A stretch of DNA of 64,000 nt from Rhodobium gokarnense (lineage in GTDB: Bacteria > Pseudomonadota > Alphaproteobacteria > Rhizobiales > Rhodobiaceae): NCBI RefSeq assembly GCF_025961475.1, contig NZ_JAOQNS010000003.1, positions 444,501 through 508,500 of the forward strand. Reading direction: 5' to 3'. The position numbers and the translations under genes are program-made. Each line of letters starts with the position of its first letter. Position 1 is the stretch's first letter. Of the stretch, positions 1 through 64,000 are shown piece by piece. Below the pieces are notes generated by a model. The model was not told the DNA's origin, did not search any database, and saw only the letters and a list, made by a program, of their open reading frames with translations.

Positions 1-72
1 AAGAAGACGTCGCTCTTGCCGGCCGCCATCAATGGCGGCCGCGTTGCGTTGGGGGAGCGCCTAGCGGCGTAA
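1..72 (+). CDS. Possible 3' end of an upstream gene (partial)
   Basis: Frame 1 is open from the first base of the window to a TAA at 70-72. It encodes about 23 residues that I do not recognise. The stop codon lies in the loop of a hairpin that could be a terminator, which fits a gene end. An open frame this short is expected by chance in GC-rich DNA, so this is only a suggestion. Confidence 0.25.
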   Translation, partial: KKTSLLPAAINGGRVALGERLAA

Positions 73-95
73 CGCCGCTCTCCTTTGTCCTTTTG
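63..95 (+). terminator. Hairpin with pyrimidine-rich tail
   Basis: A 7-bp inverted repeat (63-69 with 73-79) has a TAA loop and is followed by a run rich in C and T ending in TTTT. A second perfect 9-bp inverted repeat lies at 21-29/32-40. Together they could end the transcript entering from the left. The T tract is interrupted, so intrinsic termination is not certain. Confidence 0.35.
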
Positions 96-979
96 AGATG
101 GCCGCGGTGTTCCGGACCGTCTCTGGGCCGGCACGACGGCCGATCGCTTTCTCAACCCATCCTTATTTTTGTACACGTATTAGTTGAAGTGCGTGCCGCG
201 CCGCATCGAGGGTGCAGGCGCGCAAAAATTCCCGTTCCGGCACGAAAAGGTTAACGACGTTAAACCCGGCGCCGAGAGCTGCTGTTGCCGCCGATCCATA
301 TCTCGTGGGTCGCGACGAAATCCGGACAGATATCGTCGGGAACGAAGCCGAAACCGGGCGTAGAAAATGATTCGTGCCGGCTCCGTTCCCCTCCCGGTCC
401 AACGGTTAACGACATTCGGACAATTCGAGCGACCTGGATAACCCTTTGTTCACCATGATTCTTTTTCGCGTAGCGGTAATCTGTTCCGTATCGGCACAGG
501 AGGGTTAACGACAGCGGCCAGGGGCGCGGAACGCCGCCCAGGCCGGCTCCCAGATATTGCGCCGGAACTTTCGCCGGCTACAAGATGGCGCCGGACCAAA
601 CCCGGAACACGCGATCTGAAGCGATTCGTCCATGCTGCGTTCCGCCCCTGATCGCTTCGTTAACCAATCGACGCCGCAAGCCCTTGGCGCCGTTAGGATT
701 TGCGCAAGGCGCGCACCTGCTTGACAGGCGGGGCCGCAAAAAGCGGAACGAATCCTGAATCTGTGTGAGTCAGCGATTCGCCCCCCTTTTGTTCAAGACT
801 CGTTCCGGTTGCGCGACGGATGCGCCGGAAAGCATGAGAGAGACAGACCGACCCGGAATGTGCTAGGGGCTTGGGGACGGGCTGGACGCCTCCACCGCTT
901 CTGCCGACAGGCGGCCGGACGTCGCATTGGCGGGGCGCTCCCTTGAAAACCTGAGACCGAGCGGAATACGAACATCCGG
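96..979. other. Long non-coding region upstream of the helicase gene
   Basis: I see no convincing gene in nearly 900 bases. The short open frames lack ribosome binding sites and recognisable products. The stretch contains three copies of a GTTAAC-centred repeat, a further GTTAACCA at 659-666 and two copies of AGCGATTCG (near 620 and 772). The promoter of the downstream helicase-hslR genes presumably lies near its right end; a TTGACA at 721-726 has no good -10 partner. Confidence 0.5.
249..512. repeat. Three dispersed GGTTAACGAC repeats
   Basis: The decamer GGTTAACGAC occurs at 249-258, 404-413 and 503-512, always in the same orientation. Each copy follows a C-rich TTCC/CCGG-type stretch, and the first is extended to a TTAA-N5-TTAA arrangement. 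GTTAAC-type half sites resemble part of the alphaproteobacterial CtrA consensus, but the usual N7 spacing is absent. Function is unknown. Confidence 0.5.
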
Positions 980-3900
980 ATGACCTTGAAAAGTGACGCG
1001 GCGCCGCTGCCGCGGTCGGTTCGGGCCCGCACCGTCACGGCCGTTCTCGGCCCGACCAATACCGGCAAGACCCACCTCGCCATCGAACGGATGATCGGCC
1101 ATGCGTCCGGCGTCATCGGTCTGCCGCTGCGCCTGCTCGCCCGCGAGGTCTATTCCCGCATCTGCACCCGCATCGGCGAGGACGCCGTCGCGCTGATCAC
1201 CGGCGAGGAAAAGATCGTCCCGCCGCAACCGCGCTACTATGTCTGCACCGTCGAGGCGATGCCGCGCGAGACCGACGCCGATTTCGTCGCCATCGACGAG
1301 GTCCAGCTTGCCGCCGATTTCGAGCGCGGCCGCGTCTTCACCGACCGCATCCTGAACCTCAGGGGCCAGAGCGAGACGCTGCTGCTCGGCGCCGCCACCG
1401 TCCGCGGCCTCCTGGAACGGCTGCTGCCGGGCCTCAACGTCATCACCCGGCCGCGCATGTCGGTGCTGGCCTATGCCGGCGCCAAGAAGATCACGCGCCT
1501 GCCGGCCCGCTCCGCCGTCGTCGCCTTTTCCTCCGACGAGGTCTACGGCATCGCCGAGCTGATCCGCCGCCAGCGGGGCGGCGCCGCCGTCGTCCTCGGT
1601 GCGCTATCACCGCGCACCCGCAACGCCCAGGTCGCCCTGTTCCAGTCCGGCGAGGTGGAGTTCCTGGTCGCCACCGACGCCATCGGCATGGGCCTCAACC
1701 TCGACGTCGACCACGTGGCGTTCGCCGCCAACCGCAAGTTCGACGGCTACCAGTACCGCCCACTGACGCCGGCCGAACTCGGCCAGATCGCCGGCCGCGC
1801 CGGCCGCCACACCCGCGACGGCACCTTCGGCGTCACCGGCCGGGTCGATCCCTTCGACGACGATCTGGTCGAATCGCTGGAGAACCATGCCTTCCTGCCG
1901 GTGCGCACCCTGCAATGGCGGAATTCCGCGCTCGATTTCGCCAGCGTCGACGCGCTGCGCGCCTCGCTCGACGTGACGCCGAAAGAAGAGGGCCTGACCC
2001 GCGCGCCCCCCGGGACCGACCTCATCTCACTGGAATACGCCCTGCGCGACGACGACACCGCGACGATGGCCGCCGACGAGCGCCGCGTCCGGCTGCTCTG
2101 GGACGTCTGCCAGGTGCCCGACTATCGCAAGATCGCGCCGGCCAACCACGCCGAGCTGATCACCACCCTCTACGGCTATCTCGCCCGCGAGGGACGCATC
2201 GGCGACGACTGGTTTGCCGGCCAGATCGCGTTCGCAGACCGCATGGACGGCGACATCGATGCATTGTCCAATCGCATCGCGCATATTAGGACATGGACTT
2301 ATGTCGCCAACCGTCCGGGCTGGCTGCGCGATCCGGTGCATTGGCAGGAACGCACCCGAGACATCGAGGACCGTTTGTCCGATGCCCTGCATGAAAAACT
2401 CACCCAGCGTTTCGTCGACCGGCGAACCAGCGTGTTAATGAGGCGACTCCGGGAAAAGGCCATGCTCGAAGCTGAGATCAACCAGACCGGCGACGTGACC
2501 GTCGAGGGACAGCATGTCGGTCTTCTTCACGGGTTCCGGTTCACCCCGGACCCGAACGCCAACGGCTCGGAGATGAAAGCTCTGAGGGCCGCCGCCCAGC
2601 AGGCCCTGGCGAGCGAGATCGTCGCCCGCGCCGAGCGGCTGGAAAAAGCGCCGAACGAGGACATCGTGCTGACCGACGAGGGGGCGCTGCGCTGGCGCGG
2701 CGAACTGGTCGGCAGGCTCGCCGCCTCCGACGACGTTCTGAAGCCCCAGGTCGTCGTGCTCGCCGACGAGCAGCTCAACGGCGCCCACCGCGACATGGTC
2801 CAGAAGCGCCTCGACCTGTTCACAGGCCAGACCATCGAAACGCTCCTGAAGCCGCTGGTCGACCTGCGCGACGCCGCCGACATCACCGGCCTGTCGCGCG
2901 GCATCGCGTTCCGGCTGGTGGAGAATCTCGGCACGGTCGAGCGCCCGGAAGTGGCCGAGGACGTGCGCCAGCTCGACCAGGAGGCCCGTGCGGTCCTGCG
3001 CCGCTACGGCGTGCGCTTCGGCGCCTACCACATCTACCTGCCGGCCCTCCTGAAGCCGGCGCCGAGCCGCCTTATCGTCCAGCTCTGGGCGCTGAAGAAC
3101 GCCGACGACGAGACGCCCGGTCTCGTGGAACTGCCGCAGCTGTCCGCCTCCGGCCGCACCTCGGTGCCGGTCGACAAGGAGATCCCGGCGACCATCTACC
3201 GCCTCGTCGGCTTCAAGCCCTGCGGCGAGCGCGCCGTACGCATCGACATCCTGGAGCGCCTGGCGGACCTTACCCGTCCGCTGATCGGCTGGCGCCCCAA
3301 TCCCGCCGCCGGCGAGCCGCCGGAGGGCGCGATCCCGGAAGGCGGCGGCTTTACCGTGACGGTCGCCATGACCTCGCTGCTCGGCTGTTCCGGCGAGGAC
3401 TTCGCGTCGATCCTGACCGCCCTCGGCTACCGCCGCGAGCGCCGCACCGTCGAACCGCAAGCGCCGAAGGAGCCCTCAGAGCCGGCAGCCGCATCTGACG
3501 CACCGGCCGAGGAGACCGCTGCCGCCGGAGACGCTCCGGGAAAAGCGGAGGGCCCGGCCACGGAAGCACCGTCCGAAGCCGCGCCGGAGACGCCGGAAGC
3601 GGCACGCACGGAAACGCCTGCAGGCGAGACGGCCGCCGCCGAGGCCACGGAGCCGACCGCTCCCGCCGAGGAGACGGCCACTGACGAGGCAACGGCCGAA
3701 AAAGCCGAGCCGGCGTCCGCCGACACCGAAGAGCCGGCAGAGCCCGCGCCCGACACCGCAACGCCGGAGGAACCCGCAGCGGCCGAAGAGGCCGCGGCGG
3801 AAAGCGCCGAGCCCGAGCCGGCGCCTGCGGATGCAACGTCCGAAGAAACCGCATCCGCAGAAGGCACGGTCGAAGCCGCTGCCGAGGCCCCCTCCGAACC

Positions 3901-4309
3901 GGCTGCCGAAGCGGCCCCCGCTTCCGAGGAACCGCAGATCGTCGAGATCTGGCGCCCGAGCCGCGGCAACCGCCACGGCAAGGGCAAGCCCGGCCGCCAT
4001 CGCGGCAAGCGCGGCGAGGCCGGTGAGCGCCAGGCCGGCGGCGAACGCCAGCGCGGCGACGGGCCGGAGGGTGCCGGCGACGGCAAGGGCGCGCGCCATC
4101 GCCACCGCAAGGGCAAGCCCGGTGGTGGCGGCCCGAATCGGGGTGGTCCGGATCGCGGTGGCCCGAATCGCGGTGGTCCCGGCCGCGGCGACGGCGGACC
4201 GTCCAAGCCGCGCGAGCGCCGGCCGGAAAAGCAGCCGGACCCGGATTCGCCCTTTGCTGCCCTCGCCGCCCTGAAAAAGAACCTGGAGAAGCAGAACGAC
4301 AAGGGCTGA
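980..4309 (+). CDS. SUV3-like DExH helicase with long low-complexity tail
   Basis: This is a superfamily 2 ATP-dependent RNA/DNA helicase of the SUV3/MgpS-related group found in alphaproteobacteria. It has a Walker A motif GPTNTGKT at residues 24-31, a DEVQ Walker B box at 106-109 and a QIAGRAGRH motif VI near residue 270. The helicase core and its C-terminal domains run to about residue 825. Then comes an Ala/Glu/Pro-rich acidic stretch (about 830-985), followed by a strongly basic Gly/Arg/Lys-rich tail to residue 1109 with repeated NRGGP/DRGGP units, as in RNA-binding RGG tails. The hslR gene follows after 7 bases, so the two are probably co-transcribed and act in RNA metabolism. The substrate is not known. 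Confidence 0.85.
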   Translation: MTLKSDAAPLPRSVRARTVTAVLGPTNTGKTHLAIERMIGHASGVIGLPLRLLAREVYSRICTRIGEDAVALITGEEKIVPPQPRYYVCTVEAMPRETDADFVAIDEVQLAADFERGRVFTDRILNLRGQSETLLLGAATVRGLLERLLPGLNVITRPRMSVLAYAGAKKITRLPARSAVVAFSSDEVYGIAELIRRQRGGAAVVLGALSPRTRNAQVALFQSGEVEFLVATDAIGMGLNLDVDHVAFAANRKFDGYQYRPLTPAELGQIAGRAGRHTRDGTFGVTGRVDPFDDDLVESLENHAFLPVRTLQWRNSALDFASVDALRASLDVTPKEEGLTRAPPGTDLISLEYALRDDDTATMAADERRVRLLWDVCQVPDYRKIAPANHAELITTLYGYLAREGRIGDDWFAGQIAFADRMDGDIDALSNRIAHIRTWTYVANRPGWLRDPVHWQERTRDIEDRLSDALHEKLTQRFVDRRTSVLMRRLREKAMLEAEINQTGDVTVEGQHVGLLHGFRFTPDPNANGSEMKALRAAAQQALASEIVARAERLEKAPNEDIVLTDEGALRWRGELVGRLAASDDVLKPQVVVLADEQLNGAHRDMVQKRLDLFTGQTIETLLKPLVDLRDAADITGLSRGIAFRLVENLGTVERPEVAEDVRQLDQEARAVLRRYGVRFGAYHIYLPALLKPAPSRLIVQLWALKNADDETPGLVELPQLSASGRTSVPVDKEIPATIYRLVGFKPCGERAVRIDILERLADLTRPLIGWRPNPAAGEPPEGAIPEGGGFTVTVAMTSLLGCSGEDFASILTALGYRRERRTVEPQAPKEPSEPAAASDAPAEETAAAGDAPGKAEGPATEAPSEAAPETPEAARTETPAGETAAAEATEPTAPAEETATDEATAEKAEPASADTEEPAEPAPDTATPEEPAAAEEAAAESAEPEPAPADATSEETASAEGTVEAAAEAPSEPAAEAAPASEEPQIVEIWRPSRGNRHGKGKPGRHRGKRGEAGERQAGGERQRGDGPEGAGDGKGARHRHRKGKPGGGGPNRGGPDRGGPNRGGPGRGDGGPSKPRERRPEKQPDPDSPFAALAALKKNLEKQNDKG

Positions 4310-4316
4310 TCGGGAG

Positions 4317-4742
4317 ATGGCGGACACGGGACCCGAAGCCACGGGCGGTGCGGAGGCCGGCAACGCGCGTCTGCGGATCGACAAGTGGCTGTGGTTCGCC
4401 CGGGTGGTGAAGACCCGCACCCTGGCCCAGAAGCTCGCCGTCTCCGGCCGCGTGCGCAAAAACCGCGAGAAGATTTCGAGCGCCAGCGAGACCGTGAGGC
4501 CCGGCGACGTCCTCACCATCACCCTGGAGCGCCAGGTCAAGGTGCTGCGCATCCTCGGCCTTGGCGAGCGCCGCGGCCCGGCCCCGGAAGCGCAAAAACT
4601 CTACGAGGACCTCAGCCCGCCGGTGGTCAAGCGCCCGCGCGAGGAACGGCCCCTGCCGCCCGGCCAGCGCGAGCACGGCGCCGGCCGTCCGACCAAGCGC
4701 GAACGGCGCCGCATCGACGCGTTTCGCCATGGCGACGACTGA
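4317..4742 (+). CDS. hslR: S4-domain RNA-binding protein, Hsp15-like
   Basis: A 141-residue protein with an S4 RNA-binding domain at about residues 18-75 (RIDKWLWFARVVKTRTLAQK is the typical opening) and a basic C-terminal extension rich in Arg and Lys. Hsp15/HslR proteins bind 50S subunits that carry stalled nascent chains and help recycle them. The gene starts 7 bases after the helicase stop, with GGGAG just upstream, and is therefore likely in the same operon. The assignment to the family is firm; the specific Hsp15 role is inferred. Confidence 0.85.
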   Translation: MADTGPEATGGAEAGNARLRIDKWLWFARVVKTRTLAQKLAVSGRVRKNREKISSASETVRPGDVLTITLERQVKVLRILGLGERRGPAPEAQKLYEDLSPPVVKRPREERPLPPGQREHGAGRPTKRERRRIDAFRHGDD

Positions 4743-4877
4743 AGCTGGAACCATTGAAAAAAATCAGCCTGCCTGCGGCGCGGCGCCGCTTGCGCTGGCG
4801 CCCCGATCGGGCTAGTCAGACCAGCGAAGCATGCCCAAAGGTGCATATCGAACGCCGAATATCTGGAGACCGACGCA

Positions 4878-5216
4878 ATGACCTATGTCGTCATAGATAA
4901 CTGCATTAAATGCAAATACACCGATTGCGTCGAGGTCTGTCCCGTGGACTGTTTCTACGAGGGCGAGAACATGCTGGTGATCCATCCGGACGAGTGCATC
5001 GACTGCGGCGTCTGCGAGCCGGAATGCCCGGCCGAGGCGATCAAGCCCGACACCGAGCCGGACCTTGAGAAGTGGGTCGCGCTGAACGCCGAATATGCCG
5101 AAAAATGGCCGAACCTGACGGCCAAGAAGGATCAGATGCCGGAGGCCGAAAAATTCGACGGCATGGAAGGCAAGCTTGAGAAATATTTCTCGCCGGAAGC
5201 CGGCGAAGGCGACTGA
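4878..5216 (+). CDS. fdxA: 7Fe-type ferredoxin FdxA
   Basis: A 112-residue bacterial ferredoxin with the cysteine pattern of seven-iron proteins. Cys9, Cys17 and Cys50 fit a [3Fe-4S] cluster, and Cys21, Cys40, Cys43 and Cys46 fit a [4Fe-4S] cluster. The remaining half is the acidic C-terminal extension usual in alphaproteobacterial FdxA. It carries electrons in the cytoplasm; the partner cannot be told from sequence. It lies 135 bases after hslR and before carD, an arrangement familiar from Rhizobiales. The start has GGAG in its leader. Confidence 0.93.
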
Positions 5217-5355
5217 TCGCGCCGCCCCGGCGCCGCCGGCCCGCTCCCGGAGCGGGCGTAAACGATACCGGACGCATTCGAGTCAATTTCACCGGCCAAG
5301 CGTCCTGAAGGTTTAACCGAGCTGTCACAAGGGCTTTGTGGCAGTGCGGAATCCC

Positions 5356-5383
5356 TTGAATTTTCCTTAATTTGTGCTATCTT
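5356..5383 (+). promoter_or_regulatory. Sigma-70-type promoter candidate upstream of carD
   Basis: TTGAAT (5356-5361) and TATCTT (5378-5383) are separated by 16 bases in an AT-rich patch. The predicted start would be near 5390, only about 30 bases before a strong intrinsic terminator. The transcript is therefore either a very short RNA or an attenuated carD leader. Confidence 0.45.
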
Positions 5384-5417
5384 GAATACACAGTCGGAAT
5401 TCGGCTGCCTTTCTCCC

Positions 5418-5439
5418 CCTCCAGAAGGAGGTTTTTTTT
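5418..5439 (+). terminator. Intrinsic terminator in the carD leader
   Basis: A CCTCC-AGAA-GGAGG stem-loop (5418-5431) is followed directly by eight T residues. It is about 200 bases beyond fdxA and 260 before carD, so it may end fdxA read-through or attenuate transcription from the promoter candidate immediately upstream. Confidence 0.7.
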
Positions 5440-5698
5440 GGCCGTTGCTTCAAGGGAGCGACAGTGACGATGTCGTGTCTGCTGCAACCGACCGGACTTG
5501 GAAGGCAGGTCTTTTTCTCCTTTCGGCTGATCAATCGGCGCTAGGGCTCCAGGTGCCGCGCGGGCTTTTCGGCCCGGGCGACGAACACCGGGTTCCGCTC
5601 CCCGAAGCGCCGCAATAGCTGCGCGGCCCATGCGGCGGCCGCAGCAGCCCGAAGTCGGCAAAATCGCCGCCGACCAACGCGCAGGAGTTACCAAGCGT

Positions 5699-6274
5699 AT
5701 GGCATCCACCGCCAAGAAGAACATGCAGCGTCAGGGTTTCAAGACCAACGAGTACATTGTCTATCCCGCTCACGGCGTCGGCCAGATCACGGCCATCGAG
5801 GAGCAGGAAGTTGCCGGCATGTCGCTGGAACTGTTCGTGATCAATTTCGAAAAAGACAAGATGACGTTGCGGGTGCCGATCACCAAGATTTCCAATGTCG
5901 GCATGCGCAAGCTGGCAGACGCCAAGCAGGTCGACAAGGCCCTTGAGACCGTCCGCGGCCGCGCCCGCGTCAAGCGCACCATGTGGAGCCGCCGCGCCCA
6001 GGAATACGAGGCCAAGATCAATTCCGGCGACCTCATCGCCATCGCCGAGGTGGTCCGCGACCTCTATCGCTCCGACACCCAGCCCGAGCAGTCCTACTCC
6101 GAGCGTCAGCTCTACGAGGCTGCCCTCGACCGCATGGCCCGCGAGATTTCCGCCGTCAACCGGATCTCCGAGACCGAGGCTATCCGCGAGATCGAGCAGA
6201 ACCTTGCCAAGGGCCCCAAGCGCGGCCGCAAGGGCGAGGAAGAGGGCGAGGACGAGCAGGAAGAAGCCGCCTGA
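5699..6274 (+). CDS. carD: CarD family RNA polymerase-binding regulator
   Basis: The 191-residue product has an N-terminal CarD/TRCF-RID-like Tudor fold (residues about 10-70, including NEYIVYPAHGVGQI) that binds the RNA polymerase beta subunit. A helical DNA-binding domain and an acidic Glu-rich C-terminus follow. CarD proteins stabilise open promoter complexes, notably at rRNA promoters. I chose the ATG at 5699 because AGGAG lies 11 bases upstream and alphaproteobacterial homologues begin with MASTAKKN-like sequence. A longer frame from 5630 adds an N-terminus with no family counterpart. It is followed by a strong terminator. Confidence 0.92.
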   Translation: MASTAKKNMQRQGFKTNEYIVYPAHGVGQITAIEEQEVAGMSLELFVINFEKDKMTLRVPITKISNVGMRKLADAKQVDKALETVRGRARVKRTMWSRRAQEYEAKINSGDLIAIAEVVRDLYRSDTQPEQSYSERQLYEAALDRMAREISAVNRISETEAIREIEQNLAKGPKRGRKGEEEGEDEQEEAA

Positions 6275-6324
6275 CGGTCATGTCATCGGCCGGGCGACCC
6301 GGCCGCACAGCTCGAAAAATATAT

Positions 6325-6360
6325 GCGGGGGCCGGGAACCAAACCGGCCCCCGCTTTTTT
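6325..6360 (+). terminator. Intrinsic terminator of carD
   Basis: A perfect 11-bp GC-rich stem (6325-6335 with 6344-6354) and an 8-base loop are followed by six T residues at 6355-6360. It lies 50 bases after the carD stop and isolates carD from rpoH. Confidence 0.93.
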
Positions 6361-6402
6361 CATCTTTATGGAGGGTTGCGTCCGTGCTATACGGGAATCC
6401 GC

Positions 6403-6427
6403 ATGCGTGATTATACGTATGCGTGAT
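6403..6427 (+). promoter_or_regulatory. ATGCGTGAT direct repeat upstream of rpoH
   Basis: ATGCGTGAT occurs at 6403-6411 and 6419-6427, a 16-base period. A partly inverted copy (GACGCAT, 6434-6440) follows, about 70-110 bases before the rpoH start. It could be a regulator site or overlap the rpoH promoter. No GGAAC/CGTT EcfG-type promoter was visible. Confidence 0.35.
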
Positions 6428-6511
6428 CCGACGGACGCATTTCTACGTAAGATCATATGGTCGCGCCCTCCCACGCGACGTGATCGGCCCCGGCGGATAG
6501 GAGATTGAACC

Positions 6512-7381
6512 ATGCGAAAGCCAGTTAGCCCAAGACGCCAGTTCGTCAAGGCGGCTATGGCCGCCCCCTATCTCACCAAGGAAGAGGAACAGTCCCTCGC
6601 CGTGCGCTGGCGCGACGACAAGGACCAGCAAGCCCTCCACAAGCTGACCTCCGCTCACATGCGCCTGGTCATCGCCCTTGCCGCCAAGTTCCGCCATTTC
6701 GGCCTGTCGATGAACGACCTCATCCAGGAGGGCCATGTCGGCCTCCTGGAAGCGGCCGCCCGCTTCGAGCCGGAACGGGACGTGCGCTTCTCCACCTACG
6801 CCACCTGGTGGATCCGCGCCTCGATCCAGGACCACGTGCTGCGCAACTGGTCGATCGTGCGCGGCGGCACCTCCTCGGCCCAGAAGGCGCTGTTCTTCAA
6901 CCTGCGCCGCCTGCGCGCCAAAATCGCTGTCAGCGGCCAGTCCGAGCCCGACAAGGACGCCTATGAGGAGATCGCCATGGCGGTCGGCGTCTCGCGCAAG
7001 GACGTGGAGCTGATGGATTCGCGCCTGTCCGGCCCGGACATGTCGCTCAACGCCCCGGTCATCGAGTCCGACGGCAACAGCGCCGACCGCCAGGACTTCC
7101 TGGTCAGCGACGGCCCGCTGCCGGACGAGACGGTCGGCTCGGAGATCGACAAGGAGCGCCGCTCCCAGTGGCTCGGCTCGGCCCTGACCGTCCTCAGCGA
7201 GCGCGAACTGAAGATCGTCAGCGAGCGCCGGCTCACCGAAGAGGGCGCGACGCTGGAAAGCCTCGGCGCCAAGCTCGGCATCTCCAAGGAGCGCGTGCGC
7301 CAGATCGAGGCCCGCGCACTTGAGAAGCTGCGCGCCGCGCTGTTGCAGGAAAATGCGGACCCGGCCGCCTTCGTCGGCTGA
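6512..7381 (+). CDS. rpoH: RNA polymerase sigma-32 type factor (RpoH)
   Basis: A 289-residue heat-shock/stress sigma factor. Region 2 (about residues 45-120) has the DLIQEGHVGLLEAAARFEP and STYATWWIRASIQDHVLRNW blocks used for core binding and -10 recognition. The RpoH box appears as QKALFFNLRRLR just after it. Region 4 has a helix-turn-helix at about 249-275 (LGAKLGISKERVRQIEARAL). Many Rhizobiales carry two RpoH paralogues; the position next to carD/fdxA and the variant RpoH box suggest the RpoH2 type, but one sequence cannot settle that. It has its own promoter region after the carD terminator. Confidence 0.92.
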   Translation: MRKPVSPRRQFVKAAMAAPYLTKEEEQSLAVRWRDDKDQQALHKLTSAHMRLVIALAAKFRHFGLSMNDLIQEGHVGLLEAAARFEPERDVRFSTYATWWIRASIQDHVLRNWSIVRGGTSSAQKALFFNLRRLRAKIAVSGQSEPDKDAYEEIAMAVGVSRKDVELMDSRLSGPDMSLNAPVIESDGNSADRQDFLVSDGPLPDETVGSEIDKERRSQWLGSALTVLSERELKIVSERRLTEEGATLESLGAKLGISKERVRQIEARALEKLRAALLQENADPAAFVG

Positions 7382-7384
7382 CCT

Positions 7385-7488
7385 AAAGCGCTTTCCCAAA
7401 AAGTTGATAGACTTTTTGGATAAGAAATCGCGTCAAAACAAAAACCTAAAGCATGTTGCGTGTTTCATAAAAAACGCAACATGCTTTA
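7385..7488. repeat. Rhizobial-type intergenic palindromic mosaic
   Basis: The block combines AAAGCGCTTT (7385-7394), a 9-bp hairpin (7396-7404 with 7411-7419) and a perfect 15-bp stem (7447-7461 with 7474-7488) with a 12-base loop. The words AAAGCGCTTT, AAAAGTTGATAGACTTTTT and TAAAGCATGTTGCG are typical of dispersed intergenic repeats in Rhizobiales. It lies between rpoH and its terminator and codes for nothing. Confidence 0.8.
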
Positions 7489-7516
7489 GAATTCCATTTG
7501 TCGACCGAAAACGGAA

Positions 7517-7544
7517 AACGCGCCGGAGACGGCGCGTTTTTTTT
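7517..7544 (+). terminator. Intrinsic terminator of rpoH (possibly bidirectional)
   Basis: AACGCGCC (7517-7524) pairs with GGCGCGTT (7531-7538) and is followed by a run of eight T (7537-7544). On the other strand the same stem is followed by TTTTCCGTTTT, so it may also end the convergent protease gene. Confidence 0.88.
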
Positions 7545-7563
7545 GGCCGGAGCGCTGCCCGCC

Positions 7564-9030
7564 CTATTCGGCGATGATCTTCACCAGCATGCCGGCCTGC
7601 AGCTCGCTGTCGTCGTCGAGCCCGTTCAGCACCTTGAAGAGTTCCGCCCGGCGGTCCGGCGCGATGCCGGCCATGCGCGCCGCCATCCGGTCGATGCTGT
7701 CGCCCTGCCGCGCCGTGACGATGCGCACGCGCAGGGGACGCAGCTCCGCCCGTTCCCGCCCCGACAGCATCCGGAAGCTGGAAATCGTGGTGTGGAAGGA
7801 AAGGTCGAAGGCCTGGGTCGGCTCGCGGGTCGCGAAGATGAAGCGGTAGGTGGCGCCGTTCGCCCGCAAGGCCGCAATGCGGAACGACCAGCCCTCGGCA
7901 ACGGCGGAGGCCGTCGCGGCCGGCTGACCGGCGATCTCCGTGTCGCGCACGCTCTCCGAAATCAGCCCGTTGACCCAGCCGGAGCGCAGGTAGTCGGCGA
8001 GCGACATGGAGGCCGGCACGTTGGTGCCGTCGAAGCGCAGCGCCGTGCCGCTGCCGTTGGAGGCGAGCACGGCCTCCTTGCTGTTTTCCAGCGCAAAACC
8101 GCCCGGCACCGTGAAGGCGATGCCGAGCCCGGCATGCAGGAACGAGCGGCCGCGGATGAAGCCCTCGCGCGGATCGTCGCCATAGAGCATGCCGTTGAGG
8201 CTGTTGAGATAGGCGTCGCGCCCGCGTTCCCCGAAGCCCGGCGCGTTGATCGCACGGGCCGCGTTGCGCGCCTTGACGATGCGCTCCGGCGTCGTCGGAT
8301 GCGACGACAGGAAGTCCGGCTGGTCACCGCTGCCGCGGGCCGAGACGACGTTGGAGAACTCGGCCATCGCCTTCAGGAAACGCGAGGCCGCATAGGGGTC
8401 GTAGCCGGCCTTGGAGAGCGTCTTGACGCCGACGGCGTCGGCCTCCAGCTCCTGGATCTGCGAGAACCGGGCAAAGGAGAGCTTGGCCGAGGCGAGCGCC
8501 TCCTTCTGGCGCTCCGGATCGTCGACCACATTGGCGACCACCCGGCTGACCACCGCCGTCGCCTCGGCGCGCTTCAGCCGCGCGATCGCGTGGTGCGCCG
8601 TGACGTGGGCCATCTCGTGCGAGATGACGGCGGCAAGCTCGGCGGAATCATTGGCGAGCGCCAGCAGGCCGCGGGTGACGTAGAGATAGCCGCCCGGCAG
8701 CGCGAAGGCGTTGACCACCGGTGAGTTCAGGATGGTGATGCGGTAGGACTGGGACGGATTGTCGGAGGCGGCGACCAGCCGGCCGACCATGCGCGCGATC
8801 GCCCGCTCCGCGCCGCGGTCCTCGTAGACCCCGCCATAGGCGGCAACGACGCGCGGATGCTCGCGCGCGCCGATGGTCGATTCGCCCGTCGGCGGACCCG
8901 GCGTGTCGATGACCGGATCGGAGATGGTGACGCCGCGCGAAAAGAACTGGCAGCCCGCCGTCGCGGCGACGAGCGTCAGCACGGCGCCAAGGCGCAGCAA
9001 CTTCTGCCAGGTCGTTCCGCCGGTCGTCAT
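7564..9030 (-). CDS. M48 family metalloprotease lipoprotein with LysM-like C-terminus
   Basis: This is a periplasmic, probably outer-membrane-anchored zinc metallopeptidase of the BepA/YfgC type. A signal peptide ends in a lipobox (TAGC, Cys27). The HEMAH zinc motif is at about residues 138-142, with the third ligand in QELEADAVG about 60 residues later. The last 55 residues resemble a LysM domain (ARQGDSIDRMAARMAG through LVKIIAE), suggesting peptidoglycan contact. Family members degrade misfolded outer-membrane proteins. I prefer the ATG at 9030 over the GTG two codons upstream because AAGGAC is then 7 bases away. It is 488 residues long and transcribed convergently with rpoH. Confidence 0.85.
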   Translation of the reverse strand: MTTGGTTWQKLLRLGAVLTLVAATAGCQFFSRGVTISDPVIDTPGPPTGESTIGAREHPRVVAAYGGVYEDRGAERAIARMVGRLVAASDNPSQSYRITILNSPVVNAFALPGGYLYVTRGLLALANDSAELAAVISHEMAHVTAHHAIARLKRAEATAVVSRVVANVVDDPERQKEALASAKLSFARFSQIQELEADAVGVKTLSKAGYDPYAASRFLKAMAEFSNVVSARGSGDQPDFLSSHPTTPERIVKARNAARAINAPGFGERGRDAYLNSLNGMLYGDDPREGFIRGRSFLHAGLGIAFTVPGGFALENSKEAVLASNGSGTALRFDGTNVPASMSLADYLRSGWVNGLISESVRDTEIAGQPAATASAVAEGWSFRIAALRANGATYRFIFATREPTQAFDLSFHTTISSFRMLSGRERAELRPLRVRIVTARQGDSIDRMAARMAGIAPDRRAELFKVLNGLDDDSELQAGMLVKIIAE

Positions 9031-9040
9031 TCCCACGTCC

Positions 9041-9892
9041 TTAACTGCCCGACGCGGGATCGAGTCGTTCGATTCCGTCCGGAGAATTCACACGAATAAG
9101 CGCTCCGCCGCGCGATTCCAACCAGCCACGCACGCGAATACGGGCACCTGCAAGCGATTTCCGGTCCGCTGTTGCCGATCCCCCGCGCCCACTGCCAGAT
9201 GAATATAGGAGGACGGTGAAGTCTTTGCTCCAGTCGTCACCGAAATTGAGGAAGGTGACGCGCCGGCCGGCCCCGACGGACCGCACCCGGCCCTCCACCA
9301 CCATGTAACGGCCGGCACGCTGGCGGAGTTCCCCGTCCTCGGCGCGGCCGAACAGGGGCGACGGGACCGCCCAGACGCCGCGGCCGGCCCTGCGGGCCCC
9401 GTCTTCCAAGGCAAGGAGCCTGGCGCGGCATGCGCCGCCGCCCTCTGGCGCGACGATGAGGGTACCGGCATCGACCAGCGCACCGCCGATCCAGGTGTCG
9501 TCCGCGCCGTAAAGGCGACCGGAATGCCGCCCGTGCCGGTCCGGCGCCGCCGAGAGGTCCTGGAGCCGCACGGCCCGGTCGGAGAGAAGATCGAGAAGCG
9601 CCCCGCGCGCCGCAGCTTCCGGCGGCCAGGGCGCCCCCGGCGCAAGGCTGAGCGGCGCCAGCGGCGGCAGGAGACCGGCCAGCCGCACGGTCCGCCCGTC
9701 CTGCAGCCGGACGGTCGCACCGTCCAGAACGTCGGCAACGGCAATGCCCTTGGAGGAAGACGGCGCCGGCGCCTCCGGGCAGCCCGTATCGGCCGCATGT
9801 CCGGGGTCGGCAGCGAGCGGCAGCATAAGGGCGGCAAGCACGGACGCGCGCCGGCGCACCGTCGTCCGTCTCTGGCATCCTGCCCCCCACAT
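9041..9892 (-). CDS. Secreted thermonuclease-like (SNase fold) protein
   Basis: A 283-residue protein. The N-terminus (RRTTVRRRASVLAALMLPLA then an Ala-x-Ala-type site) looks like a signal peptide, which is why I start at 9892 rather than at the longest frame (10060). Residues about 60-190 match the staphylococcal-nuclease-like pattern: VADVLDGATVRLQDGRTVRLAGLLPP, then a DRHGRHSGRLY segment, then an AR/RAGRGVW helix. The usual Asp-Gly-Asp metal site reads DGAT here, so calcium-dependent nuclease activity may be lost. The C-terminal about 90 residues (GRVRSVGAGRRVTFLNFG) form an extra beta-rich domain. It ends 10 bases before the protease gene starts, so the two are probably co-transcribed. 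Confidence 0.65.
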   Translation of the reverse strand: MWGAGCQRRTTVRRRASVLAALMLPLAADPGHAADTGCPEAPAPSSSKGIAVADVLDGATVRLQDGRTVRLAGLLPPLAPLSLAPGAPWPPEAAARGALLDLLSDRAVRLQDLSAAPDRHGRHSGRLYGADDTWIGGALVDAGTLIVAPEGGGACRARLLALEDGARRAGRGVWAVPSPLFGRAEDGELRQRAGRYMVVEGRVRSVGAGRRVTFLNFGDDWSKDFTVLLYSSGSGRGGSATADRKSLAGARIRVRGWLESRGGALIRVNSPDGIERLDPASGS

Positions 9893-10172
9893 ATCCCGAA
9901 ATACCCCCCGTATTGCCTCGTGAAAATGTCGGCGAGGCGCCCCCGCGCCCCTTGCCGGATTTCCCATATCGCCGCCTGATAGAGGAAAACTCAAGCAGCA
10001 AAGCGGCGCTACGGCGGCAGCATCGTGGCACCATATCCGCGTGGAACCGCCCGCCGTCACGGCATTCTGACGGTCGCAAGACGGAAAATCGACACATCAA
10101 CGGCCGAGGGGGATTTCGCAACGGCGCAAAACGATCTATCGAACGGCAGTTTCTGAATGGGAGTTTGAGACG

Positions 10173-11276
10173 ATGACGGATCTCGCACGGGTGGTCGAAG
10201 CGGTTCGCGCCTTTGAGGAAGGCCAGATCGTGGTGGTGACCGACGACGACGACCGGGAGAACGAGGGCGACCTGATCCTCGCCGCCGAGCACGCGACGCC
10301 GGAAAAGATCGCCTTCATCATCCGCCACACCTCCGGCATCGTCTGCACGCCGATCACCGCAGCCGATGCGAGACGCCTCCACCTGCAGCCGATGGTCGCC
10401 CACAACGAGGCGCCCCTGTCGACCGCCTTCACGGTGACCATCGACTATCGCGAAGGCCTGACGACGGGCATCTCCGCCGAAGAGCGCTGCAACACCGTGC
10501 GCGCGATCCTCAACCCCAATGTCGGCGCAGAGGATTTCGTGCGCCCCGGCCACATCTTCCCGCTGATCGCCCGCGACGGCGGCGTCCTGATGCGCTCCGG
10601 CCATACCGAGGCGGCCATCGACCTCTGCCGCCTCGCCGACCTCAAAACGGTCGGCGTCCTCAGCGAGCTCGTCAATGACGACGGCACCGTGATGCGCGGG
10701 CCCCAGGTGACCGGCTTTGCCGAGGAACACGGGCTCAAGGTCGTCTCAGTCGCCGAGCTCATTGCCTACCGCCAGCGCAAGGAGCGGCTGGTGGAGCGCG
10801 TCGAGGCCTTCGAGGTCGACACCCCCTACGGCCCGGCCCGCGCCTACACCTATTCGACGCCCTGGGACCCCATGCAGCACCTCGCCGTCGTCTTCGGCGA
10901 CATCAGCGACGGCGTCGACATCCCGGTGCGGCTGCACCTGGAATCGGTCGTCGGCGACGTCTTCGGCCGGGATTCCACCGTCGAGCCGTTCATCAAGCGG
11001 ATTGCGGAGGGCGGCCGCGGCATCGTCGTCTATCTGCGCGAGGGCTCGGTCGGCGTCGGCAAGGTGCCGAGCCAGCGCCGGGCCGCCAATGACGACGAGG
11101 GCCACGACACGGCCAAGGTGCGCCAGGAGGAATGGCGGGAGATCGGCCTCGGCGCCCAGATCCTCACCGACCTGGAGGTCCACTCGATCCGGCTGCTTGC
11201 CTCCCGCGAGCGTCACTATGTCGGCCTTGGCGGCTTCGACATCGTCATCAACGAGACCGAGATCGTCGACGGCTGA
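10173..11276 (+). CDS. ribB: 3,4-dihydroxy-2-butanone 4-phosphate synthase fused to RibA-like domain (RibBX)
   Basis: The N-terminal domain (about 1-205) is RibB, which converts ribulose 5-phosphate to the four-carbon riboflavin precursor. Its active-site DDDDRENEGDL loop and HTSGIVC motif are intact. The C-terminal domain (about 210-367) has the GTP cyclohydrolase II fold, but the zinc site normally written as GDVFGS-R-CDC reads GDVFGRDST, with no cysteines. This matches the RibX type known from alphaproteobacteria, in which RibA activity comes from another gene. A GGGAG lies just upstream. I looked for an FMN riboswitch in the preceding 280 bases and found none. Confidence 0.88.
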   Translation: MTDLARVVEAVRAFEEGQIVVVTDDDDRENEGDLILAAEHATPEKIAFIIRHTSGIVCTPITAADARRLHLQPMVAHNEAPLSTAFTVTIDYREGLTTGISAEERCNTVRAILNPNVGAEDFVRPGHIFPLIARDGGVLMRSGHTEAAIDLCRLADLKTVGVLSELVNDDGTVMRGPQVTGFAEEHGLKVVSVAELIAYRQRKERLVERVEAFEVDTPYGPARAYTYSTPWDPMQHLAVVFGDISDGVDIPVRLHLESVVGDVFGRDSTVEPFIKRIAEGGRGIVVYLREGSVGVGKVPSQRRAANDDEGHDTAKVRQEEWREIGLGAQILTDLEVHSIRLLASRERHYVGLGGFDIVINETEIVDG

Positions 11277-11294
11277 TCTCGTCGGCCTCCGACC

Positions 11295-12449
11295 TCAGTT
11301 CGCGTACCAGGCGATGAAATAGCCGGCGACGACGGCGGTGCCGATGACGCCGGCAACGTTCGGCCCCATGGCATGCATCAAAAGGAAATTGCCGGGGTCG
11401 GCGCGCTGGCCCTCGACCTGGCTGACCCGCGCGGCCATCGGCACGGCGGAAACGCCGGCCGAGCCGATCAGCGGGTTGATCTTGTTGGTGCCGCTGAAGA
11501 GGTTCATGACCTTGGCCATCAGCACGCCGCAGGCGGTCGCGATGCCGAAGGCAATGACGCCGAGGCCGAGGATCTTCAGGGTATCGCCGTTGAGGAACCG
11601 CTCGCCGGTCATGGTGATGCCGACCGAGGTGCCGAGGAAGATCGTCACCACATTGATGAGTTCGTTCTGGGCCGCCTTGGTGAGCCGCTCGGTGACGAGG
11701 CTCTCGCGCAGGAAATTGCCGAGCATCAGCATGCCGATCAGCGCCGAGGCGGCGGGCACCAGCAGGATGACGACGATGGTGACCATGGCCGCAAAGATCA
11801 GCTTTTCCAGCCGCGAGACGGGCCTCAGCGAGCGCATGCGGATCTTGCGCTCCTTTTCCGTCGTCAGCAGCCGCATGATCGGTGGCTGCAACAGCGGCAC
11901 CAGCGCCATGTAGCTGTAGGCGGCGACGGCGATCGGCGCCAGCAGGTGCGGCGCCAGCTTGTTGGCAAGGAAGATCGAGGTCGGCCCGTCGGCGCCGCCG
12001 ATGATGCCGATGGCGCCCGCCTCCATCGGCGAAAAGCCGATTGCGGCTGCCCCGAGGAAGGTGGCAAAGACGCCGAACTGGGCGGCCGCACCCAGGAGCA
12101 GCGTGCGCGGATTGGCGATCAGCGGCCCGAAATCGGTCAGCGCCCCGACGCCGAGGAAGATCAGCGGCGGGAAGATCTCAAGATCGACGCCCTTTGAGAT
12201 GTAGTAGTAGAGCCCGCCGCCATGCTCGCCCGCCGGCGCATTGATCAGCCCCTCCGTCGGCAGGTTGGCGAGCAGTGCGCCGAAGGCGATCGGCACCAGG
12301 AGGAGCGGCTCGAACTTGCGGTAGACGGCGAGATAGAAGAGCACGCCGACGACCACCCACATCACCGCCATCTGCCAGGTGACATCGGCAATGGCGGTCA
12401 GGTGCCAGAGCTGTTCGAGCTTTGAGGTCTCGGTCGCGGTGCCGTCCAT
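11295..12449 (-). CDS. mmdB: Na+-transporting methylmalonyl-CoA decarboxylase beta subunit
   Basis: A 384-residue integral membrane protein of the OadB/GcdB/MmdB family, with about nine hydrophobic segments. These subunits decarboxylate carboxybiotin and use the energy to pump Na+ outward. The key family motif GGADGPTS is present with the essential Asp at residue 154. It is last of four minus-strand genes (mmdA, mmdD, mmdC, mmdB), the same relative order as the Veillonella decarboxylase. The alpha partner is an acyl-CoA carboxyltransferase rather than a pyruvate-carboxylase-type protein, so methylmalonyl-CoA is the likely substrate rather than oxaloacetate. It ends 18 bases from convergent ribB. 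Confidence 0.88.
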
Positions 12450-12483
12450 GGATGGGCCCCAGACAATCAGGAAAAGTGCAAGG

Positions 12484-12882
12484 TCAGGAAAGGGTGACGA
12501 GGACCTGGCCCTCGGTGACGGTCGCCCCCGGGGTCACGTGGACGGCGTCGACCGTGCCGCCATTGGGCGCGCCGATCACCGTGTTCATCTTCATGGCTTC
12601 CAGCACCAGCAGCGTGTCGCCGGCGCCGACCGTCTGGCCGGCGGACACCTCGACGCTGACCACCGTTCCAGCAAGCGGGCTCGGCACGGAGCCGGGGCCG
12701 GCGGCGACCACAGGTGCGGCAGGAGCGGCTGCAACGGGCGCGGCGGGACGCACGGCGGGCGCCGCCGCTGCGACGGGGGCAACGGACGCCGGCGCAACAG
12801 CCGGCGCCCCATCGGCGCCATCGAGTTCCTCCACCGTCACCTCATAGGCAACGCCTTCCACGGTGATCCGCAAGCGCTTCAT
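12484..12882 (-). CDS. mmdC: Biotin carrier subunit of methylmalonyl-CoA decarboxylase
   Basis: A 132-residue biotin carboxyl carrier protein. A short N-terminal beta segment is followed by an Ala/Pro-rich flexible linker (about residues 25-66) and a biotinyl domain with LEAMKMNT, where Lys98 is the biotinylation site. The linker lets the biotin swing between the carboxyltransferase (MmdA) and the membrane decarboxylase (MmdB). The gene overlaps the end of mmdD by 4 bases and precedes mmdB by 34. Confidence 0.9.
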
Positions 12883-13292
12883 GGTCGGTTTCCTCTTTTG
12901 TCGTTTTGGGCCGCGCCGCCGAGCGGCGGCCGCATCGCGGCCCAGTCGGCGCGGGTGCGGTGGCCATTGAATGTCTGGATCCGGCCTTCAAGGGGCCAAT
13001 CGCCGACCTTGTGGGCCGGCGCGGCAATCCGGGTCACGCGGTAGCCGCCGCCGAGCGTCGCCGCGACGGCAGCGGAAATGGCGACGAGATGGTGCGGCGG
13101 CACGCCCGGCGTCGCGGCAGCAAGCGCCGGTTGGCTCGGCGCCGGCTTTTCCGCATCCTTGGCTTCGACCTTCGTGCCGCGGGTGAAGAACAGGCCGATC
13201 AGCGCGCAGGCGGCCCAGATCAGCGCCAGCACCAGCATGACGACGCTGAACCCCGTACCGATCATTTCCAGGTTTTCCAGCATGGCGCCCAT
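12879..13292 (-). CDS. mmdD: OadG-like small membrane subunit of methylmalonyl-CoA decarboxylase
   Basis: 137 residues with one N-terminal transmembrane helix (about 10-33, IGTGFSVVMLVLALIWAACA). A variable Ala/Pro linker and a C-terminal basic segment (HHLVAISAAVAATLGGGYRV) follow. This is the architecture of OadG/MmdD subunits, which tether the carboxyltransferase to the membrane part and stabilise the complex. The gene lies 28 bases after mmdA and overlaps mmdC by 4 bases. An ATG three codons downstream is an alternative start. Confidence 0.82.
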   Translation of the reverse strand: MGAMLENLEMIGTGFSVVMLVLALIWAACALIGLFFTRGTKVEAKDAEKPAPSQPALAAATPGVPPHHLVAISAAVAATLGGGYRVTRIAAPAHKVGDWPLEGRIQTFNGHRTRADWAAMRPPLGGAAQNDKRGNRP

Positions 13293-13320
13293 CCCGTTCG
13301 CCTAAACCTATCCCGTTCGC

Positions 13321-14874
13321 CTAAAGCGGAATGTTGCCGTGCTTCTTCGGCGGCCGCGTCTCGCGCTTCGACAACAGCCCCCTCAGCGTCAGCGCGATGG
13401 AGGCGCGCGTCTGGCGCGGCTGGATGATGTCGGAGACGAACAGCATGCCGGCCGAAAGATAGGGCGAGGCGAACTGGGCGCGGTACTCGTCGGCCAGCTC
13501 CGTTGCCCGCGTATGCCGATCCTCCGCGGCCGCAAGATCCTTGCGGTAGAGGATGTTGACGGCCCCTTCCGCGCCCATCACGGCGATTTCCGCCGTCGGC
13601 CAGGCGAGCACCCGGTCGGCGCCCATGTCCTGGCTGCACATGGCGAGATAGGCGCCGCCATAGGCCTTGCGCATGATGACCGTGATCTTCGGCACCGTCG
13701 CCGACGCGTAGGCAAAGAGCATCTTGGCGCCGTGGCGGATGATGCCGCGCCGCTCCTCGGTGACGCCCGGAAGGAAGCCGGGCACGTCGACGAGGTTGAT
13801 GAGCGGGATGTTGAAGACGTTGCAGAAACGCACGAAGCGGGCCGCCTTGTCGCTGGCATCGATATCCAGCGTGCCCGCCTTCACCGTCGGCTGGTTGGAG
13901 ACGAACCCGACGACCACGCCGCCGATGCGCCCGAAGCCGACGACGATGTTGGCGGCAAAGCCGGCCATCACTTCCATGAAGTCGCCGTCATCGGCGAGCC
14001 GCGTGATCACATTGCGGCAGTCGAACGGCGTCTTCGGATTGTCCGGGATCAGGTCGTCGAGCGCGGGATCGTCGGCGATGGAAAGGTCCGGGTCGATATG
14101 GTGCGGCGGGTCCATCATGTTGTTGGACGGCAGGAACGACAGCAGCCGGTGGACGATACGCACCGCATCGGCATCATCCTCGGCGATGAAATGGATGTTG
14201 CCGGAGACCGAGGCGTGCGCCTCGGCCGAGCCGATCTCCTCCATGGTCGTCACCTGGCCGGTAACGGCGCGGATCACCTCCGGCCCGCAGATGAACATCT
14301 GCGCGTGTTCGCGGGTCATGATGAGAAAGTCGGTAAGTGCCGGGCTGTAGGCCGCGCCGCCCGCGCAGGGGCCGGCAATGACCGAAATCTGCGGCACGAC
14401 ACCGGAAAGCTGGACGTTGCGATAGAACACCTGGCCATAGGCGGCGAGCGCCCCGACGCCCTCCTGGATGCGCGCGCCGCCCGAATCGTTGAAGCCGACG
14501 ACGGGAACGCCGGCTTTCGCCGCGTGATCGAGCGTGTGGCAGATCTTCTTGGAATGGATGTCGCCGAGCGAGCCGCCGGCAACGTTGAAATCCTGCGAGA
14601 AGGCCGCGACCGGCCGGCCGTCGACGAAGCCGGTGCCGGTGATCACCGCATCGGTCGGGATCGACTTCTTCTCCATGCCGAAATGGCGCGTGTTGTGCTG
14701 GGCGTGGAGGCCGAACTCCTGGAACGTGCCCTGCGAGAACAACGCCTCGAGCCGCTCGCGGGCGGTCATCCGCCCCTTGGCGTGGCGGGCTTCCGCCTTC
14801 TCCGCGCCGCCGCCCTCAAGCGCCGCCTTGCGCCGCTTTTCCAACTCGTCCGCGAGAGCCTTGGAAATCGCCAT
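13321..14874 (-). CDS. mmdA: Methylmalonyl-CoA decarboxylase carboxyltransferase subunit alpha
   Basis: A 517-residue acyl-CoA carboxyltransferase with paired crotonase-like domains, homologous to propionyl-CoA carboxylase beta and Veillonella MmdA (about 510 residues). Typical blocks are GRMTARERLEALF near the N-terminus, the first oxyanion region GDIHSKKICHTLD and the second GAKMLFAYASATVPKITVI. It moves the free carboxyl group of (S)-methylmalonyl-CoA to biotin on MmdC. A propionyl-CoA carboxylase beta role is the alternative, but the adjoining mmdD, mmdC and mmdB genes make the Na+ pump more likely. It is first in the four-gene operon. Confidence 0.88.
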   Translation of the reverse strand: MAISKALADELEKRRKAALEGGGAEKAEARHAKGRMTARERLEALFSQGTFQEFGLHAQHNTRHFGMEKKSIPTDAVITGTGFVDGRPVAAFSQDFNVAGGSLGDIHSKKICHTLDHAAKAGVPVVGFNDSGGARIQEGVGALAAYGQVFYRNVQLSGVVPQISVIAGPCAGGAAYSPALTDFLIMTREHAQMFICGPEVIRAVTGQVTTMEEIGSAEAHASVSGNIHFIAEDDADAVRIVHRLLSFLPSNNMMDPPHHIDPDLSIADDPALDDLIPDNPKTPFDCRNVITRLADDGDFMEVMAGFAANIVVGFGRIGGVVVGFVSNQPTVKAGTLDIDASDKAARFVRFCNVFNIPLINLVDVPGFLPGVTEERRGIIRHGAKMLFAYASATVPKITVIMRKAYGGAYLAMCSQDMGADRVLAWPTAEIAVMGAEGAVNILYRKDLAAAEDRHTRATELADEYRAQFASPYLSAGMLFVSDIIQPRQTRASIALTLRGLLSKRETRPPKKHGNIPL

Positions 14875-14891
14875 GTCCGATCCGTTTTCTT

Positions 14892-14942
14892 GGGGCCGCG
14901 CCCCGACCGGGAGCGGCAGGCGCCCCGCTGGAGGAGCGGGGC
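14892..14942. promoter_or_regulatory. GC-rich stem-loops between mmdA and the rhombosortase gene
   Basis: A short GGGGC/GCCCC stem (14892-14904) and a perfect 8-bp stem GCCCCGCT/AGCGGGGC (14922-14929 with 14935-14942) lie just upstream of mmdA, both strands being possible. A third stem (CGCGAA/TTTCGCG, about 14951-14970) follows. They could end the rhombosortase transcript or structure the mmdA leader; none has a T tract. Confidence 0.35.
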
Positions 14943-15103
14943 CGTTTCCTCGCGAAGGGCATCTTTCGCGGGGGCCCGCAACGGCGCCGGACCGGCGCCA
15001 TACGCGGCCGCGTGATATTGCCCCATTCAGATAAGGAAATTAATGCGATGTTCTGGCGGCGAGATAAAGGGTCGCGGCCGAAATTTCGACGGCGCAGGAA
15101 TAC

Positions 15104-15724
15104 TTACATACGTTCGGCTACAGGGCCGGTCGGCGGCGGCCGGCGCCATTCGAAGGCAAGGCCGAAGACGAGCCCGGCGAGATGGGCGCCGTAAAGCGGG
15201 GTCCATAGAAGGCCGGCATTGAAGATCGAGCCGAACTGCCATTCGAAACCGATCTTGAGGAGATCGCCGAGCAGGAGCAGCGGCCAGAACCAGTGCCGCG
15301 TATCGCGCCAGAGCGACAGCACCGTCGCCGCAAAGAGCGCGTTGAGCGCGGCCGACAGCCCGCAATAGGCGGTGGTGTCCGGCGCAAGGACGACAAGGAA
15401 CGCCGAGACGGCGACGATCGCCCCCGCCATCAGCAAGGCGAAGCGCCCCCGCGAGGCCTCCGAGGTCTCGTAGACCGCCCCGAGCATCGCGAAGGCGCCG
15501 GCATTGAACAAAAGATGCCGGCCGTCGAGATGGACGAGGTGCCCGGTGAGGAGCCGGTAGAGCTCACCGTCGAAGACCAGCGCGCGGTCATAGACCAACG
15601 CCTCCTGCGCGCCGCCGAAAAGCGCAAAGAGGGCAACGAGCAAGGCCGTGCCGGTGAGGGTCAGCCACGGCATCCGACGGATGCCGCGGCCGATATATGC
15701 CTGGCGGGCAGCGAGCGCGGTCAT
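15104..15724 (-). CDS. rrtA: Rhombosortase (rhomboid family GlyGly-CTERM serine protease)
   Basis: A 206-residue membrane protein with six or so hydrophobic segments and rhomboid signatures. These are LTGHLVHLDGRHLLFNAGAF (His70, Asn74), the catalytic serine in YCGLSAALNAL (Ser124) and the catalytic histidine in YGAHLAGLVFG (His181). Its small size and the HLVHL..RHLLFN form resemble rhombosortases, which cleave and process proteins with GlyGly-CTERM tails. Its ATG overlaps the TGA of the upstream VIT/vWA gene (ATGA), so the two are translationally coupled. That protein carries a matching tail, making it the obvious substrate. GLSA replaces the more common GLSG. Confidence 0.8.
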   Translation of the reverse strand: MTALAARQAYIGRGIRRMPWLTLTGTALLVALFALFGGAQEALVYDRALVFDGELYRLLTGHLVHLDGRHLLFNAGAFAMLGAVYETSEASRGRFALLMAGAIVAVSAFLVVLAPDTTAYCGLSAALNALFAATVLSLWRDTRHWFWPLLLLGDLLKIGFEWQFGSIFNAGLLWTPLYGAHLAGLVFGLAFEWRRPPPTGPVAERM

Positions 15725-17997
15725 TGCGCGCCCCGTGCCCTGCGCCGGCGGGCGAGATAGGCGCCGGCCGCCGCCGTTCCCATCAGGCCGAGGCCGACGA
15801 GGCCGACATCGCCGGAGCCGCCACCGCCGCCGTGGCCGGAGCGCGGCTGGCTGAACATCGGCTTGTTGGAGTCGACACGGCGCGATGCGGTCCTGACAGG
15901 CGCCGGATTGCCTTCGGCCGATTTCGGCGTCGCCGCCGGCTGCCGGCGCTGTTCCTGCGCCTTTGCCTCGCGCTTCAGCCGGGCGTCGTTGGTACGGTCG
16001 ATGGCGAGCTTCTGGAACACCTCGTCGCGCACCACGATCATGGAGGTGAACGGCGTGACGATGCCGTATTCTTTCGACAAGTCGATCACCGCCTGTTTGG
16101 CGTCCGCGCCCTCGTCGAGCATTTCCATCGCCCACATCTCCCGTTCGATGGCGGAGAACGCCCACAGCCGCTCGATCTCCGGATTGCGCACGGTGGTTTC
16201 CGGGAACTCGAAGGTCGTGCTGTAACTGACCGGCTTGCCGGAAAGCTTGGCCGTCAGCGTGATGTCGGCCGGACCCTTGCCCCAGTAATGGCCGAACAGG
16301 ATGAGCTGTTCGCCACGATAGAGCGAGCGCACGTCGTTGCCGGTCATGTCGGCGAGGCGAAGGTCGCCGCCGGCCGGATCGAGCTTGACCTTTACGTCAT
16401 GAAGAGCCGTATGGGTCAGTTTGGACGTCGCCGTCATCAGCGCACCGACGATATCGTCGCTGTTGGAGACATTGAGCGAGGTGCCGCCTGACGCGCGCGT
16501 CATGGCGCCGAGCAGCGGCTCGTTGGCGCTGTTGCCCATGACCACGGTGAAGAGGCGGATGTCAGCGGTCTTGATGCGCTCCACGAACCGCTTGCGCTCC
16601 GTCACGCCGTCGTTCGCGACACCGTCGGTGACGAGGATGACGCCGGCCGGACGATCGTCGTCGAGGCCGGAAAGCCCCATGTCGAGCCCGGCAAAGAGAT
16701 TGGTGCTGCCGCCGGGCTGCATGTTGCGGACGATGTCGACGGCGCGGGCGACTTCCCCGGGCGTTGCCGGCAGGAAGCCGGAGGTCAGCGGATGGGCCTG
16801 CTGGTCGAAAGCGACGAGCCGGAACCGGTCCTCCGGCCGCAGCTTGCCGACGGCCTTGGCGACGCCCTCGGCAAGGGTCGCGATCTTGCCGGACATGGAA
16901 CCGGACTTGTCGAGCACGAACACCCAGTCGCGCCCGCCGGTGATCGGCTGGTGGTCGACGCCCGGCGTCAGCGTCAGCATATAGGTGCCGCGACCGTCCG
17001 GCACCGCCTTGTAGGCGGTCATGTCGAGGCTGCCGGGAAGCCCGGCCTTCTCGCGCCAGTAGACGACGACGTCGGTATCTAGCCGCACCGGCTGGGTCAC
17101 GGGCGCGGCGGGCGTTGTCTCTTCTTCGGTCCCATTGGCGGCAGTATTGCCGGCGGCCGGCGCGGCCTGTGCCGGCGCGGTGTTGTCCAGATGGACGTGC
17201 CAGCCGTCGCGGCCGGAGCGGGTGATGACGGCGTTCGGATGGGCCGGCAGGCGCACGGCCTCGACCGGATAGTCGGCCTTCAGCTCAAGGTCGAAGGTGA
17301 AGCGTCCCGTGACCGTCTCGTTGGCGGTCCAGAAGGAGAGTTTCTGTTCGTCGACCCCGCCCTCCTCCAGCGGATAGAGGTAGCGGCCGATGCCCGTGTC
17401 GAGGTTGACCGGCTGGATGTAGGAGAGCCGCACGCGCACGTCCTGGCCCGCCCGCACCGGCCAGACCTTCGTGTCGAAGGTCTTGTAGGCGTCCTGTTCG
17501 GTATAGGCGACCTCCCGGCCGGCCTGCTTTTCGCTCTGGTAGATCTCCCGGGCGCGCTGTTTCTCCACCACCTCCCCGGAGACCGGCGCCCCATCGATCC
17601 AGTAGGTGAATTCGGCAACGGCCGCCTTCTTCGGCACCGGGAACGAATAGAGCGCCTCGTCGTCGCGCGTACCGGGATTGGCGAAGGTCTGCTCCACGGT
17701 GGTGATGGCGTAGCCGTCTTCCACCACCACATCGACATCGTGGTCGACGATGGAGAGCGGCGTGCCGGTCCCGTCGGCCGGCGTCAGGAGACCTGCCGCT
17801 TGCGCGCTGGTATCGGCAAGCGGCGTCGCCAGCGCGGCAAGGAGGAGCGTGGAAAAGGCGAGCGCCTTGGCCGCGCCCCGCCGCGTCGGCGGCAGGGCGC
17901 GCACGATCGGCGTATTGTCGGCTCGGCACGGCGCATCTTCGCAGACCGTGACCGGACAGTTCGGGTCCTCATTGGGCTTCCGTTTCAGGCTTGTCAT
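15721..17997 (-). CDS. VIT and vWA domain surface protein with GlyGly-CTERM-like tail
   Basis: About 758 residues. An N-terminal hydrophobic segment (about 50-75) acts as signal or anchor and is preceded by a Cys-containing stretch. A VIT domain (about 85-210, like inter-alpha-trypsin inhibitor heavy chains) is followed by an Ala/Pro/Thr linker. A von Willebrand A domain starts near residue 355 with the MIDAS motif DKSGS. The C-terminus reads GHGGGGGSGD, then a hydrophobic helix, then RRRRARGAQ, which is the Gly-rich/helix/basic pattern of GlyGly-CTERM sorting signals. I start at 17997 because GAGGAG lies 6 bases upstream. It resembles the marine proteobacterial sortase target family, but with a rhombosortase partner. 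Expression is probably controlled by the TetR sites directly upstream. Confidence 0.85.
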   Translation of the reverse strand: MTSLKRKPNEDPNCPVTVCEDAPCRADNTPIVRALPPTRRGAAKALAFSTLLLAALATPLADTSAQAAGLLTPADGTGTPLSIVDHDVDVVVEDGYAITTVEQTFANPGTRDDEALYSFPVPKKAAVAEFTYWIDGAPVSGEVVEKQRAREIYQSEKQAGREVAYTEQDAYKTFDTKVWPVRAGQDVRVRLSYIQPVNLDTGIGRYLYPLEEGGVDEQKLSFWTANETVTGRFTFDLELKADYPVEAVRLPAHPNAVITRSGRDGWHVHLDNTAPAQAAPAAGNTAANGTEEETTPAAPVTQPVRLDTDVVVYWREKAGLPGSLDMTAYKAVPDGRGTYMLTLTPGVDHQPITGGRDWVFVLDKSGSMSGKIATLAEGVAKAVGKLRPEDRFRLVAFDQQAHPLTSGFLPATPGEVARAVDIVRNMQPGGSTNLFAGLDMGLSGLDDDRPAGVILVTDGVANDGVTERKRFVERIKTADIRLFTVVMGNSANEPLLGAMTRASGGTSLNVSNSDDIVGALMTATSKLTHTALHDVKVKLDPAGGDLRLADMTGNDVRSLYRGEQLILFGHYWGKGPADITLTAKLSGKPVSYSTTFEFPETTVRNPEIERLWAFSAIEREMWAMEMLDEGADAKQAVIDLSKEYGIVTPFTSMIVVRDEVFQKLAIDRTNDARLKREAKAQEQRRQPAATPKSAEGNPAPVRTASRRVDSNKPMFSQPRSGHGGGGGSGDVGLVGLGLMGTAAAGAYLARRRRARGAQ

Positions 17998-18010
17998 CGT
18001 CATCTCCTCG

Positions 18011-18090
18011 TGAACGATGTTCATAACTTTGGCGCGGAACGTTCTTGTGAACGTCGTTCATACACATAGCAGCCTTGTGAACAGCGTTCA
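18011..18090. promoter_or_regulatory. Three TGAAC-N3-GTTCA operators between divergent genes
   Basis: Perfect palindromes TGAAC-N3-GTTCA occur at 18011-18023, 18048-18060 and 18078-18090. A spacer-less GAACGTTC also lies at 18037-18044. They fill the intergenic region between the VIT/vWA gene and the TetR gene and are of the size a TetR dimer recognises. The first lies only 14 bases from the VIT/vWA start. Confidence 0.85.
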
Positions 18091-18225
18091 AGTGTGCAAG
18101 GAGTGAAAAGACGGGCGCGGTTAACGGGAACCGGTCCACCGCCGGGAAAGCCGACCCCGAAAGCCGGTTCGCAAACCCGGACGGGAAGTCCGCCGGGGAC
18201 CGCCGACCGAGACAGGACGCGAAAA

Positions 18226-18846
18226 ATGACGAAAGCCGCCCGCACCCGCATCGACGACCGCGAGGCGCTGAAGAAACGCTATGTGGAAGAGGCCGCCAGG
18301 ATCATCGCCGCCGAGGGCCTGTCGGCCCTCACCGCGCGCCGCCTCGCCGGCAATCTCGGCGTCGCCGTCGGCACCACCTACAATCTCTTTGCCAATCTCG
18401 ACGAGATCGTCGTCGCGGTGAACGGCAGGACCCTCGACGGGCTGGCCGCGGCCATCGCCGCAGAGCCGTTACCGGCCGAGAGCGTCGAGGCGGCGCTGAT
18501 CGCCCTCTCCGACCGCTATCTCGGCTTCGTGCGATCCAACCGCAATCTCTGGCAGGCCCTCTTCGAGACGGCGGCCCCCGGCGGGGGCGAGGGGCCGTTC
18601 CCGAACCAGCCGCGCTTCGAGGCGCTCTTTGCCGTCGTGGAGGGCGTGCTCGGCCCCCTCTTCCCGCCCGGCAAGGAGGCCGCCCGCGCCCGTTCGGCCC
18701 GCGTGCTCTGGGCCGGGCTCCACGGCATCTCCATGCTGGTGCTCAGCCAGCGCCTGGCGCCGCTCGGCGTCGCAACGGCGGAAGACCTCGTAAAAACCCT
18801 CGTCTGCTGCCACGTCGCCGGCCTGCGGTCGGCGCACGAGGGTTAG
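18226..18846 (+). CDS. TetR/AcrR family transcriptional regulator
   Basis: A 206-residue repressor-type protein. The N-terminal helix-turn-helix (residues about 30-62) contains LSALTARRLAGNLGVAVGTTYNLF, typical of TetR proteins. The C-terminal ligand-binding domain has the WHG-like segment LWAGLHGISMLVLSQRL seen in many members. I start at 18226 (AGGA 12 bases upstream); the longer frame from 18094 would run through the leader. It is divergent from the VIT/vWA-rhombosortase pair and very probably binds the three palindromes between them, controlling that pair and itself. The ligand is unknown. Confidence 0.88.
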   Translation: MTKAARTRIDDREALKKRYVEEAARIIAAEGLSALTARRLAGNLGVAVGTTYNLFANLDEIVVAVNGRTLDGLAAAIAAEPLPAESVEAALIALSDRYLGFVRSNRNLWQALFETAAPGGGEGPFPNQPRFEALFAVVEGVLGPLFPPGKEAARARSARVLWAGLHGISMLVLSQRLAPLGVATAEDLVKTLVCCHVAGLRSAHEG

Positions 18847-18920
18847 CGCGGCGGCGCGACCGCGCGCTCCCACATTCGAAATGGATTTCTCGGCCCGCCT
18901 ATTGTATCTGGATTCCAGGC

Positions 18921-18997
18921 GGCCCCGTAGCTCAGCAGGATAGAGCGCCGGATTCCTAATCCGTAGGTCACAGGTTCGAATCCTGTCGGGGTCACCA
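18921..18997 (+). tRNA. tRNA-Arg (anticodon CCT)
   Basis: A full cloverleaf can be drawn. The acceptor stem is GGCCCCG (18921-18927) with CGGGGTC, followed by discriminator A and an encoded CCA (18995-18997). The D arm is GCTC/GAGC, the anticodon loop TTCCTAA has CCT at 18955-18957, and the T arm is ACAGG-TTCGAAT-CCTGT. No integrase or duplicated tRNA end is seen nearby. Confidence 0.95.
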
Positions 18998-19160
18998 TTT
19001 TCCATATCTCACGACGCATCTTCGCTTCGCTCAGGTCTCCGATGGGGCGGCCTGATCGGCCAACGCGCAGTCGCGCTTGCGAACCCTCCGGGTTCGAACG
19101 CATTCCAGCAACGTTCACCATCTCTTCCCGCCGTCCACCTCCACGCACTGCAATGCGCTG

Positions 19161-20078
19161 TCAGGCGACCTTGTGGCGCGGGACGATCCTCAGGTGGCTG
19201 CCGGTGGCGCCGCCGGGAAGCGCCGCGATGCGGTCGGCGACGGCAAGCAGCGCGGCAAGGTCGATGCCGGTCTCAAAGCCGCCCTCGTTGAAGGCGAACA
19301 CAAGGTCCTCCGTCGCCGTGTTGCCGGTCGCGCCGGGTGCGAAGGGGCAGCCGCCGAGGCCGGCTGCGGCGGTGTCGAAGACGCGGACGCCGACGCTCCA
19401 GGCGGCGAGCGCATTGGCAACGCCCTGGCCGTAGGTGTCGTGGCCGTGGAAGGCCCAGCCGTTTCCGGCCGCAGCCCCGATCGCCATCGCCGCGGAAAAG
19501 CGGGCCGCGACCTCGAACGGATTGGCCCGGCCGGTGGTGTCGCAGAGCCCGATCTCCGCTTCCGGCGCGATTGCCGCGACGCTCGCAACGGAATCGAGCA
19601 CCGCCGCCCGCGCGACCGTGCCCGCGAACGGGCAGTCGAAGGACGTGCCGAGATCGACCCGCAGCCCGACCGAGGCCGGCAGCGCGGCCGTCACCTTCTC
19701 CAACCCCTCCAGCGACTGCTCCACGCTCTGGCGGACATTGTTGCGATTGTGTGCCTCGGAGACGGAAAAGACGTAGACGACCTCCGTAACCCCGGCGGCG
19801 AGCGCGTTCTCCGCGCCGCGCACATTCGGCACCAGGGCCGAGAGCCTTGAAGGAACGTCCTTCACGGCGGCGGCGATCTCGGCGATGTCGGCCATCTGCG
19901 GGATCGCCTTCGGGCTGACGAAGCTGCCGAATTCGATCCGCGGGCAGCCGGCCTCGGCGAGCGCGCGGATGATCGCGATCTTCTCGTCCGTCGGCAGCGG
20001 ATTGGCGATCGACTGAAAGCCGTCGCGGGGCGCTACCTCGCAGATTATGGGGCGCATGTGCGGGCGGGCGTCCGGCAT
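19161..20078 (-). CDS. Hydroxymethylglutaryl-CoA lyase-like enzyme
   Basis: A 305-residue HMGL-like TIM-barrel protein. It has the metal/substrate block EVAPRDGFQ near the N-terminus, FHGHDTYGQG in the second half, and the catalytic-cysteine loop GCPFAPGATGN that identifies HMG-CoA lyases. The expected reaction is cleavage of 3-hydroxy-3-methylglutaryl-CoA, or a similar branched hydroxyacyl-CoA, to acetyl-CoA and a keto acid. It is the last gene of an operon with a class III CoA-transferase and a TRAP transporter. That fits uptake, activation and cleavage of a short branched hydroxy- or dicarboxylic acid. I use the ATG at 20078 because GGAGGAG precedes it. Confidence 0.82.
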   Translation of the reverse strand: MPDARPHMRPIICEVAPRDGFQSIANPLPTDEKIAIIRALAEAGCPRIEFGSFVSPKAIPQMADIAEIAAAVKDVPSRLSALVPNVRGAENALAAGVTEVVYVFSVSEAHNRNNVRQSVEQSLEGLEKVTAALPASVGLRVDLGTSFDCPFAGTVARAAVLDSVASVAAIAPEAEIGLCDTTGRANPFEVAARFSAAMAIGAAAGNGWAFHGHDTYGQGVANALAAWSVGVRVFDTAAAGLGGCPFAPGATGNTATEDLVFAFNEGGFETGIDLAALLAVADRIAALPGGATGSHLRIVPRHKVA

Positions 20079-20102
20079 CTCGGTCTCCTCCGGCATCTTG
20101 CG

Positions 20103-20615
20103 TCAGACTTCCTGCAGCTTGTCCTCGCCGCCGGGCCGCCGGTCCGGCCAGAACACGGCGTCGACGGCGTTGAGAAGGAACTGGATCGCCAGCATGCCGA
20201 AGCCGAGCGGCAACAGCGCATAGGGAAACACCATCGGCGTGCCGAAGCTCGACGAGACGCGCTCGCCATAGTCGAAGGCCTGGTAGGCGAGCAGGAAGCC
20301 GCGCCAGGCCATGATCGAGCAGAAGCCGACGCCGACGAGCCCGATCACGACGTTGAGGACCCGCTGCCCGAGGCTGCCCAACATGTCGGAAAAGAAGGTG
20401 ATGCGGATATGCGCATCGGTACGCTGGACATCCGCCGCCGTCATCGCCGCGACGAAGACGATGAGGAAGGTGTTGATCTCCAGCGACCAGGAGGTGGGCG
20501 CCGTGAAGACATAGCGCATGAACGCGTCATAGCAGATGGTCACGACCATGAAGGCCAGCACGATCTGGCCGGCGATCTGCATGGTCTTGGTCAGCGTTGC
20601 AAAGAACCGTCTCAC
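20103..20615 (-). CDS. TRAP transporter small membrane subunit (DctQ type)
   Basis: 170 residues with four predicted transmembrane helices and the DctQ-family hallmarks YDAFMRYVF (about residues 29-37) and WSLEINTFL, followed by DVQRTDAHIRI. This subunit joins the periplasmic binding protein to the large permease of a tripartite ATP-independent transporter, which runs on a Na+ or H+ gradient. The binding protein and large subunit are the two genes transcribed just before it. Confidence 0.9.
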   Translation of the reverse strand: MRRFFATLTKTMQIAGQIVLAFMVVTICYDAFMRYVFTAPTSWSLEINTFLIVFVAAMTAADVQRTDAHIRITFFSDMLGSLGQRVLNVVIGLVGVGFCSIMAWRGFLLAYQAFDYGERVSSSFGTPMVFPYALLPLGFGMLAIQFLLNAVDAVFWPDRRPGGEDKLQEV

Positions 20616-20635
20616 GGCGCCCTCCCGGTTTCTCG

Positions 20636-21670
20636 TTACTCGGCCTTACCGAGGGCGAGCGCGATCGCCCGCTTGCCGACGTCCTCGCCGACCTCGGAGA
20701 CCCACTTGGCGCGCACGTCAGACGCGGCATCGCTGAGGGTCTTCAGGTCGTCTTCGGACGGCTCGATGATCTCGATGTTTTCCGCCTCGATCATCGGCCA
20801 GTACTCATCCGGGTAGATGGTGTTGTTGGAATAGGCCGCGCCGTTCTCGTCGAACCAGTCCGCCGCCTCGGTGAAGGCGGCCTTTTCGGCCTCGCCCATG
20901 GTCTCCCAGCCGCGGGTCGTGGTGTAGAGGCCGATGCCGTAGGCGGTCATTGGCAGCTTGTAGACGAAGTCGATCTGCTCCTGCAGCGACCGGCCGATGA
21001 TGGTGGAGATGTTGGCGACGGCAGCGTCCACGGTGTTGCGCTGCAGGGCGAGATAGAGCTCGGAGGACGGGATGCGCACCGCGGCCCCGCCGAAGCCCTC
21101 GATCACCTTGGTCGCCTCGAAGCTGACGACGCGGACCTTCTTGCCGCTGATGTCGGCGATCGAGCGCACCGGGGCGGCCTTCGTCGACCAGATGTATTCC
21201 GGCTGCAGGATGTTGCCCATCATGGAGACCATGTAGAGGTCTTCCTTGGCCAGTTCCTCGTTGATGAGGTTGAAGAGCGGGCTGCCCTTCTTCAGCCGGT
21301 CCGGGTTCTCGTAGAGTTCTTCCACGATGCCCGGAAGGCCGGTGATGCCGAGGATCGGGATCGAGCGGGTGATGTAGCTCGACGTATGGAACATGAAGTC
21401 GATGGTGCCGGAGCGCAGCGCCGGAAGCTGCTCGTCGGCCTTCAGGAGCTTGCCGCTGTCGTAATAGTCGACCTTGACGGCATCGCTGGCATCGAGCCGC
21501 TCCACGAAGCCGGCCGAGCCGTAGGCGAGCGCCTTGTAGCTCGGCGGCAGGTAGCTGACGCCGGTCATCGTCGTCTCGGCGGCAGCGCGCCCGGCCGTGA
21601 AGCCGAACATCGCGGTACCGCCGACGACGGCGGCGCTGGTCTTCAAAAAGGTTCTGCGGGTCTGGGTCAT
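20636..21670 (-). CDS. TRAP transporter periplasmic binding protein (DctP type)
   Basis: 344 residues. The N-terminus has a twin-arginine signal (TRRTFLKT) followed by a hydrophobic stretch ending in GRAAA. The mature part is a DctP-fold protein with SLQEQIDFVYKLPMTAYGIG and the conserved LALQRNTVDA block that contributes the helix around the binding site. It captures the substrate, probably an organic acid, and delivers it to DctQM. The gene order here is M-P-Q rather than the usual P-Q-M. Ligand identity cannot be read from sequence. Confidence 0.9.
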   Translation of the reverse strand: MTQTRRTFLKTSAAVVGGTAMFGFTAGRAAAETTMTGVSYLPPSYKALAYGSAGFVERLDASDAVKVDYYDSGKLLKADEQLPALRSGTIDFMFHTSSYITRSIPILGITGLPGIVEELYENPDRLKKGSPLFNLINEELAKEDLYMVSMMGNILQPEYIWSTKAAPVRSIADISGKKVRVVSFEATKVIEGFGGAAVRIPSSELYLALQRNTVDAAVANISTIIGRSLQEQIDFVYKLPMTAYGIGLYTTTRGWETMGEAEKAAFTEAADWFDENGAAYSNNTIYPDEYWPMIEAENIEIIEPSEDDLKTLSDAASDVRAKWVSEVGEDVGKRAIALALGKAE

Positions 21671-21716
21671 TCTGTTTTCCTCTCCTTGAATGACAAGTGT
21701 TGTGATTGGGAGCCGG

Positions 21717-23012
21717 TCACATGAGGCGTGGAAGCCAGAGACTCAGCTCCGGGAACAGGACGAAGATCATCAGCATGGCGAACTGGACGAAGACGAACGG
21801 AACGACCGAGCGGATGATTTCCTCGACACTCAGCATCGGGCAGACGGCGCGCAGCGCATAAAGGTTGAGCCCCACCGGCGGCGTCACCACCGCGATCTCG
21901 AGGTTCATGACCAGCACGATGCCGAACCACAACGGGTCGTAGCCCATGGTGGTGATCAGCGGCAGCAGGATCGGCGTGGTGACGACGATCAGCGAGACGG
22001 CGTCGACCAACATGCCGAGGGCGACGAGCGCCAGCATCAGGACGATCAGGATCGCCCAGTCCGGCAGGTTGGTGGCGATCAGCGCCTGGCTGACGATTTC
22101 CGGCACCCGGACGAGGTTGAGGTAGTCGCCGAAGATCTTGGCGCAGCCGATGATGAGGAGAATCGCGCCGGAGACCTTCACCGAGGCGGCCAGGATCTTC
22201 ATCAGCTTCTTCAGCGTCAGCACCCGGAAGATGGCGCCGGCGATGAAGAAGGCGCCGGCCGCGCCGAAGGCGGCGGCCTCCGACGGCGTCGCAAAGCCGG
22301 AATAGATCGCCCCCAGCACGATGAAGACGAGGAGCAGCGAGTGCCAGATGCCGCCGAGCGCCCGCACCCGTTCGCCGAGCGGCGGCCTGGCGCCGGTCTC
22401 GCGCGGCGCCTCCCTGGGGTTCAGCACGACGCGGACATAGATGTAGACGGACAGGGCAAGGGCGAGCGCGATGCCCGGTACGATGCCGCCGATGAAGAGA
22501 TCGCCGACGGAAACCCCCGACACCGCGCCATAGATGATGAACGGCACGGAGGGCGGGATCAGCATGGCGAGGGCGCCGGACGAGGCGACCGAGCCGGCCG
22601 CCAGCTTGCGCCCGTAGCCGCGCTTCAGCATTTCCGGCACGGCGATGCCGCCGACGGCCGCGACGCCCGCGACCGAGACGCCGGAGACCGCCCCGAAGAT
22701 CGCCGAGGCGCCGACGGTGGAGATCGCAAGGCCTCCGCGCAGCCATTGCAGCCACAGCGAGGCGGCCCTGAACAGGTTCTGCCCGACGGGCGTCGCACCC
22801 AGAAGGTTGCCCATCAGGATGAACAGCGGCAGGGCGATCAGCTCAAACGAATTGAGCTGGCCGAAGAACGAGGTCGGGGCAAAGAAAAAGGCAAGCGGTC
22901 CCCGCGCCATCCAGAGGCCGATGAGGCCGCTGGCGCCCAGCGCGAGAAAGATCGGTGCACCCATGCCGATCAGGCCGATCAGGACGACCGCGACCAGTAT
23001 GGGTTCGATCAT
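21717..23012 (-). CDS. TRAP transporter large permease (DctM type)
   Basis: 431 residues with about 12 hydrophobic segments, in the DctM family (ion transporter superfamily). Recognisable blocks include ASSGALAMLIPPSVPFIIYG and GMLVDAVSLIVVTTPILLPL. It forms the translocation path driven by an ion gradient. Its gene lies between the CoA-transferase gene and the dctP gene in one minus-strand run, with gaps under 100 bases. Confidence 0.92.
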   Translation of the reverse strand: MIEPILVAVVLIGLIGMGAPIFLALGASGLIGLWMARGPLAFFFAPTSFFGQLNSFELIALPLFILMGNLLGATPVGQNLFRAASLWLQWLRGGLAISTVGASAIFGAVSGVSVAGVAAVGGIAVPEMLKRGYGRKLAAGSVASSGALAMLIPPSVPFIIYGAVSGVSVGDLFIGGIVPGIALALALSVYIYVRVVLNPREAPRETGARPPLGERVRALGGIWHSLLLVFIVLGAIYSGFATPSEAAAFGAAGAFFIAGAIFRVLTLKKLMKILAASVKVSGAILLIIGCAKIFGDYLNLVRVPEIVSQALIATNLPDWAILIVLMLALVALGMLVDAVSLIVVTTPILLPLITTMGYDPLWFGIVLVMNLEIAVVTPPVGLNLYALRAVCPMLSVEEIIRSVVPFVFVQFAMLMIFVLFPELSLWLPRLM

Positions 23013-23107
23013 GCGCGCCCGGACCCCTGGTTGTTATTATGCATGCTGCACTCCTCCCGTTTTTTGTTCCGGCGTTCGGTGCCGGCGGTTTGCCGACCCG
23101 ACTTTTG

Positions 23108-24301
23108 TCAGATTATGCCGGATTGTTCCAGTTCCGCGATCTTTTCCGCTGAATATCCGAGGAGGCCCTGGAGCACCGCCCCGGTGTCTGCGCCGAGTTC
23201 CGGGCCCAGCCCCCGGATGCCGCCCGGGCTTTCCGAAAGCCGCGGAAAGACGTTCTGCATGGCGAGCGTCCCGCCCTGCCGCGGGTCGTCAACCTCGACG
23301 ATGCTTTGGCGCGCGGCGAAATGGGGATCGGCCATCATCTCGCGCGCCGTATAGGCCAGACCGACCGGAACGCCGGCCGCGGCGAGATCCTCGATCATCG
23401 CCTCGGCGGCGTGCTTGCGGGTCCATTCGGCAATCCGCGCGTCGAGTTCGTCGGCATTCTCGCCGCGGGCGCGGTGGGTCGCATAGCGCGGATCCTCGGC
23501 CAACTCCGGCGCCCCCATCACCTGGCAGAGCCGGCCGAAGACGGCGTCCTGGTTGGCACCGATGATCATCTCCTTGCCGTCCTTGGTCGGATAGGCGTTG
23601 GAGGGCGCAATGCCCGGCAGCGACGAGCCGTGCCGCTCGCGGATATGGCCGCCGGCGTCGTATTCGGCAATGATCGACTCGGTGAGGCCGAGGACGCTTT
23701 CGAAGATCGAGCTGTCGACGACCTGGCCGCGGCCCGTGGCGTGGCGCCGCTCCAGCGCCAGCAGGATGCCCATCGCCGCGTTCATGCCGGCGAGCGAATC
23801 GCCCAGCGAAAGGCCGATGCGGACCGGCGGGCGATCGGGGTAGCCGCTGATGTGGCGCATGCCGCCCATCGCCTCGCACACCGAGGCAAAGCCGGCACGC
23901 GCCGAATAGGGCCCGTCCTGGCCGAAGCCGGAGACCCGGGCCATGATCAGCCGCGGATTGATGTCGGACAGCGCCTCATAGCCGAGCCCCCAGCGCTCCA
24001 TGGTGCCGGGGCGGAAATTCTCGATCAGCACGTCGGCCTCGGCGACGAGGTCGCGCAGGACCGCCTGGCCTTCGAGCGTCCTCAGGTCGAGCGTGACGGA
24101 GCGCTTGCCCCGGGCGATCACCGACCACCAGACCGGATCGCCGTTGCGGCCCGGCCGGCCCCACTGGCGCATGACGTCGCCGGTCTTCGGCGGCTCCACC
24201 TTGATGACCTCGGCGCCGAAATCGGCGAGCAACTGCCCGCAAAACGGCCCGGCGATGAGCTGTCCCAGTTCGATGACCCTGAGGGAATTGAGCGGCCCCA
24301 T
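23108..24301 (-). CDS. Class III (CaiB/BaiF) CoA-transferase
   Basis: A 397-residue family III CoA-transferase. The N-terminus has the LRVIELGQLIAGPFCGQLLADFGAEVIKVEPP signature in parts, then IENFRPGTMERWGLGYE and SGFGQDGPYSARAGF. The catalytic aspartate is expected at Asp168 in GLSLGDSLAGMNAAMGI. It transfers CoA between carboxylic acids through an Asp-CoA thioester. With a TRAP transporter and an HMG-CoA-lyase-like enzyme in the same operon, it probably activates the imported acid for cleavage. The donor could be succinyl-CoA or acetyl-CoA; this is inference. Confidence 0.88.
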   Translation of the reverse strand: MGPLNSLRVIELGQLIAGPFCGQLLADFGAEVIKVEPPKTGDVMRQWGRPGRNGDPVWWSVIARGKRSVTLDLRTLEGQAVLRDLVAEADVLIENFRPGTMERWGLGYEALSDINPRLIMARVSGFGQDGPYSARAGFASVCEAMGGMRHISGYPDRPPVRIGLSLGDSLAGMNAAMGILLALERRHATGRGQVVDSSIFESVLGLTESIIAEYDAGGHIRERHGSSLPGIAPSNAYPTKDGKEMIIGANQDAVFGRLCQVMGAPELAEDPRYATHRARGENADELDARIAEWTRKHAAEAMIEDLAAAGVPVGLAYTAREMMADPHFAARQSIVEVDDPRQGGTLAMQNVFPRLSESPGGIRGLGPELGADTGAVLQGLLGYSAEKIAELEQSGII

Positions 24302-24344
24302 GATGCTGGCGTTTCCTTCTCTTCGTGTCGTTTCTTGTCACTGT

Positions 24345-26708
24345 TCATGCGGTGAGGCGCCTGCCCGGCGTCATCGCGCCGACGCGGCCGGTGATCGACG
24401 CCGCATCGATGCCGAAATGCCGGTAGAGATCGCCGATGGTGCCGGTCTGGCCGAAGGCCTCGACGCCGAGCGGCAGCGTGCGGTGGCCATGGACGGACCC
24501 CAGCCAGGAAAGCGTTGCCGGATGGCCGTCGATGACGGTGGCGATCGCCGCATGGGACGGCAGATCCGCGAGCAGCGCCTCGACGCGGGAGCGCGCCTCG
24601 GCCTTGCCTCTGGTGCGGGCGCGCTGGGCCGCGGTCCAGCCGGCATGCAGCCGGTCGGCCGAGGTGACGGCAAGGACGCCGATATCGCGGCGGTCGTTGC
24701 CGATCATGCCGGCGGCCCGGATCGCCTCGCCCGCGACGGCGCCCTGATAGGCGATCACCGCCTCGCAGTTCGGCCCGGGCTTGCGCAGCCAGTAGCCGCC
24801 GTCGATGACGCCCTTGCGGAACGCATCATCCGTCCGCGGCATCGGCTGTTCCAGCGGATTGGTGGTCAGCCGCAGATAGACGGCGCCGCCGGCCGCGTCG
24901 GAAAGCCAGGTGCGTGGGTCAGGCTCGCGCGCGCCGCTGCGCTGGATGTGCGCAAAGGCCCACTCCATGATCACAGCCAGTTCGTCGGCAAAGGCCGGCT
25001 CGAAGGCGGTGAGCCCCGCCTGGCTCATGCCGATCAGCGGCTGGGCGATCGACTGGTGCGCCCCGCCCTCCGGCGCCAACGTCATCCCCGACGGCGTTCC
25101 GACCAGAACGAAGCGGGCATCCTGGTAGCAGGCGTAGTTGAGGGCATCGAGGGCTCGCGCGACGAACGGATCGTAGACCGTGCCGACGGGGATCAGCCGC
25201 CGGCCGAACAGCGAATGGGAAAGGCCGGCCGCTGCCAGCAGCAGGCAGAGATTCATCTCCGCAATGCCGAGCTCGATATGCTGGCCGGCGGGCGAGAACT
25301 CCCACTTCGCGGTTGAAGGAATATTGTGCGCCTTGAAGACGTCGGGCCGGGCGCCGCGGGCAAAGAGCCGGCGCCGGTTGACCCAGGGCCCGAGGCTGGT
25401 GGTGCCGGTGACGTCCGGCGACGTCGTCACGATCCGCTCGGCAAGCAGGCTGTCGCCCTTGGCAAGCTCGTCGAGGATCTTGCCGAAGGCCATCTGCGTG
25501 GCGATTTCCCTGTCCTGCGGCGCCGCGATCGCCGGCACCGGCAGCACATCGTCTTGCAGCCGGCGCGGACCGCCGGCAAAGAACGGCACCTTCTTGAGGA
25601 AGGCGCGCAGGGCGGCGGGCTTTTCGACCGTGGCGAAGGGTTCCCACTCCTTGCCTTCCGGCACCCCCATATGGGCCTGCCACTCGGCCATCTGCTTCGG
25701 CGTCATCAGGCCGCCGTGATTGTCCTTGTGGCCGGCAATGGGCGTTCCCCAGCCCTTCACCGTATAGGCGAGGAAGCAGACCGGCCGGTCGTGGTCGATG
25801 GCGGCGAAGGTATCGGCCATGGTCGCCACGCAGTTGCCGCCGAGATTCTCCATCAGGTCGGCGAGTTCCGCGTCCGACCGCCGGTCGATCAGCGCCGAGA
25901 CGTCGCCCTGGTCGCCGAGGTCCTCCATCAGCCGCTGGCGCCACACCGCGCCGCCCATGAAGGTCAGCGCGGAATATTCCGTGTTCGGGCAGCGGTCGAT
26001 CCAGTCGCGCAGCCGGTCGCCGCCGGGCTCCTCAAAGGCCGCCCGCTGCAGGGCGCCGTATTTGACCTTCACGAGGTCCCAGCCGAAGGCGTCGAAGGTC
26101 TTTTCGATGCGCTGGAACAGGCCTTCATGGACGATGCCGTCGAGGGACTGCCGGTTGTAGTCGATGATCCACCAGGTGTTGCGCAGGTCGTTCTTCCAGC
26201 CCTCCTGCAGGCACTCATAGACATTGCCCTCGTCGAGCTCGGCATCGCCGACGAGCGCCACCATGCGCCCCATCGGCCGCGCGCCGCCCCAGGGCTTGGC
26301 GGCGATATAGTCCTGGATCAGCGCGGCAAAGGAGGTGATGGCAACGCCGAGGCCGACCGAGCCGGTGGAAAAATCCACGTCGTCGGCGTCCTTGGTCCGC
26401 GACGGATAGGACTGCGCCCCGCCATAACCGCGAAACGCCTCCATCCGCTCACGCGAAAGGTTGCCCATCAGGTACTGCATGGCATGGAAGACCGGCGAGG
26501 CATGTGGCTTGACTGCCACCCGGTCTTCGGGGCGCAGCGCGGAAAAATAGAGCGCCGTCAGGATCGAGACCATCGAGGCCGAGGACGCCTGGTGCCCGCC
26601 GACCTTGATCGCATCCTCCTTGGGACGGATGTGGTTGGCGTGGTGGATCATCCAGTGCGACAGCCACAACAGCCGTTGCTCGATCGTTTTTAGTTGCGCG
26701 ACTGCCAT
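24345..26708 (-). CDS. Transketolase-like / homodimeric 2-oxoacid dehydrogenase E1-like enzyme
   Basis: A 787-residue thiamine diphosphate enzyme. The cofactor and metal motif is GDAELDEG (about 154-161) followed about 25 residues later by DYNRQSLDG. A transketolase-type pyrimidine-binding domain lies around residue 480-620, and the C-terminal transketolase domain follows. It is most like AceE-type homodimeric E1 components but shorter than the roughly 890 residues usual for AceE, and no E2 or E3 gene is nearby. It is first in an operon with a CoA-transferase, TRAP transporter and lyase, and divergent from an Lrp-type regulator, which suggests a catabolic rather than a housekeeping role. The substrate is unknown. 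Confidence 0.8.
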   Translation of the reverse strand: MAVAQLKTIEQRLLWLSHWMIHHANHIRPKEDAIKVGGHQASSASMVSILTALYFSALRPEDRVAVKPHASPVFHAMQYLMGNLSRERMEAFRGYGGAQSYPSRTKDADDVDFSTGSVGLGVAITSFAALIQDYIAAKPWGGARPMGRMVALVGDAELDEGNVYECLQEGWKNDLRNTWWIIDYNRQSLDGIVHEGLFQRIEKTFDAFGWDLVKVKYGALQRAAFEEPGGDRLRDWIDRCPNTEYSALTFMGGAVWRQRLMEDLGDQGDVSALIDRRSDAELADLMENLGGNCVATMADTFAAIDHDRPVCFLAYTVKGWGTPIAGHKDNHGGLMTPKQMAEWQAHMGVPEGKEWEPFATVEKPAALRAFLKKVPFFAGGPRRLQDDVLPVPAIAAPQDREIATQMAFGKILDELAKGDSLLAERIVTTSPDVTGTTSLGPWVNRRRLFARGARPDVFKAHNIPSTAKWEFSPAGQHIELGIAEMNLCLLLAAAGLSHSLFGRRLIPVGTVYDPFVARALDALNYACYQDARFVLVGTPSGMTLAPEGGAHQSIAQPLIGMSQAGLTAFEPAFADELAVIMEWAFAHIQRSGAREPDPRTWLSDAAGGAVYLRLTTNPLEQPMPRTDDAFRKGVIDGGYWLRKPGPNCEAVIAYQGAVAGEAIRAAGMIGNDRRDIGVLAVTSADRLHAGWTAAQRARTRGKAEARSRVEALLADLPSHAAIATVIDGHPATLSWLGSVHGHRTLPLGVEAFGQTGTIGDLYRHFGIDAASITGRVGAMTPGRRLTA

Positions 26709-26722
26709 GCCGCCTCCCTAGA

Positions 26723-26732
26723 TTTCGCGAAA
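26723..26732. promoter_or_regulatory. TTTCGCGAAA palindrome in the divergent lrp/transketolase region
   Basis: A perfect 10-bp palindrome lies 15 bases upstream of the transketolase-like gene and 92 upstream of the Lrp gene. It could be half of an Lrp-family site controlling both; no second copy was found. Confidence 0.3.
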
Positions 26733-26824
26733 CGATAGCGTCGCGTTTGAAGGGATTTCTGGCTATCTTAAGCCGCAAATCGGCAATTTCGGCCGGTTTC
26801 GAGAAGCGTATCGGGAGTTTTTGA

Positions 26825-27292
26825 GTGGAATCCGTCAAGCTGGACGACAGCGACATTCGCATCCTGCGCCGGATTGCCGGCGACGGGCGCATCTCCGTCC
26901 AGGCCCTCGGCGACGCCGTCGGCCTCAGCCCGACGCCGGTGGCCCGGCGCCTGAAGCGGCTCGAGGAGGCCGGCGTCATCACCGGCTATGCGGCACTGAT
27001 CGACGAGGCGGCGCTCGGCTTCGAGACGTCCGTCTTCGTCTCGGTCAAGCTCGACAAGCAGATCGACGACGCGCTCTCCACCTTCGAGGGCGCGATCGCG
27101 GCCTTTCCGGAGGTCGTCGACTGCTGGCTGATGACGGGGAATCGGGACTACCTGATGCGCGTCGTCGTGCGCAACATGGCCGACTTCGAGAAATTCCTCG
27201 TCGGCCGGCTGACGCGGGTGCAGGGCGTCGCCTCGATTGAATCGTCGATCCCGCTCAGGCGCGTCAAATCCGCCGGCGCCCGGACGCCGTAG
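26825..27292 (+). CDS. Lrp/AsnC family transcriptional regulator
   Basis: 155 residues. The N-terminal winged helix-turn-helix (LDDSDIRILRRIAGDGRISVQ, then SPTPVARRLKRLEEAGVITGY) and the C-terminal RAM ligand-binding domain (about 70-150, with GNRDYLMRVVV) define the family. Start is a GTG with GGGAG 9 bases upstream. It is divergent from the transketolase-CoA-transferase-TRAP-lyase operon and is the natural candidate regulator of it. Lrp proteins usually sense amino or keto acids. Confidence 0.9.
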   Translation: MESVKLDDSDIRILRRIAGDGRISVQALGDAVGLSPTPVARRLKRLEEAGVITGYAALIDEAALGFETSVFVSVKLDKQIDDALSTFEGAIAAFPEVVDCWLMTGNRDYLMRVVVRNMADFEKFLVGRLTRVQGVASIESSIPLRRVKSAGARTP

Positions 27293-27324
27293 GCGGCCCC
27301 GGCACCGGCGGGGAACCTTGGGTC

Positions 27325-27888
27325 TTAGGCCGCTTTCTGGATCAGCGGATAGGAGCGCTTGACGGTGACGGCGACGATGCCGACGAGGGCCGCCTTGAGG
27401 AGGTCGCCCGGGATGAACGCCGCCGAGCCGATCGCCGCCTTGGTCAGCGAGATCTCCGCCCAGAAGGCAACCCAGGGAATGCCGAGGGCGTAGACGACGC
27501 CGATGCCGCCGATGACGGCATAGGTGAAGGACGACAGGAAGTTGAGCTTGCGCCAGCCGAATTCATGCAGCATGCCGGTGACGAAGGCAGCGCCGATCCA
27601 ACCGACGAGGAAACCGGCCGTCGGCCCCGCAAAGACGCCGAGCCCGCCGCGTCCGCCGGAAAGGATCGGCAGCCCGACCGCGACCAGCCCGACCACCAGC
27701 AGCATGGAGAGCGCGCCGCGCTTGCCGCCGAGGATCGCACCGGCCAGCATCGGTCCCATCGACTGCGCCGAGATCGGCACGCCGCCGAGGATCGGCACGG
27801 CAATCGGCGGGAACAACGCCAGGGCTGCGGTCAGGGCCGCGAAGAGGGCGATATAGACGATGTCTCGGGTGCTGATGCTGTCAGGCAT
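27325..27888 (-). CDS. bioY: Biotin ECF transporter substrate-binding subunit BioY
   Basis: 187 residues, six hydrophobic segments, BioY family, with the typical opening DIVYIALFAALTAAL and the GGRGGLGVFAGPTAGFLVGW block that forms part of the biotin pocket. It binds biotin in the membrane and works with BioM and BioN. Its start (with GGAGA upstream) lies inside the end of bioN, an overlap of 58 bases. It closes the malonate decarboxylase-biotin transport gene run. Confidence 0.93.
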   Translation of the reverse strand: MPDSISTRDIVYIALFAALTAALALFPPIAVPILGGVPISAQSMGPMLAGAILGGKRGALSMLLVVGLVAVGLPILSGGRGGLGVFAGPTAGFLVGWIGAAFVTGMLHEFGWRKLNFLSSFTYAVIGGIGVVYALGIPWVAFWAEISLTKAAIGSAAFIPGDLLKAALVGIVAVTVKRSYPLIQKAA

Positions 27889-28562
27889 TGTTTTCTTGTC
27901 TCCGTGGATACGACGCGCGCCCGCACCCGGTCGTCCGGGGGGTCGTCGCCGTCATAGAGGGATCGGGCTTCGATGGCATCGGCGACGTCGGCCGCCATCT
28001 TCAGGGTACGGATGATGAGCGGCAGGGCAAGGGCAATCGGATTGCGGCCGAGGCCGCGCGCCGCCTGGGCCTCGCGGATCTGCCGGGCCTGGTCGGAAAT
28101 GACCGGGATGAAGCGCAGCGCCAGCGAGAAGGCGAGCCCGACCTTGGCCGGGTTGACGCCGAATCGCCGGAACGGGGAAAGCATCCGCTCGATGGTCTCG
28201 ATCAGCACCTCGGTCGGCGTCGTCAGCGTGATCAGCGCGGCCATCAGAACGAGGATCGCGATCCTGAGCACGATGAGCGCGCCGAGCGCCCAGGACTCCA
28301 TCAGTCCCTGGGCGACGAAGAGGATGACGAACAGCCACATCAGCGGCCGGAGCTGGCGCAGCATTTCCCGCGGCCCGTATCCGGCCACGAGATAGAGCAG
28401 CAGCACGGGCGCCAGCGCGGCGGCCATCACCCGCCAGTCGCCGATGAGAACCAGCCCGGTCCCGCTCACCGCCAGCGCCAGCAGCTTGACGCCGGGCGCC
28501 AGGCGGTGAAGCGGGGACCGGGGGCGGCCGGAGTCACGGCCGTGTTCGGGGGCGGCGATCAT
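27831..28562 (-). CDS. bioN: Biotin ECF transporter transmembrane subunit BioN
   Basis: 243 residues, CbiQ/EcfT family. After several hydrophobic segments it carries the two short coupling motifs that dock on the ATPase, seen as AQAARGLGRNP and AIEARSLYDGD. It overlaps bioM by 4 bases and bioY by 58. The last residues beyond the second motif are poor in family similarity and lie in the bioY overlap. Confidence 0.9.
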   Translation of the reverse strand: MIAAPEHGRDSGRPRSPLHRLAPGVKLLALAVSGTGLVLIGDWRVMAAALAPVLLLYLVAGYGPREMLRQLRPLMWLFVILFVAQGLMESWALGALIVLRIAILVLMAALITLTTPTEVLIETIERMLSPFRRFGVNPAKVGLAFSLALRFIPVISDQARQIREAQAARGLGRNPIALALPLIIRTLKMAADVADAIEARSLYDGDDPPDDRVRARVVSTETRKQCLTASAPETSSISPSSRP

Positions 28563-29347
28563 TTCATCCGCCTCACATAGTCGGAAAGCGCGCGGCAGGG
28601 CTCGTCGTCGGCGACGACGCGCCCCCCGTCGAACACCAGCACACGCTCGAAACGGTCGAGCAGCGCCAGGTCGTGGGTGACGACGACCGCGGTCTGCTGC
28701 AGGCCGTCGATGACGCCGGAGACCATGCGCGCATTGCGCAGGTCGAGGAGCGTCGTCGGCTCGTCGAAGACGACGCAGTCGGGCTGCAGGATAAGGACGC
28801 CGGCAAGCGCCAGAAGCTGTTTCTGGCCGCCGGAAAGGGAATGGGCCGACTGGTGGCGCACATGGGACAGGCCGTAGCGCTCAAGCACGGTCTCGACCAG
28901 CGAGGCGCGCACGTCGCGCGGCAGCTTCAGGCCCTTGAGGCCGAAGGCCACGTCCTCTTCCACCGTCGGGAAAACGATCTGATTGTCGGGATTCTGGAAC
29001 ACGAAGCCGACCTTGCGGCGCACCGCCTTGCCGGCCTTTGCCGTGTCCAGGCCGTCGATGACGACCTTGCCGGCGGTCGGCAAGAGCAGCCCGTTGAGCA
29101 GTCGCGCAAAGGTGCTCTTGCCGGATCCGTTGGCCCCGACGATGCCGATCCGCCGCTCGGTGAGAACGAGATCGATACCGCTGAGGACCTCCGCGTCGCC
29201 ATAGGCGTGACGGACCGATTGGATCTCGATCCGGGTCGCCTCGAACGGCGCGTCAGGGCCGTGTCCCTCGGAAGTATGCAACCGTGCGTTCGGTGCGCCA
29301 ACACTTGAAAAAGCCATTTTGCTGGTCCACTTTTCGTACGGTTGCAT
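28559..29347 (-). CDS. bioM: Biotin ECF transporter ATPase BioM
   Basis: ABC-type ATPase with Walker A GANGSGKST, Q-loop FQNPDNQIVFPTVEEDVAFG, signature LSGGQKQLLALAG, Walker B DCVVFDEPTTLLD and the switch histidine in VVVTHD. It energises biotin uptake by BioNY. The first ATG at 29347 gives 262 residues; the ATG ten codons later is also possible. Only 36 bases separate it from madM, so biotin uptake is probably expressed together with the biotin-dependent malonate decarboxylase. Confidence 0.92.
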   Translation of the reverse strand: MQPYEKWTSKMAFSSVGAPNARLHTSEGHGPDAPFEATRIEIQSVRHAYGDAEVLSGIDLVLTERRIGIVGANGSGKSTFARLLNGLLLPTAGKVVIDGLDTAKAGKAVRRKVGFVFQNPDNQIVFPTVEEDVAFGLKGLKLPRDVRASLVETVLERYGLSHVRHQSAHSLSGGQKQLLALAGVLILQPDCVVFDEPTTLLDLRNARMVSGVIDGLQQTAVVVTHDLALLDRFERVLVFDGGRVVADDEPCRALSDYVRRMK

Positions 29348-29383
29348 TGGTTCGAATGTCCGGTTTGTGCTCGTTGCAGGAGT

Positions 29384-30145
29384 TTAACCAAACAGGGCGA
29401 CGAGAACCATGTAGCCAATCGAAGGCACTACAAGGCAACCAAAGCCGGTGTAGAAGGTCGCGGTCATGGCACCATACGGGACGAGCCTCGGATCGGTTGC
29501 CGCCAATCCGGCTGCGGTGCCACTCGTGGTACCCATGAGCCCGCCATAGACCGCGGCCGCTGCCGGGTTGTCGAGACCGGCCGTCTTGGCCAGGAACGGC
29601 GTCAGGATCATGACCGAGATCGACTTCACGACACCCGCGGCGACGGAGAGCGCGATCACTTCCGAGGAAGCGCCGAGCGCCGTGCCGGTGACCGGGCCGA
29701 CGATGAAGGTGGCCGCGCCACCGCCGATGGTGGCCATGTCGACCGGGCTGGTGTAGCCGAAGGCATAGGCGGTCATGGCGCCGATGATCGTCGAAAGGAT
29801 CATCGAGATGACCAGAGCCAGGGCACCCGGAAGGCCGGCCTTCTTCAGTTCTTCCATCTTCACGCCGAACGCCGTGCTGACGATGGCGAAGTCACGCAGC
29901 ATGCTGCCGCCCATCAGGCCGATGCCCGCGAACAGCGGAACGTCGGAGATGCCGTGCTTCTCACCGGTGACCGTGCCACCGATATAGGCCAGCACCAGAC
30001 CGCAGACGATGGCGATTGCCGAACCGTGGATGCGGTTGTTGGTCAGCCTGGCGACCTTGTAGGACGCCCACATGATGATGCCGACGACGACGAAGGCCGT
30101 GATCAGCGGATATTTGGTCAGTGCTGTAGAGAGGATGTCCAACAT
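29384..30145 (-). CDS. madM: Malonate transporter subunit MadM
   Basis: A 253-residue membrane protein with about eight hydrophobic segments, MadM family. I start at the ATG giving MLDILSTALTKYPL because it follows the madL stop by a single base; the longest frame begins inside madL. MadL and MadM together form a Na+-dependent malonate carrier in Malonomonas-type systems. It is the last mad gene before bioM. Confidence 0.88.
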   Translation of the reverse strand: MLDILSTALTKYPLITAFVVVGIIMWASYKVARLTNNRIHGSAIAIVCGLVLAYIGGTVTGEKHGISDVPLFAGIGLMGGSMLRDFAIVSTAFGVKMEELKKAGLPGALALVISMILSTIIGAMTAYAFGYTSPVDMATIGGGAATFIVGPVTGTALGASSEVIALSVAAGVVKSISVMILTPFLAKTAGLDNPAAAAVYGGLMGTTSGTAAGLAATDPRLVPYGAMTATFYTGFGCLVVPSIGYMVLVALFG

Positions 30146-30146
30146 C

Positions 30147-30560
30147 TTACTTCGCTCCCTTGGGCGCTTTGGCCTCAGCCGGGTTGTCGTCATCTTCCAG
30201 GGTCGACTTCGGGCTCAGCGCCGTAATCGGGCGGATGAGCAGGAAGCCCGCGAAAACCGCGCCGAGACCGGCGATGAACGCCAGCGCGCCGGCGTTGACG
30301 GCCGCAACGACGTTCTGCCGGGCCGCCATGGCCACGACGATCGGGATGTACATCGCGCTCCAGAACAGGATGCCGTCCTGGGCCAGCTTGGAGAGCTGGT
30401 CCTTGTCCATCAGCTTGCGGGAGATAATGACGAGCAGCACCATCGCGATGCCGACACCGCCGACATTGGCGTTGATACCGACCAGATGGCCGAGCAGATA
30501 GCCCAGGAAAGTACCCACAATCATGCAGCCGCCCATGAGGGCCACACCATAGATCACCAT
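30147..30560 (-). CDS. madL: Malonate transporter subunit MadL
   Basis: A 137-residue protein with four hydrophobic segments, MadL family (VIYGVALMGGCMIVGTFLGY at the N-terminus), and a charged C-terminal tail. A strong GGAGG lies 7 bases upstream of the ATG. It pairs with MadM, whose gene begins one base after its stop. Confidence 0.88.
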   Translation of the reverse strand: MVIYGVALMGGCMIVGTFLGYLLGHLVGINANVGGVGIAMVLLVIISRKLMDKDQLSKLAQDGILFWSAMYIPIVVAMAARQNVVAAVNAGALAFIAGLGAVFAGFLLIRPITALSPKSTLEDDDNPAEAKAPKGAK

Positions 30561-30627
30561 TTCACTTCCTCCTTCCTTGGGAAGAGTGGAGGAGCCGGAG
30601 AATTCCGCTCCTCCTCTTTTGTCGATC

Positions 30628-30837
30628 CTATTCGATGGTCATGATCACGCCGCCGGGCTTCAGGCGGTCGCCGGGCTTGGCGGCGATCGACTTGACGGTT
30701 CCGTCAACCGGAGACGGCGTGTTGTTCTTCATCTTCATCGCCTCGACGACGGCCAGGTTCTGGCCCTTCGTCACGGTCGCGCCTTCCTCGACTTCGAGGG
30801 AGACAACGACCGACGGCATTTTGACTTTCACATCCAT
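30628..30837 (-). CDS. madF: Biotin carrier protein of malonate decarboxylase (MadF)
   Basis: Only 69 residues: a bare biotinyl domain with VEAMKMKN, biotinylated at Lys35, and no linker. It carries CO2 from the MadCD carboxyltransferase to membrane-bound MadB. Its presence separates this Na+-pumping, biotin-dependent system from the biotin-free cytosolic Mdc enzyme. Its start overlaps the end of madK by 10 bases. Confidence 0.92.
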   Translation of the reverse strand: MDVKVKMPSVVVSLEVEEGATVTKGQNLAVVEAMKMKNNTPSPVDGTVKSIAAKPGDRLKPGGVIMTIE

Positions 30838-31574
30838 TGAGTGACTCCTTTTGTTGCTAAGCTGGATGTTGTTTCTGTGAAAGAGACTTCTGAAAAGGTC
30901 TCATCAGAAAATTTATTACGGTCAATAAGTTCCACTCCTGAAATGGACTTCGCCAGGAGAACTTCTGCATCCGACATATACTCGGAAAGCTTGACGCCGC
31001 AGCGTCCTTGCATATCGATTTCGGCGTCGATGGCCGTTCCGGTCCGGACCTTGAGATCGCAGATCTCCTGCCAGAACCACTGAAGCTGCTGGGCCGTCCC
31101 GGCCTGCACCAGGACGTCGAGGTCGGAGTCCGGCCGGACATAGTCGAGACCGGTGACGACCTGCATGGCGGCCGAGCCGATGAGGCCGAGCGTGATGCCG
31201 GCGGCCGCGGCGACCTTGCGCAAGTCGATGAGCACCGGATGGACGACGCGGGGGCTGGCGCCGGCGCGCTCCATGACTTCGTAGGGCGTGACGTAGCTCT
31301 CGATCTGGTCCGCGCACACCGGGACGGCCGAGCGCACGCGCTCCTCGCCGATGCGGAACGGGAAGGAGAACCCGATCTGGCCGCCGTCCTCGGGGCAGGC
31401 CTGTGTCGGCCGGCAGACGATGCCGGGGATGGCGTCGGCCAGGAACGCCTGCTTGACCCGGTGCGCGATCGCGGGGCCGCGCATCGGCTCCGGCAGGCCG
31501 GCAACCATCGCCGTGACCAGCTCCTTGCGGGCCGCTGCGGTCGGATAGGCAAGAACGTGGCGACGGTCGAGCAT
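30828..31574 (-). CDS. madK: Malonate decarboxylase holo-ACP synthase (MadK, MdcG-like)
   Basis: About 248 residues, homologous to MdcG phosphoribosyl-dephospho-CoA transferases. These attach the 2'-(5''-triphosphoribosyl)-3'-dephospho-CoA group to the acyl carrier protein. Visible family features are the N-terminal RRHVLAYP, a GLPEPMRGP-type loop and the nucleotidyltransferase-like GSAAMQVVTGLDYVRPDSDLDVLV with paired Asp residues. The ATG at 31574 follows the madH stop by 2 bases with GAGG upstream. Longer minus-strand frames through this region are not supported. Confidence 0.82.
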   Translation of the reverse strand: MLDRRHVLAYPTAAARKELVTAMVAGLPEPMRGPAIAHRVKQAFLADAIPGIVCRPTQACPEDGGQIGFSFPFRIGEERVRSAVPVCADQIESYVTPYEVMERAGASPRVVHPVLIDLRKVAAAAGITLGLIGSAAMQVVTGLDYVRPDSDLDVLVQAGTAQQLQWFWQEICDLKVRTGTAIDAEIDMQGRCGVKLSEYMSDAEVLLAKSISGVELIDRNKFSDETFSEVSFTETTSSLATKGVTQWM

Positions 31575-31576
31575 CT

Positions 31577-32677
31577 CTATCGCCTCTTGATCCAGGTCGG
31601 GTCGGTCTTGGCCGAGCGCTGCACCTCGACCTGCGCCTGCACGAGGACGTCGAACAGGCGGGTCGATTGCGGGCCTTCGATGACGATGGGCGGAACGACG
31701 TCCGCATTGGGATCGACGATCCCCGGGACGAGTTCCAGGCGGGTCGCCGGTGCGCCGGTCTGAAGCTGCGGCGAGACCTTCACGACGCGGCTCTTGGTGC
31801 GCAGGATCGTGCGCGAGGCCTTGTCGACGGTCGAGCCGGTGCTCATCGGCGTCGCCGTGACGAAGACCTCGTATTCCGGATGGGTCCGCTCGCGGCGATA
31901 GGTGATGATGTGGCCGTCGCGGTTGCAGACATGGCCCGACGGCGAGACGACGAAGCTGTCGCCCATCGGCAGGCCGCCGACGACCAGTTCCTGGTAGGGC
32001 TCGCCGAGCGGCGACGGCACCATGGTGATGTCGTCGCGCAGAGGCACGCCATCCAGCGTCAGCCAGCCGAATTCCTGGCAGCCGTAAAGGTCGTGCACCT
32101 TGTAGCCGAAGGCGTCGGCGATCGGCAGCAGTTCCTCGTCGAGCGGGGTGCCGGCGACGAGGAGCACGCAGTAGCGCGGCATTTCTTCCTTCAGCCCCAG
32201 CGACACGGCCTGCTCCAGGCTGGCGCGCAGGAACGAGGATTCGCCGAGGATGATGTCCGGATTGCGGTTGCAGGCGGCGATGATCAGCGCATCGCGGCTG
32301 GACCGCTCCAGGAAGGTCCATTCGACCTCCGAGGCGGTCAGCGCCTGGGCCGAGAAGACATTGACGAGGGGAGGATAAGTGACAAGCATCCGCGTCCCCC
32401 CCTCGCAATCGAGCCGTTTGAAGACGGCACGGGTGACGTCGGCGCGCCCGGGAAGTTCCGCGTGGGTGACGCCGACGATGTTCTGGAAAGCCGAAGAGCC
32501 GGTGGTGAAGGTCAGATAGGCAAGGTTGAAGGGCGTGTGGATCTCTTCGATGACATGCGCCGCCGTCGGGCCGGCGATGCCCTTGTCGCCGAGGGAACGC
32601 CTCGGCATTTCGGCAAGGGTCGGCATGCCGGTGAAAAGGTCCTGCGCGTCTTCAAGGGCTTTCAATGCATCTGACAT
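31577..32677 (-). CDS. madH: Acyl carrier protein-acetate ligase (MadH-like)
   Basis: 366 residues resembling a compact adenylate-forming ligase related to phenylacetate-CoA ligases. It has a Thr/Ser/Gly-rich loop FTTGSS near residue 59, YGCQEFGW in the middle and RTILRTKSRVVKVSPQL near the end. In Malonomonas rubra the enzyme at this operon position (MadH) reacetylates the deacylated carrier protein with acetate and ATP, priming the cycle. The position between madD and madK agrees with that assignment. Sequence support alone is moderate. Confidence 0.72.
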   Translation of the reverse strand: MSDALKALEDAQDLFTGMPTLAEMPRRSLGDKGIAGPTAAHVIEEIHTPFNLAYLTFTTGSSAFQNIVGVTHAELPGRADVTRAVFKRLDCEGGTRMLVTYPPLVNVFSAQALTASEVEWTFLERSSRDALIIAACNRNPDIILGESSFLRASLEQAVSLGLKEEMPRYCVLLVAGTPLDEELLPIADAFGYKVHDLYGCQEFGWLTLDGVPLRDDITMVPSPLGEPYQELVVGGLPMGDSFVVSPSGHVCNRDGHIITYRRERTHPEYEVFVTATPMSTGSTVDKASRTILRTKSRVVKVSPQLQTGAPATRLELVPGIVDPNADVVPPIVIEGPQSTRLFDVLVQAQVEVQRSAKTDPTWIKRR

Positions 32678-32720
32678 TTCAACTCTCCCTTCGGCTTTCC
32701 TCGTTCGGGCAGCGCCGGGG

Positions 32721-33614
32721 TTAGCGGGCGGGGGCGTATTTGTCGGCGACCGCCTCGAACTCCTTGTTCATCACGTCCATCACCTTCGGCCGGAGCGCGC
32801 GGCCGCCGCGTTCGGCACCGAGGGCACCGCGGCCCCACGGGCCGAGCGTGTCCTGCTTGCCTTCCGCCTTGGCTTTGCGGATGGACGCGATGTGCTCGAT
32901 GATGGCCGGCCGCATGCCTTCCACCTTGTCGACCAGCGTCTCGACGCCGCCGAGGGTGTGGAAGAAGCGCGGGCCCGATGCGAACACCGGGTTGTCCTTG
33001 GACAGCTCTTCCAGGACTTCCAGGTCCTTGCGGATGATGCGCGAGACCGAGGTCAGCGGCATCACGTGGATGATGGTGCCGAAATTGGCATCGAGCGACA
33101 GGATATTGTCGGCCTGCAGGCCGTGGCACAGGAAGGCGCCGGAGACCGCCCGGCCGATTACCATGGCGACGATCGGATGGCCGGCGAGCCGGGCCTCGGC
33201 GAGCGCCAGCTGGTAGGCGCCCGTCGACTTGTTCATGCCGAAGATTTCCTCGACCTTGCCGGGGCCGTTGCCCGGGGTGTCGACGATGAGGACCAGGGCC
33301 CGCTTTTCGTCCAGCGGCTTGTCCTTGTCGGCTTCCATCGAGGCATAGACGGACTGGGCCATCTTGTAGCCCTCCTCCATGCCGATGACGCCGGCATAGA
33401 CGACCGGGAACCGTTCGTTGAACGACATGCCGTCGCTGGCGATGATGGTGACTTCCTTGCCGTCGAGCTTGGCCGTGCCGACCGCGGCGCCGGGGCCGTA
33501 GTCGTCATCGGCGATGGTCTTGCCACCGACGGTGTTTTCTTCAAAGGTGCCCGGATCGACGATCATCTCGATCGCCTCCCGGCCCTTGCCCATCATGGTT
33601 TCTTGCGCTTCCAT
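32721..33614 (-). CDS. madD: Malonate decarboxylase carboxyltransferase subunit MadD
   Basis: 297 residues, crotonase-fold carboxyltransferase subunit homologous to the gamma (MdcE) chain. It contains ALVLIVDTPGNGPGKVEEIFG and GRAVSGAFLCHGLQADNI, the latter shaping an oxyanion hole. With MadC it takes CO2 from malonyl-ACP and gives it to biotin on MadF. AGGAGA lies before the start. It follows madC by 33 bases. Confidence 0.9.
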   Translation of the reverse strand: MEAQETMMGKGREAIEMIVDPGTFEENTVGGKTIADDDYGPGAAVGTAKLDGKEVTIIASDGMSFNERFPVVYAGVIGMEEGYKMAQSVYASMEADKDKPLDEKRALVLIVDTPGNGPGKVEEIFGMNKSTGAYQLALAEARLAGHPIVAMVIGRAVSGAFLCHGLQADNILSLDANFGTIIHVMPLTSVSRIIRKDLEVLEELSKDNPVFASGPRFFHTLGGVETLVDKVEGMRPAIIEHIASIRKAKAEGKQDTLGPWGRGALGAERGGRALRPKVMDVMNKEFEAVADKYAPAR

Positions 33615-33647
33615 GACTGTCTCCTGAAATTGACTTGTTGAACGTGC

Positions 33648-34604
33648 CTAGACCTGAAGGCGCTTGACCTGGCCGAGGAAGGCCGCCAGCGGCATGTCGG
33701 TCAGCGAGGCCGGGTTGTCGTTGCCGGCCTTGGCCCAAACGTCGCGGGCGTCCTGCGGATGCATTTCTGCGGCAAGAGCGACGCCGCGGATCTGCCGTTC
33801 AACGGTTTCGGGCGAGCCGACCCGGCGCATCTCTTCAAAGTCCGCGACCGGCAGCGGGGCGAGGTCGGCGACCTTCTCGCGGAACGCCGCGATGGTGTCG
33901 GCGACCAGGAAGTTGGCGTCCCCGATGATGTATTTGTGCCGTCCGCCGGTGGTGCGGAAGACGAGGGCGCGGTCGGAGCTGTCGAACTCCTCCTTGCCCA
34001 TCTCCTGCTCGATGACTTCCGGACCGGTGAGGCCGAGGCGACCGAACTCGCTCATGATGATGACGTCCGTCGCCGCGGCGACGAAGCCCATGCCGCCGAA
34101 GCAGCCGACCTTGGAGCCGATGAGGGAGATCACCGGAACCTTGCCGCGGGCCTTCTGGAACAGGTCCATGACCTCGGCGTGGGCGAGCAGGCCGGCATTG
34201 GATTCGTGCAGCCGCACGCCGCCGGTCTCGAACGAGATCACCACGATCGGCTTTTCCTCGTCGGAAAGGTCCGGATAGTCGGCGACCAGCTTGTCGTGGA
34301 AGTCGATGGCCAGCTTGATGGTGTTGGCCATCTTGGCGCCGCTGACCTCGCCGATCGAGCCGCCGATGAAGCGACCTTCCTGGGAGACCACGAAGACCGG
34401 GGTCTTGCCGATCTTGCCGACGCCGCAGACGATGCCGTCGTCGAATTCCACGGCATCGCCGAGCAGCACCAGGTGCGGGCTCGACAGCCGGTCGAACGGG
34501 CCGGCCAGCTCGGTGAACGTGCCGTCGTCTACGATGCCGAGGGCGCGCTCGCGCGCATTCGACTCGAGGAAGCTGTGCTCCTGCAGATCATTCCATTTGG
34601 ACAT
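33648..34604 (-). CDS. madC: Malonate decarboxylase carboxyltransferase subunit MadC
   Basis: 318 residues, the beta (MdcD-like) partner of MadD. It opens with SFLESNARERALGIVDDGTFTELAGPF and has the crotonase-fold core SFETGGVRLHESNAGLLAHAE and GSKVGCFGGMGFVAAATDV. It acts in the cytoplasm on malonyl-thioester bound to the carrier protein. It is tightly packed between madE (11-base gap) and madD. Confidence 0.9.
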   Translation of the reverse strand: MSKWNDLQEHSFLESNARERALGIVDDGTFTELAGPFDRLSSPHLVLLGDAVEFDDGIVCGVGKIGKTPVFVVSQEGRFIGGSIGEVSGAKMANTIKLAIDFHDKLVADYPDLSDEEKPIVVISFETGGVRLHESNAGLLAHAEVMDLFQKARGKVPVISLIGSKVGCFGGMGFVAAATDVIIMSEFGRLGLTGPEVIEQEMGKEEFDSSDRALVFRTTGGRHKYIIGDANFLVADTIAAFREKVADLAPLPVADFEEMRRVGSPETVERQIRGVALAAEMHPQDARDVWAKAGNDNPASLTDMPLAAFLGQVKRLQV

Positions 34605-34615
34605 GATGAACCTCC

Positions 34616-34933
34616 TTAGTCCGTCGTTGCCTGGCTAAAGGCCTGACGCAGGCGCAGAAGCACGACGGCCGGCGTAGCGTTGTTGTCGTTGATCTCGATC
34701 CGGGTGTCGGAAAGGGCCGTCTCGCTGACGAATTTTTCCAGGACCCGCTTCCACAGATCGTCGAAGCCGGTGACCGGGGTGACGATGCGTACCGAGACGC
34801 CGCCTTCCAGGTCCTTCGGTTCCATCAACACTTCCATGTCGCTCGACCCGACGACGCCGGTATGGGTCGGCACGTCGATCTTCATGGTTCCGGTGTTGAG
34901 CTTGATGTCGAATTCAACTGTGTGAAGTGCCAT
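34616..34933 (-). CDS. madE: Malonate decarboxylase acyl carrier protein (MadE)
   Basis: 105 residues, MdcC/MadE (delta subunit) family. The dephospho-CoA-type prosthetic group is expected on serine in VVGSSDMEVLMEP (Ser30 by alignment to the known MdcC site). Malonyl and acetyl groups ride on its thiol. It is unrelated to fatty-acid ACP. The gene lies between madA and madC, as in Malonomonas. Confidence 0.9.
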   Translation of the reverse strand: MALHTVEFDIKLNTGTMKIDVPTHTGVVGSSDMEVLMEPKDLEGGVSVRIVTPVTGFDDLWKRVLEKFVSETALSDTRIEINDNNATPAVVLLRLRQAFSQATTD

Positions 34934-34948
34934 GACCTCAGATCTCCA

Positions 34949-36631
34949 TTACCAGTTGCGGAAGCGCGAGGGCGGGTTGTAGAGACCGTTCGACCAGGTC
35001 ACGAGGTCCTTCACGCTCTTGGCGGCGAGCATCGCGCGGGTGGCCCGCGACGGGTCGACGCCGAGGTCGTCCGGGGTCTTGACGATGTTGGCTTCGCGCA
35101 GCCGCTTCGTTTCTTCCGGCTTGGCCTGCAAGCCGATGTCGGTGTAGCCGGCAACCGCGCGGATGGCCGCCATGCGGCTGTCCAGATCCGGGCACCGGTT
35201 GAGGTAGGCGATGCCTTCCTCGGTGACGATGTGGGTGAGGTCGTCGCCGTAGATCATCACCGGCGGCAGGTCGAGATTGGCGTTCTCGGCCAGCTTCCAG
35301 GCGTCGAGCTTGTCGACGAACACCGGCTGGCGTCCCTCGCCGAAGGTCTCGACGCCCTGCACCACCAGGCGCTTGCCGCGCGGCATGGTGCCGAGCTGCT
35401 GGTCGAGGCTCGGCAGTTCCTGGCCGCACTTCAGCCAGGCACCGGTCGAGTGACGCCGGCCCTTGGCATCGCAGCCCATGTTCGGGGCACCGCCGAAGCC
35501 GGCGACGCGGCTGGCGGTCGCGGTCGACGAGTTGCCGTATTTGTCGATCTGCAGCGTGCCGCCGATGAACATGTCGAGGGCGTAGTGGCCGGCGGTCTGG
35601 GCGAAGGCGCGGTTGGAGCGCAGCGTGCCGTCCGGGCCGATGAAGAAGACGTCCGGGCGCGAGGCCACATACTCTTCCATGCCCAATTCACCGCCGAAGC
35701 AGTGGATGGTGTCGACCCAGTCCGTCTCGATCGCCGGGATCATCGTCGGATGCGGGTTGAGGATCATGTGGGTGCAGACCTTGCCCTTCAGCCCCAGCTC
35801 CTCGCCATAGGTCGGCAGCAGCAGCTCGATCGCCGAGGTCAGGAAGCCGATGCCGTGGTTCATGCTGGTGACGCCGTACTCGGCGTAGATGCCCTTCAGG
35901 CACAGCATGGCCAGCAGGATCTGGTTGTCGGTGATGAGGCCCGGGTCGCGGGTGAACAGCGGTTCCACGAAGAACGGCTTGGGAGACTGGATGACCGCGT
36001 CGACCCAGTCGCCGGGGATATCGACCCGCGGCAGTTCGTCGACGATCTCGTTGACCTGGGCAACGACGATGCCCTGGCGGAACTTGGTCGCCTCGACGAT
36101 GGTCGGCGTGTCTTCGGTGTTGAAGCCGGTGTAGAGGTTGCCGTTGCGGTCGGCCTTGAAGGCGCAGATCAGCGAGACCCGCGGCGTCAGGTCGAGGAAG
36201 TAGCGGCCGAACAGCTCCAGATAGGTGTGGATGGCGCCGAGCTGCAGCTTGCCTTCGGATATGAACTTCGCGACACGGCCGGCCTGCGGGCCGCCGAAGG
36301 CGAAGTCGAGCTTCTTGGCGATGCCGTTCTCGAACAGGTCGAGATGGGATGCCAGCGGCACCGCCGACTGGACCATGTGCAGGTCGTGGATCTTCGAGCG
36401 GTCGACCTTGTTGAGGCTCTCCGCCAGGAAGTCCGCCTGCTTCTGGTTGTTGCCTTCGATGTTGACGATATCGCCAGCGCGGATCACAGCTTCCAGCAGC
36501 GCTACCGTATTTTCTGAGCTGACTTCCTTGCCGGCCCCGAATAGCGGGGCGGCTGCTTCCAGCCGCGCTGCCGTATCCGCGGCGCGCTGGTTCCGTTTTT
36601 TGCGGGTTTCATCGTTGGACATTTGCGCCAT
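34949..36631 (-). CDS. madA: Acetyl-ACP:malonate ACP transferase (MadA, alpha subunit)
   Basis: 560 residues, homologous to MdcA and to family I CoA-transferases. It exchanges the acetyl group on the carrier protein for malonate. Recognisable blocks are KIHDLHMVQSAVPLASHLDLF, a long conserved middle around MNHGIGFLTSAIELLLPTYG, and GFGGAPNMGCDAKGRRHSTGAW near residue 395. An AGGAGG precedes the start very closely; the ATG three codons on is an alternative. It sits between birA and madE. Confidence 0.92.
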   Translation of the reverse strand: MAQMSNDETRKKRNQRAADTAARLEAAAPLFGAGKEVSSENTVALLEAVIRAGDIVNIEGNNQKQADFLAESLNKVDRSKIHDLHMVQSAVPLASHLDLFENGIAKKLDFAFGGPQAGRVAKFISEGKLQLGAIHTYLELFGRYFLDLTPRVSLICAFKADRNGNLYTGFNTEDTPTIVEATKFRQGIVVAQVNEIVDELPRVDIPGDWVDAVIQSPKPFFVEPLFTRDPGLITDNQILLAMLCLKGIYAEYGVTSMNHGIGFLTSAIELLLPTYGEELGLKGKVCTHMILNPHPTMIPAIETDWVDTIHCFGGELGMEEYVASRPDVFFIGPDGTLRSNRAFAQTAGHYALDMFIGGTLQIDKYGNSSTATASRVAGFGGAPNMGCDAKGRRHSTGAWLKCGQELPSLDQQLGTMPRGKRLVVQGVETFGEGRQPVFVDKLDAWKLAENANLDLPPVMIYGDDLTHIVTEEGIAYLNRCPDLDSRMAAIRAVAGYTDIGLQAKPEETKRLREANIVKTPDDLGVDPSRATRAMLAAKSVKDLVTWSNGLYNPPSRFRNW

Positions 36632-36663
36632 TTACCTCCTAAAGAACGGGGTGTTCTTTACTT

Positions 36664-37509
36664 TCAGTTTCGCGTCTTCTCGGAAGCGACCGATGAAGAA
36701 CACGTCTCGCCAAAAATGTAGTTGTGAATGCTTCCCTCTTCGGTGCGAATGCTAAGGCTGCCGTCATCGCCGAGCGCGATCGCCGTGCCCGAGCGCCGCT
36801 CCTGCGGCGTCGTCACGATGATCGGGCGCCCGAGCGTGCACGAGCGGCGGATCCAGTCCCGCCGGATCGGCTGGAACCCATCGCGCTCCCACTGAGCGAG
36901 ACGGTGCTCGAGCCGATCCAGCAGAAGACCGAGGACTGTCTGACGGTCGACGGCGCGCTTCGCTTCGGCCTCGATGGAGGTCGCGATGGAGCGCAGGCCG
37001 TCGGGAAATTGGTCCGGCGTCTGGCTGACATTGATGCCGATGCCGGCGATGATGTGGTCGACGTCGCCGTCCGGCGTCGTCACGAGTTCGCAGAGAATGC
37101 CGCAGAGCTTGCGTTCGCCGACCATGATGTCGTTCGGCCATTTGATCTCGGCGGCAACGCCGGACGCCGCTTCGATGGCGTCGGCAACGGCGACCGCGAT
37201 CACCAGAGTTGCCTGCGACATGCATTCGATAGAGATCCGGGGCCGCAACAGGACCGACAGGCTGAGGCCGGTTCCGGGAGCCGAGTACCAGACCCGCTCC
37301 TCCTTGCCGCGGCCGGCCGTCTGGTGGTCGGCGACGACCACCGTTCCGGCCTCCGCCCGCCTCCCGGCCAGGTTGGCCAGGAGGCGGTTCGTGGAGTCGA
37401 CCTCCGGCAGGTAGAAGACCACGCGACCGATCCGACCGTCCTGCCGTTCGAGCCTAGAGAGGCGGGGGAGGGAGCGACGGCATTCGGGCACAGGATGGGA
37501 GGAAGACAT
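36664..37509 (-). CDS. birA: Biotin-protein ligase (BirA catalytic type)
   Basis: 281 residues with the biotin ligase domain: FYLPEVDSTNRLL, the adenylate loop GRGKEERVWYSAPGTGLSLSV (a variant of GRGRRGR-W), and KWPNDIMVGERKLCGIL, followed by an SH3-like C-terminal domain. There is no DNA-binding N-terminus, so it is not a repressor. It probably biotinylates MadF, and perhaps MmdC. A ligase gene lodged between madB and madA is an insertion relative to the Malonomonas order and suggests a dedicated enzyme. Confidence 0.88.
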   Translation of the reverse strand: MSSSHPVPECRRSLPRLSRLERQDGRIGRVVFYLPEVDSTNRLLANLAGRRAEAGTVVVADHQTAGRGKEERVWYSAPGTGLSLSVLLRPRISIECMSQATLVIAVAVADAIEAASGVAAEIKWPNDIMVGERKLCGILCELVTTPDGDVDHIIAGIGINVSQTPDQFPDGLRSIATSIEAEAKRAVDRQTVLGLLLDRLEHRLAQWERDGFQPIRRDWIRRSCTLGRPIIVTTPQERRSGTAIALGDDGSLSIRTEEGSIHNYIFGETCSSSVASEKTRN

Positions 37510-37536
37510 CGGTGCTGGCCTTCTACCTGGGGAGCT

Positions 37537-38745
37537 CTACTGCACGAGGCCGATCGTCGAGGCGAAGACGCCGACGGCGATCGCGGAGACGATGACGCCA
37601 CAGATCGAGGCGCCCATCGCGAGCGGCATGATCATCGCGTAGGGGCTGGCGGCGAACGCCTCGCGCTGCGCGATCTTGGCGGTGGAGGGCATGCAGGAGA
37701 CGCCCGCAATGCCGATCACCGGGTTGTAGTTGCCCTTCGACAGCCACCACACCAGCCAGCCGCCGCCGATGCCGCCGAGGGCGGACACGGCAAGCGCCGT
37801 GATGCCGAGGACGACGAGGAGACCGACGCGCGGGTCGAGCAGGGTGCCGGCTTCGCACAGGACGCCGAGGACCAGGCCCAGGAACAGGGTCGAGCCGTAG
37901 GTGATGGTGTGCTCAAGCAGCTTCTGGTAGGGCTCGATCTCCGCTTCCTTGATGGCGACGCCGAGGAAGAAGGACAGGATCAGCGGGGTCGCGACCGGCA
38001 GCAGCAGGCACAGCAGGCCAGCGGCGACGCAGGTGAAGATGAACTTGGCCTTCAGCGACACGTCCGGGAAGTCGAAGTCGACCTCGATCCCGCGATATTC
38101 TTCCTTGATCAGCCAGCGCACGATGTACGGATAGCCGGCATAGGTCAGCGACAGGTAGAGATAGGCGATGATCGAGATCGGGACGAACAGCTCCTTGGCC
38201 ATGATCAGCGAGCCGAACAGGACCATCGGGCCGTCGGCGCCGCCGATCGTGCCGACGGCGGCCGCCTGCGACGGGGTCAGGCCCATATAGTAGCCGATGA
38301 CCAGCGTCACGAAGGTGCCGAGCTCCGCGCACACCGCCACGGTGATCGAGGCCCAGGGCCGTGCCAGGATGAACGAGATGTCCGCCATCGTGCCGATGCC
38401 CATGAACAACAGGCACGCGACCAGCGAGTTGACGAAGGTGAAGTTGTAGATCGGCTGCAGGAAGTTGATCTGCATGATGTCGATCAGCGCGTTCGGCTCC
38501 GAGACCATCGGCGCGATCACGAGGGTGCCGATCTTGCCGGCTTCCAGCACCATGACGCCGGCGTTCACCGCCATCATGCCGAGGCCCATGGGGACCATGA
38601 TCAGCGGTTCGAGCGTGCGCTTGAAGCCGAGATAGGCAAGGCAGAAGCCGAGGCCGATGAAGGCGATGCGGGCGATCGCGATGACCGGATCCTGGATGAA
38701 GAGGGTCCCGATGCCGGGAAAGATACTGAAGAGTTGCTCAAACAT
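37537..38745 (-). CDS. madB: Na+-transporting carboxybiotin decarboxylase MadB
   Basis: 402 residues, nine or more hydrophobic segments, OadB family. The motif GTIGGADGPMVLFG carries the essential Asp at residue 171. It decarboxylates carboxy-biotin on MadF and exports Na+, conserving the energy of malonate decarboxylation. It shares the fold of MmdB elsewhere in this window, so the cell has two such pumps. A 38-residue membrane peptide gene lies just upstream. Confidence 0.92.
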   Translation of the reverse strand: MFEQLFSIFPGIGTLFIQDPVIAIARIAFIGLGFCLAYLGFKRTLEPLIMVPMGLGMMAVNAGVMVLEAGKIGTLVIAPMVSEPNALIDIMQINFLQPIYNFTFVNSLVACLLFMGIGTMADISFILARPWASITVAVCAELGTFVTLVIGYYMGLTPSQAAAVGTIGGADGPMVLFGSLIMAKELFVPISIIAYLYLSLTYAGYPYIVRWLIKEEYRGIEVDFDFPDVSLKAKFIFTCVAAGLLCLLLPVATPLILSFFLGVAIKEAEIEPYQKLLEHTITYGSTLFLGLVLGVLCEAGTLLDPRVGLLVVLGITALAVSALGGIGGGWLVWWLSKGNYNPVIGIAGVSCMPSTAKIAQREAFAASPYAMIMPLAMGASICGVIVSAIAVGVFASTIGLVQ

Positions 38746-38759
38746 CTTGGTTCATCCCG

Positions 38760-38876
38760 TCATGCATCGGAAGGTGTGGAGAGGAATTTGGAAATTCCGA
38801 CGATGACCGCGATAACAAGAAACGCGATCGCTGCAGTAATCAGATACGCTAACCCTGCGTAGACTATGATGTTCAT
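38760..38876 (-). CDS. 38-residue single-helix membrane peptide
   Basis: An ATG at 38876 preceded by GAGGT opens a frame of 38 residues: a short N-terminus, one transmembrane helix (about residues 6-28, Ala/Ile/Val-rich) and a short polar C-terminus. It lies between madG (7 bases) and madB (14 bases), in phase with operon packing. OadG-type subunits of related pumps also have a single N-terminal helix, so this may be a minimal MadB partner. I know no named homologue. Short length makes a chance frame possible, but the ribosome site and the spacing argue for a gene. Confidence 0.65.
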   Translation of the reverse strand: MNIIVYAGLAYLITAAIAFLVIAVIVGISKFLSTPSDA

Positions 38877-38883
38877 GTCGACC

Positions 38884-39840
38884 TCAAAGGGCTGGAGCGC
38901 CGTCGGGCGTGTGGACGACGGCTATCGGTGACGGCAGATGCCCGCCGAGGAGGGCATCGACGCCGACGGTGATGGCCAGCAGATCGGCTGATCCGCCGGG
39001 ACTGATGTTGCGGGCGATGCATTCGGCATCGAGCGCGGCGATGGCGGCCATGCCCTCGTCACTCATCGCCCCGCCGAGATCGAGGATGCGGCGTGCCGCC
39101 TCCCGGACGAAGTCGAGTGCCGAGAGGCCACCGCGCCACAGGACGGTGGTGTCTTCGGTCGTCGACATCAGCGAAATCAATGTGTGGAGGAGCAGGGTCG
39201 GCAGGGATGCGGCCCGTTCCCGGGCCGATCGCAGCGCCGGAAGGCCGGCGGCGCGGACAGTTGGAAAGCCCGCTTCGACCTCTCCGCGGATGCCGAGGAC
39301 ACCGTACCGGCGAAAGAGTTTCTCGCCGGCCGTCTTGGGGTCCTCATCGCCCAGCGTTCCGAGTTCGCGTTGGCAAAGCCCTTGGGTCATGGATGCCGTC
39401 AGGTCGAACAGCTCGTCCGCGTCGGCAAGTGGCCGATCGCGCATCACCAGTCCCGCGACACCCGACAGGATGCCGGCCGAGAACAGCAGTCCACGCTGGG
39501 TATTGATCCCGTTCGTCGCCGCCAGGAGACGCCGCTCGTAGCGTGACCCGATCCCGCGGATGACGGGAAGCAGCGCCTGTTCGGCACCGAAATGGGCCAG
39601 CCCGGCTTGCGCGCACTGATAGAGGCAGGGCGCGATCGCCGCCGACGAGACCATGAAGGTCTGCAGGTTCATGTCCCGATGGGCGCCGTTGGAACGCGGC
39701 GTCACGAGACCCGGCTTGGGATGCGTGGAGAGTTCGAGGAGAGTTCCGGTGAGAAACGCGCTACCGATGAACCAGGCGGCCGATTCCGGCCAAACATCAG
39801 GGGTCTGGTCCAGACCGATATGCCGTACAGCGTGATTCAT
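38884..39840 (-). CDS. madG: Triphosphoribosyl-dephospho-CoA synthase (MadG, CitG/MdcB-like)
   Basis: 318 residues, CitG family. It makes the activated prosthetic-group precursor from ATP and dephospho-CoA; MadK then attaches it to MadE. Motifs include THPKPGLVTPRSNGAHRDM (about 37-56), NGINTQRGLLFSAG and the C-terminal NISPGGSADLLA. No good Shine-Dalgarno precedes the ATG, and a strong hairpin lies 30 bases upstream, so translation may be conditional. No ATG, GTG or TTG lies in frame upstream before a stop. It is first in the mad structural gene block. Confidence 0.88.
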   Translation of the reverse strand: MNHAVRHIGLDQTPDVWPESAAWFIGSAFLTGTLLELSTHPKPGLVTPRSNGAHRDMNLQTFMVSSAAIAPCLYQCAQAGLAHFGAEQALLPVIRGIGSRYERRLLAATNGINTQRGLLFSAGILSGVAGLVMRDRPLADADELFDLTASMTQGLCQRELGTLGDEDPKTAGEKLFRRYGVLGIRGEVEAGFPTVRAAGLPALRSARERAASLPTLLLHTLISLMSTTEDTTVLWRGGLSALDFVREAARRILDLGGAMSDEGMAAIAALDAECIARNISPGGSADLLAITVGVDALLGGHLPSPIAVVHTPDGAPAL

Positions 39841-40444
39841 GGGTTGATGCCCGAACCATTGATGGCGGAACGCTGCGGTCGCAGCGTCGCGCCACGGCGG
39901 AGCTTCCAGTCGGTCGTGCGCAAAGGCACGGGCCGGTCGGAAAGACCGTCATGGGTTCACCAGCACGAAAGCACTGAATCACGTGGTGTCGAAGGTTGTA
40001 GGACCACGTCGTCAGGAGGATCCGACGACTATCGTCCCTCACTAGATCACACGCCCTGCAAGCAGAGCTAGGTATCGCTGCGGTGGCATTTCCGAGGCGG
40101 TCAACCCCGTAGCGATGCGACATTAGTAGTACAGACTTTGGCCGCAGTCCAGCCCGGACATTGCGATGCGTCAATCCACCCCAGAGGCACCCGTCTAATC
40201 CTTAGATTCCAATCACTTGAACCGATATATGCATACTTCATAAATAACGAAGGAAAATGAAACCGATTGCATCGGCGGGTTTCCGCCAAACCCTTTTCAA
40301 GGCCAAAAACGGGCCTGGGTCTTGGTCGTCACCAGGGGCCGGCGAGGCCCCCGTTTCGGGCGTGAATTTCCGGCGGGATATCAACGGATTCCAGGCCGCA
40401 TCGGACGGTGTCCGGCGGCCCGGCGCGTGCAGTGCAGCACCGAC
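39841..40444 (-). promoter_or_regulatory. Long untranslated leader between hutP-like gene and madG
   Basis: These 604 bases on the mad coding strand hold no credible gene. Moving from hutP towards madG they contain a GGGGCC/GGCCCC stem and a GGTTT/AAACC stem with a T5 run between them (40275-40370). An AT-rich patch with a possible promoter follows (40224-40251), then a stretch with several UAG/CAG/GAG triplets (40025-40075). A 7-bp stem (ACGTGGT/ACCACGT), two small hairpins and a perfect ACGCTGCG/CGCAGCGT stem (39870-39887) complete it. It is the likely target of the HutP-like protein, by analogy with Bacillus hut; the site itself is not identified. Confidence 0.55.
40224..40251 (-). promoter_or_regulatory. 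AT-rich promoter candidate in the mad leader
   Basis: On the minus strand TTCGTT and TATATC are spaced 16 bases apart in a 60-base AT-rich patch that stands out in GC-rich surroundings. It also contains the palindrome ATATGCATAT-like sequence around 40227-40236. If used, the mad transcript would start near 40217 with a leader of about 375 bases. Confidence 0.35.
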
Positions 40445-40861
40445 CTAGAGATGCATGACCCCGAAGCCCATCCGCTCGTGGTTGGTTTCCGGATGGAAGG
40501 CCGACTCGCCATGCGCCGCAATCGCGATCCAGCGGCCGTCGCTGACCATGGCAATCTTGAGCTTCATGCTGGATTCCGCCGCCACATGGGAACTGACGCC
40601 GTTGAGGCATTCCAGGCCGGCGTGGATGACGCCGTGGATCTCGTTGGAGCGATGCCGGATGACCTTGCTCTGCAGGGCGCAGGCGACCAGCGACTTGATG
40701 AAGCTCTTGACGACGTCTGTCCGAATCCCGCTGACGAACGTGACGCCGATCCTGAGGTGGGTGTTTTGGTATATGTAATCCTTGAATAGATCTTCTTCTT
40801 CACGACTGCTGATTGCAGCCATGATCGCAACTTTACCGATGCGGTCAGGGTTGATATCCAT
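40445..40861 (-). CDS. HutP-like RNA-binding antiterminator
   Basis: 138 residues that align along their length with Bacillus HutP (148 residues): DRIGKVAIMAAISSREEE at the N-terminus, SKVIRHRSNEIHGVIHAGLECLNGV in the middle, and GRWIAIAAHG then NHERMGFGVMHL at the end. The three metal-ligand histidines of HutP (73, 77, 138) appear to be matched by His76, His80 and His137. HutP hexamers bind L-histidine, Mg2+ and UAG-rich leader RNA to prevent termination. Here the gene precedes the mad operon across a 600-base leader, the layout hutP has with hutHUIGM. Regulation of malonate genes is inferred, and the effector may differ. Confidence 0.85.
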   Translation of the reverse strand: MDINPDRIGKVAIMAAISSREEEDLFKDYIYQNTHLRIGVTFVSGIRTDVVKSFIKSLVACALQSKVIRHRSNEIHGVIHAGLECLNGVSSHVAAESSMKLKIAMVSDGRWIAIAAHGESAFHPETNHERMGFGVMHL

Positions 40862-41209
40862 TTTTCATGTTCTTTCCTGGTACCCTCCCTCGCCTTTGTC
40901 TTGGTTTTTGTTATGTCTGTCCCCCAAAGGCGGCGCACAAAATAGTCCGAGCCTCAGCCATTAACAAGCCAATGGTTCAACTTTTATCTAGGGTACCGGC
41001 ACCGCACGCGACAGACGTGAACTCCGGCCGGCCGCCGGGGCCGACGCCTTCGTCGCGACCGCTGAATCGCCGGAAAGTTTCTAGCCGGTTGTTTTGACGC
41101 GTCTTCTCACCCGAGCCGCACCGCCGCGACGGCGAAAGCGGAATGCCGCTTTTCGCCGCCGCCGGTTTTCGGTTCGCGGATACGGCCTCGCCGTCGCCGG
41201 GGTGTGCGG
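40862..41209 (-). other. Promoter region of hutP-like gene and end of the Amt-MCP transcript
   Basis: No gene is seen here. It holds a promoter candidate for the hutP-like gene (40939-40967). An imperfect hairpin (about 41133-41159, GGCGAAAGCGG with CCGCTTTTCGCC) lies 50 bases after the ammonium-transporter/chemoreceptor stop and may end that transcript, though it has no T tract. Confidence 0.5.
40939..40967 (-). promoter_or_regulatory. Sigma-70-type promoter candidate for the hutP-like gene
   Basis: On the minus strand TTGTTA (40962-40967) and TATTTT (40939-40944) are 17 bases apart, each matching four of six consensus bases. The start point would be about 70 bases before the hutP-like ATG. 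Confidence 0.45.
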
Positions 41210-43639
41210 TCAGCCCACCTTGTAGGCTTCCACGGCCGTCTTCAGCCGCGCCGCGACGCCGCCGAGGTCCTCGGCCGCCGTCTTGACGGAGCGGGCCCCG
41301 CCGAGGCTGGCGGTCGCTTCGCTCTGCAGGAGCCGGGCATGTTCCGTGGACCGTTCCGCGCTGTCGGAGACGTCATGGGCGAATTCGGCGATGCGCCCGA
41401 CATTGGCGACGATGCCCTCGACGCCGCCGAGCACGGCATTGACCTGTCCGGTCACATCCGCGGTGCGCCGCGCCGCTTCGCCGGCCTCGTCCACATGGGA
41501 CCGTGCCGCATCGGCGATCGTGCCCATGGTTGCGTTCATCACCTCGATGATCTCGCGCACCTCGTCGATAGAGAGCCGCGCCCGGTCGGAGCCGGACCGC
41601 ATCGTCTCGACGCGCGAGCGGATCTCCTCCGTCGCCGTCTGGGTCTGGTGGGCGAGCGCCTTGACCTCGCTGGCGACGATGGCAAAGCCGCGGCCCGCCT
41701 CCCCGGCCCGCGCGGCCTCGATGGTGGCGTTGAGGGCAAGGAGGTTGGTCTGCGAGGACACGGCATCGATCAGCGAGACCATCTCCTCGATCTGGCTCGA
41801 CATTTCGACGAGGCTGTTCATGGTCGTCTGGGCGCTGTCGGCGAGGCTGTTGGCCTTGGCCGCCACCTCGCGCGCCTCGCCGGCCGAGCCGGAAATTTCC
41901 CGCACCGACCCGGCAAGGGCACCGATGGTGTCCGCCACGGCCCTTATGTCGTCCGACATCGCCCGCGTCGCGCTGGCGACCCGGCCGGACTCCACCCGCA
42001 TCTCCTCGGTGATCGCCACCACATTGGTGGTGCGGCCGGCGAGCGCCGTCGACTGGTCCGACATCGAGGTGGTGCCGTCGGTGACCTTTTCCGCGCCGTC
42101 GACGAAGCCGTGCGAGACCCCGGCGAGTGACCGGGAGGTCTCCGTCACGGCGTTCGCCTGGCGGGAAATGTCGGCGACCAGCACCTGGATCTCGTCGAGG
42201 AACGGATTGAGGATCTGGGCGATCTCGGCCGTCTCGTCGCCGGTCGTGTCGTCGAGCCGATGGGTCAGGTCGCGGTCGACCCGGGTCATCTTGTGGAGCA
42301 CTTCCTGCAGCGCGCCGGTGCCGAGGCTGGCGCCGTGCTCGGCCGCGTTGAGGCCCTGGATTTCCTCCTCCGCGGAGACCCTGAGGCCCATCGTCATGTC
42401 GACGGCCTTGAACACCAGGAAGGCGAAGGTGAAGGACCAGGCGAAACAGGCGGCAATGCCTTCGAGCTGCACCAGGATCTGCGCCATCCGCCCGCCCGGA
42501 ACGAGATAGGCGTCGAGCGCAAAGACGGCGGCGAACAGCGTACCGAGCGCGCCGCCAACGCCGTGCACCGCGACCGCGCCGACGACGTCGTCCAGCTTCA
42601 GGATGCGCAAGATGGCTTCTTCCGCGAGCAGCACCAGCACCGCGGTGAGTGCGCCGATCGCCATCGCGCCATGGGCATCGACCACGGCGCAGCCGGCGGT
42701 GATGCCGACAAGGCCGGCGAGCATGCCGTTGATGGAACGCGCGGGGATGTAGTTGCCGTCGTGCCAGCGCCCGAGAACGAGGCCGACGACGCCGCCGGTC
42801 GCCGCGGCAATCACCGTGTTGGCGACGATGCGCGCGATGTCGGTCGAGGCCGCCGTCGTCGAGCCGCCGTTGAAGCCGATCCAGCCGACCAGCAGGATGA
42901 GGGCGCCCGATGCGGTCAGCACCATGGAGTGGCCGTGGATGGTGCGCGGCTTGCCGGTCTCGTCGAAGCGCCCGAGCCGGGCGCCCAGCACGATGATGCC
43001 GGCAAGGCCGGTCCAGCCGCCGACCGAATGGACGACCGTGGAGCCGGCGAAATCGATGAAGCCGGCGGCAGCCAGCCACGGCGCGTTGTCGGTGATCAGG
43101 AGATTGCCCCAGGCCCAATGGCCGAACACCGGATAGATGACCAGCGCCACGACGCCGGTCATCGCCAGATAGCCGGAGAACTTCATCCGTTCCGCGACCG
43201 CGCCGGAGACGATCGTCGCCGCGGTGCCGACGAAGACCGCCTGGAACACGAAGAAGGTGTAGGTCCAGGCGTCGAGCCCCTCGAAGAAGGCGACCGTCGT
43301 CGGCATGCCGACGAAGCCGATCGACGGCCCGAACATGACGGAAAAGCCAATCAGGTAGAACAGCGCGACGGAGAGGAAGAAATCGGTGACGTTCTTCTGG
43401 GCGACGTTGATCGCGTTCTTGGACCGCACCATGCCGGCTTCCAGGAACAGGAAGCCGATCTGCATGAGGAGCACGAGGGCCGCCGCCGTCAGCGTCCAGA
43501 CATGGTTGGCGTTGGTCTGCTGGACTTCCAGCGCGGCCTCCAGCGCCGCCACCCTTGCCGCCAGACCGTCCGGCTCCGCCGCCAGGACGCCGCCACCGGC
43601 AAACAACAGGACTGAAATAGCACTGAGGAAAATCCGCAT
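41210..43639 (-). CDS. Ammonium transporter fused to a methyl-accepting chemotaxis domain
   Basis: 809 residues. A signal peptide and a short heptad stretch lead into a complete Amt/Rh channel domain (about 40-430). It has [16 protein letters not shown], the first pore histidine in [15 protein letters not shown] and the second in [15 protein letters not shown]. After [13 protein letters not shown] comes a HAMP-like linker (about 465-495) and a cytoplasmic chemoreceptor signalling domain. The receptor tip is canonical: [29 protein letters not shown]. It presumably lets CheA/CheW read ammonium transport or binding. I start at the ATG at 43639; the longer frame begins with TTG. Confidence 0.92.
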
Positions 43640-43729
43640 CGGTCGCACCGGAAAAAAGATCAAGGAAGGTATTGGACCGAAGTAATGATTTCTCGTGGAA
43701 TGGTTTACAAATCGTTCCCGGACTATGCG

Positions 43730-43742
43730 ATGATCGTATCAT
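43730..43742. promoter_or_regulatory. ATGATCGTATCAT palindrome upstream of the Amt-MCP gene
   Basis: A perfect 13-base dyad (ATGAT-CGT-ATCAT) lies about 90 bases before the start, in the only AT-rich part of the 264-base region between this gene and the stress-protein gene. It could be an operator. I saw no sigma-54 promoter. Confidence 0.35.
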
Positions 43743-43903
43743 TATTTCCGGTATATTTTTACCGCAACGGTCACGGCCCGCCGCAACGCGCCGGACAGCA
43801 CAGCTCTCTCCCGGCCGCAATCCGCAGCGGCCGGGCGTAAACTCTTGCGGACAGTCTCGAATTCCCGTGACGACGCCGCCCCCAGTGGGGCCAGCGAGCC
43901 GCC

Positions 43904-44332
43904 CTACTTCACGGGCTGGCGCACGATCAGCACGGAGGTGTGGGCGTGCCGGACCACATAGGCGGCGACGGAGCCGAGGAAGTAGTCGGCGAGCCCCGGG
44001 TCGTGGGACGACATCAGGATGAGGTCGGGTTTCAGCTCCGCGGCGACGTCGAGGATCTCGCGGCCGGCATGGCCGTCGCGCACCACCGTCTGGAAGTCGC
44101 GAAGCCCCTCGCCCATGGCGAGCGAGGACAGGGTATTGGCCGTATCGTCCCGCGTCCGCCCGACCAGTTCGCCGGGCAGTTCGGCGGTGATGTAGGCCGG
44201 GATCTGCGGCATCACGTTGAGGATCACGCAGCGTGCCTCGCCGAGATTGAGCGTCTGGCGGGCAAAGCGCAGCGCCGCCTTTGCGGCGTCCATCTGCGAA
44301 ATGTCGACGGGAATGAGGATTGTCTTTGTCAT
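43904..44332 (-). CDS. Universal stress protein UspA family
   Basis: 142 residues, a single Usp domain beginning TKTILIPVDISQMD. Near the C-terminus it has the region PDLILMSSHDPGLADYFLGSVAAYVVRHAHTSVLIVR, in which the ATP-binding G-2x-G-9x-G-S/T pattern is only partly kept (LGSVA). GGGGAGAT precedes the chosen ATG; the longer frame adds residues without family similarity. It lies downstream of a P-type cation ATPase gene and may be co-transcribed with it. Confidence 0.87.
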   Translation of the reverse strand: MTKTILIPVDISQMDAAKAALRFARQTLNLGEARCVILNVMPQIPAYITAELPGELVGRTRDDTANTLSSLAMGEGLRDFQTVVRDGHAGREILDVAAELKPDLILMSSHDPGLADYFLGSVAAYVVRHAHTSVLIVRQPVK

Positions 44333-44465
44333 CGTTATCTCCCCTTTTCTGCGGGGGCCAGTTTGCCGCGCCGCGGCGCTCTTGCCAATCATGGTCCCGC
44401 GAATATCCGGGGACAGGCGGTCTGGCCGTCCTCAAGGATTGACCTGTAGTCGGCGCGCGCCGTCT

Positions 44466-47243
44466 TCAATGGGACATGTGGAAGCGGGAGTTCTTTTCGC
44501 CAAGGCGCCGCAGCAGTTTCAGGGCTTCCACGACGAGCACAAGCGAGACGGCAAGCAGCGCCACCAGCGCCCAGTTCTCCCAGGAGATCGGCGCCACCTG
44601 CAACACGTCGGCAAGGACCGGCACGTGCATCACCGCGATGTGCAGCCCCTGCGCCCCGACGATCGCAAGGATCAGGAACGGGTTGGCCGCAAAGGGCACG
44701 GAGAGGATGGAGCGGGTCTCGGACCGCGCATTGAGGGCGTGGACGTTTTCAAACAGCACCATCAGCAGGAGCAGCAGGTTGCGCGCCTCGAATTCGCCGA
44801 CACCCCACGACAGCAGGACGGCATAGAAACCGAAGGCGATGCCGCCCATGACGACGCCGGAGACCGCCACCTGGGTGATCATGCGTTTCTCGAACAGCCG
44901 CTCGCCCGGCGGCCGCGGCTTGCGTTTCAACACACCCGGCTCGCCGCGCTCGAAGGCGAGCGCCACATCCTGGATGCCGTTGGTGACGAGGTTGAGCCAG
45001 AGGAGCTGCACGGCAAAGAGTGGCGGCGGCAGGCCGGCGAGGATGGCAAAGAGGAAGAGGACGATCTCGCCAAGGCCGGTGGTGATGAGGAGGAAGACCA
45101 GCTTGCGCACATTGTCGTAGGCGATGCGGCCTTCCTCCACCCCGGCGACGATCGAGGCGAAATTGTCGTCGGCAAGGACGAGGTCCGACGCCTCGCGCGC
45201 CGCATCGGTGCCGCCGCGGCCCATGGCAACGCCGATGTCGCCGGCCGACAGCGCCGGCGCATCGTTGACCCCGTCGCCGCTGACCGCCACCACGTGGCCG
45301 CCGCGCTGCAGCGCCTTGACGATGGCGAGTTTTTGCACCGGCTCGATGCGGGCAAAGACCCGCGTCCGGTTGACCAGCGCGTCGAAGTCCGCGCCGCCGT
45401 CGCCGCATGCGGCAAGCTGGCGGCCGGTGATCACCTCGCCCGCCTCGGAGGCGATGCCAAGGTCGCGGGCGATCGCCAGCGCCGTTGCCGGGTGATCGCC
45501 GGTGATCATGCGCACGTCGATGCCGGCCTCCCGGCAGGCGGTAACGGCCGCCGGCACCTCCGGGCGCACCGGATCGATCAACCCGACGAGGCCCAGGAAA
45601 GTGAGGCCGCGCAGCGCCGCGCGACCGCCATGTTCGGCGCCTTCCGCCGGCACCGTGCCGCCGGCAACGGCGAGCACCCGGTAGCCATCCGCGGCCATCC
45701 TGTCGGCCGCCGCAAGCGCCGCATCCGTGTCGACGCCGGCACACATGGCAAGCACGACCTCCGCCGCGCCCTTGACGTGGACGACGGCCTCGTCGTTCGC
45801 CGCTCCTTGCGTGAAGATCGCGCCGTAGCGCTGCTGTGGCTCGTAAGGAATCAGCGTCAGTTCCGGCCTCTCCGCCGCAAGGTCCGCCCGGCAAAGCCCG
45901 AGTTTTTCGGCAAGCACCAGGAAGGCGACATCGACCGTGTCGCCGACCACCTCTGTCTTTTCGTCCGCGATGCTGAGGCTCGCCTCATTGCAAAGCGCGC
46001 CGGCGGCTGCAAGCTCCCGAAGCCCGGCGCGCTCGGCCTCGCTCAGATCTCGTACGCCCGCACCATCCGCGACATCGACAGTCCCATCGAGGGAAAACCC
46101 TTCGCCGCCGATGCGCAGCACCGGTCCTGGCATGCCGCCCGCAAAGAGCTGCACCCGTTTGACCGTCAGTTCGTTGCAGGTGAGCGTCCCGGTCTTGTCG
46201 CTGGCGATCAGCGTGCAGGAGCCGAGCCCTTCGACGGCGGGCAGCGCCCGGACGATGACGTTGCGCTTTGCCATCCGCCCGGTGGCGATCGCCAGCGCGA
46301 TGGTGATGGCCACCGGCAGGCCCTCCGGGATCGCCGCCACGGCGAGCGCGACGGCAACGAGGAACACCGTGACCAGCGGCAGGCCCTGCAGGAACTGCAC
46401 CGTGCCGATGACGGCAATAAGGACGAGGGTCGCAACGCCGATGACGTCGCCGAAGCGCTTCAGGCCGGCGACCAGCGGCGGCGCCGGCATGTCGCCGGCT
46501 TCCAGTGCCGCCGCGATGCGGCCGATCTCCGTTTGCATCCCCGTTGCCGTGACGACGCCGGTGACCCGGCCGGACAGGACCGTCGCGCCGGCAAACAGCA
46601 TGTTGCGCCGGTCGCCGAGCGGTGCGCTGTCCCGCGCCATGGCCTCCGGCGTCTTATCCACCGGCGTCGATTCTCCGGTGAGGAGGGATTCGTCGACGCT
46701 GAGTTCGGTGAGCGAAAAGATGCGCAGGTCCGCCGGCACCGACGTCCCCGACTCCAGCCGCACGATGTCGCCGGGCACGAGATCGGCGGCATCGACGCGC
46801 ACCCGCCGGCCGACGCGCACCACCTCGGCGACGTTCTGGACGAGATGGCGAAGGGCATCGGCGCTCGCCTCGGCCCGCGCCTCCTGCACCCCGCCGATCA
46901 CCGCGTTCATCTGGATGACGACGAAGATGAAGATCGCATCGGCCCATTCGGCGACCGCGACCGAGACGACGGTGGCCGCAAGCAGCAGATAGATCAGCGG
47001 GTTCTTGAACTGGCGCAGATAGACAACGAGGAGCGGCGTGCGGCCCTTCTGCGGCAGGGTGTTGGCCCCGAAGGCCGCGCGCCGTGCCGCCACTTCATCG
47101 GCATGGAGCCCGGAGGGCCGCGTCTGCAAAAGCTCCAGAACCTCGCGCCGCGGCAGCATGTGCCAGACCTTTCCGGCGACCGTTTCCGGCGTCGGCGGAT
47201 CATGGTTTTCGGAGCTGTCGGCAGACCCCTGGTGCGCGGTCAT
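44466..47243 (-). CDS. P2-type cation-transporting ATPase (Ca2+/Na+-like)
   Basis: 925 residues from an ATG preceded by AAGGGG (a GTG twelve codons earlier is the longer alternative). It has an N-terminal cation ATPase domain, the actuator TGES loop (LLTGESTPVDK) and PEGLPVAITIALA in the fourth membrane helix. The phosphorylation motif DKTGTLT is near residue 348 and the hinge is SGDGVNDAPAL. Four C-terminal helices complete the P2 (PMR1/SERCA-like) fold. PEGLP favours Ca2+ or Mn2+ over heavy metals, but the ion is not certain. It follows glpB by 63 bases in the same direction and so may be read from the glp transcript. Confidence 0.88.
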   Translation of the reverse strand: MTAHQGSADSSENHDPPTPETVAGKVWHMLPRREVLELLQTRPSGLHADEVAARRAAFGANTLPQKGRTPLLVVYLRQFKNPLIYLLLAATVVSVAVAEWADAIFIFVVIQMNAVIGGVQEARAEASADALRHLVQNVAEVVRVGRRVRVDAADLVPGDIVRLESGTSVPADLRIFSLTELSVDESLLTGESTPVDKTPEAMARDSAPLGDRRNMLFAGATVLSGRVTGVVTATGMQTEIGRIAAALEAGDMPAPPLVAGLKRFGDVIGVATLVLIAVIGTVQFLQGLPLVTVFLVAVALAVAAIPEGLPVAITIALAIATGRMAKRNVIVRALPAVEGLGSCTLIASDKTGTLTCNELTVKRVQLFAGGMPGPVLRIGGEGFSLDGTVDVADGAGVRDLSEAERAGLRELAAAGALCNEASLSIADEKTEVVGDTVDVAFLVLAEKLGLCRADLAAERPELTLIPYEPQQRYGAIFTQGAANDEAVVHVKGAAEVVLAMCAGVDTDAALAAADRMAADGYRVLAVAGGTVPAEGAEHGGRAALRGLTFLGLVGLIDPVRPEVPAAVTACREAGIDVRMITGDHPATALAIARDLGIASEAGEVITGRQLAACGDGGADFDALVNRTRVFARIEPVQKLAIVKALQRGGHVVAVSGDGVNDAPALSAGDIGVAMGRGGTDAAREASDLVLADDNFASIVAGVEEGRIAYDNVRKLVFLLITTGLGEIVLFLFAILAGLPPPLFAVQLLWLNLVTNGIQDVALAFERGEPGVLKRKPRPPGERLFEKRMITQVAVSGVVMGGIAFGFYAVLLSWGVGEFEARNLLLLLMVLFENVHALNARSETRSILSVPFAANPFLILAIVGAQGLHIAVMHVPVLADVLQVAPISWENWALVALLAVSLVLVVEALKLLRRLGEKNSRFHMSH

Positions 47244-47306
47244 GGCCCCTTGAGGATGGCGCTCGGCAGGATGGCTCACAAGGGGGCTGCGACGATGCTG
47301 CCGCTG

Positions 47307-48608
47307 CTACCCGACGCGCTCTTCCAACAGCGCGGCGGCCTCTTCAACGGCGCGAAAGGCGGTGGCGAGCGCGATGCCGGCGCCGCAGCGCTGGCGCACC
47401 CAGTCCTGGCGAGCGAGCACGGCACCGGCAGCAAAGAGCCGAGAGCTGACGGGCCCGCCATCCGGCCCGAGCACCCGGAACGCATCGTCGACGAGGAGCC
47501 CGGCCCGGTTGATGGCGTGGCCGCGCGGATCGAAATAGTCCTCGCGGTACCAGTCGGCCCGCGTCTCCGGCTGCTCCACGGGAAGGTCGAGCAGCGTCTC
47601 GCGGATGCCGCCCCGCTCGGCCGCAAGCCCGCCGGAGAGGAACCGCCCGGTGGCAAGGATCACCGCCTCGGCCTCGACCGTGACCTCTCCGAAATTGTCG
47701 GTGAAATGGAGGATGGCGCCGCCGTCGCGCAGCTCGAGTCGCTCGACCTTGCGGTGCGGCGCCAGGACCAGCCCGCGCTCCGGCAGGACCTGCTCGAAAA
47801 GTTCCCGGAGCCGCAGCCCCGGCACGGCCGGCGGCATGGTCGGGATCTCGAAGATCGGCAGGCCGACAAGCCGCTCCATCTCCTTGTGCACCCTGTCGGG
47901 CGCGTGCACGCCGAGGATGGCGGGAAGGCCGACAAAGGCGACCTCGCCGGCCTCGCGCACGGCGCCGCGAATGCGCTCGGCAAGCGCCTCCCGGTGCGCC
48001 GGCACTTCCAGCGCGCGGGCCATCACCTCCGGATAGACCTCCGCGCCGGTCTCCATCTCCGGAAAGCCGAGCCGGGCGAATTCGAGGGTTGGCCAGATGG
48101 ACTTGAAATTGGCGGCGAACTCCCGGGCGCTGAAACCCGGCAGGCCGACGAAATCGACGACCAGCGCCGGCTCGCGCGCAGCTAGCGCCTCGACGCCGGC
48201 GATCATCGTCGCCGGGACGGAAAGCGTCGGCTTCGACAGCCCGGCCGGCAGCAGCGCGCGAAGGTTTTCGCCGCCCGAAAGCGTGTAGGAAATCCCCATC
48301 TCCGTCACGGCCGCACAGAAGCGGGAAAAGGCAGCCCGGACGTCCGCGTCGGAGACGCGCGCCAGCGGGTGCTCCGGCGCCTCCGCACGAAGGCGCGCAA
48401 TGCCGGCCCATGGATCGGCGAGCGCTGCGCCGTCGAGGTATCCGAGGAGGTCGAAATAGCCGGTGGTGTAGGCGAGCGGGCCGGTATTGCCGATCTGGTA
48501 GGGAGTGATGCCCCGGTCGAGGGCAAAGATGCTGGCGGAAAAGCCGGCAAGGCCAGAGCCGATGACGGCAAGCCTGGTCGAGTAACTGCGGTTCTGGGTG
48601 AACTCCAT
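47307..48608 (-). CDS. glpB: Anaerobic glycerol-3-phosphate dehydrogenase subunit B
   Basis: 433 residues, flavoprotein with an N-terminal dinucleotide fold (LAVIGSGLAGFSASIFALDRG) and FATGRFLSGGL-like LATGRFLSGGLAAERGG near residue 315. GlpB forms the soluble GlpAB dehydrogenase and contacts the GlpC anchor. The gene starts 2 bases after glpA ends. Confidence 0.88.
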   Translation of the reverse strand: MEFTQNRSYSTRLAVIGSGLAGFSASIFALDRGITPYQIGNTGPLAYTTGYFDLLGYLDGAALADPWAGIARLRAEAPEHPLARVSDADVRAAFSRFCAAVTEMGISYTLSGGENLRALLPAGLSKPTLSVPATMIAGVEALAAREPALVVDFVGLPGFSAREFAANFKSIWPTLEFARLGFPEMETGAEVYPEVMARALEVPAHREALAERIRGAVREAGEVAFVGLPAILGVHAPDRVHKEMERLVGLPIFEIPTMPPAVPGLRLRELFEQVLPERGLVLAPHRKVERLELRDGGAILHFTDNFGEVTVEAEAVILATGRFLSGGLAAERGGIRETLLDLPVEQPETRADWYREDYFDPRGHAINRAGLLVDDAFRVLGPDGGPVSSRLFAAGAVLARQDWVRQRCGAGIALATAFRAVEEAAALLEERVG

Positions 48609-48610
48609 GG

Positions 48611-50266
48611 TCAGGCCGCCCCGCCGTCCGTCTCGTCATCGGCCACTGTCGCCGGCTCGGCAAGGTCGAGGCCCATCAGCCCGCAATGGAGCGTTTCGGC
48701 GAGTTCGGCCTGGGGCAGTTCCTTGCCCCAGAGCACCGGCAGGATGCCCTTGTAGCGTTCGGCAAAGAAATCGCGCATGTGGCCGAGGCCGGCCGGCGAT
48801 CTGTAGATGCCGCGGTCGTAGAGATAGGAGGAGACGCGGATGCCGCAGAAGGAGCCCTGGCAGGAACCCTTGCCGACCCGGCTGCGGACCGCGATGGCGC
48901 GCAGCGTCATCTCGTCTTCCGCACCGGGGGCCTCGTCGACGATGGAATCGACGGCCGATTTCGGCACCATCTCGCATTCGCAAAGGATGGCGTCCGTTGG
49001 GTCCTTGCGGGAATACCAGTACCGGGCGGCAAAGCCCGGCGTCGTCCAGCGTAGCGCATCGCCGACCGGCAACCGCTCCTCAGCCGTACGGCAGGGACTG
49101 GTGTTGCCGAGCCGGGACGCGACAAGATCGCAGGTTTTCTCTGCCATCAGCCGGAACGTGGTGAGCTTGCCGCCGGTGACGGTAGCAAAGTTCGAAAGCC
49201 CCTCATCCTTGTGGTCGAAGAGTGAAAAGCCACGGCTCGCCTTTCGCCCGTCGGCGCCGCTGTCGGCCGCCATAAGCAGCGGCCGCACGCCGGAAAAGGC
49301 GCGGATGAAGCGCGCCGTCGCCAGGCCCGGCACCATGGCGATGCCCTCGGCCAGATTGCGGTCGACCTCGTCGACGGTCGGGCGCAGGTTTTCCAGCTCG
49401 GTCACCCTGTCCGACGTCGTGCCGAGCATGGAGACCGTGCCGCCCGGGACGAGAATATCGCCGTCGCCAGGTAGCCGGAGGCGGTTGATGACGCGTGTCG
49501 CCATCCGGGAATTGGAGATCACGAGGGTGCCCTTGGCATAGATCAGGCGGACGCTGTCGCAGCCGGCAAGCCGCGCGATCTCCATCGCCCAGGCGCCGGC
49601 CGCGTTGACATATTGCCGGGCGCGGATCGCGAACATCTCGCCGGTCCGGTTGTCGCGGCAGGAGGCGCCGAGGATCTCTCCGTCGCGCATCGCGAAGCCG
49701 ATCACCTCCGTGTGCGGCAGGAAGCGGCTGCCGGCAACATCGCTCGCCTGGTTGACCTGTTCCAGCGTGATCCGGAACGGATCGATGGTCGCGTCCGGCA
49801 CCGTATAGGCGGCAAAGGTTTTGTCCGACAGCACCGGTTCCAGCTCCCGCGCCTCGGCAGGCGAAAGCGCCTCCGACGGGATGCCGGCGGCAGAACAATA
49901 GCCGGCAAAGCTTTCTGCGAAGTCCGGGTCGTCGCCCTCCACGGCGACGAAGAGACCGCCGCATTCGTCGATGCATTCCGGCGCGATGCGCTTCAGGATA
50001 TCGCCTTCCGCCATGCATTCGCGCGCCGTCTCCGTGTCGTTCGCCGCGTAGCGCCCGCCGCTGTGCAGGAGCCCGTGATTGCCGCCGGACGCGCCCGCAT
50101 TGAGGTCGCGCTTGTCGACCAGAATCGAGAAAATGCCGCGCAGCGCCAGGTCGCGCATGATGCCCGTCCCGGTGACCCCGCCGCCGATGACGAGCACCTC
50201 GGTTTCCAGGGTCCTGGTTCCGTGTGGCGGACGGGAGATGGCGGGACGGGAATTCGATGGAGGCAT
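48611..50266 (-). CDS. glpA: Anaerobic glycerol-3-phosphate dehydrogenase subunit A
   Basis: 551 residues. It has a FAD-binding domain (VLVIGGGVTGTGIMRDLALRG) of the GlpA/GlpD family and a C-terminal BFD-like [2Fe-2S] domain with CECE near residue 430 and SCQGSFC about 45 residues later. That domain distinguishes GlpA from GlpD. It oxidises sn-glycerol 3-phosphate to dihydroxyacetone phosphate and passes electrons through GlpB and GlpC towards the quinone pool. It lies between glpC and glpB with gaps of 12 and 2 bases. Confidence 0.92.
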   Translation of the reverse strand: MPPSNSRPAISRPPHGTRTLETEVLVIGGGVTGTGIMRDLALRGIFSILVDKRDLNAGASGGNHGLLHSGGRYAANDTETARECMAEGDILKRIAPECIDECGGLFVAVEGDDPDFAESFAGYCSAAGIPSEALSPAEARELEPVLSDKTFAAYTVPDATIDPFRITLEQVNQASDVAGSRFLPHTEVIGFAMRDGEILGASCRDNRTGEMFAIRARQYVNAAGAWAMEIARLAGCDSVRLIYAKGTLVISNSRMATRVINRLRLPGDGDILVPGGTVSMLGTTSDRVTELENLRPTVDEVDRNLAEGIAMVPGLATARFIRAFSGVRPLLMAADSGADGRKASRGFSLFDHKDEGLSNFATVTGGKLTTFRLMAEKTCDLVASRLGNTSPCRTAEERLPVGDALRWTTPGFAARYWYSRKDPTDAILCECEMVPKSAVDSIVDEAPGAEDEMTLRAIAVRSRVGKGSCQGSFCGIRVSSYLYDRGIYRSPAGLGHMRDFFAERYKGILPVLWGKELPQAELAETLHCGLMGLDLAEPATVADDETDGGAA

Positions 50267-50278
50267 GTGCTTTCCCGG

Positions 50279-51565
50279 CTAAATGTCTTGCAGCTCAGGT
50301 CCGAGATATTTGCGCTCAGTGTCGGCAAGGAGGCCCAGCGACAGGCAGATCAGGGTCCAGAAATGGACGACGTGGTAGGTGCCGCCATAGTGATGGCCGA
50401 GGTCCTCCATCTGCGAATGGCAGTTGTGGCAGGGCGTCATCACATAGGACGCATCGGTGGCGATGATCTGGTCGTATTTGCGCTTGCCATAGGCGCGCCG
50501 CTGCTCGTTCATGCCGGCCTGCAAAAAGCCGCCACCGCCGCCGCAACAGTAATTGGCGTTGCGGTTGGGCTGCATGTCGATGAAGTTTTCCTCACCAACG
50601 AGCGTCTTGACCACGAAGCGCAGATCGTCGGCCGCCGGATCGCCGATCGACTTGCGAATGAGCTGACAGGGATCCTGGAGGGTGAATTTCAGCCCCCTGG
50701 TGTTCCAGTCGGAGTTGACCGGCAGCTTTCCCTCCCGGATCCACTTCGCGTAGTAGGTGACAAGGCTCGCCGGCTCGAAATTCGCCTGCAATCCGAAGCG
50801 TTCAACACCCTTCCAGAGCGTGTAGAAGGAATGGCCGCATTCGGTGTTGATCCACACCTTGCAGCCGAGCCGGTTGATCGCCTCGACCCGCTTTTCCACC
50901 ATCGCCCGCCAGGCCGCGTCGTCGCCGGTGAACATGCAGAAATTCTCCGCCGCCCAGCCGGAGGACGAGTAGGTCCAGTCGGCGCCCACATAGTCGAGCA
51001 CCTTCCAGAGTGGGCCCATCTCTTCGGGCTCTACCGCCGGCTCGCGGGAGTTCTGGTTGATGAAGAAATGCGCGCCTTGCCTGTCGACGGGCGCCTGAAG
51101 GTTGGCGAAGCGCGGGTCGGAGGCGCGGATTTCCTCCAGCGTCTCCTCGACGATCTCAACGAAATCCTCCGGCATCACGCCCATGGCGCTGGTGCTGTCG
51201 GAGCGCATCTGCGCCTCGCAGGAGCGCACGATGCCGCTCGGTTTTTTTTCCTGGGGCCAGAGGCCCCGCGCCAGCCCGACCAGCACCGAGACGTCGATAT
51301 TCATCGGGCAGACATGGGCGCAGCGCTTGCATTGGGTGCAGGTCCAGATCCACGGGGTGTTGGAAAGCTCCTCGTTGAGCCCGAGCACCGCCATGCGGAT
51401 GAAGCGCCGCGGGTCCATGCCCTCCAGCCCGGAGGCCGGGCAGCCCGACGAGCAGAGCCCGCAGGCAAGGCAGGAATCGTAGCTCGCCCCGTCGGGCAAA
51501 AGCGCGTCGGCCTTCGCCTTGAAGTCGATGACGGGCATGACTGCGGCCGCGGATGCACCCGGCAC
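50279..51565 (-). CDS. glpC: Anaerobic glycerol-3-phosphate dehydrogenase subunit C
   Basis: 428 residues. Two ferredoxin-type clusters are visible (CLACGLCSSGCPASG and CTQCKRCAHVCPMN). Two CCG-type cysteine-rich domains follow, the second with YCCGGGGGF and TPCHNCHSQM. It is the membrane-associated electron carrier of GlpABC. The GTG at 51565 is preferred because AAGGAGG is 5 bases upstream; an ATG nine codons later is weaker. Its position first in a C-A-B order, directly after glpK, differs from the enteric glpABC order. Confidence 0.88.
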   Translation of the reverse strand: MPGASAAAVMPVIDFKAKADALLPDGASYDSCLACGLCSSGCPASGLEGMDPRRFIRMAVLGLNEELSNTPWIWTCTQCKRCAHVCPMNIDVSVLVGLARGLWPQEKKPSGIVRSCEAQMRSDSTSAMGVMPEDFVEIVEETLEEIRASDPRFANLQAPVDRQGAHFFINQNSREPAVEPEEMGPLWKVLDYVGADWTYSSSGWAAENFCMFTGDDAAWRAMVEKRVEAINRLGCKVWINTECGHSFYTLWKGVERFGLQANFEPASLVTYYAKWIREGKLPVNSDWNTRGLKFTLQDPCQLIRKSIGDPAADDLRFVVKTLVGEENFIDMQPNRNANYCCGGGGGFLQAGMNEQRRAYGKRKYDQIIATDASYVMTPCHNCHSQMEDLGHHYGGTYHVVHFWTLICLSLGLLADTERKYLGPELQDI

Positions 51566-51627
51566 GTGTCCCTCCTTGCGTCGTTCTCAGCCGGCCTTTT
51601 TCGCGGCCGGTCCGGTCTGCCCCGCCG

Positions 51628-53130
51628 TCAGGCGGGACGGTGCTTGGTGAGCGTCCGGCTGACCGCGTCGCGCCAGCCGGCGATCCGCACCTGCCGTTCA
51701 TCCTCGTCCATCTGCGGCTCGAAACGCCGGTCGCGGACCCAGGCCTTCGAAAAACCCTCCATGTCCGGCCAGACCCCGGCCCTGAAGCCGGCGAGCCAGG
51801 CCGCGCCGACCGCGGTCGTCTCAAGGATCGACGGCCGGTCGACGGGGGCGGCGAGGATGTCGGCGAGCCGCTGCATGGTCCAGTCGGAGGCGACCATGCC
51901 GCCGTCGACCCGGAGCACGGTGTCGTCCGAGGCGCCCTGCCAGTCCCGCTTCATCGCTTCCAGGAGGTCAAGCGTCTGGAAGGCAACGGATTCCAGCGCC
52001 GCGCGGGAAAACTCCGCCGGCCCGGAATTGCGGGTCAGGCCGAACATGGCGCCGCGCGCATCGGCATCCCAGTGCGGCGCGCCGAGGCCGGTAAAGGCCG
52101 GCACCAGATAGACCGCCTCCTTGGGGCTTGCCTGCTCGGCGAGCGGGCCGGAGGCGGCGGCCTCCGCGATGATGCCGAGGCTGTCGCGCAGCCATTGCAC
52201 GGCGGCGCCGGCAATGAAGATCGAGCCTTCCAGCGCATAGGTCGTCTGGCCGTCGAGGCGATAGCCGATCGTCGTGAGCAGCCGGTTCTTGGAGGCGACC
52301 CGCTCCGGCCCGGTATTGAGGACGGCGAAGCAGCCGGTGCCATAGGTGGATTTCAGCATCCCCGGCTCGAAGCAGGCATTGCCGATGGTCGCCGCCTGCT
52401 GGTCGCCGGCAACGCCGAGGATAGGGATCTCGCCGCCGAACAGCTCCGGCACGGTCGTGCCGAAATCGTCCGCCGAATCCTTCACCTCCGGCAGCATCGC
52501 CATCGGCACGTCGAGGATGCCGCACAGCTCCTCGTCCCAGCAATTGTCGTCGATGTTGTAGAGCAGCGTGCGCGAGGCGTTGGTGGCGTCGGTCACGTGC
52601 TCCTTGCCGCCGGTGAGATTGTAGATGACCCAGCTGTCGACCGTGCCGAAACAGACCGTTCCGGCCTCCGCCTTGGCGCGAAGGCCCTCGACATTTTCGA
52701 GCAGCCAGGAGAGCTTGGTGCCGGAGAAATAGGGATCAATCAGGAGCCCGGTCTTTGCGGCAAAGGTCGGTTCCAGGTCCCGCGCCAACAGCCCCTGGCA
52801 GAATTCGGAGGTGCGCCGGTCCTGCCAGACGATGGCCCGGTGCAGCGGCGCACCGGTCTCCCGGTCCCAGACGACGACGGTCTCGCGCTGGTTGGCAATG
52901 CCGATCGCGGCCACGTCCGCAGCGGTGATGCCGGCAGCGTCGAGCGCCTTGCGCGATGTGGCGACGACGGTCTCCCAGATCTCGCCCGCGTCGTGCTCGA
53001 CCCAGCCCGACGCCGGGAAATGCTGCTTGAATTCCTGCTGGCTGACGCCCGCGACCTTCATGGCGCCGTCAAAGACCATCGCCCGCGACGAGGTCGTGCC
53101 CTGGTCGATGGCAAGGATATGCCCGGACAT
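51628..53130 (-). CDS. glpK: Glycerol kinase
   Basis: 500 residues, FGGY family. The ATP-binding start is [17 protein letters not shown], with [28 protein letters not shown] and the C-terminal [15 protein letters not shown]. It phosphorylates imported glycerol to glycerol 3-phosphate for GlpD or GlpABC. GGAGG lies before the ATG chosen, five codons inside the longest frame. It follows the transporter binding-protein gene across a strong hairpin. Confidence 0.95.
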
Positions 53131-53181
53131 CTCTTCCTCCGGCAAATGCTATTCAAAAACGATGATATCGGATTCCTGGAT

Positions 53182-53213
53182 GCCCGCCGGGGCGAAAAAA
53201 CGTCCCGGCGGGC
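53182..53213 (-). promoter_or_regulatory. Strong intercistronic hairpin between glpV and glpK
   Basis: A perfect 10-bp GC stem (53182-53191 with 53204-53213) has a 12-base A-rich loop and no following T tract on the coding strand. Such structures after binding-protein genes commonly protect the upstream message and lower downstream expression; that role is inferred. Confidence 0.6.
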
Positions 53214-53244
53214 GATTGCCTCAGAGCATCGGAACAAGCAAGGC

Positions 53245-54978
<1,734 letters not shown>

Positions 54979-55131
54979 GTAGTCCTCCCATCGATGTTTC
55001 GGCCCTCTCGGGGCCTTCATGTCGAACGAGACGGCGTCCGGCTTTTCCAATCCGGTTCGCCTCGCCGGTTTCGCCCCTGCGCCCGGGCCCCGGTCGGCCC
55101 CTGGCGCAAGGTCGATCTCTGGTCAGTGGCC

Positions 55132-55413
55132 TCAGACCCAGCGGAAGACCGCCACGGCAAATGCCACTGATAATACGGTTGCCCACCACAGCGGCGCAGT
55201 CGTGAGACCGAGCCAGCCAAGATGGATGTATGCAGCACTCAAAAGTGAAATGAACAGACGGTCGCCCCGCGTGGTGTCGAGGCCGAGCACGCCGTGCCGC
55301 GGCGCAAAGCCTGGCCGGGCCCACTCCCAGACCCGCATGCCGACGAGCAACAGCGCGATGACGACGAAGAAGGTCGCGGTCTGCCAGGTCCAGGCCATCC
55401 AGGAAAGATCCAT
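55132..55413 (-). CDS. glpU: Small membrane protein GlpU (DUF2160)
   Basis: 93 residues with two or three hydrophobic helices, DUF2160 family, found with glycerol ABC transporters (GlpU in Rhizobium leguminosarum). It ends with an aromatic VAVFRWV and has the conserved middle RPGFAPRHGVLGLDTTRGDRLF in part. Its function in the transporter is not established. It starts 3 bases after glpQ ends. Confidence 0.85.
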   Translation of the reverse strand: MDLSWMAWTWQTATFFVVIALLLVGMRVWEWARPGFAPRHGVLGLDTTRGDRLFISLLSAAYIHLGWLGLTTAPLWWATVLSVAFAVAVFRWV

Positions 55414-55415
55414 CG

Positions 55416-56216
55416 TCAGACTCTCCCCAGGGCAAAGCCCTTGGCGATGTAGTTGCGCACGAACCAGATGACGATCGCCCCCGGAATGATGGTCAAGACA
55501 CCGGCGGCGGCGAGCAGCCCGAGCTCGTAGCCGGACGTCGACGCCGTCCGCGTCATGACGGCGGCGATCGGCTTTGCCTCAACGGACGTCAGCGTCTTGG
55601 CGAGCAGCAGCTCGACCCAGGAGAACATGAAGCAGAAGAAGGCGGTGACGCCGATGCCCGAGGCCACCAGCGGCATGAAAATGCGCACGAAGAACCGCGG
55701 GAACGAATAGCCGTCGATATAGGCGGTCTCGTCGATCTCCTTGGGCACCCCCGACATGAAGCCTTCCAGGATCCACACCGCGAGCGGGATGTTGAAGAGG
55801 CAGTGGGAGAGCGCGACGGCCAGGTGCGTGTCGAAGAGGCCCATCGCCGAATAGAGCTGCAGGAACGGCAGCGCGAAGACCGCCGGCGGCGCCATCCGGT
55901 TGGTCAAGAGCCAGAAGAACAGGTGCTTGTCGCCGAGGAACCGGTAGCGCGAGAAGGCATAGGCCGCCGGCAGCGCGAAGGCGACCGAGATCACCGTGTT
56001 GATCAGCACATAGGTGATGGAGTTGATGTAGCCGTTGTACCAGGTCGGATCTGTGAAGATCTCCACATAGCTCTCGACCGTGAAGTTTTGCGGCCAGGCG
56101 CTGAAGCCGCCGAGGATCTCGTTGGTCGTCTTGAACGACATGATCAAGAGCCAGTAGATCGGCAGCATCAGGAACAGGATGTAGACGGTCGGGATCAACC
56201 AGCGCAGGCGGGTCAT
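55416..56216 (-). CDS. glpQ: Glycerol ABC transporter permease GlpQ
   Basis: 266 residues, MalG/UgpE-type permease with six hydrophobic segments and the EAA loop EIDETAYIDGYSFPRFFVRIF that contacts the ATPases. Its ATG overlaps the glpP stop (ATGA); the longer open frame extends wrongly into glpP. Confidence 0.9.
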   Translation of the reverse strand: MTRLRWLIPTVYILFLMLPIYWLLIMSFKTTNEILGGFSAWPQNFTVESYVEIFTDPTWYNGYINSITYVLINTVISVAFALPAAYAFSRYRFLGDKHLFFWLLTNRMAPPAVFALPFLQLYSAMGLFDTHLAVALSHCLFNIPLAVWILEGFMSGVPKEIDETAYIDGYSFPRFFVRIFMPLVASGIGVTAFFCFMFSWVELLLAKTLTSVEAKPIAAVMTRTASTSGYELGLLAAAGVLTIIPGAIVIWFVRNYIAKGFALGRV

Positions 56217-57075
56217 GACTTTTCGCTCCCCTGCATCATCAGCGTGTAGAACAGCCAGCAGACGAGCAGCGTCATCAGGAAGTAGATGAGGCTCATCGCC
56301 GCCGCGATGCCGAGATTGAACTCGCCGAGGGCCGCCTTGACGAGATCGATGGACAGAAACGTGGTGGTGTTGCCGGGCCCGCCGCCGGTCAGAACGAACG
56401 GCTCTGTGTAGATCATGAAGCTGTCCATAAAGCGGAGCAGGAACGCGATGGTCAGCACGTGCTTCAGCTTCGGCAACTGGATGAAACGGAACACGGCCCA
56501 GCGCGAGGCGCCGTCGATGCGCGCCGCCTGGTAATAGGAATCGTCGATGGACCGGAGCCCGGCATAGGCGAGCAACACCACCAGAGACGTCCAGTGCCAG
56601 ACATCCATCAGCACCACGGTGAACCAGGCGGACATCGGCTGGCGCGTGAAGTTGTAGTCGAAGCCGAGCCAGTTGAGCCCGTAGCCGAGGAGGCCGATGT
56701 CGGGCAGCGCGAAGATGTTCCACATCGCCCCGACCACATTCCACGGGATCAGGAGCGGCAGCGCCATCAGCACGAGGCAGACCGAGGCCCAGATGCCGCC
56801 GCGCGGCATGGCGAGCGCGATGGCAACCCCGAGCGGGATTTCGATAGCCAGAATCACCCCGGTAAAGACGAACTGCCGGCCGAGCGAGGCGTGGAACCGC
56901 TCCGAGGCCAGCACGTCGCGGAACCAGCGCGCGCCCTCAAAGAAGAAGAGATTGTCGCCGAAGGTCTCCTGGACCGAATAGTTGACGACCGTCATCAGCG
57001 GCACGACGGCGTTGAGCGCGACGATCAGGAGCACCGGCAGCACCATGAACCAGGCGCCATTGTTCCAGGTCTTGT

Positions 57076-57079
<4 letters not shown>
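56213..57079 (-). CDS. glpP: Glycerol ABC transporter permease GlpP
   Basis: 288 residues, MalF/UgpA-type permease with six hydrophobic segments. The EAA loop reads DDSYYQAARIDGASRWAVFRFIQLP. It overlaps glpT and glpQ by 4 bases each, showing translational coupling. Confidence 0.91.
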
Positions 57080-58155
<1,076 letters not shown>

Positions 58156-58165
58156 CAAAAAACCT

Positions 58166-59251
<1,086 letters not shown>

Positions 59252-59284
59252 TCTCCGGGGTCCTCCCAAACGACCGGTTTGTGC

Positions 59285-60805
59285 TTATTGGGCAGCCGCG
59301 AGCCTTCCGTCTTTCATGTTGTCTTTCAGGAAGTGCGCCAGGGTTTCTTTATTATCTTGCGTCAATCGCAACCCGCGTTTGGTGCGGCGCCAAAGGATAT
59401 CGTCGGCCGTCGTCGCCCACTCGTTTTCCACGAGGTAGCGGACTTCGACCTCATAGAGATCATATCCGAAATGCGCGCCAAGGTCGCTATGGTTTGCAGC
59501 CGCACCCAGCAGGGTCCACGCCCGCGTGCCGTAGAGCCGGACGAGCCGGGCCGCGTGCTCCGCTTCCAGGAACGGATAGGTTTTCCGGAGCTCGGCAACG
59601 AGGTCGTCATAGCCGGTGATGGCGAAATCGCCGCCCGGCAGCGGCGCCGTCTCCGTCCAGGGTGCGCCCCTCTCGCCGAGGAAATCGCCGATGCGCTCCA
59701 GCACCGTCTCGGCGAGCTTGCGATAGGTGGTGATCTTGCCGCCGAAGATGTTGATGACCGGCGCCGCACCTTCCTCGTCGTCGACCTTCAGGACGTAATC
59801 GCGGGTCGCCTGGTGCGCCGCCGTCGCGCCGTCGTCATAGAGCGGGCGCACCGCCGAATAGGTCCAGACCACGTCGTCGGTCGTCACGGCTTCAGCGAAA
59901 TAGTCGCTCGCCGCGTCGCACAGATAGGCCGTCTCGTCGGCCGAGATCGCGACCTTTGCCGGATCGCCCTCATAGTCGCGGTCGGTGGTGCCGATGAGGG
60001 TGAAGTCGTCCTCATAGGGGATCGCGAAGATGATGCGGCCGTCGGAATTCTGGAAGATGTAGCAGCGGTCGTGGTCGAACAGGCGCTTGACGACGATATG
60101 GCTGCCCTGGACGAGCCGGATGTGATGGGCCTCATTGCGGCCGAGGGCCTCGCCGAGCACATTGTCGACCCAGGGGCCGGCAGCATTGACGAGGAGCTTT
60201 GCGGACACCGTGCGCTGCCTGCCGTCGGCGGCTTCAAGGGTCACCTGCCACCGACCGTCCTCGCGCCGGGCCGAGATCGCCTTGGTCCGCGGCAGGATGG
60301 TGGCGCCGCGGTCGGCCGCGTCGCGCGCATTGAGGACCACCAACCGGGCGTCGTTGACCCAGCAGTCGGAATATTCGAACGCCTTGGAATAAAGCGGCTT
60401 CAGCGGCTTGCCCGCCGCGTCCGTCCGCATGTCGATCGTGCGCGTTCCGCCGAGATGGCAGCGCCCGCCGAGATGGTCGTAGAGAAAGAGCCCGAGGCGC
60501 AACAGCCAGGCCGGACGCAGCCCCTTGTGATGGGGCAGGACAAAACGCAGCGGCCAGATGATGTGCGGCGCCAGGTGCCACAGCACCTCGCGCTCCTTCA
60601 GCGCTTCGCGCACCAGCCGGAACTCGTAATATTCCAGGTAACGCAACCCGCCATGGATCAGCTTGGTGGAGCCGGAGGAGGTCGCGCTCGCCAAATCGTT
60701 CATCTCGGCAAGACACACGGAATAGCCGCGCCCGGCGGCATCCCGGGCGATGCCGCATCCATTGATGCCGCCGCCGATAATGACAATGTCGAACGCGTTT
60801 CCCAT
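59285..60805 (-). CDS. glpD: Aerobic glycerol-3-phosphate dehydrogenase
   Basis: 506 residues, FAD-dependent GlpD. The N-terminus is FDIVIIGGGINGCGIARDAAGRG, then SSGSTKLIHGGLRYLEYYEF, with a C-terminal DAO domain without iron-sulfur motifs. It oxidises glycerol 3-phosphate at the membrane and feeds ubiquinone. It is the first gene of the glp transport operon and has a TTGACA-containing promoter candidate and TTCG-type repeats upstream. Confidence 0.94.
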   Translation of the reverse strand: MGNAFDIVIIGGGINGCGIARDAAGRGYSVCLAEMNDLASATSSGSTKLIHGGLRYLEYYEFRLVREALKEREVLWHLAPHIIWPLRFVLPHHKGLRPAWLLRLGLFLYDHLGGRCHLGGTRTIDMRTDAAGKPLKPLYSKAFEYSDCWVNDARLVVLNARDAADRGATILPRTKAISARREDGRWQVTLEAADGRQRTVSAKLLVNAAGPWVDNVLGEALGRNEAHHIRLVQGSHIVVKRLFDHDRCYIFQNSDGRIIFAIPYEDDFTLIGTTDRDYEGDPAKVAISADETAYLCDAASDYFAEAVTTDDVVWTYSAVRPLYDDGATAAHQATRDYVLKVDDEEGAAPVINIFGGKITTYRKLAETVLERIGDFLGERGAPWTETAPLPGGDFAITGYDDLVAELRKTYPFLEAEHAARLVRLYGTRAWTLLGAAANHSDLGAHFGYDLYEVEVRYLVENEWATTADDILWRRTKRGLRLTQDNKETLAHFLKDNMKDGRLAAAQ

Positions 60806-60866
60806 CCCCAACCGGTTCTTTTTATTTTGCAACGCAGCAAAACGGGAAAGATACGAAATCCATTTC

Positions 60867-60905
60867 AGTTAAAGTGAACGTAAAACGAATGTCAATCGAA
60901 TTTCA
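60867..60905 (-). promoter_or_regulatory. glpD promoter with candidate GlpR half-sites
   Basis: On the minus strand TTGACA (60890-60895) is 17 bases from TTAACT (60867-60872). Overlapping it are ATTCG, ATTCG and GTTCA words at an 11-base period, the kind of phased repeat DeoR-family repressors bind. The leader to the glpD start is about 55 bases. Confidence 0.5.
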
Positions 60906-61114
60906 GGGCGATCTAAAGAACGGGTCTGATCAGAGACGACGGACGGGGCATTGCGCTGGCGACAGGGATGCAACCCGTTGCTGTCGGCCTCAAGACCCTC
61001 CTCCGCCCGCACATCCTTTGAAAAAGGTCGGCGGAGGCCGTCGAGGTATTCGGCGAAAGCCGTCGAGGCACGCAGGCACAAATTTATCCCCGCCCTCACC
61101 CCCTCTCCTGCGTC

Positions 61115-61137
61115 ATTGCCGGGCTTGACCCGGCAAT
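61115..61137. repeat. REP-like palindrome
   Basis: A perfect 9-bp stem ATTGCCGGG/CCCGGCAAT with loop CTTGA, the form common in dispersed extragenic palindromes of Hyphomicrobiales. It lies downstream of glpR. Confidence 0.75.
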
Positions 61138-61194
61138 CCATGAGGCCTTTCGGAACAATCGGTTAGGTCTTTTTTTGCCGCTCCTCATCATAGA

Positions 61195-61215
61195 CTACCG
61201 GGTCGAGCCCGGTAG
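61195..61215. repeat. REP-like palindrome, opposite orientation
   Basis: An 8-bp stem CTACCGGG/CCCGGTAG with loop TCGAG. It is a related REP element in inverted orientation to the one 60 bases to the left, so the two form a REP pair. Confidence 0.72.
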
Positions 61216-61346
61216 TGACGCGGAGTGGGACGCGCCGGGAGTGCGCGAGCCTCGAGCGGGATGGCAGTGGTTAAGAGCGGTGATGCCCCGAGCAGGCGGC
61301 CGCCGGCCCGCACACCCAACCAATCCAAAAACCGCAACTGCCGCCC

Positions 61347-62114
61347 TCAGCCCCGCGCCGTCTCGATCAGCTCCACACCGTTTTCCGCGCACATGCGGCG
61401 GATGTGATCGAGCTCGCAGCGGTCCGTCACGAAAGTATCGACCTGGGACAGGTGGCCGATGCGGACCGGTGCCGTTCTCTCGAACTTGGTGGAGTCGGAG
61501 ACGAGGATGACGTGGCGGGTATTGGCGATGATCGCCTGGGCGACCTTCACTTCCCGGAAATCGAAATCGAGCAGCGAGCCGTCCTGGTCGATGGCCGAAA
61601 CTCCGATCACCGCGTAGTCGACCTTGAACTGGCGGATGAAATCGACGGCGGCCTCACCGACGACGCCGCCATCGGAGGCCCTGACCACGCCGCCGGCGAT
61701 CACCACCTCGAACTGGGGATAGATCCGCATCCGGTTGGCGACGTTGATGTTGTTGGTGATGACCATGAGGCCTTCATGGTCGAGCAGCGCCTCGCCGACG
61801 GCCTCCGTGGTGGTGCCGATATTGATGATGATCGAGGCATCGTTCGGTATGAGACCGGCCGCGGCAACGCCGATCGCGGCCTTTTCGTGTGCCGCGATCT
61901 GCCGGCGCTGCTCGTATTCCATGTTCTCCGTGCCCGACGGCAGCACCGCGCCGCCATGGATGCGGCTGAGGATGCGGCGCTGGCAGAGATCGTTGAGGTC
62001 CTTGCGGATGGTCTGCGGCGTCACATCGAAGCGCGCGGCAAGCTCCTCCACCAGCACGCGGCCGTGCTCCTTGGCGAGCGTCACGATCTCCGTATGGCGC
62101 GGCGGCAGGTACAT
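61347..62114 (-). CDS. glpR: DeoR family glycerol-3-phosphate regulon repressor
   Basis: 255 residues. The N-terminal DeoR helix-turn-helix is RHTEIVTLAKEHGRVLVEELAARFDVTPQTIRKDLN in parts, then RIHGGAVLPSG. The C-terminal DeoR sensor domain has NIGTTTEAVGEAL and FDFREVKVAQAI. It should repress the glp genes until glycerol 3-phosphate binds. GGGAGGGAG precedes the ATG at 62114; the longer frame starting at 62702 crosses the divergent regulator gene and is spurious. Confidence 0.92.
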   Translation of the reverse strand: MYLPPRHTEIVTLAKEHGRVLVEELAARFDVTPQTIRKDLNDLCQRRILSRIHGGAVLPSGTENMEYEQRRQIAAHEKAAIGVAAAGLIPNDASIIINIGTTTEAVGEALLDHEGLMVITNNINVANRMRIYPQFEVVIAGGVVRASDGGVVGEAAVDFIRQFKVDYAVIGVSAIDQDGSLLDFDFREVKVAQAIIANTRHVILVSDSTKFERTAPVRIGHLSQVDTFVTDRCELDHIRRMCAENGVELIETARG

Positions 62115-62288
62115 GGCCCGGCTCCCTCCCGTCAGAACTGGATGCGTCGGCGAGTGTAAATGAAAAAAGCGAAAATAAAAGGAACCGCCGATGACGCGCC
62201 GTGAACGCCGATGCGAGCCGTTTGCGATTTCGCCGCGATGGGTGTACCCCGCAAAAGGATCACCACGACGCGAAAGGCGCTCCCAAAG

Positions 62289-63308
62289 ATGGCTCCGAAC
62301 GGCGATCGGCTCGACGACGCGGCGCGTGCCGGCTGGCTCTACTACGTCGCCGGCAACACCCAGGACCAGATCGCCGCGAAGCTCGGCGTCTCGCGCCAGT
62401 CGGCCCAGCGGCTGGTCTCCCTCGCCGTCTCCGAGGGCCTCGTCAAGGTGCGCATCGACCACCCGATCGGCCGCTGCATGGACCTCGCTGCGAGGCTGAC
62501 GGAGCGCTTCGGCCTCGCCTTCTGCGACGTCGTGCCGACCGACCCGGCGGCGGCGACGAACATCGTCGGCGTCGCCCAGGCGACCGCCCTTGAGATCGAA
62601 CGCTGGCTGCGCCAGCCCGAGCCGACCGTGATCGCCATCGGCACCGGCCGCACCCTGAAAGCGGCCGTGGAACAACTGCCGCCGATCGCCTGCCCCGACC
62701 ACAAGGTCGTCTCGCTGACCGGCAGCATCGCCCCGGACGGCTCGGCCGCCTACTACAACGTCATCTTCACCATGGCCGACACGGTGACGGTGCGCTCCTT
62801 CCCGTTGCCGCTCCCGGTCATCGCGTCCTCGAAAGAGGAACGCGACATGCTGCGCTCCCAGCCGATCATCCGCCCGACCCTTGAGCTTGCCGCCCGGGCC
62901 GACGTCGCCTTCGTCGGCATCGGCGAGCTCGGCCCCGAGGCGCCGCTCTGCGTCGACGGCTTCGTCGGCGAGGCGGAGATGGAGGCGATGCGCGCGGCCG
63001 GCGCCGCCGGCGAGATCGTCGGCTGGGTGTTCGATACCGACGGCAACGTCATGGCCGGCTTCAGCAACGACCGGGTCACCGCGCCGGAACTCGCCCCGGC
63101 CCGCGAGCGCCCGACCATCGCCTGTGCCATGGGCGAGAAGAAGCAGGGCGCGATCCTCGCCGCCCTTGCCGGCCGCCTCATCACCGGTCTCGTCACCGAC
63201 GAGAAGACCGCCGAGGGCCTGCTCGCGCGCGCCGACGAGGCCCGAACCGGCGCCGCAAGAACCGCCCCGGCGCCGGCCGCCGGCTGGGCGCCCGCAAAGG
63301 CAGACTGA
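62289..63308 (+). CDS. SorC/DeoR family sugar-responsive regulator
   Basis: 339 residues. The N-terminal helix-turn-helix is DDAARAGWLYYVAGNTQDQIA then LGVSRQSAQRLVSLAVSEGLV, and a SorC-type sugar-binding domain (about 70-320) has IGTGRTLKAAVEQLP and FVGIGELG. Family members such as SmoC control polyol operons. I use the ATG at 62289, which gives the usual short lead into the HTH; ATGs at 62211 and 62238 are possible. It is divergent from glpR and upstream of an ABC binding-protein gene, which it probably controls. Confidence 0.87.
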   Translation: MAPNGDRLDDAARAGWLYYVAGNTQDQIAAKLGVSRQSAQRLVSLAVSEGLVKVRIDHPIGRCMDLAARLTERFGLAFCDVVPTDPAAATNIVGVAQATALEIERWLRQPEPTVIAIGTGRTLKAAVEQLPPIACPDHKVVSLTGSIAPDGSAAYYNVIFTMADTVTVRSFPLPLPVIASSKEERDMLRSQPIIRPTLELAARADVAFVGIGELGPEAPLCVDGFVGEAEMEAMRAAGAAGEIVGWVFDTDGNVMAGFSNDRVTAPELAPARERPTIACAMGEKKQGAILAALAGRLITGLVTDEKTAEGLLARADEARTGAARTAPAPAAGWAPAKAD

Positions 63309-63506
63309 GGCGGCAGCGCCTTAACGTTTCGCAGAGCACTCCCGGGACACGGCCGGGCCGGAGCCGCAACGCGCCGCCGATGTGGTCGTCCGTGCCGGGC
63401 CTGTGACAAACGCTTCAACGCGCTGATATTTTGGATGAAATCGCCCCACTGGCGCAACCCATGGTGCAGCGCAGCACGTTATATACGTTGACTCCACGCA
63501 CGGTTA

Positions 63507-63541
63507 ATGAGCAAATGCCCAAGGCTGAAGCATTTGCTCAT
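63507..63541. promoter_or_regulatory. Perfect 12-bp inverted repeat upstream of the ABC transporter gene
   Basis: ATGAGCAAATGC (63507-63518) and its exact complement GCATTTGCTCAT (63530-63541) flank an 11-base spacer, 44 bases before the binding-protein ATG. It is a good operator candidate for the adjacent SorC-family regulator. A TTGACT at 63488-63493 and a TATATAC patch near 63480 suggest a promoter nearby. Confidence 0.7.
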
Positions 63542-63584
63542 CGACGAAGCAAGGCTCGACCAAAAAGAATTCTGGGAGGATTTC

Positions 63585-64000
63585 ATGACTCTGAAGGCTT
63601 TGCTCCTTGGAGCAGGTTCGCTTCTGGTATTGGGCATTGGGGCCCAGGCCGAGACGCTGACGATCGCTACCGTCAACAACGGTGACATGATCCGTATGCA
63701 GAAGCTGACCGACGATTTCACCGCAAAGAATCCCGGCATCGAGCTGGAATGGGTGACCATGGAGGAGAACGTGCTGCGCCAGAAGGTGACGCAGGACATC
63801 GCCACCAGGGGCGGCCAGTACGATGTCATGACCATCGGCACCTACGAGGTTCCGATCTGGGCCAAGCAGAACTGGCTGCTGCCGCTCGAGTTCGACGAGG
63901 CCTATGACGTCGACGACCTGCTGCCGCCGATCCGGGACGGCCTGACCGCCGACGGCAAGCTCTACGCCGCGCCGTTCTACGGCGAGTCCTCGATGATCAT
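63585..64000 (+). CDS. Sugar/polyol ABC transporter substrate-binding protein (partial)
   Basis: The first 138 codons of a solute-binding protein run off the window. A signal peptide (LKALLLGAGSLLVLGIGAQAE) is followed by TLTIATVNNGDMIRMQKLTDDF, GIELEWVTMEENVLRQKVTQDIA and QYDVMTIGTYEVP. These match the start of sorbitol/mannitol (SmoE-like) binding proteins. GGGAGGA lies 4 bases upstream. Association with a SorC-family regulator supports a polyol substrate. Confidence 0.88.
   Translation, partial: MTLKALLLGAGSLLVLGIGAQAETLTIATVNNGDMIRMQKLTDDFTAKNPGIELEWVTMEENVLRQKVTQDIATRGGQYDVMTIGTYEVPIWAKQNWLLPLEFDEAYDVDDLLPPIRDGLTADGKLYAAPFYGESSMI

Follow-up and report, generated by a model that had tools for sequence, protein, structure and literature searches.

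A TetR-flanked rhombosortase and VIT/vWA gene pair of Alphaproteobacteria as a putative one-enzyme, one-substrate cassette

VIT/vWA proteins commonly have binding or scaffold roles, and one described setting for them, the marine sortase system TIGR03788/TIGR03784, has a two-component regulator. Dedicated pairs of adjacent rhombosortase and target genes have already been published by Haft & Varghese 2011 (PMC3237569, accessible text), as have VIT/vWA proteins carrying GlyGly-CTERM, PEP-CTERM or LPXTG tails; in their survey, 16 of 21 single-target genomes have the enzyme and target no more than one gene apart. According to the same text, a His four residues after the active Ser (Ser+4) is found in 'virtually all' rhombosortases and is the best predictor of GlyGly-CTERM proteins, and species with a rhombosortase generally possess a type II secretion system (T2SS) as well. 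For VesB of Vibrio cholerae, the accessible part of PMC6219818 reports that the T2SS is needed for surface location, and transfer of the new C-terminus to an amino-lipid such as phosphatidylethanolamine is suspected. Here we describe a related locus of Rhodobium gokarnense, found in a 64,000-nucleotide stretch of DNA (the window) of a genome available as a 5.1 Mb assembly in 25 contigs. The features of the locus are as follows.

15104 to 15724, minus strand: rhombosortase-family rhomboid, 206 residues, with a Ser124/His181 dyad and Asn128 at Ser+4
15721 to 15724, minus strand: ATGA stop/start overlap leading from the target gene into the rhomboid gene
15721 to 17997, minus strand: VIT/vWA target, 758 residues, with a signal region and a C-terminal Gly-rich/hydrophobic/Arg tail
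15724 to 15843, minus strand: sorting-type tail of the target, its C-terminal 40 residues (Gly-rich, hydrophobic at 731-749, Arg cluster)
18011 to 18023, no strand assigned: palindrome TGAACGATGTTCA, a putative TetR operator that adjoins the ribosome binding site of the target
18048 to 18060, no strand assigned: palindrome TGAACGTCGTTCA, a putative TetR operator
18078 to 18090, no strand assigned: palindrome TGAACAGCGTTCA, a putative TetR operator
18226 to 18846, plus strand: divergent TetR-family regulator, 206 residues, assigned by Pfam

The start of the target was set at 17997, where GAGGAG stands six bases upstream; an alternative in-frame ATG is located at 18024. Pfam detected a VIT domain (PF08487, 106 bits) and a vWA domain (PF13768 and PF00092), and the two top hydrophobic stretches of the protein were found to be the signal region (residues ~43-61) and the tail (731-749). 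The C-terminus, GHGGGGGSGDVGLVGLGLMGTAAAGAYLARRRRARGAQ, is laid out as a Cys-free Gly-rich motif, a hydrophobic helix and a basic end, with a putative signal peptide at the opposite end of the protein. This putative signal peptide (17890-17997, minus strand) is unusual in the length of its N-terminal region, ~40 residues, a feature common to genome G001 and absent from the other relatives; an internal GTG start would yield an ordinary signal peptide. Directly downstream of the pair (11295-14874, minus strand) are genes whose translations, on inspection by eye, resemble a sodium-pumping decarboxylase complex, with a carboxyltransferase, a small subunit, a biotin carrier and a membrane subunit.

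The rhomboid scored 103.3 bits against the rhombosortase model TIGR03902 (NCBIfam cut-off 84) and 50.7 bits against PF01694, and four scanned relatives likewise exceeded the TIGR03902 cut-off. It is the one rhomboid of the window's genome above this cut-off, with two others below. The sequence YRLLTG stands where the WRxxS/T motif is expected. An alignment of 83 rhomboids was prepared, including all 50 above-cut-off loci of the phylum search described below (the window's own being L009) and 20 of the 30 below-cut-off loci, with the second rhomboid copy of G825 (L094) left out. A Ser/His pair occupies the columns of Ser124 and His181 in 79 of these 83 rows. Thus, the sequence-only reading, an earlier account of this DNA which had proposed a rhombosortase with Ser and His sites, joined through an ATGA overlap to a target ending in a Gly-rich stretch, a hydrophobic helix and an Arg cluster, is borne out in each of these points by the alignment, the TIGR03902 score, the overlap at 15721-15724 and the C-terminus as read. 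In four rhomboid relatives below the rhombosortase cut-off (L105, L108, L101 and L103), the Ser is replaced by Thr or Phe; because the Ser/His pair is missing, these proteins may be inactive.

At the Ser+4 position, Asn was found in all eight enzymes of the alphaproteobacterial pairs but not once among the remaining 75 aligned rhomboids. His occupies this position in 40 of the 49 other above-cut-off rhombosortases, with the remaining nine also being without it; the window rhomboid thus lacks a hallmark that is itself not strictly universal. When the rhomboid tree was examined, the eight alphaproteobacterial enzymes formed one clade (support 99/97), which was separated from the GlpG-like rhomboids of the genus by a 100/98 branch, while the fork uniting the Asn clade with the canonical rhombosortases reached only 86/77. 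The pair enzyme of G687, a genome of another class, keeps the His at Ser+4 and sits on a long branch whose placement is unsure. Because Asn replaces the hallmark His, the chemistry of the clade may differ from that of V. cholerae. Structural modelling of the rhomboid, based on two sequences, gave a mean pLDDT of 40.8 and was not usable.

The pair was also sought in related genomes, a check that the sequence-only reading had proposed. When 297 genomes of the order were searched, the rhomboid (E < 1e-40) and the target (limit 1e-40) had strong relatives in the same six, and these were adjacent in all six; in four further genomes the rhomboid was matched weakly (E 4e-7 to 8e-5). The closest named record is that of Rhodobium orientis DSM 11290, with a rhomboid of 90% identity, while G002, the third genome of the genus, had neither a rhomboid nor a target relative. 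Across 385 genomes of the class, TIGR03902 matched three at E <= 1e-15, namely the window's own, G374 and G505, the latter two belonging to other orders and both having a VIT/vWA gene directly before the rhombosortase. Across 398 genomes of the phylum, 77 matched TIGR03902, and 50 of the 80 listed loci were above cut-off. A target profile was then run (E <= 1e-30) on 78 rhombosortase-positive genomes, comprising 76 of the 77 phylum positives plus G374 and G505, and matched five: beside the enzyme in G505, G374 and G687, and apart from it in G768 and in G825, where the VIT/vWA relative and the rhombosortase are on separate contigs (C39 and C41). Overall, the adjacent pair was found in nine genomes, eight of them alphaproteobacterial and the ninth G687. 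The junction of the eight alphaproteobacterial pairs is ATGA in three, TAATG or TGATG in four and a close start in one (G374). In a ten-row target tree the eight alphaproteobacterial targets were not one clade, as G825 falls among them; therefore, joint descent of enzyme and target is not supported for all eight. A plasmid search returned no match to the target at 1e-20 and two weak partial matches to the rhomboid.

A TetR-family gene was found divergent from the target in all eight alphaproteobacterial cassettes. The product of the window's gene scored 43.0 bits for TetR_C_33 (cut-off 26.8) and 23.2 bits for TetR_N, just under the cut-off of 24; when five of the eight cassette regulators were run on Pfam, TetR_C_33 was above cut-off in all five and TetR_N in four, the exception being that of the window. 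Exact TGAACNNNGTTCA palindromes, between one and four per cassette, are positioned between or beside the TetR and target genes in each of the eight, with (i) three each in G000, G001, G029, G106, G137 and G374; (ii) four in G505; and (iii) one in G250, which has another with a mismatch. The window's genome has exactly three exact copies, all between the TetR gene and the target. Genome-wide, the three of the cassette are the only copies in G000, G001, G029, G106 and G137, while G374 has 4, G250 has 7 and G505 has 8; the reversed pattern, used as a control, occurred in 0 to 2 copies per genome. For five of the eight genomes, the case for a putative repressor dedicated to the pair operon is strong, though indirect. 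A scan of 17900-18300 for promoters identified no sigma-70-like site; by eye, TTGAAC-17-TATGTG is seen between the outer two operators and hints at a promoter. In G505 (L058, about 7232-7459, minus strand), an apparent small protein of ~50 residues with one hydrophobic stretch was noted by eye between the target and the TetR gene, with palindromes on its flanks. G687 has two exact palindromes ahead of its target (L090:6668-6702), but within 11 kb around the pair no gene for a TetR protein was recognised. These palindromes suggest that the cassette or its promoter may have moved between classes.

The same palindrome was observed at other loci of two relatives. In G250 (L063:1-5040), four TGAACNNNGTTCA copies adjoin an additional TetR gene and an operon whose products include a hydrolase resembling serine esterases and a protein that combines MFS, acyltransferase and AMP-binding domains in the manner of LplT-Aas. 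G505 (L064:1-3369) has one copy ahead of the same hydrolase and LplT-Aas pair. A link through the operator between the G250/G505 regulon and lysophospholipid recycling is possible. At E <= 1e-40, LplT-Aas matched in G250, G505, G687 and G825 and had no match in G000, G001, G002, G029, G106, G137 or G374. LplT-Aas recycling was considered as part of the window's system and rejected, because the window's genome has no match at this limit.

The export machinery of the hosts was judged by GspD alone. GspD (TIGR02517) was above cut-off in none of the nine paired genomes, and was above cut-off in all four unpaired rhombosortase genomes and in two control genomes. When eight alphaproteobacterial secretins were run on Pfam, seven had PF13629, an N-terminal region of the pilus type, and the eighth (the second match of G374) has the secretin domain only. 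No NCBIfam model passed for the secretins of G001 and G106. The secretins of G687 include two above the MshL cut-off (MshL-type) and two that match no assigned type, while the one secretin of the window's genome is within a Tad-like cluster with CpaB-, CpaE-, CpaF- and TadB-like genes (named by eye). Judged by these searches, the cassette hosts seem to be without the export machine usual for such proteins, and the target product most likely stays periplasmic because no GspD was recognised. Counting against a T2SS-free reading, a review states that most present alphaproteobacteria carry a T2SS (PMC10128026, accessible text).

Most likely, the locus represents an inducible, T2SS-independent system of one enzyme and one substrate that would cut, and perhaps lipid-anchor, a periplasmic VIT/vWA protein. 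We assign a probability of roughly 60% to this three-gene cassette being repressed by the TetR protein, with the rhomboid processing its one coupled VIT/vWA substrate to a periplasmic product that is freed or lipid-joined. From the anatomy of the locus and the conservation of the pair, operators and enzyme clade, we infer the following course of repression, cleavage, lipid transfer and final location. The TetR-type repressor, bound to the three TGAACNNNGTTCA palindromes, would silence both the gene that encodes it and the VIT/vWA-rhombosortase operon transcribed in the opposite direction until a signal arrives. On induction, the VIT/vWA protein would be exported by Sec, its C-terminal helix remaining embedded in the inner membrane and its Arg cluster lying on the cytoplasmic side. 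The rhomboid produced from the coupled gene would then cleave at the Gly-rich stretch by means of the Ser124/His181 dyad, and the new C-terminus would either be freed or be passed to an amino-lipid, e.g., phosphatidylethanolamine, as proposed for VesB; the Asn at Ser+4 could favour release or lipid transfer. The processed target would remain in the periplasm, free or lipid-held, rather than at the cell surface. A further-reaching version is tentative and somewhat less probable than its opposite: that the Asn clade is a functionally distinct rhombosortase, encoded in an inducible cassette together with a repressor and its only substrate, the whole being periplasmic, T2SS-free and possibly phosphatidylethanolamine-joining, with the G250/G505 regulon hinting that the anchor lipid is remade under the same regulon.

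The alternative that survives best, though we regard it as unlikely, is that the rhomboid only hydrolyses the tail, such that the target is shed lipid-free into the periplasm and the Asn at Ser+4 is the mark of a hydrolase and not of a transamidase. The confinement of Asn to the pair enzymes (8/8 versus 0/75 of the other aligned rhomboids) is consistent with such shedding, as are the lack of GspD above cut-off in the nine paired genomes and the absence of LplT-Aas from G000, G001, G029, G106, G137 and G374 (limit 1e-40). However, the Gly-rich cut region is of the kind that bears lipid in VesB (PMC6219818, accessible text), and the enzyme of the adjacent pair in G687 retains the His.

The target could also be of the sortase type (LPXTG-like) or plainly membrane-anchored, with the rhomboid acting elsewhere or on misplaced copies only. 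The protein scored 213.4 bits against the LPXTG-type family TIGR03788, making it a remote relative that falls short of membership (cut-off 551.65), and the isolated 40-residue tail scored 17.1 bits against the LPXTG-anchor model TIGR01167, passing the cut-off of 15.9; this match begins past the LPXTG motif positions, and the whole target fails at 11.3 bits. We consider a sortase-type or plainly anchored target improbable, as inspection of the C-terminus identified no LPXTG motif in the tail, the pair is conserved with its translational coupling in nine genomes, and other rhombosortases show a genetic association with tails of this kind (PMC3237569, accessible text).

How many substrates the enzyme has was examined with the GlyGly-CTERM model TIGR03501. 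The tails of the eight alphaproteobacterial targets are Gly-rich and hydrophobic with a basic end (e.g., SHSGGGSGGSGAIGLPGLILAILVLCGTLRLRRREAA of G137), and the model matched neither the tail of the window nor that of any of the nine paired targets; at no locus of the nine paired genomes was it above cut-off. Matches above cut-off were detected in four unpaired rhombosortase genomes (8 in G844, 7 in G943, 6 in G825 and 1 in G951). The model was run at E <= 10 together with positive genomes, as at E <= 0.001 nothing matched, controls included; at the loose limit 11 of the 14 control genomes had matches, one of them above cut-off, and weak matches therefore carry no meaning. As another substrate in the window's genome, the sole weak match (12.4 bits, below cut-off) was rejected, being a 73-residue frame overlapping an aminotransferase-like gene. 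Silence of the model elsewhere in the genome is weak evidence because the paired target is missed too. An ordinary many-substrate rhombosortase that stands by chance beside one target, its remaining tails being missed by the model, appears just as improbable as a sortase-type target: though TIGR03501 is blind even to the paired target and the VIT/vWA relative and enzyme of G825 are on different contigs, enzyme/target adjacency is found mostly in the single-target genomes of the published survey (PMC3237569, accessible text), and the window's genome yielded no weak match apart from the frame just described.

These results refine the sequence-only reading. Its one-substrate system agrees with the finding of no other TIGR03501 tail above cut-off in the genome, while divergent tails remain conceivable with a model that misses the paired target. 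Its claim that the target had swapped sorting machinery is not established, the relationship to TIGR03788 being remote and the variety of tails on VIT/vWA proteins already published; and its placing of rhombosortases in gammaproteobacteria is too narrow, their occurrence being wider (PMC3237569, Table 3, accessible text). It had missed the TetR gene (18226-18846), the palindromes (18011-18090) and Asn128 at Ser+4, as well as the absence of any GspD that could be recognised. In the openly accessible literature, we found no work joining rhombosortase with the VIT domain, nor the VIT domain with sortase and TetR, and in the accessible texts GlyGly-CTERM in Alphaproteobacteria is mentioned in reference lists only. 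Not found in print within that literature, and so apparently new, are the clade of alphaproteobacterial enzymes with Asn at Ser+4, the cassette organisation with a TetR gene and operators, the tails missed by TIGR03501 and the absence of GspD. If the proposed reading is true, the processing of rhombosortase tails would be separable from type II export, the two having so far been studied only together. A cassette of one enzyme, one substrate and one regulator would be a simpler setting than Vibrio with its six targets, and would suit the questions of whether transamidation is carried out by the rhomboid itself and of what role His versus Asn has at Ser+4; the operator would serve as a handle for the inducing signal and for finding further cassettes by DNA pattern.

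Compared with the GlyGly-CTERM pairs of PMC3237569 (accessible text), the locus is alike in having a TIGR03902 enzyme beside a single tailed target, with VIT/vWA being among the tailed families. It is unlike them in that (i) Asn and not His is at Ser+4; (ii) the tail escapes TIGR03501; (iii) it has a dedicated TetR gene with operators, TetR being a term that PMC3237569 never uses; and (iv) GspD was not recognised. With RssP and VesB of V. cholerae, the locus shares the order of Gly-rich motif, hydrophobic helix and basic end, and RssP cuts at the Gly-rich motif, as proposed here; RssP differs in having many targets (VesB and five others) and T2SS export to the surface (PMC6219818 and PMC13393428, accessible text). 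The rhomboid described here has one recognised partner, and no T2SS component was found by the GspD search. As in the marine sortase system TIGR03788/TIGR03784, a VIT/vWA protein with an anchor-type tail is accompanied by a dedicated enzyme gene; unlike that system, the target reaches 213 bits against the cut-off of 551.65, and the enzyme is a rhomboid.
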